Below the pieces are notes generated by a model. That model was not told where the DNA came from. It searched no databases and saw nothing but the letters and a program-made list of their open reading frames with translations. Below, piece after piece: positions 1 to 64,000 of a stretch of DNA of 64,000 bases. The number at the start of each line of letters is the position of its first letter. The first letter of the stretch is position 1. This DNA is from Argopecten irradians (Eukaryota; Mollusca; Bivalvia; Pectinida; Pectinidae), in the NCBI RefSeq assembly GCF_041381155.1, contig NC_091135.1:65871067-65935066 (forward strand), read 5' to 3'. The translations under genes and the position numbers were made by a program.

Positions 1-355
1 ATACGGTTACAGTGAGGTAGATTCTGGTGATATAGGATGATGATCTAAATTATCCTTGGTAACGGTTACAGTGAGGTGGATTCTGTTGACATAGATGGTG
101 ACGTGAATTAACCTTGATACGGTTTCAGTGAGATGGAGTCTGGTGTCATAGATGGTGACGTGAATAATCCTTGGTATGGTTACAGTGAGGTGGATTCTTG
201 TGACAGATAGTGACGTAAATTATCCTTGGTACGGTTACAGTGAGGTGGATTCTGGTGACAGATGGTGACATGAATCATCCTTGGTACGGTTACAATGAGG
301 TGGAATCTGGTGACATAGATGGTGACAGACGCGTGAATTATCCTTGATACGGTTA
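1..355. repeat. 57-60 bp tandem repeat, ~6 copies
   Basis: The phrase 'ggttacagtgaggtggattc' recurs near 5, 64, 119, 177, 231 and 287, with a partial copy at 349. Units are about 57 bp and a few percent diverged, with small indels such as 'acatagatggtgac' against 'acagatagtgac'. The array begins at the window edge, so it probably continues to the left. No reading frame is conserved through the units. Confidence 0.9.
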
Positions 356-449
356 TGTCCTCTATGTGTACACAACTGTTCATTGTCGACTTTCCTATCA
401 TTACTACTTATCATTCGCTGCTATCTGTAGAGTTTGACCTGATGATGAA

Positions 450-1120
450 CTTTTGCTCTAGTAATCCAACGCGAAACGCGTTTGCGGGGGATATTGTTTC
501 GGACTCCGTCCGTCTGTCCGTCCGAGATTTTTTTCCGGGCTATAACTCAAAAACTGTTCAACGCAGCTCCTTTCAACTTTCTGTATTCACCAGGCAACTG
601 CTCTAGGAGTGCCTTTTGCTGTGTCGGACCTTCCATTTTGGGAATTTTTTCCGTTACCATGGAAAAAATATAAAATTACTGTTTCCTTTTGTTTCTGGAC
701 TTTAACTCCAAAAATGTTCAACACAGCCACAGGAATTTTTCTGAATATATCAGACAAGTGCCCTGGTTGTTCCTTTTGCTATTGCAGACCTTCCATGTTT
801 GGTGTTTTTTCTGTGACCATGGAAACTCACTAATGATACCAAATTACTGTTTCTTTTTTGTTTCCTGGCTATACCTCTTTAAGACTTTCTGTATATATCA
901 GCCAAGTGCCTTAGTTGTGCCTTTTGCTGTTGCGGACCTTCAATTTTTTTGATTTTTTTCTGTTACCGTGGAAACTGAGTTAAAATACCAAATGACAGTT
1001 TCTTTTGTTACCTGCTGTTATTATTTTAAGTTTTACAATACTCGCATACTTCGACCTTGATGTATTTGGGTTTTATTCCAATTGCGGGGTGCGGGGGATA
1101 ATGCTACGTTTTGCGACTCC
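450..1120 (+). repeat. Dispersed repeat with three internal ~150-190 bp modules
   Basis: Three diverged modules follow each other near 520-665, 690-830 and 850-985. Each holds a version of 'tataactcaaaaactgttca', then a 'ccttttgctgt..cggacctt' segment and then 'tttt..gttaccatggaaa'. The block is bracketed by 'gcgggggata' near 485 and 1090. This architecture is typical of dispersed bivalve repeats. The short open frames here look incidental. The element class is not identified. Confidence 0.6.
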
Positions 1121-3636
1121 TTGTTTCTCTTAGATGGCATACATTAATTGCATCGGTATTGTTCTTGGTCCTAGTCGCCTTATATATATGTCAAGTTCAA
1201 ATCGTTTCATGAAAGCTTATAACTAGTAGACCGATATCTCAGATAGGTGATAAAAGTCACATTAGAATTCCATTACTTTTTACTTTCACGAGCTCACGAC
1301 TCCCTTATAGTAATCAAAATCGTAGTTTTTGATGTTGATATTAGTACGAGAAATGCTCGAAATGTTCGTTTTTTCTCTTTTTGTGTTGTTCTGATAACTA
1401 TTTAAACGGTACTTCGATATAAGATCAAATTAATTTAAAAAAAAAAAACAATATTTAGTACATATACTTAAATACACATAAGGATAATGTATGAGAACAT
1501 TTCAAAATGTTATCGATGTTCGCAAGGGTTATCTTTGTTACTTTGAAGATACTGTAATGCTGATTAATGATTTTGCATTTAGGTTAATTAAATCCTTATC
1601 CTTGAAATACTTTTTATAGTCTGTATTTCTCTTTAAAAATAAAGTTGAGATGCACAGAGAAAGAAATAAAGCTTTAAAATGAAATCTCAATGAATCAACA
1701 GAGCCAGAGAATTTCAAATGACAAAGGAAAACTAGAAATAGTGATTATACACATGTAGATAGTTACTCCCTGATACTGGTCAAAAGTCAAGTACACCTCC
1801 TATCGTCGTTTATCATAAGTCAATACGGCAGCTATTTTAATACTGCACGTTATGAGTAGTGCTGGATTTAAAGGGATAACTCGATGAGGCTGGTTCAAAT
1901 TATATAATCATGAAGCAAAATAGGGTAAAATATATTCTGCATTCCTTAAACATGAAACAAAAATATTGCCAAATTCCACGAAATTGTTATTTAATAACTA
2001 ATTTAATTGTACCGTTGAAATTCAAAATCGTATAGCTAAACGTAGCAGAGGAAGTTTGTAATAACAGAGGACTTTTCTGGCATATCACAGGAATAACATC
2101 CATTAGAACTGGTTTGTTTCTGATATGTATGTAAATTTAGATGCACTCATACACTAAGTTGTCATTTTAACCAATATGGGCTTAAAGGCTGCTTTGAATA
2201 ATTTAACTTTTAACCTATTTGTAGAAAAGAAGTAATTATAGTCTTGTTTTAACATCGGTCACACTATGGGTTTTAAATGCGGTAATCTAGATTTGAAAGC
2301 AATACATGACACTAAGCGTTAACAGAATATTTATCTCGAATCTGGGTTCGGCAGTCGGCACCGCTGTATACAAAGAGAGAGAGAGCGATCGCACACGAGT
2401 TCACAAAGGATGTGACTTTCGCTAGGAGCCAATTAGTAATACAAAGGGTTTGTATCTGACGAATTTTGAAATTGGATCACTTTGAGTATAAACATGTTAA
2501 CACTGAAACGACGTTAGAACTCTACATTTATGCATGCTCTTGATACACAATTGATTATTCTAATTACGAAGCTGAAGTTGTTCATTACACATTACTCGCA
2601 CACATATACCTTTCATTTAACAGGTATGTAAGGTCGTTATATATATTAGAAGAGTGCATGCGTAGTTTGAAAGACCGTTATATTAGTATTATCGCCTACC
2701 AAATCTGCTACGTATTCGATATATTATGAAGTGGCAATTATATAGTATAGTTTTTACTAAATTTCAAGCGTTTTGATTATCAGATACTTCAGTTTCGACA
2801 AATGATGATTGCTGACACAATATCTTTTAGTGCTGACACAATATCTGTCAGTGCCCTAATGTGTATTTCATGATGAGATGAAATATATTGCACCAGTATA
2901 TAGGTCGCAGTTTTATCTGGTTAGTGTGCCTACTGATACAACTTATATCCTGATCAGTAGATAAAATACCGATAAAACGTAGGTGAGTTGTACCACCCAT
3001 CATGTAACTAACGTCAAGGTTAGCAGTTCTGAAGTCAGCATCTCATTAACTACCCGTAACCACCAATATTCATGAAATCTGCAGATATCTAGTAATTTCT
3101 CATGCTATATATAAAAAGTATATTATTTGTTACCAGATAAAGAAATAATTTATCTGCCGGACTAGTAAAGGCGGTGTGCTGTTGATCTTGGGCTTTCCAA
3201 ATCCTGATAATCTATATTGACTCTTACGTGTTATCTTAAACTAGATCTAGGAGTGATTTATCCTTATCAACAATTGTCCAGTACATGTAGCCTGGCGTGC
3301 TATATACCTGATTGTCATCCTTCAGGAAATGATTTGTCACTATCTAATATCAAGGCTATCTCTAAAAGACGTAATTCAGCATTAAGGAAAAAAACGTTTA
3401 AGTCCACCTCATCTTGTCTACTTCTGAACAATACAATTAAATTAATAATGATACGAAAATTAAATTTATATTTCAACCTGGTACGAAACATTTTCAAGTT
3501 CTTTAAATAAAGAAGTTATGAGGATCTAGGTCAATAATCGATTTGTTTATATGAAATAAACTCGAATTGTTTGTACACACATTTATTTTGTTAAAATTCA
3601 AACAATGACAGGGTGAATAATATACACAGCGTATTT
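1121..3636. other. Intergenic sequence, no gene seen
   Basis: AT-rich sequence with a short AG-dinucleotide run near 2376 and short homopolymers. A 97-residue open frame (3217-3510) lacks splice context and any recognisable motif, so it is not called. Nothing else could be supported. Confidence 0.5.
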
Positions 3637-3856
3637 CAGTAATGATCTTACTTTAATTCATAAAGTCTACCTTCAGTAATGATCTTACTTTAATTCATAA
3701 AGTCTACCTTCAGTAATGATCTTACTTTAATTCATAAAGTCTACCTTCAGTAATGATCTTACTTTAATTCATAAAGTCTACCTTCAGTAATGATCTTACT
3801 TTAATTCAAAAAGTCTACTTTCAGTAATGATCTTACTTTAATTCATAAAGTCTACC
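3637..3856. repeat. 37-bp tandem repeat, 6 copies
   Basis: The unit begins 'cagtaatgatcttactttaa' and ends 'agtctacctt'. Six copies span 220 bp and are almost identical; the fifth differs by 'caaaaagtctactttc'. High identity suggests recent expansion or homogenisation. Confidence 0.95.
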
Positions 3857-4055
3857 TAAAGAAAAATCACAAAAATGATTTACTCTAATACATCATTCAA
3901 ACTGACAGGGATGTTATCAAACTTCTGTTGAAGACGAATTAATGTTTCAGATTAAAATAATTAAAATATATAACTTCACATTAAGAAAATGTTTCTAAAT
4001 TAGGTAGATCGCTTGAAAAAACAACATTGTATAAATACTACTTACATCAGACGGC

Positions 4056-4117
4056 GATAGTCCCTAGTGTCATCCCGACACTATCATTGTCACCGAGGGA
4101 TGACACTAGGCGCTATC
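4056..4117. repeat. Imperfect palindrome with ~22-bp arms
   Basis: The left arm 'gatagtccctagtgtcatcc' pairs with the right arm 'ggatgacactaggcgctatc' around a loop of about 18 bp. There is one T/C mismatch inside each arm. It lies about 730 bp downstream of the ML-gene stop codon. It could be a small fold-back element or a hairpin in a long 3' UTR. Confidence 0.7.
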
Positions 4118-4845
4118 ACATTTATTTATTATAAATCCTAAATATAACATTACAAAACAGTGTATTTTAATAAAAAGGTCAAAACAAACTGTACACTAAT
4201 TATCCAATAGAAATGAGAGAAATAGAAAATGACATCCAAGATTACAATTAATTCGCAAACATGCACAAAAACAGTAATTTCAAACGTAACCAGTCACGAC
4301 ATCGGAACACTAACAGAAAACATTGCATACCACATCCAAAATACACAAAAATATGAAACTATTTTATATACGATACGACAACGGAGTAGACATGTGTTAA
4401 TACTACAAATACGTGAATTGTGAATCACATATTGTGCGCTAATATTTGTGAAATATTATAATGCTATTTTCCACAACAAATGATTTTTCAATGATTTGCA
4501 TTGTTACAACACTGACATTACAAAGACAGGTATAAGCTCTATCAAAATAATACATAGTGGAGGGTTTCATACCATTCGTTGTGTATGACTAGATTTGCAT
4601 CGCTGTATATATCGCCCAGTTATTTTTCAATCCACATCACATCACACTATCGTTTCACTCCTGGTATGTACCAGAATCGTTTTTGACCACCGTATAACAA
4701 TAAGTGATAATATTCACTGTCTCATTGCTATGGTAGAGCAGTCGTTGAATACCCGATGACAAAGCTTTCAATGAGTATTAAGTCGTCACATATAAGCAGA
4801 TCTTTGGTAATGTCCTGAGATATCGCAAGGGAGAAGCACATCGTA

Positions 4846-4926
4846 CTAGAGAACGAATAACGAATATCCACAAAGTACACGTTTTTCATTCTGGTCTGTT
4901 ACGTACGCCTTCGTCTCATATCGTCC
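4846..4926 (-). CDS. ML gene exon 4: C-terminal strand and stop
   Basis: 81 nt, acceptor CCTGTAG, phase 0. It encodes G-R-Y-E-T-K-A-Y-V-T-D-Q-N-E, then R-V-L-C-G-Y-S-L-F-V-L and TAG. The terminal cysteine (C234) is expected to pair with C120, as the first and last cysteines do in NPC2. The ML fold ends here, so the protein appears complete. Confidence 0.88.
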   Translation of the reverse strand, partial: GRYETKAYVTDQNEKRVLCGYSLFVL

Positions 4927-7900
4927 CTACAGGAAAATTGAGGAGAGCATATATAACATTTCAAACATAAATTAGTAATACATAAAAGGCTATTATAAAT
5001 AATACAAGATTTAGAGTATTGTTGTTTACAGCTGTAATGTATTTGATTGGTACTTACATAAACTGAATGAAACTAAAATGAAGTTTTACAAAAGTCAATT
5101 GCACACAAGAAAGTTTACTTAACGTTCATTTGTAACGTAGGTACAAAAAAGATAAGATCATCACAGAAATTAGATTATGTCGGCCCATAACATACCTTTG
5201 GGAGATAGCTAGGTATTTTCTTGTCCTTCACCCAAGACCACTGTGCCTGAGCTTTATATGGACAGAAGATGAGTCTGTCCGGCTGCTGGTCATCTAGTGT
5301 ACACATGTCCCAGTGGTTGTCGTACAGGTCTTTATTATTGTACTTAACCTCCAGTACAAACTCACCGCCCGTGTACTCCTCCTCTACAACACATTTATAT
5401 ATATTTATACAATAGCATAATGACACAAGACAAATTAAACTGATTTCACGGAAGTTTATTAATTTCACATGATAGATTTTAGGCATTTCTGAGGGGTTAC
5501 TCTATAAGTTATAGGATATAAAGATTCACCTAAGCAATTAATATAGATCTGAATACCCCAATGCGCCAGAGGAATTCCCTTAGAAGCGGGGTTGTTAGGT
5601 CCAAAGATATGTATGTCCGAAGATATTAATTAGACTATACAATTCTAAAATACTAAAATATTTTTTTTTCTTCATATTCTAATCACTTTTATATAGTTTA
5701 GAGGTCAGTTTTGCATAGCCTGAAAGAAGAGTAGATCGAGTATTACATTCTTATATGACGTTCTACACGTATAACGTTTTCGCAGGACATTTTAAAAGTG
5801 TCAGTTATTGGCCAAGCTAAACTATTGCATTGGCTAAGCTATCAATGCGCCATAATCGAACTTGTGTTATTGTAAATATAAGTAAATACAAAAAAATGAT
5901 TAGCAAATTAGTACCTCAAAAAGTTATTAAAATTAAAAACATTATTCTCAATAGAAAAATTGTAATTAAAAAAAAAACCCGCTCCTAAGAAGAATGTTTT
6001 TCCATTTTTTGACAATGACTGCATAATATATATTGAGATTAATACGTTAAAGTGAATAGTCAGGCATAGAAAACATGCGTTCTATGGCCTTCCAAAAGTC
6101 CTTGAATATCAAAACGGCGGTCCGATTCTGCTTAAATTGTCCAATTTTGACCATTGAAATTACGGAAAAGTCCCGTGAAATTTTGGCACATTTTAAAAGA
6201 ACAACTCTTTGACAGCGAGGCTGCGTGGAAATATCAACAAGGACATAGCCAACCGAGAGGACATGTAAGGATTCCTGTAATATTAATTAACTCCTTCGTA
6301 TGCAGAGCATTTTGGACAGGAAATCTTATATTTCTATTTCATGAAAAATTAAAAACCATTTTTGCTGACGTTAGCCTTCCTTTGCTCGACTATATGGGGC
6401 CGCGATGGCCAAGTGCTTAAGATGTCCCGACATAGTACGGCTTTCTTCCTCCAACAAATTTGGCGCGTCCTTCCATAACCCTGACTATTAATAGGACGTT
6501 AAACTAATAAAACCCCTAAACTCATTGCCCGACTATTGACTTTAATTCGACCTTAGTTTCTGAAAAGGGATACATTTCATCGATCTTGTATTTCATATTT
6601 TTCTATTGCTTTCTTATATTTCATATGTTGACCAGACCAATAACTAGAGATCAAAAGAGAAATAATAATAAGACAAAATGAACTTACCAAATGTATAATT
6701 AAGAAAAGTTCTAGATTTGATCCCACCTTTCTTTTCGTCTGGCAGCATAATCGTCTTTCCTACAAGTACTCGTTCACCCACCTCTAAAATACCAGAAGGA
6801 AACTATCCATTATCATTATTATCGTACTAATAGCAAATACTAGTTCAAGGAATATATTCACTTCTTGATGTATGCAAACGTAGGGGGGCACTTACGTTTG
6901 GTGTTTTCGCTAACATATATACTTTGTATATCTTAATGTCGTGGCCTTAGAAATGCTCACATATTTGAATAGGTTTACATAATCTCCCAAAATGCATGTA
7001 GGACTAAATCGTATTTGGGCAATGTATCTTTAACCTTTTAGTATTTATCCTGCATGCATATATAGCAGTTTGATGATGAATATCAGTACCGCTATTTGAC
7101 AAACACCATACGTACAACAATTATGTAAACACGACTAAATATAATTGTATTAGGACTTTGTTCCCCATCACTTACTTTACATTGTAGCCACAACATCACT
7201 TAGCTAAGGACTTTTGAGCGATCATTTCTGTTGAAGTGCATGATAGAAAGTTCAAGTGTTTGACCGACAATAATCTTTTATTAGATTGTCCATAAATCGT
7301 ATGAGATACTTTTGTCATACAAGTATCTATACAAGTTTATTATCAATTTCTCCAGATACAGAAAGTAAATATGTATTAAGCAGAGAATTGTACGAATAAG
7401 TAAATAATTATAGAAACAAGACATTGCATTGGTCATTAGATATCTATATGCTTAGGTGGTTTATAAATGTGAATGTCTAATTTATATTAGGTTTAATTGA
7501 ACTTGATTTTTAATTGATTTTAATTATTTAAAAATTTGCTTATTATTTTTCTTATTTCTTGTATTGTCCTAAAATTAGACAAAAGTCGTCCCATATGATG
7601 CTATAATTTGTTCAAGGTGTCTCTTGAAACATTTTACTTTCAAAATCACGATCTAAAAATACATTAAGTCGAAACAATTGAATCGTGCATTTACCTTAAC
7701 TTCATTAATGTATGCAACTAGAATAAATTCCCAATATTGATTGGAAAGATACTGTTGACTTTAACATCCAAGGTTGATAACTTACCACAACCATTGTAGA
7801 GATCTCCTATTGACACATAATTGTTTGTCTTAATGAAGTTATCCCATAATTTCTTTGACTCTACGAAGTCAGGGTTATCCTCATCTTTTATTTCGTCCAT

Positions 7901-8146
7901 ATCCTCTTTAGCATCCTTCTCAATGTCGTTTGACTCTTCTCTCTTTGTGAGATGCAATCCATCGTCCTGATTTGTATCGGCACCCTGTCCTTGCTGTCTG
8001 TTACGATTCATGATGTCCTCGGGAGGGCCATGGTTAAAATACGTGAAATAGACGCTGAAGATCATACAGCAGAAAACGAAGAGGATGACCACAGGGATGC
8101 GTTTGGCGTACATGACTCCCGGGTTACAGATACGTTTGATACTCAT
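4846..8146 (-). CDS. Membrane-tethered ML-domain (NPC2-like) protein, whole gene, 4 exons
   Basis: Joined coding segments 8146-7786, 6783-6688, 5383-5196 and 4926-4846 total 726 nt, giving 241 residues plus a stop. All introns are GT-AG and phases match (1, 1, 0). Residues ~18-37 are a hydrophobic signal anchor after a basic N-terminus. Residues ~45-105 are a charged, acid-rich stalk. Residues ~117-241 match the ML fold: C120 and C234 near the ends, the pair C180 (W-D-M-C) and C193 (F-C-P-Y-K), and the strand-turn I-P-S-Y-L-P-K-G-R-Y (209-218). ML proteins bind single lipids such as sterols, glycolipids or lipid A; the ligand here is unknown. N149-Y-T is a possible glycosylation site. NPC2 and MD-2 are normally secreted, so the anchor and stalk are unusual. 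The start is supported by an in-frame TGA upstream with no intervening ATG. Domain assignment is by eye. Confidence 0.82.
4927..5195 (-). other. ML gene intron 3
   Basis: A 269-bp GT-AG intron (GTATGTT to CTGTAG). No internal feature is seen. Confidence 0.85.
5196..5383 (-). CDS. ML gene exon 3: core of the ML domain
   Basis: 188 nt, acceptor TTGTAG, donor GTATGTT, entered in phase 1 and left in phase 0. It encodes residues 153-215: Y-T-G-G-E-F-V-L-E-V-K-Y, then the disulfide pair W-D-M-C ... F-C-P-Y-K and the conserved I-P-S-Y-L-P-K. This exon gives most of the family evidence. Confidence 0.9.
5384..6687 (-). other. ML gene intron 2, with a SINE remnant
   Basis: A 1.3-kb GT-AG intron (GTAAGTT to GTTGTAG). 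It holds the SINE-derived segment at 6393-6512 and an A-rich patch near 5950-5985. A short stretch near 5800-5860 resembles one near 45760-45825. No exon-like sequence is seen. Confidence 0.8.
6393..6512 (+). mobile_element. tRNA-derived SINE, internally deleted
   Basis: The head 'gggccgcgatggccaagtgc' followed by 'ttaagatgtcccgac' is tRNA-like, with an A-box-like 'tggccaagtg'. The tail 'ctattaataggacgttaaac' followed by 'taataaaa' is the usual end of this SINE class. The middle, including the B box, is missing, so the copy should not be transcribed by Pol III. The head and tail combination is familiar from many bivalve genomes. Confidence 0.7.
6688..6783 (-). CDS. ML gene exon 2
   Basis: 96 nt, entered at TTTTAG/AGGTGG in phase 1 and left at donor GTAAGTT in phase 1. 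It encodes E121 to F152, including G-E-R-V-L-V-G-K-T-I-M-L-P and the sequon N-Y-T. This corresponds to the first beta strands of the ML fold. Only this phase stays open across both junctions. Confidence 0.85.
6784..7785 (-). other. ML gene intron 1
   Basis: A 1.0-kb GT-AG intron (GTAAGTT to ATTTTAG). AT-rich, with no coding or repeat feature supported. Confidence 0.85.
7786..8146 (-). CDS. ML gene exon 1: signal anchor and acidic stalk
   Basis: Starts at ATG 8146-8144 (M-S-I-K-R-I) and ends in Y-N-G-C plus one base, phase 1, before donor GTAAGT. It encodes 120 residues: a basic N-terminus, a membrane segment at about 18-37 (V-V-I-L-F-V-F-C-C-M-I-F), then a hydrophilic region rich in D, E, K, N and Q, including K-E-D-M-D-E-I-K-D-E-D. 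The ML domain begins at its last few residues. An alternative start at M12 would leave the anchor intact. Confidence 0.85.
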
Positions 8147-8219
8147 GATGGTATAGAGAGCTATATATGTCCGACTGAAAGGCTCGGCTATAATAATGTA
8201 GATTGTGTCCTTGATCTCA

Positions 8220-8227
8220 TGACGTCA
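8220..8227. promoter_or_regulatory. CRE-like palindrome upstream of the ML gene
   Basis: TGACGTCA is the full consensus for CREB/ATF-type bZIP factors. It lies 74 bp upstream of the inferred start codon, in the 5' UTR or core promoter. A second TGACGTCA occurs near 9488. An 8-mer can arise by chance, so regulatory use is an inference. Confidence 0.35.
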
Positions 8228-10721
8228 TAGGTGATAACTCGTGCAGTGCATGGTGGATAACGACCATTGATAACAAATTTGTTAACAAGCTTTACGTGAG
8301 TTTCTATAATTTAATAAAATTCTTTTTCATATTGTCTCTGGCACTAAAAGCGCTAATATTAGCAAACACTCATCAACATATAAATGATAAATATATTAAT
8401 TGATCATTCCTAAAGTCATCATCTTTTCGTATTTCAAGTAATTGATATCGTCAGTTGATTTCTATATCAAGCTGCTGCAGCGTCCTATATATGGCCTGTC
8501 CTAATTAGAGTGCAGTTTTCAATTCTAGATAGATAGACTTATCAGTATTTTATTGTCACGCTTATCATAATCTTGCTACTTTCAAAACGTGAGTGATTTC
8601 ACTGCCAGATTTTCAAGGTTTAGATATTTATTTGAGACAAGATTGATGTCGGTGTTTAACCATTTTAACAGTCGCAGACAAGATTTTTCTCATTATAACA
8701 TTATTTTTCGTATTTGTATCGGCAAGATTTGTTTTTGTCTATATAATATATTTCGACAAAACGCAGAAAATATGAAGTGGAATAGACTTAGTTTTAGTTG
8801 TAAAAACGTGTCTAAGTAACTTTTACTTTATCATAAATATCCGTGTCCATTGTCTTAAAACCCCGTCATTTTGATATATAGATGTTCTTTTATGAGTGGC
8901 TTTGTGAACTCGTTTGATACATTTCATATCACGTAGTCACGAATATAAGATTCTATTTATCACATAACGTTTAATAATAGAAATATAAGTAAAACTTGAG
9001 ATTTCGTCTCTCTATAAAACAGTAAAAATCCGGCTGGGATGTTAAGTATTCGTTTACTGAGACAATCATGCGACGTCGTATATAGATTATGACGCGAAAA
9101 CTACATGTGATGTCATATAAGTGTTATTACATATGTTTCTTACGATATTTATGACATGGTCATATGATATGTCTGGACGCGTCAGTTATGTGATTCTATT
9201 GCGAATGTTTTCTGATCAATCAAAATGACGATACCATTTAAAATAGTAACCAGTTCTATCCCATGGTTGAAGTCATGAAAAGCATTCGACACTACAACAA
9301 AGTGAATACTCCAAAATCAAATAACTGTAAGTTTAATGAAACGAGGCAACAAAAGTACATATATCTAAGTGAATAAAACCCGACAGAGTGGGAAACCCGA
9401 CTGAATGGACGTTATAAAACATAGACATCTCTCTCTTTATAAATGGTGCGTTATTAAATATGAATGTACTGTGACGTTTGTATTCTATGACGTCATTATA
9501 ACTTGGCTGTCTTCAAATACATCAATATGACAGACATGCGATGACTTACTGGCAAATGAAACAAGTTACACTTTTAAAGAAGACAGTTAGCTAGCTCTGC
9601 TTGCATTGAATTGATCTAGTTTGAAGGGACACAAAAAGGCATTTGATGCGTTATGGGATCATGTAATGACGTAGAAATGTGAATAGAATGTTGTGTGGTA
9701 TATCTAAAATATGTTGTAAGAAATAAAAAGGACGATATGATGATGATGCACTAAACTCATTATGGTCCTTTTACCATTACCAAGTCTCGGGCACTATCCC
9801 ATTCGGCTCGGGCACTATCCTATCCCTGGACTATTCTATGAGGCCATAGCACCCTCTCCACTGGGCCATACGAGATAAATATACCTAACACAACAATGTT
9901 TAACATATATCATTTAATCGTGTTATATTTTTTACGATAATTAGAGAAATGTTATCACCAATATCGTACAGATAGTGTTGTATTAATGGATATCTACGTG
10001 ATAATCTTTGATCAGAGGTAAAGTAGGATACCGTTATTGACATCATTTTAGATTAAAAAATGTCCTATGTACATAATACAATTTATACCGATAAATACAT
10101 TTATGTTATATTTCGAAATTTTATGTAAACATATGGCTATGTACCTTGAAAGATAAAGTAAATCGAGTTATCAATATACTGATTTAGGTGATAGCCAATC
10201 AGAACTGGTCATTCGGTCACATGACAAAACAAAGAAAAAATTTTGCTTGGGAAGATCGGTGCTCGGAATTCTGATTTCCCACCATCCCACCCATTTTCAC
10301 ATATTTCTTTTTCCTAACTATCATACTTTGTTATGTACTTCTGATAGTAATCTGTTTCTATGATAATTTTTACAATTAAGATTGTAACAAGAACTCATAT
10401 TATGTTTTATGTATGTAAGTGTATGTTGATGAACTCATATTATTGTTGTATGTATGCAACTGTATGTTGATGGCATGTTTGGATGCCCCACCTTTTTGGT
10501 TATATCAAAATATTTACTTATGCTGTATATATGTTTATGCAGCATGGCTGACATTGTTGTTACCATGTCTGCCATGTTATTACTGGCCATTTAATAAAAA
10601 TGACATTAACTGGACATTTTCATTCTCTGTTGTAATTTATATAATATACCCAAAAACTTACCTTCAGTCGTGTCTTTTAGTCAGAGTGATGTAGCTGTAT
10701 AACATAAATGTAATTTATATC

Positions 10722-10790
10722 ACAGGACAGCGACTGCGGTGACCGAGTGGTTTTGGTCCCCGATATTCTTCTACTAGCTCTATAGATACT
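10722..10790 (+). repeat. tRNA-like SINE head fragment
   Basis: 'gactgcggtgaccgagtggt' resembles the 5' tRNA-related part of a SINE, with A-box-like spacing. No B box or tail follows, so it is only a fragment. Confidence 0.35.
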
Positions 10791-11499
10791 CCATATTTCA
10801 TCTTACTTTAAATGTGCGTATAGTTATGTCTGAAGTTTGCCAGTAAAACTTTTCACAAAACTAGTGCTGACATTCGTCAAACCTTACCTAAGTCCACAAT
10901 AGACCATATCACTTCCGTGAACTGATTATAATGTTGCTATTTAAGCATTGGTTGTCACATTTTTACATGCATTGGTGTGTAACATACATTGGGTGTTCTA
11001 GCATAGCCAATGGTGCGCGTTAAATATACATATGCTAGAACAAATTAGAACGCATTAGTACGCCTGAGCCTAATTGCCAATGTAAATACTGGAAAATAAC
11101 ACACATTGGGCTTAGTAGCAACGTATAGGTACTGTGTAGTGCTAGTGCCGATTGAAATATTTAAGCTCTCTTAGCGTACAAACGAATGAAACTGAATAAG
11201 TATAAGACGACTGTAAAACTCTTTGAAAGTATCAGTGAATAAATGTAGAAGATATGATTGCTTATAGGCATACTATAACAATAACACCATTTTTTTTCTC
11301 TTACCATGGAAGATGTTTTATTAGTGAAAAAATACAATCAGCAATAATTTTTAGCAAATGTTACTGACAATCAGAAAATGAGGTATTAGTTCTTTAGTGA
11401 TACTGTTCTGTTCGGGATCGGTCGTCACTTTACAACCACGTAAATATTTAAGTAAGGGCGAAGAAGGTTTTGCATAATGTAATGCGTTGAAGGTCCCCA

Positions 11500-11850
11500 T
11501 AGCTGGTTAGTTGATTGGTTAGGTTTAATATTAACAACTAAGGTCAATTAGGGATGGCCTCTCCTGTAAACAATGTATATTGATGTCGTGCCTCCCTGTA
11601 ATAGTGGAAGTGTTGTCCTTTTGTTATCTCACTGACACATGCCCCATATATAGATATCAAACAGCAAAAACAGAAACTACCACTATTATAGACTATGGTG
11701 TAGAGAGCCTACTCGTAGATACCAAATGTTGGCGGTGTCAAGGGAGACATTATACAGAAAAGTCAGAAAGATCCCAGTTTTAATCGCCTTTCACTATCAC
11801 ACGATAGGGAGAGCTGGTACAATTCTAACGCTCTACCTGTATGATATAGA
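11500..11850 (-). mobile_element. Dispersed SINE-like element, diverged, minus orientation
   Basis: Shared landmarks with the 35.9-54 kb copies, in reverse: 'tagtggaagtgttgtccttt', 'cagaaactacca', 'agactatggtgt', 'ggcggtgtcaagggagac' and 'acaattctaacgctctacct'. It lacks the central 'cagtataatgtgaccgggtg' segment. Divergence suggests an old insertion. Confidence 0.6.
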
Positions 11851-14382
11851 ATGTCAAGAAATGACCAGCTTGATTAGCACGATGATAAATGCGGTCAGCT
11901 AATAAGTAATGTCAAGCTTGGTTAACGATAATAATCTTTATATCAATATGTACTATCGTTTATTGTCCACTTAGTAACCTCGGGTTCAGTGTTCATCCTT
12001 CATAACTGACCATCCTTACAGTGCCTGAGCACAAATTACAAATACCACGGATTAAAGATGCTTCTGAACTTCATTTCACATCTTAACATATATGCTATTT
12101 ATTTCAATAATTACGAAAGTATACGAAATTATGTTGTTTAAGCGAGTTCGAATGGACACAAAGAAGTTACAGTTATTTGCTTCTAGAATAAAGGAAACAG
12201 CTTTAATGAAAAGTCAAATATTTGAATCTGTAAAATTAACCGTGTCTGCTTTTAGAGAAATTTAAATATTACAAGCCGCCTAACCGATTCTAATTACCAG
12301 ACTGTTCGACAATCAGAGTAAATTGCATTTTTACAATATTCCTCGGAAATGATAACACAAAAACCGCAGTTATTGTTAAAATCTATGTTTAATATATATA
12401 ATATAAATTCGTTTTACATATGTAATAAATGCAATATAAAATGACTCTAAATAATAAAGACAATGTAACACACGACGCCATATGTATGTAAAGGTATTTC
12501 ATCGAGCTAACCCGTGTCGACAATTGTTTTACTGTAGCCCTCACAAAATGATTTTATGATTCTTTATAAAGAACATTATGTCCGCTGATAGTATATGTAT
12601 GATAACAAAAACATCACTACATATATATACATTGACTGCTATGGAGGGAGGTATGTATTGTTACAGTACTCCTATAAAATGAAAACATCAGTTAATCAAA
12701 GAATCGTTAAGTTTCGATTTCAAAACTTCTATGTTAATTATATACTAATTCAAATACTTGGACTTAGACTTTGAGAGAATGAAGTGCAATTGTATTTTCA
12801 AAATCAATAGAAATAATCTTTTTATGCAATGAGATTATCATGTGATAATTATAAAACATCACAACTGTAGCAATAACAATATTACATATATATGTAATAC
12901 GTGATTTACGAGGATTAAGTTATTTAAGTTGGATCCTATTGAAAATAATGTCAGTTTACTAGTTGGTCCGTTAAACAAAAGTTCAAACAAATTTTTAATT
13001 GAACTCTACATCACCAGTATACACAATACACCTACTGTTTAAGTGATAGGTAAGACCTACTGACAATTACATACTTATTATGCTATTGCATATACTATTG
13101 ATTTATTGAATATAATAAATGGTTACCAATAAAGGATTATAGATAACTTGATTGCGATTGTACAGTAAAGATACATAAGCGTTCTTTTGCCCTTATATTT
13201 ATTTTTGTTTACTTAGTGTTTGAGAAACTCCTCCTACCTTTCTGAGAATCTTCATAAATTACATGGAGATGTGCTGTACGTTTTACTAGATATCTTGACA
13301 AAACCATCACTTTCAAAATTGAAGAACAATCTTTTGGAAAAAACAACCCAGACAGTGGCGCCATCTTGAAATCGTAAAGTCATGTCTACAACATTTATCT
13401 TGTAAAACTCATTTAATTATTTTAGTATTTTTGACTCCTGTGTTATGATAGTCAACAATAGAAACATACGAATCTTTAAATCGGCGATTTCACTGAACCA
13501 CAAGGCGATAATATATTAAAATAATGTATGGCACAATCAATATAAATTGTAATTAAGAGTTACATAAGCTACATAATACAGTGTAGACTCCAGTGACCCC
13601 AGCATTATATTGAATAGCAACAGTAACATGTATATAATATGTATATAACAACAGATTACATGATCACAACATCCAGTTATATAAGCCTTGGTAGTAACAA
13701 AGATCATAAAGACCACGAAACCAATACAAAAAGCTCATCTTAGGGTTAAGACTAACCTCGTTCACAACTCAACACCACATGTTTTCTCATCAGAGTAAGA
13801 GTATCAAATTATGTCGATGACTTTTCTATTCAGTAATATATGAACAATGAATTGGCATATGAAAAAATTAACTACATACATATCGGCACTTCAATACATT
13901 TGTATAATGCTGCTTGAACTTGAATTCCAATTATTTTACGTAAAATACTTCAATCATAATATGCTCAAATATTTTGATAATTAGCTTAATGAAAAATCAC
14001 AACCAATATTCGTACATAAACTATCATTAATGGTGAAACATAATGTGAAAGCATATTTGTATATAAAGCACCGGTGTTTGGTGGAACTAATTTTATAATT
14101 TAATTAAGGTATGTTATAAAAAGTAACAATAAATTAGGTTGTTTTAACATTTTTTATACTTACCTGGTCAATTACTCTTTTTTCATTTGTTCACTAAAGT
14201 TCAATTTTTAACGCCAAGGTTACATTTTTTCAAGTAACCTAATGTCCCAGAGTAGAATTAGTTGTTTAATATAGAACTGTTCCTACAAAGCCATGATTTA
14301 TCTAACAGTACTCTGATTATTATAGAGGCCGACATCCAATTTTGTGTTAATCTCAATGCATAGAGCTAAATATATACCGCAT

Positions 14383-14388
14383 TTTAAT
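14383..14388 (-). terminator. Candidate polyadenylation signal for HPGD-like gene
   Basis: ATTAAA on the minus strand, about 80 nt past the stop codon at 14467. No AATAAA lies closer. The hexamer is the common variant signal but is frequent by chance in AT-rich DNA. Confidence 0.25.
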
Positions 14389-14466
14389 ATCAACAAATTT
14401 AAAAAGAAGGTGCGTTAACGTATTGCAACATGTATCATGGCAAAATGTGTGGAGCGTCTCACGGTA

Positions 14467-14587
14467 TTATACACTGACTTCTATTTTACAATATTCATTT
14501 CCTTTTCCCTTTGATACTCGCAAGACAGCGCCATTTTTTGTTTCGTCTGTAACTAGTTCTAGGAAACTTTCCGCTACCGTCTCTGTC
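14467..14587 (-). CDS. HPGD: HPGD-like exon 7: C-terminus and stop
   Basis: 121 nt, acceptor TTGTTTCAG, phase 2 in. It encodes A227-T-E-T-V-A-E-S-F-L-E-L-V, then K-N-G-A-V-L-R-V-S-K-G and ends in V-S-V TAA. The N-G-A-V-L segment is the last SDR core strand. Confidence 0.9.
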
Positions 14588-17500
14588 CTGAAACAATGTA
14601 AATAAAAACTCAACCCAAAGACATCATAAATACAAAATTAATTAAAAGGTCTAAATGAAATCATATCGTTGTAATCATTATTTCTTTATCGCTTTTGATG
14701 GAATTCACATTTTGGTATCAAATTTATGTAATGTGAATCCTCTATTTGACTAAAATGCGAAAAAGACTTACGCCATGATACCGTGAAAATTAAGGAATTT
14801 CGTGACTTTTGCGGAGTTTTCTGATTTCGTCTGTTCATCGTCGTGTAAAGAAAATGGTGAGATGTTTTTAACGAGGTTTGTGTCAGCAAAGGATGGACAT
14901 AAGGCATTTATCCGTATACCACATTTCTGGACATCCTCGTTTACCTTGGGTAAAGAAAAAACACCTTTATAACGCTGGAAGATATATAGAACGAATTTCG
15001 CTTGATTTCATTTTCAGACTAATTTTGGTAAAATAATTTTGTTCTGGTAATAAAACTCTATTGATATAATAAATGACCTGCGATAATTTTTTTTTATAAA
15101 ATATGACCATGTAAAACAATTGATTAATTATTCTTATTTTTGATAAAGAAATTATGTTACTGAAACGGTCACAACACATGGTTATATAGTTATATGGTAG
15201 AAACGTTATATTATATTACTGTTATGGTAATAAGGTGGCGCTGAGTATATTTAACATTTTATCATCCTGTCACATTTTTTAAGTATTGACATAAAATTGC
15301 TTTATGCGAACAACTGTTGCTGTTAATCTGCATATCCCTATACACTTACAGTTAACGACCTTGTGAGTAATATATATATATATAACTAACTTACAGCTAA
15401 CGATCTGGTGAGTGAGATAATGACATTTTTAAATTACAGCTAACGATCTGTTGAGTGAGATAATGATAGTTTTAACTTACAGCTAACGATCTGTTGAGTG
15501 AAATTATGACAGTTTTACTTACAGCTCATGATCTGGTGAGTGAGATGATAATAGTTTTAACTTATAGCTAACGATCTGGTGAGTGAGATAATGACAGTTT
15601 TAACTTATAGCTAACGATCTGGTGAGTGAGATGATGATAGTTTTAACTTACAGCTAACGATCTGTTGAGTGAAATTATGACAGTTTTAACTTACAGCTCA
15701 TGATCTGGTGAGTTAGATAATGACAGTTTTAACTTATAGCAAACGATCTGTTGAGTGAGATGATGATAGTTAAAAATTACAGCTAACGATCTGTTGAGTG
15801 AGATGATGATAGTTTAAAATAACAGCTAACGATCTGTTGAGTGAAATTATGACAGTTTTAACTTACAGATCATGATCTGGTGAGTGAGATGATGATAGTT
15901 TTAACTTACAGCAAACGATCTGTTGAGTGAGATGATGATAGTTTAAAATTACAGCTAACGATCTGTTGAGTGAAATTATGACAGTTTTAACTTATAGCTA
16001 ACGATCTGTTGAGTGAGATGATGATAGTTTTAACTTACAGCAAACGATCTGTTGAGTGAGATGATGATAGTTTAAAATTACAGCTAACGATCTGATGATG
16101 AATTATGACAGTTTTAACTTATAGCTAACGATCTGTTTGAGTGAGACAATGCCAGTTTTAAACTTATAGCTAACGATCTGTTGAGTGTGATAATGACAGT
16201 TTTAACTTACGGCTCACGATCTTGTGATTGAGATAATGACAGTTTTAACTTAAAGCTAACGATCTGGTGAGCGAGATGATGATAGTTTTAACTTACGGCT
16301 AACGATCTGTTTAGTGAGATGATGATAGTTTTAACTTAAAGCTAACGATCTGTTGAGTGAGATGATGATAGTTTTAACTTAAAGCTAACGATCTGTTGAG
16401 TGTGATAATGACAGTTTTAACTTATAGCTAACGATCTGGTGAGTGAGATGATGCTAGTTATAACTTACAGCTAGCGATCTGGTGAGTGAGATAATGACAG
16501 TTTTAACTTACAGCTAACGATCTGGTGAGTTAGATAATGACAGTTTTAACTTATAGCTAACGACCTGTTGAGTGAGATGATGATAGTTTTAACTTATAGC
16601 TAGCGATCTGGTGAGTGAGATAATGACAGTTTTAACTTATAGCTAACGATCTGTTGAGTGAGACAATGCCAGTTTAAACTTATAGCTAACGATCTGTTGA
16701 GTGTGATAATGACAGTTTTAACTTATAGCTAACGATCTGTTGAGTGTGATAATGACAGTTTTAACTTATAGCTAACGATCTGGTGAGTGAGATAATGCCA
16801 GTTTAAACTTATAGCTAACGATCTGTTGAGTGTGATAATGACAGTTTTAACTTACGGCTCACGATCTTGTGATTGAGATAATGACAGTTTTAACTTATAG
16901 CTAACGATCTGGTGAGCGAGATGATGATAGTTTTAACTTACGGCTAACGATCTGTTGAGTGAGATGATGATAGTTTTAACTTACAGCTAACGATCTGTTG
17001 AGTGAGATGATGATAGTTTTAACTTAAAGCTAACGATCTGTTGAGTGAGATGATGATAGTTTTAACTTACAGCTAACGATCTGTTGAGTGAGATGATGCT
17101 AGTTATAACTTACAGCTAACGATCTGTTGAGTGAGATGATGCTAGTTATAACTTACGGCTAACGACCTGGTGAGTGAAATGATAGCGGTTTTGGTAGCAC
17201 AGTAGACTGGCGACATAGGATTGACCGACAAACCTAGAAGAAAGAAGGGTAACCTGTATTTAAAACATGACTTGATTTTACATCGTGAGAAACATGATAA
17301 ATTGAAAAAATACGCACATGTTAATAAGTTAATGTCTATTTTAATCGTCTGTTGAAGTAACCATTGAAAAAATCCACATTTATATAAGTACGTTGTAAAT
17401 GATAGAATATAGTAATGCATTCATTTTTATTGAATACTTTACAAAATAAAATTGTCTTAAGTTAGACATGTCTTGCAATCAAATTTTCGGCAAGTGTGAG

Positions 17501-20500
17501 GGCATATACATGTACTTGAGTTAACGAAGGGAAAGAGACTAAAGGAGAACCTGCATTTATTTATGATATATCCCAGTTATACATAATCTATTGGTAATTG
17601 TCACACTTGACATGAGAAATGATGACTATGAATTAGCAGTGACACAGTAACAACATAAATACCACCTATTTGTCAAAACTGTTATTAAGTGGAGTGATTT
17701 ATCTGTTAAGTTGTTACTACATGTCAGATATACACGAACATTTTGACGACAAAATCACATTGTATTACGCACTCGATCAAGGCATACCTCAAATGATTGA
17801 ATTACTGAATCAGCAATTTGCGGATTAAAGATTTTATGAAAATACAAACTTGAAACCATAAATATAAAAAGTATTAAAACGAAACGTATTCTAATAACCT
17901 TTACCTTACTAGAGGTGTAGGTTAATAACCGTCAACACATGTATGTCAACGACATGGGTGACCCGTTTAGTCAGATTTTCAGTGACGCAAAGTCGGTCAG
18001 GTCATAACTATAGACGTTCAAATTGCACGCATTTATTCCAATTTAGGTTTACTTGGTAACTTTGTTAATCTTTTTAACCTATATGTAAACAAAAGTGAAC
18101 GATTTAAAACAAATAGATCTTTGATAACTTTTATGAATGGTGTTTTACTAAACATAAACACATGTAGTACATTCTATACGAAACATTGTATCAGAATTAA
18201 AAAACACAAAATTAAAGCTAGAAACATCAAAATAATAGAGGAATGTAGAAATGAAATTATAAGTATGATATCATAATTTTACAGATCATGAAATATGTAC
18301 TGTTTTGCTAACATTTTAGGTTTTAGTGCATGATATTATTTTTGCTATTTTCGTGCAGTTTAGGGGCAAGCGTGGAATCGTTACACGTGATGTTGGAAAT
18401 TATATTTTCTTTGATGCTATCAATACATGGATGATACGTTATCGATATAACATTCCCAATAGCAGGGCACTGACATAAGCATGATAAAATTGGCTGATAT
18501 CTCTGTATTCTTACATAATGTTATTGACAATTTTCTATCTCCATGAAATGTGATAAAACTAGATAATGTTAACGGATACCAAGTAAACAACTACACTCTT
18601 ATATGACATCTACAAATCTACGACGTATATCGTTCGAATAACACTGGTAAATATTTTCACAATTACTTTTTGTCTGTAAAATTTAAGTTACCTTTGAAAA
18701 GAAGATGTTACAAAATCTGTGTAAAGCATGGACCAATGCGTCTGTTTTTTCCGAAATGTAGAGAATATTGTAATATACATAAGAATTAGGTAAGCGTTAT
18801 ACTGGTATCTAAATATATAAACACACTTTACCTCCCTTTGGTATTTCCGTAGTTATAAATATGGATTATAATGTTAATACTAGGGACTTGTTTACCTGCC
18901 GCCGATGATATATTGATGATCACGCCTCCGTTTCCGCCTTTATCATTTCGGAGATATTCAAAAGCAATAAACGATCCCCTTGTCATTCCTTTCTGTAAAT
19001 AGACATATATTTAGTATATTTTCCTTGATTGTCATTGGATGGAATACTGCATCTAAATGACTGCGCTGGAATGTGTGTCACTTCGCAATTTGCACTGTAA
19101 GGGCATATATCATACTATATATTTGCAAAACTACACCTTTATATGACTTACATTTGACGATTTCTTTGACATTTATGAACTTACAAACTCGAATCAAACT
19201 TAATGTATAAAAGGATGATATCACATCAAATCTTTGTTTGTTCATATAAACTGGCTGTCGAAATTGGCGTTCACTTAATTCTTAAAACAGACCTTGATAT
19301 AAAACAACAAATTGTGTTGAGAAAATATAAATGAAATGTTCGGAATTTAGAGACTCACTGTACATTGCTTACTCATTATTTTATCCGTAATAGAGCCAAG
19401 TCAAAATGGAACAGGAGTTTGATATTGTTAGGGCTATTTCGTCGTATATTATTTCTCCATTTATAGGGATGTCATAAGAGAAGCTATCATCGATAGAAAA
19501 TCGACCGGGTCTCTATCACTTACAATATATTAGTCGAATAAGTTACTCGTGAAGAATTAATTGAATTTTATCTTTATATACCTTAATAAAATGACAAGTA
19601 GTGATCATACTCGAATACATTTTGGTCAAGTCAACAGATTTTATCTTATCTGTACGTTAAATTGAATGTAAAACTCCTGAACCAGATGATCGATGAACAT
19701 AATGAAGAACAGTTAGTTATAATAATTAACGCTAGACCATGAAACACAAGTTGTTTTGAAGATAGAAAGCAGAATGTAACATTAGTAAAGTTTACATTAT
19801 CGATAAGTTTAAAATTAAAAAATCTAACAAAATATCTCCTATCACTCTTTTATATTATAGCGATTCTTCCTTTGTAAGATGTACTCTTGGTTGTTTTTTA
19901 TCTGCGTCCTATCGACAGCCAGGGCCATTTCAGAAAGGCTTCTCGTATATGTGGCGTATTGCGTGCTTGTTTTTTGGGAAGCTGTTGAATATTCATGTTG
20001 TATCTCTTTGTTATAATGGAACTAAGTAATGCACATATTGCAAACAATGATCATTTTGTTTCATTTTCCCCAAGCATTGAAAACATTAAAGAGTATTTAT
20101 AACACATACTTTTTATTAGACCTGATCGCATTACGTACGATGTTCACGTCGACGACTTTCTCCCACTGAGGGTACGTCTCTCCGCCTGTACCAGCGTTGT
20201 TACAAACTATGTCAATTTGTCCATATCGCTCCTTCGTCGCCTTAAACAGAGCTGAAAGGTAAAGCAAAACAGTCGATGTTTGAAACAGTTTAAAACATTA
20301 AAAAAACTTAGTGATATAATCAACTATCGTTAAATTGTCTGTGGCAAATAATTTTAAACGCATGACCTATTCATATACTAACTAGTTTTATTGAAAATGA
20401 TAAATTCATAGTATAACAAGTTCATTATAGGCAATATCATTAACCACAATATAAGATAAGCTAGTGTGGATTTCCCGGCGATTGTTGAACTGGCCCATGT

Positions 20501-23500
20501 GTCTTATATTGCAGTATAAGTAGTCACTCTTAATTGGAATATGAATATATACAGGCCACTCATGGGCACGATGCTCCAGATTTTAGTCACTCTTTCACAT
20601 TGGTTTCGACGTCAAATGATAACTGATAGTTGAAATTTAGAAGATATAATTTACTGTACATATCCGCAATGTAAAGTTTCTTTGTTTGTTTAATTTCACA
20701 AACGAAACATAAAACCCAGTGTCAAAACGAAACGGAACAGAGTTAACCTAATAGATGCACTACGGATATATGTTTCCCATCACACAATGAGAACAACCGT
20801 TTATTGTACTCCATATTTTCTCTGTTCTTATTCCTCCGTCATCAGCTGGGTTTTAAGCAGCAACTATGGATATTTCTGCACGACTTAGACATTTCTGATT
20901 TATGGGATTTAGATTTAAATATTTCAACTAATTATTCATTTTACTTATATCTCCAAAAACCATTGAGTGCCGAGTTAGATCCTCTATAACCATCAGAGGT
21001 TGCCCTACAAACCATGTCAGACTAAGCGATCTAAAGCAGATGTATTATTTAACAGTTACCGTCAGAGTGGATACACATCATCCTCCCTCCTTCTGACTTT
21101 TGTGTATATCGCTTTCTCTTTATCAGCGTGTTTCAGACACAACAGAGTGCATATACATTTATATCAATTATCAAAGGTTGGTAAGGTTTGGCTACTGTTT
21201 GCCATGGCATTTCCTAAATACACATGAACCTAATGTTCTGTATTCAAAAACTTGTGGACATAAATAACGACAACTGCAACTATCTGAATAACAAGCACGT
21301 TAAGACAGGTAGACCACTTTACACTTCTTGTAACTATTACTTAAGATAATGTGTTACCTTCATCTATTTTCGATTGCTTAACCAGTTTGCATTGCTATCA
21401 ATGAGAATGAAATGAAATTATATATGTTTTTGTCATTGTTAATATTGAATTAACTGTTTTGTAGAATCTTACTTTGTATTGATGCTAAGATCATTAGCAT
21501 GCCAAATAAATAAAACGGTAATTAACTTAACTTTTAAATGAGAGAATCATTGAACTGAGTTAAGCACATGAATAAATAATGTGAATATAATCTTTCATAA
21601 AAACTTAATATGTTTAGATTTGAACTGTTGATTTGCGTTCATTACCACCAATACTGAATTTGTTTCAACAACTTAATTTCTCAACACTTCGTTAAAACAT
21701 GGATTTGGGGTCAAAAAGGGGCTCAAATCATGCATAAGTCTTTGAAATGAAGCTAATTTATTAATATAAATTATGTAAATACAGAAGAAAATATCGCAGA
21801 TATGTTGATTTTCAATGCTACCAGTTTTCGTCTAGTAATTATATGGTTAAACCGTAATTTATTCTAATCCTATAAAACGTATTATTCAAGGGAAGTACAA
21901 ACAATATACACACACTGGTCGGTAGGTTTACCAAGAACACCTTACTGTATCTAACAGAACATTAACACTTTTGGCAAAGTTTTCAAATAACTATCTTTGT
22001 TTTATGTGATTACACTTTAACGAAAAACGTCCAAACTCACACAGCTAGTGTATATCAAGAGCTTTTCACAATTACTTGCACCAGAATCATTTCCCAGCGC
22101 AATCAACTAAATCACCTGTATGCTTTTTGTTTGCATCTTCCAATAGAAATTCAACTAAATTTGGCGCGGATACAACATTCAGTTGTGTCTGATACAAGTC
22201 AATGAACTTTGAAACACATGACTCGAACCTGTTTATATCAGTTAATTTTGAATTCACGAATACCATTTTATCACTTGTTCAAGTTTGAATATGGATTAGA
22301 AGTATATTCTCATTCAAATATCTTTTGTCTGTTTACAAAACAATCAAATAATTAATATCAACATAGAGTTGGTAATAATTACTTCGACAAAATCTTGGAA
22401 ATGATGCAATAATGTAGCAGGTAAATTCATTTCTACAAATAACTCTTTTCATCCTAGCCTACTGGGCCCCGGATAATTATATATGGTGAAAATACTGAAC
22501 AACTCAGTATAAATACTTTCAAATAATATCACTTAATAACCAAAACCTCGAGTTTTGGTGTCAACGAATGGTTTTTTCCTTGTAGATGTATACGTATGTG
22601 CAGTGACGTGGTTTTGAAGATAAGGTAAGCGTGGAAATTTCTTATCACATTATCGTATGTTTAATACATTTAATTTCACTCACCTTCAAAACACAATTCA
22701 TTGTATAATTTTTGAAATCAGATAGATCATACGCTTTTGTTTTAATGATGTCAGGTTAACGAATTTAGAAATATGCGTTTTAAGTTTTTTCGTCGATTTT
22801 GCTTAGTTTGCAAAACGTTATCTAGAAGAAAAACATTTCAGAGAAACTAATGTTCCGTTTATCACGCTGGAGGTATTCGTTTACATTGCAAATAATATTG
22901 CTGTAAGTATCAGTTCAGAGTTTCAATTTTATGTTATTGAGTAATTTATGCGTTGAACTTCTAAGGCTTCTAGGGCTCCCAACTGCACTTTTATTAAATG
23001 AGGTAAAATCAACTCAGGGATACATCTATTATTTCGAAACTTGTGCATGTATTTAAAAAAATGCTCAATTGGCTAAACAATAATAACACTAATCATTAGA
23101 TTTATGTACAGGTCTGAGCTCAGTACACCCTCCTTCCATCCTGATAGTGTAACACTGAAATCAAAATATACATGTAAGTTTGATGAATCATTAAGGAAAA
23201 GTTGCTTTTTGAATACTAATTACGAAACTTCAATATGGTATTAAATGTAGGGGAGCACCTGCCAATTATAAGTGACTGTGAATAATCATTCGTTAACAAA
23301 TAACATACAAAATACTTGTAGACATATTCAATATATCTTAAAGATACGTTTAGTAGTTATTTGTGAAAAAAATACATTTCCGTTGCCCAAACGTTATAAT
23401 AAACATATTAAATCCAACCAATGACATTATTTACGCATTTAAGTGATTATGAAAACGCCGATTGTCCGACACTTCCAGATTGACCAGATACAATTTAGGA

Positions 23501-26500
23501 TATTTTGGGAAAAACATTAAAAGTACAATTTTATCTTATTTATCTACTGGGGGTTTTCCCACGTTCCTCACATTTAAAGCCACGAACTATCTGGAAATGT
23601 AATATTGGTTGTAGCACTGGTATATGGTAAAATTGTTCAGACGACATCTGATAAGAGAGTGTTTATATACATCGTCCCACGTTTTTCCTTACTACCGGTC
23701 TGGATTAGCGCCATCGACCACTCAAGGGTGTGTTTTGCTATGCTTCTATACTAGTTAAGGATAGTTTGAAGAATTCCATACCCACATATGTGTTAGCATG
23801 TCCGAGCGCCATCATATACGCTGTATAAATGACGTTTATAATGCGTCTGCGCAAACATTTCTAAATCACTAAGTAAAAGCTTGAATAGTTTTTAACGATA
23901 AAAGCTTACATGTAATTGGTAACGTATAGTTTAAAAATGTCTTCCTAGAGCCTTGTGAGGAAGGTTTATCCCGTGCGTGAACCCATAAACTATAGTCTAT
24001 AAAGTGGCACTGTGGATCTGGTTCTTACCGCGAAACACTAAGTGAGTGGGACGACTGGTTTGCCTTAGTATAGTGGAGAGTGCTTGATAGTTATTTTGCG
24101 GCATGCTTTAGTGCACTATAAAAAGGGCAAAGGGTACCCTGTTGCAAGAAAACACAACACGAATATACTGACCCTGGCTATCGATAGAGCGTTAAGCCTT
24201 ATCAATCAATGTACAGATGGCCTCTTGATAGTGCCCAGTCCCTGAAGCATGAACACGGATGTAACAGGTGTGTGATTCACACACACACCGAGTAAGTATG
24301 TTATGTCTTGATCAGAAGACGGATAATATATATACATTAATGTAATATAGATAGAGACGAGGAAGCTGTTTTAGAAGTCGGGAAATTCTCAGTTTTGTCG
24401 CCATTTATACCACATGGTATATCTAATACTACATTTAGGTACTTCATCTCGCTTAACTATTGTGTAGCATTTTAAAATATTCTCCTAACTCACACTGGCA
24501 TATAAGCTTTATTGGAAAATAATCCAAGATTTTTGCGTGCGTTTTGAGTGAAAAGTACGATAGTATCAACTTGTTTTATAGATATTGCATTTTGTTTGTA
24601 CATTTTAAAAGGGGTTATTCCAGGTTGGCAAAGATACAATCGGTGTTTTGTAAATATTGTTGATCTTAGAGGCCACTAAGTGGGATTCCAACTGATTTAA
24701 GTAAAATAACAAAACAGACAACGGAGAGAAGTTGAAGGGAATCAAAGTGCTCACAGCTGACATTTATAAAACGTGATAGGTCTATCGTACTTTCTCCCTT
24801 AGTGTAGTACTGTTAGATATCTTTGCCTGTGAATCCATACCACAAAATGTGGGGTCTAACTCTAGCAGGTCTTTACGACCCATAAAAGATCAGCACCATT
24901 CAAACAAAAATACGACAGACTTCAATTTGATAAACAAACGCCGCACTGGTAACATTCTGAAGGGTATCCAAAAACAACAACTCAAAATCAAAACGTTTTG
25001 GGGTTTCTTGAACTTAGTGTGTGTTGTATGAATATTGGTGCATGGGTTTGTCTATTCGGCAGTATCTGATAGGTGTGTCATCGTAAACACATCAAGCTGA
25101 GTGACTCGTTTGAGATAGCCCTGCTTTAGAATTTGATTGCAATAAAATTTGAAGAAGCTGTGAGTTAAAAAACAACAGTGAATTGTCCATTATTCATTCG
25201 TTCATACTAGAAACCGATACTCAACTATCATCTATACATTAACTAAAATCCTAATATCTAATGAATCGGTAATATACAGTAATTCACTGCCTCTTTTAAA
25301 AATATTAAAATGTATCGAATAATCAATATAAGACAATACTTCCAAAAATAAGCATTAAAACTAAGAAACGGATATAATGTTTTGTCGAAATTTAAATGGC
25401 ACGCAGAGAAAAAACATTTAAAAATCTTTAATAAGCATACAGAACAATCCAGCTATGACCTTGATCGATAATGTCCGGAGAGGTCAGACACTGGTCACAT
25501 ATACTTGCCACTTTCAGTGATATCTAATTATGACCTTCAGCATCCAGGTGAGAGTCCGCATGTTTATGTATATATAGAGTAATATTATCGGATTACACGG
25601 CGCCATCAGGACGACTGCTTTGTTCGTTGTCAGTGTAATGCGACCGGATGGCTGTTCTTGCTCGGTCTCTCTGGCAGTATACTTCAGGGGATAGCAAAGG
25701 GAAAGGTTTCCTCCACTATTACAAAAAGTCACAACACGAACATACTGCAGTCTCCCAAAATCACGCCCGAAGTTCACACAGCGCTAACATGGGAGGCCGT
25801 TCTTGAATTAACGATTTTAATATATTCAACCAACAGTTTAAGACTATGTAAATGACAAATCTTACTCCTATTTAATGTAAATGAAATGTGAGGTATATTG
25901 AAATTTTAAGAAAATGATTTATTTGAAATCCATAGCTTATATTTTAGCAATGTGTTTTGTCATTACATACACTGATTTGGATTCAACATGACACCCCTCT
26001 CTCTAAATTCCACATTCCTAACGGCCCACTTTGTATACCGGACATTCAGCCACATGTATATACATAGGTAGAGGAGGTTGTATAGACGTGTGAACAGGAA
26101 ACATCACACTACAACCGTTTACACAATTTATGAATGGAAAAATCCCCAAAGCGTTAAACAACAATGTACGTAAATGAGAAGCACGTCCGGTATAGTACAT
26201 TTGATTACTGTGGTTTTAACTTGATCTAAAAACGAATGTGGTTATCAAACTATGCAGTATAATAGTGACTATTTTAAATATGTGCTTACTAAGACAATGT
26301 ACGCAGAAAACACTTTTGTTGCTTGTCCAATTTAAAGGAAACACATATTTGATTTATTTGTGCGTGTGTGTGTTTCTGTGTATCGATACAGTAGGAACTG
26401 TAGTCCGGAATTGCATCGTAAATTATGTTGCTTAGGGAACGTTAGTTGGTTAATTGTGCTTGTCCCTTGTAGTGGTAATTGCATGGTTACTTGGCATTAA

Positions 26501-29500
26501 CGTCATATTAAAAGTCAATTAAGCATTGAACGTCTTTCAGTTGGTATTCATAGCCAATATGAATGCAAACTGGACAGACGCAAATTCAATGAAGCGTGCC
26601 AGCGCTTTATGTTGAATTTCCCTCTGTTCAGTTGGCATTCATATTGGCTATGAATGCCAACTGAAAGACGTTCAATGCTTATATTTACATTTGGTTACAC
26701 TTTTATGATGTAATCCCAAGGAATTTTGGATGTATAATGAATAATCATTCGTTATCGTCATGGATGGAACAGCCATTTGAACAGCCGACTTTCGTGATCG
26801 CTGGCACGACAATTGTGATAATGACGTCATAATAAGCGCTTGAAGTTCATTGTCTATATGACTACCAACTGCTTTTGGTAAGGTTACATAGATGGACTGC
26901 AGTGAAAACGTAAATATTGTCATTTAAGGACGTTCACACTGTAAACATTGCGTGTGTTTTAGAAAACTGCGGTATATCCGTATGCTATTTCAATGCACAA
27001 AGCCACCAAAGACACCGAACAGCACACCCCAACAAGCAAAACTATACTGCCAACGGCCAAAGCAGTCTCCCAAACCACCTTTATACTGAGGGCTAAGTAG
27101 GACCAGAAACTACCACTATGGTGTCTCGCCCAGGGAACAGAACCGAGATTCTTCCCCACAGAGACAAGCGCTACACTACTAAGACCAAAAAGCTAGGCGA
27201 TTTCAATGGAAAAGGTAGAAAGAAGAAATTCAATTAGGAAGAAAAGAAAATATACGATTTCAATTTTATAGTCTCGTTTACGGTTATATAATAGTGTTGT
27301 TCTTTGTAATAACCAAAATTTAAATGTATGTTTAGTAGTGTTATATCACTGAATCGTAATGACGACAGACACTTCGCGCCCATTCGGTCACATTAAAATG
27401 ATATCATGCGAATCAGCTATACATTGCATTACTAAATTTATGCTGAACAAAGAAAAACGGTTTTCCGGAAGTAAACGATTTACTTGTTTTTATTTATATA
27501 ATTATCGTGTTTGCGAAACAGTGCGCACTACACAACATGAAAGTATAAATATTTCACGAACGGTTATATTGTTAATCTTTTGACCATATGAATGATAATT
27601 CATTTTTTTCCAAATAATATTACAACAAAATTTTCTTATGAACTATCAAAGTCCTTTAATGCGGCTTTCCTGTATGATTTTTTTAAAATGTGGAATGATG
27701 TTGTGTATTATGATAGACTAAATATGATTATAGCCAAACAATCCACACAGAGAACGTCAGGGTCACAATCAAACAACCCACACAGAGAACTTCATGGTCA
27801 CAACCAAACAATACACACAGTGAACGTCAGAATCACAACCAAACAACCCACACAGAGAACGTCAGGACCACAACCAAACAATCTACACAGAGAACGTCAG
27901 AATCACAACCAAACAACCCACACAGAGAACTTCAGGACCAAAACCAAACAATCTACACAGAGAACGCCAGGATCACAACCAAACAACCCACACAGAGGAA
28001 GTCAGGATCACAACCAAACAACCCACACAGAAAACTTCAGGATCACAGCCAAACAATACACACAGGAAACGTCTTGGATCACAACCAAACAATCCACACA
28101 GAGAACGTCAGGATCACAGCCAAAAATCCACACTGAGAACGTCAGGATCACAACCAAACAATGCACACCGATAACGTCAGGATCACAACCAAACAAGCCA
28201 CACAGAGAACGTCAGGATCACAACCAATCAATCCACACAGAGAACGTCAGGATCACAACCAAACAATCCACACAGAGAACGCCAGGATCACAACCAAACA
28301 ATCCACATAGAGAGAACGTCAGGATCACAACCAAACAATCCACACAGAGAACGTCAGGATCACAACCTAACAATCCACACAGAGAACGTCAGGATCACAA
28401 CCAAACAATCCACATAGAGAACGTTAGGATCACAACCAAACAATCCACACAGAGAACGTCAGGATCACAACCAAACAATCCACACAGATAACGTCAGGAT
28501 CACAACAAAACAATCCACACAGAGAACGTCAGGATCACAACCAAACAACCCACACAGAGAACGTCATGATCACAACAAAACAATCCACACAGAGAACGTC
28601 ATGATCTCACCCAAACAATCCACACAGAGGAAGTCAGGATCACAATCAAACAACCTACACAGAGAACGTCAGAATCACAACCAAACAACCCACACAGAGG
28701 AAGTCAGGATCATAACCAAACAACCCACACAGAGAACGTCAGGATCACAACCAAACAATACACACAGAGAACGCCAAGATCACAACCAAACAATCGACAC
28801 AGATAAGGTCAGGATCACAACCAAACAATCCACACAGAGAACGTCAGGATCATAACCAAACGACAAACACAGAGAACGTCAGGATCACAACAAAAAAATC
28901 CACACAGAGAACATCATGATCACAACCAAACAATCCACTCAGAGAACGTCAGGATCACAACCAAACAACACAAACAGAAAACTTCAGGATCACAGCCAAG
29001 ACATCTTTTGGAATAAACAACCAATACATAATTATTAAATCTGAGCGAGAAAGGTGTTTCTACTAATTACTAACATTAATTATGCAGTTTTGATTTCATT
29101 GCTTTAACATGACAGTAATTACTACCTATTTCTAAAAACATCATAAAACTTGTTGATGTTTAACTTCACTATACGTGAAATCAACTTGTTTTTGTTTTTG
29201 CCCTAATTGCATAATTGTAAAAGGCAGCTAAATTTGAGATCTTTTCCAATCGTTTTGATTGAAGTTCTCCTTCCAAACGTCCAATTTGAAATTGTGTGAT
29301 ATTTGGTCTTGTGTTAATATTCGCCTCGGGCTATAAGGAAGGGTTCTGTCTCCTGACCAAGACACATCATTGCCTATAATCTTGCCTGTTGTCAGTATGT
29401 GACTGGATTATGTGTGCTATATTCTTTAGTTATATAGTACTTAATATTACCAGAAGTTTCCTTTGTTACAAGGAGATACGACATTAGTACACCGAAGTCC

Positions 29501-32500
29501 CCCAATAACACATGCACGCATCACATGCAACATGTTTCTTTCACATGGTAGACCTTTTAATTTACCCTAGCGTTTAATCATTGTTAAGTACGCACTCATA
29601 TGGCAAAACAAAAGACAATTAACAAAACACTCGAATTACATCAATGTCTTGATAATATGTGACGTACCTTCCATCTCCTCCTGACTTGTGACGTCACAAC
29701 GTTGGAACATAACATTGTCGGGTCCATATTTATCTGCAAGTTGTTTTAAGGTGGCCTCACCCTGATTAGCATTGATATCGCAGAAACTGACCTAAAAATA
29801 AAGGGAGGTTAATTACGATTCACTTTTTTTGAGAGACGGCTGGTTGACGGCTTAGATCGCACTCACTTTCTTCTAAGCGCAGGAACATAAACATTCTACC
29901 ACTTTATAGACTATGGAGTGTTTCAGCTAGGAGGTTAAGCTTATGGTCAAACGTGAGGCGGTGCCAAGGGAGACGCTAGGAAGAAGGTTAGTAAGGACAA
30001 ATATATAAGATACTCGGAAAAGTTAGGTTTAATTGACTGGTGACACTGGTCATATTAATCCATGTCCTGGTGTCATGTGTGTGATGTTGAAGTAACAATG
30101 GCTTTGGAGGCGTTTATGACCCCCCCCCCCACTCTCACGTTAACAGCGTAAATCCTGTCTCGTTCACAAGGTAATACAATCGTTCACAAGGTAATACAAT
30201 CAAAATATGCACTTCTGCGGTGTACTTTTTAGGCATTTAATTATTATTATTAATTTATTATGTAAAAACCTGACAACTACAAATATCAAATTACTTTGTA
30301 TGTGTGGTACAGCTTGATCAGGCGTGTTTGTAAGCGTCATCTGCTTTGGAAAACTTCGACAGATATCCATCTACACGGATAAAAATCATTAATGAACAAT
30401 TTGAATACATTAAATCAATATTTATAGATAGCATTTGATTGAAATACTGTTTTAAACGTTTTATTACCAATTTTTATTGAATTATCAATATATGATTGAA
30501 ACTATGTTTTCAAATGTTTTATTACAACTATTAAGTTTTTTTATGATATTATAGTATGATATGATTTATTATTTTTATTTTACAGACACCCTGCATTACA
30601 GACAGACACTGTACGCGACATCTGCTATTATGGTTGGTGCATTACTAAAATATGAACAGAACATGTTTCTCATAGAAAAAACCTAGAGATGCATGTATTT
30701 GTCACGCTCATTTTCAGCTATGTGTTAGCCTGATTGAAAAAAAGGACATATCAACTACAATTCCTGACTGAACACTTCAGTCGAACTTACCCAAATAACA
30801 CTAATATTCTAGAGAAGGTTGTGTTAACTTAGGGCCGGTAAATCTCGTGTTCATACCAATTACGTTCGTAATATATGTATGAGGATCGTTTATAATGAGT
30901 AATTTTGAAATTATAGTAATTTGGATACATACTCGGTGATAGACAATTATTAATATATTATTTTGAGTTTAGATTATTGAAACAAACTAATTATTTTATC
31001 GCTATTATGATCCTTGAAGAACCATTTACCTTAATGACTCATGCAAGAAAACCAAAATGGTCAAATACAAGAACAGTGGGATAATAAGAAACAAGAGGCC
31101 CAAAAGGCCTTGACGGTCACCTGAGTGCTGCTACAGAAAGAGCATTGCAAAGTTGGTTCAAATATATAAAAAATATTTACGTATCAAAATAAACTATAAA
31201 GTTGAACTCTCGTATTAGAATTTTTATTTTTGGTTTTTCATTTTGATAGTTAGTGTATTATGTTACCAAACCTTATGCTTAAAATTCCAATTTAGTTTGC
31301 TAACGTTAAATAACAAAACCAAACTAGAAGTCAGTCAGTGTCAGTGATTTTATAAATTTCACTTTTAATCTATGGAGATTATTTGGTTCCATCAAACCTG
31401 TGAATTCAGAAGAAGATTTTTGAAATTTTAGCCATTTTGACCCCACCCCTCTGGTCCCTGGGGGTCAGCCAGGACCAATATGGATATGGTGTCAATATGG
31501 ATATGGTGTTAAAATGCTATTTCAAAACTAAGCAAATAATGTTCATAAATGTGTTTTTCCTATTTAGACTATAGTAAATTTGACCCCCTCCCTAGGGGAA
31601 AATCTGAGATCCCAGGGCCATGAAACTCACAATTTTTGTAACGGGCCTTAAGACCTTCCAATCTATGAAGAGTATTTGATTCCATCACATCTGTGAGTGG
31701 AGAAGAAGATTTTTGAAATTATAGTCAATTTTAACCCTTTTGCCCCTCCCACAGCCCCCAGGGGAGTGGGGACCATATATTTCACAACTTTGATTGGCCT
31801 TATGCCTCAGAAGGTTTGTGCAAAATTTCATTGAATTTGCTTCAGCGGTTTTTGAGAAGTCGAAAATGTAAATTGTTTACAGACATACGACGCACGACGA
31901 CGGACAAATGGCGATTAGAATAGGTCACTTGAGACTACGTCTCAGGTGACCTAAAAACGAAAGTGTAAACGAAAATAAATAATTTGTCGATATGAAAACT
32001 GAGGAGTATATTTTGACACTAGATACTGAACAATATAATGATGACAGCTTGATTTCTAGGTCAAGTGTGGAAGTGACCGTCCATAGATCATGCCAATCGA
32101 TTCCTTCCAATACTGTTCAGTGTTTATTGTTCCTGTATATTGGCATGTTGAGTTTAGCGCGTGTTAGATGAAAAGTCAATTTCACTTTTAATGTCTATAG
32201 ACAATTGATAATCTTATCTTTAATGTCAACATCACCGTTACAGGCGATATATAGCTCTCATAAGTGACTGTATGTATGTCATTTAGACCGGTTGTTCTGG
32301 GTATGAACTTTAATACCCTTACAAAATACAAACAAAACATGGTCTCTTTATGTGATATGAATTGTTTCCCTAGATCATACCAATGACTTCATTACTTAAT
32401 ACGAGATATGTAATTTAGTGAATCTCAAAGTCAGTTCTATGAATACGAAGCATGCGAGAAACTATTTGCCTTATGTGTTTAACGGTTATACTCTGAATTT

Positions 32501-35500
32501 AAAATGTTCTATCAGTGTATTGACCGCTGTCCTTACTTTTGATACTACGATTGTCAAGATTACAGAACAGGGAAATACTTGTCCTACGAATTATTGCATA
32601 CTTCACTGCATTATCTGTCAATCAACTATGACAGTAATTAATTAAATACAGTAAAGTAGGTCCGTGACCTTCCGGCACTTGGCCAAAAGATTGAACTGTA
32701 GGATGTGCTAATAGCTATTGTGTTGTATTTTGTAACAATATATAAAATGTATATATCATGTACGTAACTTTTCAAGTGAATAGAAGCATAATTAATGCCG
32801 CCGCTCCTTCCTAAGATGAATGATATGTACTTGTGTATGTAAAGGAAACAAAGTATAACCTCCTACAAATAATTGACATAGTTTTGTTTTACACCTCAGC
32901 ATAACCCAAATACCTTATGTGGTTATAACAATAATAACTTATATGCATATGTATATTGCTCAACAAACGAACAGGACATAAAGTCAATGAATATGTTTAA
33001 TCAATTAGTCATAAGCACACATAATACAATATATTTTATGACTTTTTCTTTAAAACAAACAACCAATACAAATTTTGGATTATGTGTATTAATACACAAC
33101 TTTTTAGTTACAATTTTAGGCAATGTGTACCGCTTGATTGTTAGGTGTTAAGTACATCAAGGTTTTGAACTGACATAAATTCAATTTCAACTTAAAAGGA
33201 AAACAATTCAGCTATAAATGATTATGATAGATTTAGGCGTGACTTACACCATGATGAAATGTACATATGTATCAAAATATTTCTCACAAATTATGTCCAC
33301 AGTGTGTGTGACCTATGAAGCGAGATCATGTATAAGTAGCACATTTTATGATGTAGCTGCTGTCATGTGTCAAAACTGCTGGCAGTACAAACTATCCCAC
33401 ACATACACTAGTTTTCTGGAGAAATGTGTATTAAGACAAGAGGATGGGTGTTGGAGAATTGGTTCATCATGACATCGTCACAGTGAATTGTGGATGTGAA
33501 TGAAGGCGACCTAGTTATTACACAACCAAATAACCGTGTTGTCCACCTCTTGGGTTCAGTTGATTTCAAAGATATAATTATTAAAGTATTTAGAAGCTGC
33601 TGTACTTTAAATGTATCATTATACTTTCTACATACAAAACGTTTTATCATTTAGACACTATAAATACAAATGTTATGTTATGTTGAACAAGTTTCTGAAC
33701 ATAAAATATACATTTTCTTATCTAACATTTCTCGGTTATGTATAGTTTCCAATGATTGATCACTACAATGCACAGGCTTCAGGGATCTATTAATCACAGT
33801 CCATGTTCTACACACCGAAAAGATTTTCTTTAACCATCTGGTTAAAACTACATAAATCACAACTTGGAAAGGGCTTTGGTTTTTCGGACATATGTAGTTT
33901 TATTTTCATTGTAAAGATAAGAGATTATCAGTGTACATCATATCGGGCACCTGCTTGCAATTATTTATGGCAGATGTTGGACGAGGTTGAGTTGTTGGCC
34001 TTGTTTTGAATAATCACAATGTATTTAGTAATTATGATTGATAGTGATTATCAGTGTTAATTTGTCATTGATATAGTTTTACAATATATTCTTAGCAAAA
34101 GTATAACCTTAGACATCGTAAACACCGAGCTTAAATATCGTATGTATACATTACATAATTGTACAAAAATTTAGGTTCTTCAATGCTTTCTTCTTAAAGT
34201 ATTGTGTATATGTAATTAGAATTAAATACTAATGAACAAAAACAATAACCAAAAGGTCAAAACTGGTTAATCAAGCGAAATACAAACAAACAGGCACGGA
34301 GACGCTTTAGATTACACGAGGAAGAGAACATGGCACTCGGGAGATTATTTGCTTATCAACCCTCACTTGTGTTATTTCTAAGAATTTAAGTAATCGTGTG
34401 TACTTTCTTATATAAATTGAGTTCTTTATATTATTTCTTTGTTATGCAATTTCGCCAGACGCCGATGCAATACTGTTTATAATAGTAGACAAACCACGCA
34501 ATTAGGATGACAGGTTTGCAATGAAAACGACGAAAATTTACATACAAAAATGTTTCATCTTATAATATGAAATGGAGCAGGCACATAGGACATTATTTTC
34601 TAACACTCATCATATTCGGGGCATGGAGTGCTATTGGATCAGATATTTGGAATTAAACCAGAAAATCTTAACATCTATGATATCAAATTCGAGAGCTTTA
34701 AATGTATGCATTTGGCAAATGGGTTGAGAAAAAGTGGTTATATATATACATGAACGATGTGTTATTAACATCTCATGAGCAAACGTTAGGTATGTGATTT
34801 GAAAGATATTGTTTGCTGTCTCTAGCATAAAACAGCAGGCAAAGACATTCATTATCACACGGTATTGGATACTGATGCATATTCGAGATTACTCTTTGAG
34901 TAAACGTAAATAATGAGCAGGATTTATGTAGTTTACTAGATTTTCTGAGCTACTTTCTTTTGCAAAGTCCTCTTAATTAACCTATAGAAATCATATATCG
35001 GCCTGTATATAATGCAAGCACACAACGCTTTAAATAACACTTTAAATCACGCTTTATAAAGTTGTCTCGACAATTATAAAGGTATATATCACTGTATAAT
35101 AAACAAAGTAAAACATTCTAACTGATAACCATGTGAAAAACACTACAGATCGATCGATTTTCGAGCAGTGGTAAAACGGCTTCGTTGGAAACCATCTCAT
35201 CAAATACATCCTGACCTCTTTGGTTACATGCCAGCTGCGAAATACGATAGTCCTTTTGGTAGAGACTGATAATGAAATATATATTTAGTTTGGTCTATTG
35301 GGCCAAGACCTTTGTTATTTATTTACATTTGTACTGTAAATATTTTGCGTTTTTATTCCGCTCGAGAAACACTGAATGTGTAACAAATCACACACCTTAT
35401 GCTATCACTACTAAAACATACACATTGTAAATAAAAACAGCAAGGTACGAAACGGCCTAACATTTACAGGATTGTTAGCTTCACGTTAATATTACTAAAC

Positions 35501-35653
35501 GTAAGTATTGAGAGATTAGAGTGACATACATCATCAACAGTTGACACATTCACTGCTTACCTTTGCTTCCTTGTCGAGTAGAGCCTGAACAAATGCATAT
35601 CCGAGACCCTGAGCGCCTCCCGTCACAAGCGCAACCTTGCCCTGTATCTGCAT
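14467..35653 (-). CDS. HPGD: 15-hydroxyprostaglandin dehydrogenase-like SDR, whole gene, 7 exons
   Basis: Coding segments 35653-35561, 29791-29668, 20251-20122, 18978-18896, 17233-17157, 14944-14772 and 14587-14467 join to 801 nt, giving 266 residues plus stop, the same length as human HPGD. Classical SDR features are in order: T11-G-G-A-Q-G-L-G18 for the dinucleotide, D36 after the second strand (favouring NAD+ over NADP+), D64-V, N90-N-A-G, N109, then the S141, Y154-C-A-T-K158 catalytic set. HPGD oxidises the 15-hydroxyl of prostaglandins in the cytosol; invertebrate relatives may use other substrates. Two residues before P-V-Y, equivalent to human Gln147-Gln148, are Met-Ser here. Introns are large (up to 9.4 kb). 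The exon 3/exon 4 junction uses weak splice sites. Start: first ATG after an in-frame TAA. SDR assignment is very sure; orthology to HPGD is likely but rests on memory of the family. Confidence 0.88.
14588..14771 (-). other. HPGD: HPGD-like intron 6
   Basis: A 184-bp GT-AG intron, the shortest of the gene. No internal feature is seen. Confidence 0.85.
14772..14944 (-). CDS. HPGD: HPGD-like exon 6: substrate lid region
   Basis: 173 nt, acceptor TTTCTTTACCCAAG with a strong pyrimidine tract, donor GTAAGTC, phase 0 in and phase 2 out. It encodes V170 to M226, including C-G-I-R-I-N-A-L-C-P-S-F-A-D-T-N, the SDR segment after the active site (usually P-G; here P-S), and a variable lid ending F-H-G-I-M. 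Confidence 0.9.
14945..17156 (-). other. HPGD: HPGD-like intron 5, mostly minisatellite
   Basis: A 2.2-kb GT-AG intron. About 1.8 kb of it is the 43-bp array described separately. The remaining ~400 bp next to exon 6 is AT-rich unique sequence with the branch and acceptor region. Confidence 0.85.
15344..17156. repeat. 43-bp minisatellite derived from HPGD exon 5 / intron 5 junction, ~42 copies
   Basis: On the plus strand the unit is 'acttacagctaacgatctgt' followed by 'tgagtgagatgatgatagtttta'. On the gene strand it reads ATCATCTCACTCAACAGATC, then GTTAGCT/GTAAGT. The real exon end is ATCATTTCACTCACCAGGTC, GTTAGCC/GTAAGT. So units retain sequence equal to I-I-S-L-T/N-R-S-L-A and an intact-looking 5' splice site. 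Copies vary: ACC/AAC, GTGA/TTGA, 'gataatgacag' against 'gatgatgatag'. Higher-order runs of variants are visible. The leftmost copies (15344-15420) are the most degenerate and contain a TA run. The array abuts the exon with no gap. Confidence 0.95.
17157..17233 (-). CDS. HPGD: HPGD-like exon 5: catalytic Tyr and Lys
   Basis: 77 nt, acceptor TTTCTTCTAG, donor GCC/GTAAGTTATAAC, phase 1 in and phase 0 out. It encodes G144-L-S-V-N-P-M-S-P-V-Y154-C-A-T-K158 and ends T-R-S-L-A169. Its last ~27 bases and the donor are the apparent source of the 43-bp array that begins right behind it. Confidence 0.92.
17234..18895 (-). other. HPGD: HPGD-like intron 4
   Basis: A 1.66-kb GT-AG intron. AT-rich; no repeat or coding feature is supported. 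Confidence 0.8.
18896..18978 (-). CDS. HPGD: HPGD-like exon 4: catalytic Ser
   Basis: 83 nt, phase 2 in and phase 1 out, donor GTAAACA. It encodes G117-S-F-I-A-F-E-Y-L, then G-G-V-I-I-N-I-S-S141-A-A. The in-frame acceptor is ATGACAAG/GGGATC. A better-looking TTTACAG lies 14 nt upstream (AG at 18993-18994), but it puts a TGA after two codons with either donor of exon 3. Confidence 0.8.
18979..20121 (-). other. HPGD: HPGD-like intron 3
   Basis: A 1.14-kb intron bounded by a weak GTCTAAT donor and a weak ATGACAAG acceptor. A fragment of the 'tctgcgtcctatcgacagcc' repeat-tail type is present near 19901-19920. Confidence 0.7.
20122..20251 (-). CDS. HPGD: HPGD-like exon 3: NNAG motif
   Basis: 130 nt, acceptor CCTTTCAG, phase 1 in and phase 2 out. 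It encodes A73 to the first two bases of R116, including Y-G-Q-I-D-I-V-C-N90-N-A-G and V-D-V-N109. The donor used for the family-consistent product is ATCAG/GTCTAAT, which is weak. A stronger GTATGTG lies 14 nt further on and would add four residues in frame. Confidence 0.82.
23940..24240 (+). mobile_element. Dispersed SINE-like element, diverged copy
   Basis: Landmarks 'gagtgggacgactggtt', 'gcggcatgcttta', 'gcactataaaaagggcaa', 'aacacgaatatactg' and 'accctggctatcgatag' match the family consensus. The central 'cagtataatgtgaccgg' core is replaced by unrelated sequence. Confidence 0.65.
25590..25850 (+). mobile_element. Dispersed SINE-like element, 3' part
   Basis: Contains 'gttgtcagtgtaatgcgacc', 'tggcagtatacttcagggga', 'cacaacacgaacatactgca', 'gtctcccaaaatcacgc' and 'atgggaggccgttcttg', all in family order. 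The tail is missing. Confidence 0.7.
26522..26679. mobile_element. 158-bp MITE with ~51-bp terminal inverted repeats, TA target duplication
   Basis: The left end 'agcattgaacgtctttcagt' and the complement of the right end match over about 51 bp with very few mismatches (for example ggtattc/ggcattc). TA lies on both flanks (26520-26521 and 26680-26681), as expected for Tc1/mariner-type insertion. It has no coding capacity. Confidence 0.88.
26955..27240 (-). mobile_element. Dispersed SINE-like element, minus orientation
   Basis: Reverse landmarks: 'aactgcggtatat', 'aaagacaccgaacagcacac', 'ccagaaactaccactatggt', 'gtctcgcccagggaacagaa'. It is a diverged copy missing its tail. Confidence 0.65.
27728..28998 (+). 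repeat. 35-bp minisatellite, ~36 copies, consensus open in three frames
   Basis: The unit is 'aatccacacagagaacgtca' followed by 'ggatcacaaccaaac'. Because 35 is not a multiple of 3, translation cycles through all frames and gives a 35-residue period with T-Q-R-T-S-G-S-Q-P-N-N, H-R-E-R-Q-D-H-N-Q and T-E-N-V-R-I-T-T-K-Q segments. The consensus has no stop in any plus frame, so a long open frame runs from ATG 27592 to 28491. It sits antisense in HPGD intron 2, without splice or promoter evidence, so it is scored as a repeat and not as a gene. Confidence 0.93.
29668..29791 (-). CDS. HPGD: HPGD-like exon 2: NAD-binding Asp region
   Basis: 124 nt, acceptor TTTTTAG, donor GTACGTC, phase 0 in and phase 1 out. 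It encodes V32-S-F-C-D36-I-N and R62-C-D64-V, aligning without gaps to the human protein around D36 and D64. Confidence 0.92.
29895..30030 (-). repeat. Fragment of the dispersed SINE-like element
   Basis: 'agactatggagtgt', 'gtgaggcggtgccaagggag' and 'cgctaggaagaaggttagta' match the family in reverse order. Ends are not resolved. Confidence 0.5.
31089..31955 (+). mobile_element. Non-autonomous element with GGTCACCTGAG inverted ends and two internal modules
   Basis: It opens with 'aaacaagaggcccaaaaggc' and GGTCACCTGAG (31115-31125) and closes with CTCAGGTGACC (31941-31951). The 3' end is a hairpin: 'aggtcacttgagac' and 'gtctcaggtgacct' with a 3-nt loop. Inside, two ~290-bp-spaced modules share 'tctatg..gattatttg.ttccatca' and 'gaagaagatttttgaaatt', each followed by a 'cccctgggg' type motif. 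There is no coding capacity. The family is common in bivalve DNA; its transposition class is uncertain. Confidence 0.7.
35561..35653 (-). CDS. HPGD: HPGD-like exon 1: Rossmann glycine motif
   Basis: 31 codons, from M-Q-I-Q-G-K-V-A-L-V-T-G-G to D-K-E-A-K, with donor GTAAGC in phase 0. It contains the TGxxxGxG dinucleotide motif at residues 11-18. Upstream codons in the same frame reach a TAA without an ATG. Confidence 0.92.
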
Positions 35654-35990
35654 TCCACGAGCTTCCTTCACGTGTTGTAGCGGGAAACAGTAATGTTTGC
35701 TCCACGGATGTCTCTGGCGCGAGCGATTGATCCAATTTCTTCCTATGCTCGCTTACAAATAGAGTCTCATATTCACTATAACGTGTGTAGAGTAGGGTTT
35801 CACTTACTGACTACTACTACATTAATAAAGCCCTGTCTGCCGTAGTGCTGTGTGTGGTAGTGTGGAATGGGATCCAGGCCCTTCGTACTACATACATGGG
35901 TGGATGAAACCCTACCTTTCAATGAATACATAAACTGTCACTGTCCCTCATTATAAAACAAAACGTGTATATTCTTTCAATAGGCGACGT
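35654..35990 (-). promoter_or_regulatory. HPGD: Presumed 5' UTR and promoter region of HPGD-like gene
   Basis: Sequence upstream of the start codon. The in-frame stop TAA lies about 90 nt upstream of the ATG. No clear TATA box at a convincing position is seen, and repeat DNA begins at about 35990. The transcription start cannot be placed from sequence alone. Confidence 0.35.
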
Positions 35991-36487
35991 AATTGCGTGC
36001 TGTGAAAGATTTTTAGGGGACTAAATTTAGGATCTTATCTTTTCTCTTCTTCCTAACTGACTTTATCTTTCCTAATGCCTCCCTTGGCACCGCCTCACTT
36101 TTGGCCTTGAGTTGAGCGTTCGCCCCTGTGAGGAAGACTCTGGGTTCTATCCCCTGGTCGAGACACCCCGGAGTCTCTAAAAGTGGTAGTTTCTGCTCCT
36201 ACATAGCGCTCAGCATACAGGGAGTGGGACGACTGGTTCGCCCGTTGTCAGTATAATGTAACCGGGTGGGGTGTGTTGCTTGGTGTCATCGGCGGCATGC
36301 TTCAGTGATATAGCACTATAAAAAGAGCAATAGTTCCACTATACAAGAAGACACAACATGAATATACCGCAGTCTCCCAAAACACGCACCTCGCACAACA
36401 TACACGCAGTACACCGCATACACGGGAGGCCGTCATTGCATGACCATAGTTGTTGATAGGACGTTAATTAATCAAACAAACAAACAA
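35990..36487 (+). mobile_element. Dispersed SINE-like element, nearly full length
   Basis: Order of parts: 5' block with 'actaaatttaggatcttatc'; tRNA-like block with 'tggccttgagttgagcg' (A-box-like) and 'gggttctatcccc' (B-box-like); 'gtgggacgactggttcgccc'; core 'gttgtcagtataatgtaacc' (cognate of the 44-bp array unit); 'gcactataaaaagagcaa'; 'gcagtctcccaaaacacgca'; and the tail 'taggacgttaattaatcaaa' with CAAA repeats. It encodes no protein. Confidence 0.75.
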
Positions 36488-36879
36488 AACTTGAATAAGT
36501 TGTTGGTTGTAGCTTGAATAAGTTGGCTAGGTAACTATATTAACATCCTATTTGAAAAGGGCCCTCCATACATGTCTGAGACGGTAAATATATCCGTGTT
36601 GAGTTTCTTTGTTATAGTGAAACTATTGCTCTTTGATAGCTTTATCTCAGTGAATTAGTTTGTTTGTTTGAGTTTTACGGTCCATCGACAACTAAAGTCA
36701 CTTAGCGCCAAACTGTCTCAGTGAAACGTGCCAACATAGACACCGTACATATCACCATACAGGAAAGAATTTAATTTAACCAAACAAATAATCCTTTACT
36801 CATGTGATACTTTTGAATGGGGAATATTAAGTTAAGGAATTCCTTCAAATTAGTGGATGTTCGTGAAACTGGGATTTAT

Positions 36880-37280
36880 TTGTTTGATAAATTAACGTCC
36901 TATTAACAGCCAGGGTCAAATACGGACGGCCTATCATTTATGCGGTGTGTAGTCTGTATGAAGTGCGTGGTGTATGATTTGGGAGACTGCGGTATATTCA
37001 TGTGATGGCTTCTTGTATAGTGGAACTCTTGTCCTTTTTATAGTGCTATATTATATTACTGACGCATGCCGCCGACGACACAAAGCAACACACTCCACGC
37101 TGTCACAAGGATATTATCTTTTCTCGTTTTCCTAACTAAATTTATTCTTCATAACGTCTCCCTTGACATCGCCTCACCTTTGGCCTTCTATTGGGCGCTC
37201 GTCCCTGTAAGGTAGGCTCGGGTTCTGTCCCCTGGCAGAAGTCTAAAAGTTGTAGTTTCTATTCCTGTTTAGCGGCTCAG
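36880..37280. mobile_element. Head-to-head chimera of two partial SINE-like copies
   Basis: The left part, to about 37105, is in minus orientation ('attaacgtcctattaacagc' through 'gcaacacactccacgctgtc'). The right part from about 37110 is in plus orientation ('tatcttttctcgttttccta' through 'tgtagtttctattcc'). The junction is abrupt. It may come from an inversion or from one copy inserting into another. Confidence 0.65.
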
Positions 37281-37477
37281 CATTAAAGAAAAGAAATTGG
37301 AACATATACAATATGATGTGTAATCTTAATTAATGTTGAAGAATTCTTAAACGTAATTCTACATAGAAAAGTATTACGGACGTTAGGTGGTGTTTTATAA
37401 TGAAATCGTGATTAAACACATTTCAGTTGCCACAACACCATGTTTGTCATTCCTCACATTGTCAGTTATTTCTTTCT

Positions 37478-38004
37478 AGATTGTTTGTTTGTTTAATTAA
37501 TTAACGTCCTATTAACAGCCAGGGTCATGTAAGGACGGCCTCCCATGTATGCGGTGTGTGCGTGTGTGTAGTGCGAGGTGCATATATAGGAGACTGCGGT
37601 ATGTAAGTGTTATGTCTTCTTGCATAGTGGAACTGTTGCTCTTTTTAAAGTGCTATATCACTGAAGCATGCCGCCGAGAACACCAAGCAACACACCCCAC
37701 CCGGTCACATTATACTGACAGCGGGCGAACCAGATGTCCCACTCCCGTTATGCTGAGCGCTAAGCAGCAGCAGAAACTACCATTGTTTTAGACTTTAGTG
37801 TGTCTCGGCCAGGGGACAGAACCCAGAGCCTTCCTCACAGTGGCGAACGCTCAACTCAAGGCCAAAAGTGAGGCGGTGCCAAGGGAGGCATTAGGAAAGA
37901 TAAAGTCAGTTAGGAAGAAGAGAAAAGATAAGATCCTAAATTTAGTCGCCTTTAACGATCATGCAATAGGGGCAGTAGCTACAATTCTAACGCCCTACCT
38001 GTGT
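37478..38004 (-). mobile_element. Dispersed SINE-like element, full length, minus orientation
   Basis: It starts with the reverse tail 'ttgtttgtttaattaattaa', 'cgtcctattaacagccaggg', then every family block in reverse, and ends 'ctacaattctaacgccctac'. Together with 35990-36487 it defines the consensus. Small open frames here are incidental. Confidence 0.8.
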
Positions 38005-38144
38005 AACTCTCATCTCAACTTAAGATCATAGTTAATTAGTTAAATAGTTAAAAGCCCTCGATTTACCACGGTCCATATCACTTATACAGATAAACTACGA
38101 TAACTCAATGAGATATCAGAGTATTCGAATTGCTGTATTGTACC

Positions 38145-38290
38145 TGCTGCCCCTATTGCATGATCATTAAAGGCGACTAAATTTAGGATCTTATCTTTTC
38201 TCTTCTTCAGCCATTTCTCTTCTTCCTGTCTATTTTTGTTCTTTCTAACTCCGCCCTTCACAGAGCCTTACTTTTGGCCGGAGGGTAATC
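38145..38290 (+). repeat. 5' fragment of the dispersed SINE-like element
   Basis: 'acctgctgcccctattgcat', 'aaaggcgactaaatttagga' and 'gagccttacttttggccg' match the 5' half. It stops abruptly where the next repeat begins. Confidence 0.65.
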
Positions 38291-38900
38291 GCAGGACTAT
38301 ATGCCTAGTGTTTGTTCCCGTCTGTCTGTCTGTCCGGATTTCGTTTCCAGACGATAACTTGAAAAACATCAACGTTTTTGATAAAACTTCACACAATGGT
38401 AGCATATGAGAAAATAAAGCTTGGAATTGGATTTGGGGTCAAAAGGTCAGTAACAAAGGTCATTGTTACTAAAAATAGATTGTTTAACAAATTTTAGTTT
38501 CCGGATGATAAGTTAAGAACACATCAACGGAATACAATGGTAGCATATGAGAAAATACAGCTTGGGATTGGATTATCATTTAGGTTAATAGGCCAACTAC
38601 AAAGTTTAATGTTAATAAAAATAGATTGTTCCACAGATTTTAGTTTCTGGGTGATAAGTTGAGAGCACATCAATGGAATGTGTTCAAACTTCATACAAAG
38701 GTAACATAGGGGATAACATAGTTTGGGATTGAATTTGGGATCAAAAGGTCACTGTTACAAAAAAATAGTTTGTTTCACTTATTTTCGTTTCCGGAGGACA
38801 ACTTGAGACAATTTGTTCTAACTTAATACAATGATAGCATAACTAATAACTGGCCATAGATTAGAAAAATGTAATTGACGACAGGGGACGTGTGTTGCTT
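38291..38900 (+). repeat. Dispersed repeat with four ~145-bp internal modules
   Basis: It begins 'cgcaggactatatgcctagt', followed by 'gtctgtctgtctgtccgg'. The phrase 'agtttccggatgataagtta' or its variants recurs at about 38340, 38498, 38640 and 38790, each followed by 'aca.tcaa..gaa' and 'caatggtagcatatgag' variants. Built like the block at 450-1120, but a different sequence. Confidence 0.6.
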
Positions 38901-39039
38901 GCAACACTTACTGTAATCTTGTTAAGCATAGAAAATGAAAAGGACCCAACTTTTTTCTGAAAGTCGATTCCAATTACATAAGGGATCCCATTGTATCCAA
39001 GAAGTACCCCATTAATGGAACACTCAATGCAAACCCTGT

Positions 39040-42000
39040 GGTAGTTTCTGCTCCAGCTTAGAGTTTAACATAAAGAGAGATGATGACTGGGTTTCTCGTT
39101 GTCAGTATAATATGACCGGATGGGGTGTGTTGTTCGGTGTCTTTGTCAGTATAATGTGACCGGGTGGGGTGTGTTGTTCGGTGTCTTTGTCAGTATAATG
39201 TGACCGGGTGGGGTGTGTTGTTCGGTATCTTTGTCAGTATAATGTGACCGGGTGGGGTGTGTTGTTCGGTATCTTTGTCAGTATAATGTGACCGGGTGGG
39301 GTGTGTTGTTCGGTATCTTTGTCAGTATAATGTGACCGGGTGGGGTGTGTTGTTCGGTATCTTTGTCAGTATAATGTGACCGGGTGGGGTGTGTTGTTCG
39401 GTATCTTTGTCAGTATAATGTGACCGGGTGGGGTGTGTTGTTCGGTATCTTTGTCAGTATAATGTGACCGGGTGGGGTGTGTTGTTCGGTATCGTTGTCA
39501 GTATAATGTGACCGGGTGGGGTGTGTTGTTGTTCGTATATCTTTGTCAGTATAATGTGACCGGGTGGGGTGTGTTGTTCGGTATCTTTGTCAGTATAATG
39601 TGACCGGGTGGGGTGTGTTGTTCGGTATCTTTGTCAGTATAATGTGACCGGGTGGGGTGTGTTGTTCGGTATCTTTGTCAGTATAATGTGACCGGGTGGG
39701 GTGTGTTGTTCGGTATCTTTGTCAGTATAATGTGACCGGGTGGGGTGTGTTGTTCGGTATCTTTGTCAGTATAATGTGACCGGGTGGGGTGTGTTGTTCG
39801 GTGTCTTTGTCAGTATAATGTGACCGGGTGGGGTGTGTTGTTCGGTGTCTTTGTCAGTATAATGTGACCGGGTGGGGTGTGTTGTTCGGTGTCTTTGTCA
39901 GTATAATGTGACCGGGTGGGGTGTGTTGTTCGGTATCTTTGTCAGTATAATGTGACCGGGTGGGGTGTGTTGTTCGGTATCTTTGTCAGTATAATGTGAC
40001 CGGGTGGGGTGTGTTGTTCGGTATCTTTGTCAGTATAATGTGACCGGGTGGGGTGTGTTGTTCGGTATCTTTGTCAGTATAATGTGACCGGGTGGGGTGT
40101 GTTGTTCGGTATCTTTGTCAGTATAATGTGACCGGGTGGGGTGTGTTGTTCGGTATCTTTGTCAGTATAATGTGACCGGGTGGGGTGTGTTGTTCGGTAT
40201 CTTTGTCAGTTAATAATGTGACCGGGTGGGGTGTGTTGTTCGGTATCTTTGTCAGTATAATGTGACCGGGTGGGGTGTGTTGTTCGGTATCTTTGTCAGT
40301 ATAATGTGACCGGGTGTGGGGTGTGTTGTTCGGTATCTTTGTCAGTATAATGTGACCGGGTGGGGTGTGTTGTTCGGTATCTTTGTCAGTATAATGTGAC
40401 CGGGTGGGGTGTGTTGTTCGGTATCTTTGTCAGTATAATGTGACCGGGTGGGGTGTGTTGTTCGGTATCTTTGTCAGTATAATGTGACCGGGTGGGGTGT
40501 GTTGTTCGGTATCTTTGTCAGTATAATGTGACCGGGTGGGGTGTGTTGTTCGGTATCTTTGTCAGTATAATGTGACTGGGTGGGGTGTGTTGTTCGGTAT
40601 CTTTGTCAGTATAATGTGACGGGGTGGGGTGTGTTGTTCGGTATCTTTGTCAGTATAATGTGACCGGGGGGGGTGTGTTGTTCGGTATCTTTGTCAGTAT
40701 AATGTGACCGGGTGGGGTGTGTTGTTCGGTATCTTTGTCAGTATAATGTGACCGGGTGGGGTGTGTTGTTCGGTATCTTTGTCAGTATAATGTGACCGGG
40801 TGGGGTGTGTTGTTCGGTATCTTTGTCAGTATAATGTGACCGGGTGGGGTGTGTTGTTCGGTATCTTTGTCAGTATAATGTGACCGGGTGGGGTGTGTTG
40901 TTCGGTATCTTTGTCAGTATAATGTGACGTGTGGGGTGTGTTGTTCGGTATCTTTGTCAGTAATAATGTGACCGGGTGGGGTGTGTTGTTCGGTATCTTT
41001 GTCAGTATAATGTGACCGGGTGGGGTGTGTTGTTCGGTATCTTTGTCAGTATAATGTGACCGGGTGGGGTGTGTTGTTCGGTATCTTTGTCAGTATATGT
41101 GACCGGGTGGGGTGTGTTGTTCGGTATCTTTGTCAGTATAATGTGACCTTGTGGGGTGTGTTGTTCGGTATCTTTGTCAGTATAATGTGACCGGATGGGG
41201 TGTGTTGTTCGGTATCTTTGTCAGTATAATGTGACCGGGTGGGGTGTGTTGTTCGGTATCTTTGTCAGTATAATGTGACCGGGTGGGGTGTGTTGTTCGG
41301 TATCTTTGTCAGTATAATGTGACCGGGTGGGGTGTGTTGTTCGGTATCTTTGTCAGTATAATGTGACCGGGTGGGGTGTGTTGTTCGGTATCTTTGTCAG
41401 TATAATGTGACCGGGTGGGGTGTGTTGTTCGGTATCTTTGTCAGTATAATGTGACCGGGTGGGGTGTGTTGTTCGGTATCTTTGTCAGTATAATGTGACC
41501 GGGTGGGGTGTGTTGTTCGGTATCTTTGTCAGTATAATGTGACTGGTGTGGGGTGTGTGTTCGGTATCTTTGTCAGTATAATGTGACCGGGTGGGGTGTG
41601 TTGTTCGGTATCTTTGTCAGTATAAACGGGTGGGGTGTGTTGTTCGGTATCTTGTCAGTATAATGTGACGGGTGGGGTGTGTTGTTCGGTATCTTTGTCA
41701 GTATAATGTGACCGGGTGGGGTGTGTTGTTCGGTATCTTTGTCAGTATAATGTGACTGGGTGGGGTGTGTTGTTCGGTATCTTTGTCAGTATAATGTGAC
41801 TGGGTGGGGTGTGTTGTTCGGTATCTTTGTCAGTATAATGTGACTGGGTGGGGTGTGTTGTTCGGTATCTTTGTCAGTATAATGTGACCGGGTGGGGTGT
41901 GTTGTTCGGTATCTTTGTCAGTATAATGTGACCGGGTGGGGTGTGTTGTTCGGTATCTTTGTCAGTATAATGTGACCGGGTGGGGGTGTGTTGTTCGGTA

Positions 42001-44745
42001 TCTTTGTCAGTATAATGTGACCGGGTGGGGTGTGTTGTTCGGTATCTTTGTCAGTATAATGTGACCGGGTGGGGTGTGTTGTTCGGTAACTTTGTCAGTA
42101 TAATGTGACCGGGTGGGGTGTGTTGTTCGGTATCTTTGTCAGTATAATGTGACCGGGTGGGGGTGTGTTGTTCGGTATCTTTGTCAGTATAATGTGACCG
42201 GGTGGGGTGTGTTGTTCGGTATCTTTGTCAGTATAATGTGACCGGGTGGGGTGTGTTGTTCGGTATCTTTGTCAGTATAATGTGACCGGGTGGGGTGTGT
42301 TGTTCGGTATCTTTGTCAGTATAATGTGACCGGGTGGGGTGTGTTGTTCGGTATCTTTGTCAGTATAATGTGACCGGGTGGGGTGTGTTGTTCGGTATCT
42401 TTGTCAGTATAATGTGACCGGGTGGGGTGTGTTGTTCGGTATCTTTGTCAGTATAATGTGACCGGGTGTGGGGTGTGTTGTTCGGTATCTTTGTCAGTAT
42501 AATGTGACCGGGTGGGGTGTGTTGTTCGGTATCTTTGTCAGTATAATGTGACCGGGTGGGGTGTGTTGTTCGGTATCTTTGTCAGTATAATGTGACCGGG
42601 TGGGGTGTGTTGTTCGGTATCTTTGTCAGTATAATGTGACCGGGTGGGGTGTGTTGTTCGGTATCTTTGTCAGTATAATGTGACCGGGTGGGGTGTGTTG
42701 TTCGGTATCTTTGTCAGTATAATGTGACCGGGTGGGGTGTGTTGTTCGGTATCTTTGTCAGTATAATGTGACCGGGTGGGGTGTGTGTTGTTCGGTATCT
42801 TTGTCAGTATAATGTGACCGGGTGGGGTGTGTTGTTCGGTATCTTTGTCAGTATAATGTGACCGGGTGGGGGTGTGTTGTTCGGTATCTTTGTCAGTATA
42901 ATGTGACCGGGTGGGGTGTGTTGTTCGGTATCTTTGTCAGTATAATGTGACCGGGTGGGGTGTGTTGTTCGGTATCTTTGTCAGTATAATGTGACCGGGT
43001 GGGGTGTGTTGTTCGGTATCTTTGTCAGTATAATGTGACCGGGGGTGTGGGTGTGTGTGTTCGGTATCTTTGTCAGTATAATGTGACCGGGTGGGGTGTG
43101 TTGTTCGGTATCTTTGTCAGTATAATGTGACCGGGTGGGGTGTGTTGTTCGGTATCTTTGTCAGTATAAATGACCGGGTGGGGTGTGTTGTTCGGTATCT
43201 TTGTCAGTATAATGTGACCGGGTGGGGTGTGTTGTTCGGTATCTTTGTCAGTATAATGTGACCGGGTGGGGTGTGTTGTTCGGTATCTTTGTCAGTATAA
43301 TGTGACCGGGTGGGGTGTGTTGTTCGGTATCTTTGTCAGTATAATGTGACCGGTTGGGGTGTGTTGTTCGGTATCTTTGTCAGTATAATGTGACCGGGTG
43401 GGGTGTGTTGTTCGGTATCTTTGTCAGTATAATGTGACCGGGTGGGGTGTGTTGTTCGGTATCTTTGTCAGTATAATGTGACCGGATGGGGGTGTGTTGT
43501 TCGGTATCTTTGTCAGTATAATGTGACCGGGTGGGGTGTGTTGTTCGGTATCTTTGTCAGTATAATGTGACCGGGTGGGGTGTGTTGTTCGGTATCTTTG
43601 TCAGTATAATGTGACGGGTGGGGTGTGTTGTTCGGTATCTTTGTCAGTATAATGTGACCGGGTGGGGTGTGTTGTTCGGTATCTTTGTCAGTATAATGTG
43701 ACCGGGTGGGGTGTGTTGTTCGGTATCTTTGTCAGTATAATGTGACCGGGTGGGGTGTGTTGTTCGGTATCTTTGTCAGTATAATGTGACCGGGTGGGGT
43801 GTGTTGTTCGGTATCTTTGTCAGTATAATGTGACCGGGTGGGGTGTGTTGTTCGGTATCTTTGTCAGTATAATGTGACCGGGTGGGGTGTGTTGTTCGGT
43901 ATCTTTGTCAGTATAATGTGACCGGGTGGGGTGTGTTGTTCGGTATCTTTGTCAGTATAATGTGACCGGGTGGGGTGTGTTGTTCGGTATCTTTGTCAGT
44001 ATAATGTGACCGGGTGGGGTGTGTTGTTCGGTATCTTTGTCAGTATAATGTGACCGGGTGGGGTGTTGTTCGGTATCTTTGTCAGTATAATGTGACCGGG
44101 TGGGGTGTGTTGTTCGGTATCTTTGTCAGTATAATGTGACCGGGTGGGGTGTGTTGTTCGGTATCTTTGTCAGTATAATGTGACCGGGTGGGGTGTGTTG
44201 TTCGGTATCTTTGTCAGTATAATGTGACCGGGTGGGGTGTGTTGTTCGGTATCTTTGTCAGTATAATGTGACCGGGTGGGGTGTGTTGTTCGGTATCTTT
44301 GTCAGTATAATGTGACCGGGTGGGGTGTGTTGTTCGGTATCTTTGTCAGTATAATGTGACCGGGTGGGGTGTGTTGTTCGGTATCTTTGTCAGTATAATG
44401 TGACCGGGTGGGGTGTGTTGTTCGGTATCTTTGTCAGTATAATGTGACCGGGTGGGGTGTGTTGTTCGGTATCTTTGTCAGTATAATGTGACCGGGTGGG
44501 GTGTGTTGTTCGGTATCTTTGTCAGTATAATGTGACCGGGTGGGGTGTGTTGTTCGGTATCTTTGTCAGTATAATGTGACCGGGTGGGATGTGCTTGTTC
44601 GGTGTCTTCGGCAGTATACTTCAGTTTAAGACAGCAGTGTAAAAAGGAGCCACATCACAAATATACCGCAGCCTCTCAAAACATACACCCATCCACAAAT
44701 TGCGGGACATTGCATCCTGGATATTGATAGGACGTTAGTCTAATA
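39040..44745 (+). mobile_element. SINE-like element copy inflated by an internal satellite
   Basis: The left flank of the array is family sequence ('tggtagtttctgctccagct', then 'gatgactgggtttctcgtt'). The right flank is the continuation ('gtcttcggcagtatacttca', 'gtgtaaaaaggagccac', 'aaatataccgcagcctctca', 'gataggacgttagtctaata'). So a ~500-bp element has become ~5.7 kb by internal tandem expansion. Confidence 0.85.
39101..44613 (+). repeat. 44-bp satellite array, ~125 copies
   Basis: The unit is 'gtcagtataatgtgaccggg' followed by 'tggggtgtgttgttcggtatcttt'. Most copies are identical. Rare variants are 1-4 base indels, 'gactggg' for 'gaccggg' (clustered near 41745-41830), and 'cggtgtc' for 'cggtatc' (at the left end, near 39795-39890 and in the last copy). 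The family's normal core has 'cggtgtc', so that is likely the ancestral form and 'cggtatc' the amplified form. High identity means the copy number in an assembly may be wrong. Confidence 0.97.
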
Positions 44746-44779
44746 ACCAAACCAAACTAAGTGTGTTCGACTTCACTGC

Positions 44780-45255
44780 AGGTAGGTCGTAAGAATTGAA
44801 CCTGCTGTCCGTAGTGTACTGTATAACGTAAAAGGCGACGAAATTTAGAGTCTTATCTTTTCTTTCTTCCTAACTTACCTTCTTCCTAACGCCTCCCTTG
44901 GTACCACCTAAATTTCCGCCTTCGGTTGAGCGCTCGCCCCTGTGATGTAGGCTCTGGGTTCTGTTCTCTGGTAGAGACATACCATAGTCTATAAAAGTGG
45001 TAGTTTCTGCTCCTTCTTACCGCTCAGCATTAAGGGAGTGAACGACCGGCTCGCCCGTTGTCAATATAATGTGAATGTGACCGGGTGGAGTGAGTTGGTT
45101 GGTGGCATGTTTCAGTGATATAGCACTATAAAAAGGGCAACAAGAAGTCACAACTTGAATATACCACAATCTATCAAAACACGCTACTACATAGACGCTA
45201 CACACCGCATACATGGGACGGCATGGCTGTTAGTAGGACTAAAATTTTATCGAAC
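44780..45255 (+). mobile_element. Dispersed SINE-like element, near full length
   Basis: 5' block 'aaggcgacgaaatttagagt'; tRNA-like block 'ggttgagcgctcgcccctgt' with 'gggttctgttctctgg'; core 'gttgtcaatataatgtgaat'; 'gcactataaaaagggcaaca'; tail 'ctgttagtaggactaaaatt' then AAACAAACAAA. The core is present once, with no expansion. Confidence 0.75.
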
Positions 45256-45369
45256 AAACAAACAAAATTTGGGATGACACATCCTGCTAATATGACATTG
45301 ATTTAATCAAGTACAATAATTACACTACATTAATGCGCTCAACAGGAGAAGGAACTATGTATACAGTTG

Positions 45370-45545
45370 CATGGACTATGGTGTGTCTAGACCAGGAAAC
45401 GGACCATATAATAATGTTCAAATAGGCTCAATTCAAGGCCGAAATAGAGGCGATTAACACATGTATCTTATAGAAATTAGTCGTCTTCAATAAATAAATA
45501 TGCAATGCCTATTATGGAATTGTAACCATACCTAGGATTGGCTTG
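45370..45545 (-). repeat. Fragment of the SINE-like element, minus orientation
   Basis: 'gactatggtgtgtctagacc', 'aattcaaggccgaaatagag' and a distant 'attgtaaccatacctaggat' match the family's tRNA-like and 5' blocks. Strongly diverged. Confidence 0.45.
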
Positions 45546-45829
45546 TTACCCGTATACGTAGTCTGCCCTAGCTTTTTAAAACTCCTTAGTTTGTGTTGTT
45601 CATGCCAACGCAATACAATGGAAATATACGTGAATGATAGTAAAGAAGGTTAAACCGACAGATTAGGACTTTTATACTGTAGTAGATCAAGTACATGTTC
45701 TCGTCAGGGAAAATTGTATGACTATGCAGTATAAATGGCTTGGAGCCATGAGTATGGTTTCTTTTTATTGGCCAAACTAAACTATTGCTAAGCTATCATG
45801 CGCTACATCCTGCAAGTATAGTGTTTGGC

Positions 45830-45980
45830 GTTAGAATTACACCTGCTGTCCCAATTGCATGATTTCCCTAACGCCTTCCTTGACACTGCCTCACGTTTGG
45901 TCTTCAGTTGAGCGCTCGCCACTTTGAGGAATGCTCCAGGTTCTGTCCCCTGGCCGAGACACACCATAGTCTATAAAAAT
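45830..45980 (+). repeat. 5' fragment of the SINE-like element
   Basis: 'gcgttagaattacacctgct', 'cagttgagcgctcgccac', 'aggttctgtcccctggccga' and 'acaccatagtctataaaa'. It ends abruptly at 'aataacgattc'. Confidence 0.65.
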
Positions 45981-46251
45981 AACGATTCATAACTCGACGT
46001 TTTATTGTAATTTTACTTCTATGATAAACATTTTCCGCCATTTTGAAATAAATTCGGAAAACAGTCAATTCTCCATACATCAAAATAGCGTGATAATTTC
46101 AATGCATATCCCGTTTGTACACGTATCTCTTAAAATAAACCCAGCCTAATTTCTTATTTTTATTTTAATTGTTCCAAGAAAATAGTAATTTTGTTGACGC
46201 TGTGACTTCACAATGCTTTATTGAATGGGTAGTCATGCAATGCAGGCTCCA

Positions 46252-46672
46252 GCGACATAAGTGTAGTCATTATTACACCTGCAGGTATGAGAGAAAGCCT
46301 CAGACGACATGAATGTAGTCAGTATTACATCTGCTGGTATGAGAGAAATCCTCAGACGACATGAATGTAGTCAGTATTATATCTGCTGGTATGAGAGAAA
46401 TCATCAGACGACACGAGTATAGTCATTATTATATCTGCTGGTATGAGAAAAATCCTCAAACGACACGAATGTAGTCAGTATTATATCTGCTGGTATGAGA
46501 GAAATCCTCAGACGACACGAGTGTAGTCATTATTATATCTGCTGGTATGAGAGAAATCCTCAGACGACATGAATGTTGTCAGTATTACATCTGCTGGTAT
46601 GAGAGAAATCCTCAGACTACATGAATGTAGTCAGTATTACATCTGCAAGTATGAGAGAAATTCTCATTGCAT
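46252..46672. repeat. 52-bp tandem repeat, ~8 copies
   Basis: The unit is 'gtagtcagtattacatctgc' followed by 'tggtatgagagaaatcctca' and 'gacgacatgaat'. Copies differ by a few substitutions, for example 'cattatta' for 'cagtatta' and 'cacgagt' for 'catgaat'. A diverged trace of the unit ('ggtatgagagaaatatact') also occurs near 49560. Confidence 0.92.
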
Positions 46673-46681
46673 CGGATGTAA

Positions 46682-46930
46682 AGAGAATACATGCTCAGTG
46701 TCTTTAAATGTAAGCTGTATTTTGGTGATGGTTAAGAAAAACAAAAGTGGCTGTCCCGAGCCAAAATACAGCTTATATTTTAAGACACTGACAATGTATT
46801 CTATTTATCCAGCAACCTTACGAAAATGCATCATATGATTTTAAACTTAAGTTACTAATTGATCTATTAACATATTCGACTTTCAAACAATGGATCAACC
46901 TATTGGAGGTCGATGTAATCGGCGCACGTT
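46682..46930 (+). repeat. Copy A of a repeat found on both sides of the LINE remnant, with a hairpin head
   Basis: The first 120 bp (46682-46802) form a palindrome: 'taagctgtattttgg' pairs with 'ccaaaatacagctta', extended by 'gtctttaaa' with 'ttaagacac' and 'agaatacat' with 'atgtattct'. Downstream, 'cgactttcaaacaatggatc' and 'tgtaatcggcgcacgt' recur in copy B at 48485-48715. Confidence 0.7.
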
Positions 46931-47029
46931 TTTGTTCATTTATTCTTTATTTTCTCTTAAAGAGATATAATAAAGGTTCAATGAATTCAAAGAGATAATG
47001 AAAAAAGTTCAACCCATTACGTTATCGCG

Positions 47030-48490
47030 AAACCAAAAAAAAGTAACAATTTACACAGTCGGCTAACTTGTCCTCAGCCGCGAGGAATGTGTGGGACGCT
47101 ACTCTGATGAAGCGTGTGGCTATCAATTCAAAGTCTTTGATAGGATCTGTGTTTGGGTCGTGTCCTCCAAAGATAATTTGGACAAAATCTTCATCTTAGG
47201 CATTATCTAGCGTTTAAAACGTATCAATACTACAGATATCAAGTACTTGTGTAGTAATCTGTCCCCGACACATGTGGTGACGTCACAATGTGTGACGTAT
47301 ACGTAATGACGGATTAGATCTGTGAATACTTACACATTTTTTACATGTTTTTTTCTTGAGATTGGGGTGGATATGTCACTAATTTAAATACAAATCTCGC
47401 ACAAGTGAGATCTGCTATGAATGTTGCGTTGATCCATAATCCATGGGGATACATTTGCTTGTGTATTTGTCTGAATCTGTCGAAGTTACCATGAGTGTTC
47501 ATTCCATCAAGCCACGGTAGTACATGTATATAGTTTCCAAATCGGTTTTAATAGAACTCTGTCTTGGTAGTGATATAATGAACGAAGAAACCCATTTAAT
47601 TGTACTTTGTAAAGATATCACAAATGTCTTGTATGAATCTTTTTGTTCCGGAACATCGCCATTTAGATATATACACGCACTAAGATTTTTTTCTTGGCAA
47701 GGTAATCGTTTGGCAGCTAAGCCGATAAAGATATCAAAGATTTCGCTTATCAATTTCTGCTCCAACACGAAGGAGACCGAGCATGCTATCTGCGATGTCA
47801 GATCTTGTGCGCGTAGGAAAATCTTTAATTTTCTTAACTGCTAGGTGCTGAAATCGAGAGAGTTTATCTTTATCGTTTGTACAATGTTGTTACATGTTTC
47901 AGATCCATAGAGTGCGGATGCTAGTATTGGTTAAGGTATATCATTGGGTTTACTTTGTAGTCGTTTGCTCCAATACCAGGTATAGAAAACAGCGATAGCT
48001 CTTTTCAATCTTTTTTGTGCATGGCATCTTTTAGACCTAGGTATTCCAAGGTATTCATGGTTATCCTTCAGTTCCACCTTATCTCCTTTGAAAGATATCC
48101 TTATCTCCTTTGAAAGATATCCTTATCGAATCGACCATCAAAGACCGTGGTACAGCTTTTTGTTAGTACTGAACGAGAATTTCCACTGTATTGAATAATC
48201 CTGTCATATATTAAACATACACTGTAAGGAACAAGGTGACAGGGCGAGTAAGGTGATGTCATCTGCGAGTGTAGTGCTGCAACAATATAAAGCATTAAGT
48301 GGGGCACCAGAGTTTGATTTAGACAAGTCATTCGTGAGATCGCCAATGAAGATCAAATAGTATAACGTGGACATCGTCCCACTTTGTCGCAATCCTCGAT
48401 CCATCGCGATTTGGTTCAATTGCAATTGGCAAATAATAGCGCGTTTGAGTCCTGAAAAAGTGTTTTCCACAATGCTAAGTATTCTACCAT
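47030..48490 (-). pseudogene. Degenerate non-LTR retrotransposon (LINE) reverse transcriptase
   Basis: Read from 48470 down, the minus strand gives G-L-R-Q-S-G-T-M-S-T-L-Y-Y-L-I-F-I-G-D-L (normally G-x-R-Q-G-D..F-I-N-D-L), then T-L-A-D-D-I-T-L-L-A, matching the catalytic ADD box. In other frames come V-F-D-G-R-F, E-Y-L-G-I, L-Y-G-S-E-T-C and, near the end, T-R-S-D-I-A-D-S-M-L-G-L. Several frameshifts and stops, a loss of the 5' part and an altered F-I-x-D-L box show it is dead. The clade is not certain. Confidence 0.75.
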
Positions 48491-48715
48491 TAATTCATTT
48501 CAGCTTCAACTTTTGTGTGAGAAAGACAAAAGTTGCTGTCCCGAACCAAAATACAGCTTTCCTTTTTATCCTGCAATATTGAAAAAAATGCATAATTTAA
48601 TTTTTGTTTTTAGTATTTATACTAATATATCATATCGCTCAACAAACATGTGCGACTTTCAAATAATGAATTAACCAATAGGAAGTCGATGGAATCGGCG
48701 CACGTGCTAAAATAC
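48485..48715 (+). repeat. Copy B of the repeat flanking the LINE remnant
   Basis: Shares with copy A 'gctgtcccgaaccaaaatac', 'cgactttcaaataatgaatt' and 'tggaatcggcgcacgt', in the same orientation and order. The left half of the copy A palindrome is not preserved. Confidence 0.65.
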
Positions 48716-48774
48716 AGCTATTTTCCGTCAATGCCGAACACAGCAAAAATATATGTGGTAGAATAAGTGTATTC

Positions 48775-49505
48775 TACGATGGCCGATAGTAGCCGTCATA
48801 AAACAACTACGATTTACTACATTTTTGCACATGTACACTTTTTAAAAACTGTACATGTACACAACTACAAGTGCCATTGACATTCCTTAGAATCCTATAT
48901 TCATATTCTCAATTACCGAAGATATAGCGGTTTTTCTTATAAATTGGCGGCCATCTTGAAAAATGTCTTTTATAATGCCAAAAGTCGACTTATTGGGATT
49001 AAAATCATTATTTTATTACCTATTTCTGAAACGCTTCAGTAAAAATAAGACTGAATATGTCAAAGGTCAGCATAAGAATAGTCATGGGTTGCAGAGAATT
49101 GCCAGCCATCTCGGATAATAGCCACAATCCTTTATTTAGTAAAAAATCTGAGGTGGCATGGGTTCTTACTTTGTTTCCTAATTGTGCCAAGTTTCATGCT
49201 TTTATCAAAATGTGTACATTTTTGTCACCAATCAGCTGGACTAATAGTCTACGACGCAAGTGTGTATAATGACTTATAAACTGCCTCCTCGGTGATTAAT
49301 GTACATCTTTGTCTTTGTTGTTATTAGGTCTATACAATTACATGGTAACAGGCACATTAGAAATATGAATTGGTTAATAATTTAAGGAATATTAATGACA
49401 CTTGTAGTTGTATTATGTACATGCACAGTATTTAAAAAGTATGCATGAACATAAATGTAGTAAATTGTATTTGTTTTGTGAAGGCTGCTATTGGCCATCG
49501 TAATA
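48775..49505. mobile_element. Fold-back element with ~130-bp inverted repeats
   Basis: 48775-48903 and 49373-49505 are imperfect reverse complements. Shared phrases include 'acttgtagttgt', 'tttaaaaagt', 'aatgtagtaaat' and 'ggccatcgta'. The ~470-bp centre holds a short chance open frame (49057-49269) and nothing recognisable. Confidence 0.7.
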
Positions 49506-49869
49506 TTCCGAGAATGCAAATGCAAGTTACAGGATGAAAATGAGTACTACAGCCGTAGGTATGAGAGAAATATACTGAGTACAGCGAGCGTCAGACTGAA
49601 CTGATTCTGATGTTCGTGCCAGTTTTGACAACATTCCTTAACTTAAAATTCCCTACAGGAAACCATTTGATGTGAAATCTCTTTAACTTTTATTTTTTTC
49701 TGGCAATTCTAAGATTTTAAAGTATTTCTTTAACGCAGATATGCAATGGGTGTATTTTAGTTTTTAACCCAAAATATAATACAAACAAAATGTTTTGCTT
49801 TCTTGCATCCATATAAAAGGATCTATATAAAAGCATACATAACATACAGTACTGAACAGCATAGATTAA

Positions 49870-50419
49870 AGGGACAATTCAGTCTAAGAGACCATTAAAA
49901 AATTGGTACATATATCGGACAAACCCGGTTTTAATGGAAATTAGATCAGTCGGTTTTACTGTGATATGCCAGAAAGGCCTATTGTGGTGAATTGCGTGTG
50001 AACTCGCTGTCCGCCATTACTCATTGTGGTCGAACACTTGTATGCCGAATCCTGTCCCTTGCTCGTAGAGTAAAGCAACTTTTGTCTGGAACTGCTCAAA
50101 TCGCTCTGACAGTTGTGTGTTAACCTTTTTAGGTGAATTGTTTTGCCTAAAAATCATTTTTTCACCTCCTCGGTATTTATATAGCACATTTGTTTAAGTT
50201 GCATGACTTAGGCTCGGGTATGGGTACAGCGTATATATTGTACCTGCTGAATCGTATTTATCAACGATTTGTTATTACAACGGTATCAATTAAAATACTA
50301 AACAGTGACGTGGAATTTGTCAATATTTGTGTTATATGTTTCATAAGAAATGTAGATCAATACATTTATGCCATATTTTGCTTCTTGGTTATGGAAAAGA
50401 ATTTGAGTGAATTGTCCCT
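49870..50419. mobile_element. 550-bp MITE flanked by TTAA
   Basis: The left end AGGGACAATTCA and right end TGAATTGTCCCT are exact inverses, each bordered by TTAA (49866-49869, 50420-50423), as for piggyBac-type insertion. The interior has no intact gene. A similar 'ttaaagggacatgaacc' occurs near 63728. Confidence 0.8.
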
Positions 50420-50423
50420 TTAA

Positions 50424-52120
50424 AACAACAACTTAGACATTTATCAAGTCAGCTTTCCTCAGTTCAAATGACGTTTTTATAAAGAGGCCGGGATTCTGTA
50501 GAAGTTGTAGATAATTAATTTTAAAATCCTTTATAGCAGAATGTTTCTGTGTGTTACCACAGGCGTCTGCCTTTGGTTTTGAAAAACAAATATTATAATC
50601 TACGTACAACTACTAAATGGAAGCAGTAGACTATCATATTTTTTCAATAGAAAATGAAACTTCCATTAACGTAGCTGGCTTTATATACCATTGCAGGCAC
50701 ATGTGACAGACATCCAGAGCCCCAAGGGAGTCCTACAGGTAGAGGCATGTGCTCCCCCATTTATTTTTTCACCACATGCACTTTCGTTAACTCAAGTGCG
50801 TTTAAAAAGTTGAAGTTATTACATAAAACTTTTGAAATACTTTCAATATTTGCGTTAGATTATAATTTTCTTTCCTTGGCTGTAGATATTTTTTATCATT
50901 TGATATATTGGTACATTAACAATAAAAAGCTTGTTGAATAAAAAGTATGTAGTTTCTTAAACACATTAGATCCCAATAGCTATCATTTGTTACACAAAAT
51001 CCAACTTTTGTTACAAATGATAATTTATTGAAATTGGTATATTCTGCTAGATTGGAAGTTAAAATTTTTAGTTATCGAAACAATACAACAGTGACAGTTG
51101 GTATTTCAAATGTCTCTTTAGGAGTAGTATGCGTTTTTGCTTACACCCTCCTGGACATTGTGACAATGTAGTCGGAGTAAAAACAGTCCTGGAAACTACT
51201 GTGAATTATGCAATGAATAATGATATCTTAATTTATCTCCAAATTAATGTATTCATACTGGATTTTTATTCAGATTGACCTAAGTACGTTGCTACTTAGG
51301 AACGAATCAGTAACCTAACTTGTCCTAAGTAATTATGTATCAGACCTATCTCAAAGGAAACATACATTCGAGTGCATTCGTCCATTTCGTTTGCGGACAA
51401 CTGTTCTTTGTTTATAATCTTCATCAGATTTTGTAAACAAATGTGAACTGATGTCCAGGTAGGGAGGTGCTGCTATACACGTTATCGGCTTAATTAACGC
51501 CATGTTTGCCTTACACTATGCTTACTTTATGGACTAACTTTTTTTTGTGGCAAGCAACTTCAAATGCTTGAAGAGTTAACTAATAACAGCACAGATTTTG
51601 ATCATAAAAGTTTTTTGTTGTATTTTTTATTGCATGGAGGTAAACATTATAAGAGCGCGGCCCTTCGCGAAGCTCTGTAAAGGTAAGTGTTGTAAACAAA
51701 TGTATGATTCGCAGGTTTTCGGCCTCATTAACAGTGTAAAATTACCCTTCCATAGATTAAAAAATATACGTAGCATATTTTATCAAGGAAGTAGTTTGAG
51801 TAACTTATTATTGTTTACGATATAGATATTAGCCATCTTTCTTATTTTGTTTTCTTCTTAACCGGAAACGACATGACAATACACAAAACCTCATGAAAAT
51901 CCGGAATTCATCAAAAACTGCAATGCCATTTAGCTTTCTTTTCAACAATACGCACTGTATTGTGTTCAATATACAAAAAAAAAACAAAAAAAAAAACATT
52001 GTCACGACACTTAGAAATCCCAACGAAGTAAACAGACCTTCTCTGAGCCTCCGTAATGTCAATTTCCAACGTCCAAGGATTACAAGGATTAAAACGATGA
52101 TTCAAACATACCTCTGTAGT
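50424..52120. other. Intergenic sequence, no gene seen
   Basis: AT-rich, with A-runs near 51968-51998. Short open frames only. The last ~100 bp may be decayed Helitron leader. No splice-bounded exon could be supported. Confidence 0.45.
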
Positions 52121-52133
52121 TAATAGGGAATTT

Positions 52134-52556
52134 ATGTTGCGCGATGTACCGGGTGACGGGAATTGTTTCTTTCTCTGTCCCAGTCTTGCAATCGAAGGTG
52201 ATCTTCTACACTCAAGAAACTACAGAAGAACCATATGTAATTGCATTTTTAACAACTGGGATAAATGGACAGACGAGGCAGTCCTGTGTCATGGTGTCCC
52301 TATTCGAAATCGCTTCACATACTGGGACAATATGGTGAAACATCAGGGATGGGCTACACCTTGCGAGCTTAAGGCTGCTGTAAAGCTTCTGGGTCTCAAT
52401 ATAAACGTTTGGCTAGAAGATATGACAGCTGAAACCAAACCCATGTTCACACAAACAAATATGAGTACAGAAACAGAAAACCCTTTCATATCCAATGACC
52501 TGTTACTGAAAGACGAGTCATTTTCAATTAATGAGTTCAAAACAACAAAACAATGA
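52134..52556 (+). pseudogene. OTU-domain part of a Helitron/Helentron
   Basis: An open stretch of 140 residues starts M-L-R-D-V-P-G-D-G-N-C-F-F. D8-G-N-C11 is the OTU cysteine-protease box. It goes on to an L-K-A-A-V-K-L-L-G-L-N-I-N-V-W segment typical of the domain's later half. The terminal catalytic His strand is not seen. Animal Helentron-type Helitrons carry OTU domains beside the Rep/helicase protein, and Rep/helicase-protein sequence does follow here, so a transposon origin is more likely than a host OTU gene. Confidence 0.75.
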
Positions 52557-53039
52557 TATTGCAGGCACAAAGTCTTCAAAACAATCACAGAGACAATCCA
52601 CACTTCAAACAGATCACAATTATTCTTGCATTAGCCCAAGTCAGAGGTCACCATGTACTCCTATAAATGATGTCTTGAATCATGACCATAGTTATTCTAC
52701 CAATGTCACTACATTTTTAAATAAAAAAAATATAACTACATCTTCCTGTAACAATGAAATCCCTAACGATGACAATGATCAACTTATGGACACTAATCTC
52801 AAAGGAAAAGGACATCAACAGCTTATAATAATTATAGTGAAAATGTAAATAACAGCAGTCATGAGCTTGAAAACAGTAACATCAATCAAACCTTGAAATA
52901 CCGGTCAAACAACACACAAATAATAGTTGTACAGATACAAATAATACTGAAATGTCATACAATCACTTTGTTGAAAGTTAGGAGTTCAGTACAAGAACCC
53001 TGTTCAAAATGAAAGTTGCAATGAACAGAAAGCGTAGGA

Positions 53040-53572
53040 ATAGATATAGAATAAATGTTCAAAAGAGAACTAACAAAATTCAAAATGACACTGAAATTGC
53101 AAATCCCGATGAAAAATTCAATAAAGCATGAAATCAAACAAATGTCATATAGTATTAATCACTGTATGACATGTCATGAAAGACGAGTAGATATAAGAAT
53201 ATCACACGAAAATTTATGTAAAAGATCTGCATCTGACAAACAAATTGTAAAAATGTTTTCTGATGAAAATAGCATGTTTCCAGGAAATCAACCAATACAA
53301 TTAGAAGATTTGAGAGTAGTCGAGGAACAGCTTATATGTAGAATATTTCCATTTATCGACGTCCAATGCTAAAACATGGCGGAATTACTTCAAGTGGTCA
53401 CAGGGAACAGGGAAATAATGATACATCCAAAGATTTTAAAGTCAGGCGATATAAAGTTCAAGATGCTCTACAATGGTTGAAAAGTAATAATCCAGCATAC
53501 CGTGGCATTAAAATATCAGAGGAAAGGCTTCAATCTCTACCAACTGATGGTGAAATCGGTGATGTAATATAA
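53040..53572 (+). pseudogene. Helitron Rep/helicase protein, N-terminal cysteine and VEEQLI region
   Basis: Two frames continue each other: C-M-T-C-H-E-R-R-V-D-I-R-I-S, L-C-K-R-S-A-S-D-K-Q-I-V-K-M-F, then L-E-D-L-R-V-V-E-E-Q-L-I-C-R-I. After a frameshift near 53370 comes M-L-K-H-G-G-I-T-S-S-G-H and K-D-F-K-V-R-R-Y-K-V-Q. The stretch that normally lies between G-H and the D-T-S-K-D-F part is deleted. This is the region before the Rep domain in animal Helitron proteins. The gene is broken. Confidence 0.78.
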
Positions 53573-53767
53573 TTCCAATACTTCACACGCACATGGTAAA
53601 GGACCAACAGAAAAACAAACAGATCCTGGTGAACACACAGATACCCATTCAAGCGTATTATTACCAGCACCAAAACAAACATCGGTTATTAAGTGGAACA
53701 AATTTAAGAGTATGTCGACAACTGTGACTCAGATGAAACTAATATTGGTAAGAAAAAGAAACCATCT

Positions 53768-53833
53768 TTTGTTATGCCATGGCTAACACGCGGTGATGAC
53801 CCACTTTCTGAATTTACAACACATTATTTTTTT
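53768..53833 (+). pseudogene. Helitron protein fragment before the Rep core
   Basis: F-V-M-P-W-L-T-R-G-D-D-P-L-S-E-F-T-T-H-Y-F-F corresponds to the W-P-x-R-G-x-x-P-V-S-E-F-T segment of these proteins. It is followed by a frameshifted L-A-F-P-T repeated twice (53850 and 53880), where the SINE-like copy begins. Confidence 0.65.
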
Positions 53834-53904
53834 CAGTCTTGCTTTTCCAACTATTTCCTACATCATTTGTGTTTAGTCTTGCTTTTCCAACTATTCCCTC
53901 TGCA

Positions 53905-54355
53905 GGTAAGGCGTTAGAATTGTATCTGCTGTACCAATTGCATGATCGTAAAAGGCGACTTAATTTAGAATCTTATCTTTTCTCTCTTTCCTAACTGACT
54001 TCATATTTCCTAATGCCTCACTTCGCACCGCGTTCGCCTCTGTGAGGAAGGCTTTAGGTTATATCCCCTGGCCGAGACACACCAATCCATAAAATTGGTA
54101 GTTTCTACTCCTTCATACCGCACAACATTAAGGGTGTGGGACGACTGGTTGTCAGTATAATGTGACTGGGTAGGGTGTGTTGCTTGGTGTCTTCGACGGT
54201 ATGCTTCAGTGATATAGCACTATAAAAAGGGCAACAGTTCCACAACACAAGAAGACACAACAGGTATAAACCGCAGTCTCCCAAAATATGCACCTCGCAC
54301 AACATACACGCAAAGCACCGCATATATGGGAGGCCGTCCATACATGACCATGGCT
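53905..54355 (+). mobile_element. SINE-like element inserted in the Helitron
   Basis: Contains all family blocks: 'aaggcgttagaattgtatct', 'cttatcttttctctctttcc', 'tggtagtttctactccttca', 'gttgtcagtataatgtgact', 'gcactataaaaagggcaaca', 'cagtctcccaaaatatgcac', 'gggaggccgtccatacatga'. The tRNA-like block is shortened. The tail ends at 'ccatggctacc', where Helitron coding resumes. Confidence 0.78.
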
Positions 54356-54880
54356 ACCTATGCTAAAGGCGATTTCTTAAAGATGCTCCACCGCCGACAG
54401 AGCATAACTGATATTCATCATTTGAACAATAATTGGTGTTTAATTTTGTATATATATGCCTAATTAACACAAAAAATAACATAAAATAATTTAGTTTGCC
54501 TTTGGTGCACGCGTAATCATTACTTCATTCTATATAAGATATAGCGCCACGGAATTTTTTCGGGATGCAATTAATTATTTTTCATATTTTTAACTTGAAG
54601 TAAAATTAGAAGCTCAAATTTTTCAATGGTGGTTATGGTGTAAAGTAAGTTACTTTTGTAACTGAAGAAAAATACTTAATCGTCTGCTTCTGTTTTTGAT
54701 AGTGAAAAAATACCATTTGTCAGCGGTGGAGCATCTTTAATTAATAGAAGAACATGTGAATCGATTGCTGACTGGGCAGATCACTTGCTCTGGATTGAAG
54801 ATGGGAGGTTTGCAAGACATCAATATTTTGAATTTGATGTTCATAACATGATCAGGAGGAAACAAGCTATTGAGAGGTAA
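54356..54880 (+). pseudogene. Helitron Rep-region fragment, split by a MITE
   Basis: Removing the MITE at 54381-54736 with one TTAA restores the frame Y-A-K-G-D-F-L-I-N-R-R-T-C-E-S-I, then W-A-D-H-L-L-W-I-E-D-G-R-F-A-R-H and F-D-V-H-N-M-I-R-R-K. This is the conserved H-L-L-W..D-G-R-F-A segment of animal Helitron proteins. It stops at TAA 54878-54880. Confidence 0.75.
54381..54736. mobile_element. 356-bp MITE flanked by TTAA, inside Helitron coding sequence
   Basis: Left end AGATGCTCCACCGC and right end GCGGTGGAGCATCT are perfect inverses, bordered by TTAA on both sides. TIR sequence is unrelated to that of the MITE at 49870-50419, so two TTAA-targeting families are present. Confidence 0.88.
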
Positions 54881-54889
54881 TCATATCTT

Positions 54890-55660
54890 CAAACATATGA
54901 AAAAGGGGGAAAAATGTTTTTGACCTCTTTGTGTACTGAAAATGGCACTTTTTTAATTACGAAGAATTTAAAAACACTTGAAATATTGTCAGATAATTTC
55001 CCATTATTTAGGGGACTTTGTCGATCGATTCAACATTATTTTAGAAATAACAACATGAAAATACAACTAAAAAACCTTTTATAGACCGTTTATACCTCAC
55101 CACATTCAGATTATACTAAAAACACAAAAATGTGTGATAAGTAAATAAAGTGAATACATTGAATAACACAGCAGAGATAAAATGGGAAAATGTGACACAC
55201 TATACATGTACACAGAAAGTTTGGCAACATTATTACAAGATTCCTTTTCAAATAACAAAAGTTACAAATATTCTCTGGTTCCAATACAGATTACAAAACA
55301 AAATACTTACAACCAATTCATGACACATGAAACCTTTGTAATAAAGAGATGGTGTCAATTTACCATATGTTTTGGAACTGCTTAAAAGTTAAACCAATAT
55401 GGGATAATATTACACAGTGGGTTTTTGATAAATCGCATACAGCTTTGAATTTAGACATAAAGAAGGTATTATTTGGTTTTGCAGATGTAGAAATCAAAGA
55501 AAACTTTATTCCAATCAACTTTATTATATTTTACTCAAAATACTTTAGATATTTGATGTCAAGAAAGAAGACAAACTTACCTAATTGAAAACATACCTTT
55601 CACAAATGCACAAAATACATAAAACAATTGTCCAAAAAGAAAACAACATACATGAATTTA
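54890..55660 (+). pseudogene. L1-Tx1-like LINE, ORF2 C-terminal fragment
   Basis: From 55222: W-Q-H-Y-Y-K-I-P-F-Q-I-T-K, then I-L-W-F-Q-Y-R-L-Q-N-K-I-L-T-T-N. After a stop and frameshift, from 55361: I-Y-H-M-F-W-N-C-L-K-V-K-P-I-W and later N-F-I-I-F-Y-S-K-Y-F-R-Y. The W..Y-R-I..I-L-T-T-N, H-x-F-W-x-C and final Y-I-x-K-Y-x-I-Y pattern is that of L1-Tx1 ORF2 ends. It is 5' truncated and sits within the Helitron. Confidence 0.78.
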
Positions 55661-55667
55661 CTTTAAC

Positions 55668-56105
55668 ATGTTGCCGATTTCAGCTGTAGAGTCATGCTAT
55701 GAGTTATCATCAATTCCGCTGTATAGGTGTAGCCATACTTTTCAGTCTGTAAGCTTTTCAGGAGCCCGGATTCTCCAGCGTGACGGTACTTCATTGACAA
55801 AGACCAATGCCTTGGACAGATATGTTGCACGAGAACAAGATGATTGCTGTTCCTTTTATCAGCATATTTGTAAATTAGGTAAAGTTCCAGTCGTTGCTGG
55901 CAGCTTCAGTCAAGCACCATGGTCATTCGAAAAAAATTACTGCAAGAACACAGTCCTCCTTCATTTTCCAAATTGGCGTAATATTTCCGACATCAAAACT
56001 GAAAATATGACATCGACCGATAAATTCAAAAATTTTCATGAGACTGAATCCTGTCCAAACATTGTTAAGGCTGATGTGGAAAGATACAAAAAATGCGGAA
56101 ACTGA
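55668..56105 (+). pseudogene. Helitron Rep/helicase protein, segment between Rep and helicase
   Basis: 145 open residues: S-S-I-P-L-Y-R-C-S-H-T-F-Q-S-V-S-F, T-K-T-N-A-L-D-R-Y-V-A-R, G-K-V-P-V-V-A-G-S-F-S-Q and V-L-L-H-F-P-N-W-R. Helitron proteins have this S-x-P-L-Y-R..N-A-L-x-R-Y..L-L-H-Y-P-x-W-R region ahead of the Pif1-like helicase. It runs to TGA and is then cut by the antisense LINE. No helicase motif is found. Confidence 0.75.
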
Positions 56106-56189
56106 AAAAGATGACAACACACAAGATGTACTAGGTGAACATACATATTGGATTGATGATTATTCGTCCAAATCCAGATTTCGAAGACC

Positions 56190-58260
56190 CGGCTAATTGT
56201 GCAAATATGACACCAAGGTCCTTTTCTTCTTCCACTTCTTCGAATGTTGTATTATCAAACACATATTCAGTGTTCTCTCCAGTGTGTTTTCCGACTTGTT
56301 AGGACTTACACTTGTCCTTGTTGAATTTGAGTAGCCAAGTCTCAATCTCGGGCAGGTCATTTATTTAAATGACAAACAGCAGCGGCCCCAACACCGAACC
56401 CTTGGGTATTCCCGATGTCATTGTCCCACTTGGATGTTTCTCCGTTGATAATAACACGTTGTTGTCTATTTACAAGGAAGTCTTCCAACCATGTGAGGGT
56501 TTCTACATTAATTTCATACGCTTCCAGTTTTTTTCATAAGACGGTGATGGGGGACGGTGACGAACGCCTTTCGGAAATCTAGGTATATACATTCTATATC
56601 CAGGACTTTTTTCCAGATTTTTCTGGATTTAAACTTTTCAGCAACTTGTTAACTTCAACTTCATTTATTTCTATACTGTTGAGTGGTGTTTGAATGTTTC
56701 TTGATTCAATACATGGTATTTCCTCTTCTGGTTCTAATGTAAACACACTACTGAAGTACTCCTGTGAAATATCAGCCTTTTCCGTGTTTTTTTCTGATTT
56801 TGGATCCGCAGGGTCTTTGCGTAGATCTCCAATCCCAGCCTTGGTCTTACTTTTTGAATTGACATACTGCCAGATTGCTTTAGGATTAGATTTTGTGGGT
56901 TTTTTTTTTTTTAAATATTCATTTCAAAGTTTTTTTCCAGCTTTACGCGTAGCCTTAACAACTTGGATTCTCGCTCTATTGTACTCCTTCTTCACATTCT
57001 CATCTTTCTTTCGGATAAATTTTCTGTTTAGGGGAATTTTTATTTTCTGTATGATTGTTTTATCTAGTGGGAATTTGGGTTTCCTGGGATCAACTAGATG
57101 TACTATCAGTCTTCGAGCTCCTTTGACAAAAATCTATTCCAGTTATGTTCAATATCTTCAGATTCTGGTAGTTCATCTTCCCAATCAGTTTCCTTAGCTC
57201 GATTTCTTGGTTGATCTTCAAAAAAAATTGCTTTTTCATAAGCTTTCTGATGTTTAATACCCATATGCCTTAGTGTAGCATTGAACGTCAAAGACAATAA
57301 AACTGTGGTCACTTTTACCCATGGGACATTGGATTTCAAGGTCTCTAGCATGTGCTCTTCATTTGTTATTACCAAATCTAGTACGTTCGGATTGTCTGCT
57401 CCTCTCCAAGGCTTGTTGATGTGCTGCCATAGGTTGTATTCTCTAGAATATGTGTTATCCCTCTTGTATTCCAATTGACCCAGTCTATAGCCGGGTAATT
57501 GAAATCTCCCATCAGTAGGTAATGTGAAAACTTCATATTATTTACCTCTATAATGAGTTTGCACAGATTTTCTATTCCAGTGTCAGTATGTGACCTGTAT
57601 ATATGAGTCCAATGAGCAGTTCAACCTTACCATTTACTTGTACTTTCACAAATGTGTTCCTGGAATTTGGTGTTTGTATACACTTCTGTTACTGAAAGTG
57701 ACTTGTGGACATATATAGTTTCATACCTCTTTCTGTGTCATTGTCTAGATTTTTTTGTAAACATATTGTATTTTGAACCGCTGTCAATATTAAACTCGGA
57801 CTGATTCATTTTATTTCTGCTCTTTATTTTTACTTGACTTCTGTTATTCCAATAATGTGTGGTTCTATATCCCTAGTTCGGACTTCAAACTCCTCCATTT
57901 TATTTTTAAACTGGTCTGCATTTGTATATATAGCAGCATTTAAGTTTTTCAAAAAACATAACAACTTTATCTACACTCTTTACATTGTTTTGGTTCTGTC
58001 CGAATTTCTTGTATAGCCACTTTTTGGTACGTTGGTTATTCTCCTTGCCCAGGGTGGTCCTCTTCCTCTGTACACGTATTCCCCCGATTAATAATATTGA
58101 CCCTGTTGATTTTTTGCTTTGACTTCATCCCACAACTTTTTCATTTGATCCCTTTCTGCCTTTGTCAGATCATTACTGATTCTCACATTTTCATACTTCC
58201 CAGTTTTCTTTGCTTCTCCTATGTTTTTGAAGAGTTCTTTCTTGATCTCACCGTGAAGTC
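56190..58260 (-). pseudogene. CR1-like LINE, endonuclease to reverse transcriptase, degenerate
   Basis: In order on the minus strand: A-D-Q..E-P-H-I-I-G-I-T-E-V-K near 57850 (endonuclease start), L-M-G-D-F-N-Y-P-A-I-D-W near 57520 (the GDFN box), N-K-P-W-R-G-A-D-N-P-N-V-L-D-L-V-I-T-N-E near 57380, a K-E-Y-N-R-A-R linker near 57000, then G-I-P-K-G-S-V-L-G-P-L-L-F-V near 56400 (RT box) and F-N-K-D-K-C-K near 56310. Many stops and frameshifts. It is opposite to the Helitron and interrupts it. Confidence 0.8.
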
Positions 58261-58880
58261 ATGAAGTGACATCAACATAGTGAGTATCACAAACCATACA
58301 TGTATACACTGATGTATCTAGCTCGGTTAGGTCGGGCATTACATTTATCTCCCCTCGGTAGCTCCGGTTGGCTACTATACATGCTTGGAATCTTACATGT
58401 ACAATGCCTTGAGAAGCTTAATTCATATAAGAGCTGGATGCTGCAGATTTCAATGAATAAATAAAAGCGGAAGGTGTAAAATACTGAAAAATGAATACAA
58501 CACTAGAAAAACAAATGTGCAGACACGTGCCTGCAGCGTCTAAAACCCCTGGAAACGGACAGCGGCCGAAAGTGTATTTCGTGCGAAGACAGGGGAGTTA
58601 ATCATATAATATTGCAAAAAATGGCTATCGATGTTTGGTGAGGGTAGCTTCCCTTGGATGAGAACTCTTCAAAAACTGCCATGGCTGAAATTCAGTAAGT
58701 AGACAAATATCTACCGGGCTACGATAGAGAGTAACAACGATAGAATTATAGTGTATACCCTAATTATAAACAAATCGTTTTGATGAAGATTTGTGCTATG
58801 CTTTGAAATCATAGTAGGCCTATCCATCACATATCAATGGTTTCTTTTGATCATGACTTTATTTGTCGTCGAATTTGTAC
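58261..58880. other. Sequence between LINE remnant and the long-TIR element
   Basis: No coding or repeat feature supported. Helitron coding does not visibly resume here, so the helicase part has been lost or lies outside the window. Confidence 0.4.
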
Positions 58881-59557
58881 GTAGTTAGCTACTGTTAGCG
58901 GAGAAGATACCACTTTCTGACTGACTTTTCAGTCAGAAAGTGATATCTTTTCCACAGGGATCTGAGATTTAGTTACAGATTATATGATCATGGACCCACC
59001 AGAGTGCCCTAAGACCATTTTTAGACGTTAAAGAGGTCTAGATTAAAAAACGATAAAAATCATACTCTACATAGTACTATATACGAGAAGGGTGGAAAGC
59101 CTTAGACTCCAAATTTCTAACCCGCCTACATTTAGTGGCTATAAATACACATTTCTAGTTCATCGCCATAAAAACTGTTACTACCGTTGGAAAGAGCGAT
59201 AATTTTCCTTTCAAAATCATCCTATACATCTACTCCAACAATGTTATATAGGTATAGCACGACGAGATCTCGGTATTGCACATCAGAAGTTTCTCAATAT
59301 CGAGATCTAATATTATTTTATTACCTATACATCTATACAAAGTGCCGTCATTAAGACAATATAAGCCCCATTATCTTGAAGCCATCTAATTAAAAATGCA
59401 TACTGCTTTCATGGCTGATATAATATGCGTGAGCGTAGCTTCGGCTGCAATCTCATTGGCTGGCTATACAAAGTCTCTCTTCTCGTGACGTTGTACATCT
59501 ATATATGGAGTTCGCCGTTACTATTCAAACATATACAGTTGGGAGCAAGCTAAACTT

Positions 59558-59775
59558 GGTAGTGAAGTGCACTCTAGTGCACAAGTAAAGTTAACTCCGG
59601 TTCACTAGCTAGTGCAATAGAGTTAACATCGTAGTGCACTAGAGTTAACATCGTAGTGCACTAGAGTTAACACTGTAGTGCACTAGAGTTCACATTGTAG
59701 TGCACTAGAGTTAACAACGTAGTGCACTAGAGTTAACACTGTAGTGCACTAGAGTTCACATCATAGTGCACAAGA
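59558..59775. repeat. 22-bp tandem repeat just inside the left TIR
   Basis: The unit 'gtagtgcactagagttaaca' plus 'tc' repeats about 7 times regularly from 59609, with degenerate copies from 59558. Each unit holds the palindrome 'tagtgcacta'. No counterpart is seen beside the right TIR. Confidence 0.9.
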
Positions 59776-60362
59776 TAAATGAGCCTGATACTCCTACTTA
59801 TTGCATAAATTGTACATGTACAATCTGTTCATGTATATATTTCATTGAATAGTTTTAAATATCTTTTAATTATTTCAATTACCAATTGTACTCTGTATTT
59901 AAAAAGTAGCATAACTAAGTGAGTATATATATGTAAATAATTAATTTATTGAATAAAATGGTTACTTTTATTGGTGTGCATTATTATATATAGGTTTCAT
60001 CTGAGTAATTTAGCCTAATATGAGTTTTAATATTAAAGTAAAGACTATACCATAAGCTGCAATATGGCTTGACCACATGCATCTTTTCTTTAGATGATTT
60101 TTTTCAGAAAATAAATGCATTTATTTATTTATTAGGATAAAATATTTTATACTTGTTATAATACATTTACTAATAGCTACATTTATTACTCAGATCAAAT
60201 ATTAGGTATTCTAGATATAAATAGCTATATTTATTTTAATTTATTTCATGTATTTAATTAATTTTTTTATTTGATTTTATTATTTATTTATTTGAATCAT
60301 ATATCTTTGTTTTTGCCATTCTAGAAATTAACAGCTATATATAATTTTATTTCACATTTAGA

Positions 60363-60614
60363 ATGTCAGATTTTGTACATTTAGCAGTTTTGGCTATTAC
60401 ACTTTTATTATACCCTCATAAGGCGCTTGGTGAATTTTACCTGTACTGGCCAGGCTCCAGGCCTGGGGCAATAACCAAGCTAACTGGGGTCACCTGTCTT
60501 GTCATGCATGACTGCCCCTCACCTAATCCTGTAATTACCTATGAAGCCAGTTCAATTAACACAAGAATTGTGATTCCTGAAAATACAAGTGAACAGGTGC
60601 CCTATGAGTTTTGA
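60363..60614 (+). CDS. Orphan 83-residue secreted-type open frame inside the long-TIR element
   Basis: Not recognised. ATG 60363 opens M-S-D-F-V-H-L-A-V-L-A-I-T-L-L-L-Y-P, a plausible signal peptide with cleavage after about A-L-G (residue 23), then a short region with two Cys (V-T-C-L-V-M-H-D-C-P-S-P-N-P). It ends V-P-Y-E-F TGA. The ATG follows TTTCACATTTAG directly, so the frame could be an exon after an intron. GAACAG/GTGCCC near 60595 could be a donor. It is more GC-rich than its AT-rich surroundings. It may be a captured gene fragment, a first exon of a longer gene, or a chance frame. Confidence 0.4.
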   Translation: MSDFVHLAVLAITLLLYPHKALGEFYLYWPGSRPGAITKLTGVTCLVMHDCPSPNPVITYEASSINTRIVIPENTSEQVPYEF

Positions 60615-62640
60615 TTTTTGAAAAGTTATAGAACTTTGTATTTTGTCAAGAGTCAACAAAAAAAATAACTGAAATAAATTAAGTTGAAATTTCTTAAAAA
60701 GTTATTATTAGCTTCCTTTGTACCCAAATAACTCTGTCAGAGACATACAAATATAGATTTTATATGTCTCTGACTCTGTTAATTAATTCTAGCAAGAAAT
60801 TTATATGGTTATTTATAATTAACAGCTGTGCAATTGGGACGATCAGTCAATCAAATTTGCGAAATCATTCCATATGATAAACGGACCACGTTGATGAGTC
60901 TAATTATTTAAATCAAATCCTTATTTCTGTTTAAACATATATTTCTACACATGTAATATTACATCATAATATTTGAAATATATTTTGATTGATATATTAA
61001 ATTTTGATTTATTTCTATATACCGTATATATATGTATAAACATATGAAATCTATATCAAAATTAAGCAGCAAAAGTTGTGTACATTTATTAAAAGATTAT
61101 TAACTAAAAGTGATGATCATCGACCTGCATGTACATTAAAATAATGTGGAGTGTCGCATATAATTCATGTTGTGTTTTAGTGTTTACACATACACATAAA
61201 ATACAATATTTTTATCATATACATATCAAGGATTTCTAACTACATACGTGTACATATTAATTATTTAATTGTTATCATATTTAATTGATGTGTAATTGGT
61301 ACAAAAGTCTGTCACATACACTGATATACATGTACTGTACATTGTACATGGGGATACAGGTATGCACTGTACCAGCATACATAAATGACTTGTATACTGT
61401 AAACTCTTGGCACACAGGTCTGTCGTTATGGTCACTAGGCCTAGGGCCCTTTTCTCCCTATTTCCCCATCCCACCACTTGAGGTGACACCTTACCTGAGA
61501 TGATCAGTCAGGCGTCACAGGTAAGGTATACCTATTTTCTTTAACCCCAGGGGGTCCATTATAGCATTCAATTCAATAGATATATATATATAGCATGCTG
61601 TGACAGCCTCTGTACCTGATTAGTTTAGTAAAGTCTAACTGTCTACTTGACCCCATGTGGTTTTGTTTCATATAATAATAATAAACTTACAGCTACTTTT
61701 TATCAAAATACGCCTATTCTTTCATTTGAGAATTATAAATTGTTATAATATTGGTTTTTTCCCCTCAAAATGAAGATAATGTATTCACATTGTTTTTTAT
61801 CTTGTTTTTATTTTATTTATATTTTTTGAGGAGATGGAGAGGGGTTTATTAATTATGTACTATATAGTTAAATTTATACTACATGTACATGTGTACATGT
61901 ACATGTATATATGTGTATTCCAAACATGCTTCGAGACAATACCCCTTAAGGCTCCTTTATACCCCAGCCCTACCCCAAACCTACCTAGCTATATGTATAT
62001 TGTATGTGTATTTCGCCACTCTGACACTTATTCTGCCCTCTGGACATGAATTGTTTTACCTGAAATTTAACTACCTAACATGCTGGCTCAGTTATACATA
62101 CGACCATCATACATCTGTGGACTTTTTATAGCCGGCCAATGAGATTGCAGCCGAAGCTTTGCTCATGCATATTATATCAGCCACGAAACCAGTATGCATT
62201 TTTAATTAGATGTCTTCAAGATGTTTGTCATAATGGGGCTTATATTGTCTTAATGACGGCACTTTGTATAGATGTATAGGATGATTTTGAAAGGAAAATT
62301 ATCGCTCTTTCCAACGGCAGTAACTGTTTTTATGACGATGAACTAGAAATGTGTATTTATAGCCACTAAATGTAGGCGGGTTAGAAATTTAGAGTATGAT
62401 TTTTATCGTTTTTTAATCTAGACCTCTTTAACGTCTAAAAATGGTCTTAGGGCACTCTGGTGGGTCCATGATTATATAATCTGTAACTAATTCTCAGATC
62501 CCTGTGATCTTTTCCGCTACAACAGTAGCTAACCGTAGGTATGAATCGATAGAGGACGCTATTTTCATGGCTATATCATCGGACATTAGTAGGACAAAGA
62601 AAACCAGTCTAACGTTAGGCCTAAGTGTGTTCATTGTAGA

Positions 62641-63728
62641 GCTGCAACAGTACATTTTCCCCATGATACGATAGTCATACATACGTATCGGGATACTTGT
62701 CTTACGATAGGATTATATTACGTATCACAGTATTTTAAAAGAGAGAGGATTAAAGAATGATCTTTCTGAAAAAAACATGGAAAGCTACCAAACATCATTA
62801 TTTTAATATTAGTAAGCAGTGACAACAGAATTAGGAGATACTGAAACGTATAAGCTTAATGATAAATTGATCTGTATCAATTATAATCCAGAAGTTATAA
62901 TCGTATAGTTATTTTAAAGTATTAAATTAGATTACTGTCCGTCTTAGTAAACATGTGAATCAATCGCCATGAATCGGAAAGACTATCACCGTTCAGACTC
63001 CTTATTGTATTTTCAGTGAATTTCACTGCACCCATTTACATATCTATTTCGATCACAAACAAAAGAATGTATACGTACATTTGTCTCAGCCAAATGAGCA
63101 AACGATTGTGATTAAACTTCAACATGCAGACATGTGGGGTTTTTTTTGTAACATTGTACACATGTGTAAGAAAATGGCGTTGGGTTGAAGACATGATTTC
63201 ACTCTTAAACATCAGGTCGTATTTGGGAATTAGATCCGCATGTTATTGATATGATAAAAGTTGATAGTATTTCAAAGTTTAATGCAAGCAATAACTGCAT
63301 TAAAACACTGTAGGAAGTATGTTTTGTAGCCACAGTAAAATATGAAACTTGCGGCTATATATATATACTGACTGCTTAAACAAAATCGCATCAAGGTAGC
63401 CAAAATGTAAAGTTTCTCCAACTGATTGTGAAGTATGATAGGTACCTTATGTTCACAAATAAACATATTTGAAAGTGTAAATGCCTTATATATGTAGATG
63501 CTTTAGTAAGTGATTGTATTGAATTAGAATCTACAACTACAGAAACAATGTGGATCAATGGCAAATATCTTTGGTAGAAAGTACTGATAACCGCTCAAAA
63601 TATCCTGATTTCGTCTGATCCGGAAACTGGACCGGGCGTACCGTGATATAGGAAAAATATACTGTGAACGGAACTGTGTAATTTATACCGTGATATATCA
63701 TCCCACGGTTTATCGTTGCAGCACTACT
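62641..63728. mobile_element. Possible hAT-like non-autonomous element
   Basis: The left edge 'gctgcaacagtacattttcc' and right edge 'tatcgttgcagcac' are partly inverse (GCTGCAAC / GTTGCAGC), a common hAT-type terminus. Sub-terminal 'atacgatagtcatacatacg' on the left and 'accgtgatatatcatcccac' on the right have a similar GATA/CGTAT flavour. The TIR is short and imperfect, and no 8-bp target duplication could be read. Confidence 0.3.
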
Positions 63729-64000
63729 TAAAGGGACATGAACCTTAAATAATTTGATCTGTATGCTTATATATGGTTTTCAGATATTAGCTTTCCACAT
63801 TTTAAGACTATTTTCTAATCTACAATGGTTGACATGAAGTACAAGCCATATTTGTTAATATTCTTTTAAAACAATTTATATTTAGCATAAGAATGATAAG
63901 TCAAAAGTCAAACGAGACTTTTCATTCGATGGGGCACCGCGGAGGGAGGTTCTTGACTTATTGCACATATGTACATCACGCAAGTATAAAGTGGGAAGTT
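63729..64000. other. Right edge, MITE-like start
   Basis: 'ttaaagggacatgaacctta' looks like the start of a TTAA-type MITE similar to the one at 49870, but the far end is outside the window or not preserved. Confidence 0.3.

Follow-up and report, generated by a model that had tools for sequence, protein, structure and literature searches.

An exon-end minisatellite of probable mirage type beside the exon 5 splice donor of a scallop HPGD-like gene, and junction-crossing arrays at further exon loci

How the spliceosome chooses a single site when several look equivalent is a long-standing question. It arises in intron 5 of an HPGD-like gene of the bay scallop Argopecten irradians, where the real donor lies beside 18 copies of about equal predicted U1 pairing. 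We analyzed this locus in a stretch of 64,000 nucleotides, here termed the window (G000:C2:65871067-65935066), and in the 846-Mb assembly to which all genome-wide counts refer.

Joining and translating seven exons on the minus strand yielded exactly the public Argopecten irradians protein 15-hydroxyprostaglandin dehydrogenase [NAD(+)]-like, with 100% identity over 265 residues, a member of the short-chain dehydrogenase (SDR) family (PF00106, Pfam; Table 1). Across 12 aligned proteins the residues Y153 and K157, which we take to be the SDR active-site pair, are invariant, K157 being the first codon of the 36-nt exon part of the segment from which the array appears to have been copied.

Table 1 Features of the HPGD-like gene and its array (positions in the window), and junction-crossing arrays at the surveyed exon loci
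Feature	Position	Strand	Basis or description
Exon 1, coding part, from ATG	35561..35653	-	joined exons give public protein
Exon 2	29668..29791	-	joined exons give public protein
Exon 3	20139..20251	-	joined exons give public protein
Exon 4	18896..18992	-	joined exons give public protein
Exon 5, 77 nt, encodes Y153 and K157	17157..17233	-	joined exons, protein alignment
Source segment: GTAAGTT preceded by up to 36 nt of exon 5 (K T A I I S L T R S L A)	17150..17192	-	alignment
Certain exon part of source segment	17157-17183	-	27 coding bases beside donor
Authentic exon 5 5' splice site, GTAAGT	17151..17156	-	joined exons give public protein
Probable mirage minisatellite, 42 in-register 43-bp units, degenerate exon 5 end plus donor	15342..17149	-	TRF, alignment
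Intron 5, 2212 nt, of which the array takes 1808 nt	14945..17156	-	joined exons, unit alignment
Exon 6, true splice partner of exon 5	14772..14944	-	joined exons give public protein
Exon 7, including stop codon	14467..14587	-	joined exons give public protein
L074, kinase locus, donor			39 bp, 10 copies after source within surveyed stretch
L077, kinase locus, acceptor			46 bp, 8 copies ahead of real site within surveyed stretch
L086, kinase locus, acceptor			about 50 bp, one clean copy beside real one, plus older array without exon part
L093, kinase locus, donor			95 bp, one full copy plus degraded part
L047, P450 locus, acceptor	1939-3456 (surveyed stretch)		42 bp, 35 copies within surveyed stretch

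The array unit spans the exon-intron boundary. TRF delineated a period of 43 with 41.8 copies (15387-17183), and wrap-around alignment in gene orientation resolved 42 in-register units running directly on from the source segment, so that the array adjoins, with the start of unit 1 at 17149, the authentic boundary that its units copy. The majority unit shares 35 of its 43 bases with the source, 28/36 on the exon side and 7/7 on the intron side, and of the eight mismatches seven are transitions. Single units match the source at 29–36 positions with a mean of 33.8. Shuffled versions of the source scored at most 25 against the unit in 200,000 trials, and the unit in any rotation reached at best 26/43 elsewhere in the window (both strands, outside 15291-17250). 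The certain part of this likeness resides in the 27 coding bases on the donor side, 23 of which are identical in the majority unit. For the nine bases further upstream, 5/9 of which are identical, homology is ambiguous, because the intron of the C10 paralogues considered below also starts GTAAGTTAT; these bases may be original intron sequence. A genome-wide search for the unit core with up to three mismatches returned 35 matches, all within the array and the source exon, and no match for the reversed core used as a control. Together, these data bear out the preliminary description, which had read the array as copies of the exon 5 end with its donor, abutting the source exon and linked to the HPGD-like gene: the likeness exceeds chance when the units are aligned to the exon end (35/43 against ≤25/43 for shuffles and ≤26/43 for the rest of the window), and the core has no other site in this genome at that threshold.

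Within the array the units are closer to one another (37.4/43) than to the source (33.8/43), and likeness to the source did not follow a gradient with distance from the exon (Spearman -0.007 for units 1-41, with unit 42 omitted). Unit 42, at the far edge, diverges most, with differences at 14 of 43 positions; units 1 and 2, next to the exon, do not stand out. This combination of homogeneous units and a divergent far-edge unit fits concerted evolution from which the boundary copy is excluded.

The source peptide of exon 5 aligns in 12/12 proteins, comprising scallops, other bivalves, gastropods, Liolophura and zebrafish, so that the exon is the source and not the product of the array. Its sixth codon is Ser (TCA) in the Argopecten exon, Ala in the proteins of Pecten, Mizuhopecten, Ylistrum, oyster and Mytilus, and Gly or Gln in the other five of 11 aligned relatives, Ser being found in 0/11. 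In the units, the first base of this codon is T in 37 and A in 5 but never the Ala-type G, and 34/42 units read Ser. Because the units share the Argopecten Ser codon, the array was either seeded after the Ala-to-Ser change or later converted the exon. Based on this one codon, the data suggest that the array arose after Argopecten split from Pecten, Mizuhopecten and Ylistrum, a dating that fails if the array converted the exon.

The splice signals of the copies are only partly intact. The dozens of near-copies of the donor announced in the preliminary description are present as 42 units, but only 18/42 keep GTAAGT and 23/42 keep GT. The +1 G is lost in 19/42 units (A in 15, T in 4), and five units read GTAATT or GTTATT. 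GTAAGT is kept in four of the first five units, units 1-7 include five of the 18 intact decoys, and four copies are identical to the real donor from -3 to +8. The predicted U1 pairing of the 18 intact decoys ranged from -5.4 to -6.5 kcal/mol, compared with -5.7 kcal/mol for the true donor. For every mapped intact decoy (17/18, unit 42 being left out) the predicted product stops at 172 of 265 residues, four codons past the true junction. A decoy-extended exon 5 is therefore predicted to yield a truncated protein, in place of the lengthened exon 5 isoforms that had been proposed for this locus. The distance from the predicted stop to the new junction is 28 nt for unit 1 and at least 71 nt for the other 16 mapped decoys; mRNAs with such premature stops tend, by the usual rule, to be degraded. 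The public protein is the product expected from the true donor and would agree with splicing of the HPGD-like mRNA at that site.

Arrays at splice junctions have been described in other animals, the founding papers reportedly being those on amphioxus Adh and human IFI6. The IFI6 paper of 1995 is said, by its title, to concern a minisatellite providing a transcript with several splice donor sites, reportedly located at an exon-intron boundary and built from a short unit. Going by that title, the IFI6 donors act in a real transcript, whereas the scallop decoys are predicted to lead to a stop after 172 residues. For amphioxus, two reports describe mirage minisatellites in Adh3 and the globins BflGb6 and BflGb9, and also in TnC and PGBD5, which carry AG/GT signals in many but not all copies, are homogenised inside with boundary copies exempt, and are suggested to leave splicing unaffected (PMC3087553; PMC3902484). 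The former discusses them as a possibly general cephalochordate phenomenon (PMC3087553). As in amphioxus, the scallop unit spans the boundary and the array adjoins it, only part of the copies keep the signals, and the array is homogenised inside with the last unit (42) as the most divergent. Unlike the amphioxus arrays, it is hosted by a bivalve and not by a cephalochordate, and it comprises 42 copies against the 6 and 3 given for the two amphioxus BflGb6 haplotypes. No mollusc mirages appeared among the literature titles and abstract starts listed, a coverage with mostly open papers and few subscription ones. In human segmental duplications, internal tandem repeats of minisatellite length lie at exon-intron boundaries and can alter splicing, and these repeats are copy-number differences between paralogues that are tied to novel introns (PMC2812944). 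The scallop array differs from them in that the position of its intron is shared with a paralogue pair and the intron looks older than the array.

This pair consists of two related SDR genes on C10, which have an intron at the same position and in the same phase as HPGD intron 5. The two loci (L022 and L026; C10:13206000-13256000) form an inverted pair of closely similar genes. The intron after their exon-5 equivalent contains a 22-bp array located further into the intron and rich in GTAAC/GTAAGG words, for which 1483 and 745 of 2000 shuffles scored as well against the respective own exon end, compared with 0/2000 for the HPGD unit against its own exon, which served as the control. Because the paralogues share the intron and their 22-bp array is unlike the exon end, intron 5 looks older than its array. 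A new gain of the intron from mirage repeats was rejected, as both paralogues already have it, alike in position and phase.

We consider the scallop array, at a probability of roughly 85%, to be a minisatellite of the mirage kind previously known from lancelets, which arose by duplication of a splice junction in the Argopecten lineage and whose decoys are mostly neutral. In this lineage, once Ala had changed to Ser in exon 5, a segment reaching from a breakpoint in exon 5 to one in intron 5 would have been tandemly duplicated across the junction. The copy on the exon side would have retained the complete exon together with the real donor, leaving the extra copy intronic and tolerated, and slippage or unequal exchange would then have multiplied and shuffled the copies. 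Splicing would keep to the outermost, first-transcribed donor, and none of the 17 intact decoys tested is predicted to give an open protein. The copied donors would thus be mostly neutral baggage, and any decoy that is used would lead to a truncated, probably degraded mRNA, imposing a small expression tax and not acting as a switch.

We surveyed 70 further exon loci of the scallop genome, chosen by domain match with their repeats unknown at the time of choice. The P450 sample comprised the best 30 of 100 listed matches with 1.5 kb flanks, and the kinase sample 40 loci hand-picked down a list of 142 matches, skipping long open frames, with 400 bp flanks. Junction-crossing arrays that copy exon sequence were found at 5/70 loci (kinase 4/40, P450 1/30), two of them at donors and three at acceptors (Table 1). 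The copies of the P450 array L047, the only locus flagged by the first test of the P450 sample, via sub-periods, consist of the intron end and the exon start, lie ahead of the real site and keep AG in 34/35 cases. AG is kept in 6/8 copies of the kinase acceptor array L077, and 7/10 copied donors of the kinase array L074 have lost the +1 G, with the real donor intact. Compared with the numbers expected from the density of 25 other arrays in the surveyed flanks, four junction-crossing arrays stand against about 0.75 for the kinase loci (Poisson P 0.007) and one against 0.45 for the P450 loci (P 0.36), an excess that is no more than suggestive, because the sample is small, exon ends are known only roughly and single long exons make up at least five of the P450 matches.

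Several candidates were left uncounted. These were arrays near an exon that do not copy it (L065, L094; for L065 also according to shuffles), a 14-bp, 1.9-copy match at the end of a domain match that sits in an intron (L069), short arrays near P450 exons that cross no junction (L036, L038, L045, L051, L057), an array inside an exon (L091), and a 45-bp array lying about 80 nt beyond a kinase exon (L070), although only 5/2000 shuffles scored as well for the latter. The L070 array resembles the kinase exon end and is a possible older, displaced mirage.

Genome-wide, tandem triples of the strong donor word AGGTAAGT numbered 8740 and those of its reverse 886; the control word GATAGGAT gave 1741 and its reverse 3338, and CAGGTAAGTAT gave 738 and its reverse 1. 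Tandem strong donors are thus 2.6 to 9.9 times as frequent as the three control words, which is a hint only, because the matches overlap and a few large arrays dominate the roughly 100 places listed first. What is new here are the junction-crossing arrays at 5/70 sampled loci, and their frequency is the part that could be more: on this basis mirages may be recurrent in this scallop genome and could be a general way in which introns grow, and they offer natural competition experiments within one genome. It is a tentative and rather doubtful extension that splice junctions are birth hot spots of minisatellites here, that a large share of the genes carry arrays copying a donor or an acceptor beside the real one, and that the spliceosome routinely has to find one true site among many near-identical decoys. 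If it were true, junction damage linked to transcription or splicing could be the cause of the arrays, which would then naturally give rise to longer introns and to cryptic exons.

Of the competing explanations for the HPGD array, the one that survives best, while still improbable, holds that the array is slightly harmful and that donor-breaking mutations were favoured and spread by exchange. Parsimony assigned 12.8 inferred changes to the donor +1 column, the most of all 43 columns (mean 2.2, next 9.0), and the G has been lost there in two ways, to A in 15 units and to T in 4; together with the independent losses in the kinase array L074, this could mean selection against decoys. However, ranked from least to most intact, GT comes only 6th among the 43 dinucleotides in the units and GTAAGT 14th among the 43 hexamers, GTAAGT persists in four of units 1-5, although purging would be expected to act most strongly there, the acceptor arrays L047 and L077 largely keep AG, and columns of intermediate frequency gain parsimony changes through exchange alone. 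The signals of selection on the decoys are thus mixed. As the word-level ranks leave the donor unremarkable even though parsimony ranks +1 first, we do not claim that donors are purged.

Less probable still, and in our view quite unlikely, is a functional decoy array whose copies bind U1 and divert some transcripts to the stop-containing isoform, such that array length tunes enzyme output. The 18/42 decoys whose predicted U1 pairing is comparable to that of the real site, with five falling within units 1-7, and the stop after 172 residues predicted for all 17 mapped decoys would be compatible with such a role, but the donor word shows no sign of being preserved, being broken in 24/42 units and only the 14th least intact of the 43 windows. 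The single Argopecten row among 120 of 2061 proteins listed is the normal form, which is a weak test, and amphioxus mirages are suggested not to disturb splicing (PMC3087553).

A repeat that existed first and later supplied the end of exon 5 would account for exon and units being nearly one sequence, but this order is very improbable given that the exon peptide can be aligned in proteins of other scallops, other molluscs and zebrafish and that the unit core lacks other sites in the genome. An unrelated satellite lying beside exon 5 by chance, to which the several other arrays of the window with no visible exon link might lend some colour, is refuted by an identity and register far beyond chance and by a core with no copies elsewhere.

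When the eight arrays of the window, including the HPGD array, were compared with the rest of the window, an exon link was seen for the HPGD array only. A very uniform array of 125 copies of 44 bp at 98% (39099-44618) lies upstream of the HPGD-like gene and has partial single relatives at about 54149, 37720, 36245, 25624 and 27053. Intron 2 of the HPGD-like gene holds an array of 36 copies of 35 bp (27734-28999) that matches nothing elsewhere in the window, and further minisatellites with no visible exon link are located at 2-326, 3635-3857, 46253-46666 and 59610-59775. The Mytilus edulis HPGD protein (P0005) contains extra near-copies of the exon 4 end (SSAAAGKF..VNVSSAQ), which are absent from the M. 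galloprovincialis protein P0009 and look as if a duplicated exon end and donor had been read through. Finally, the segment 31110-31960 of the window has the ends GGTCACCTGAG / CTCAGGTGACC and is apparently an interspersed repeat, presumably of a type common in bivalves.
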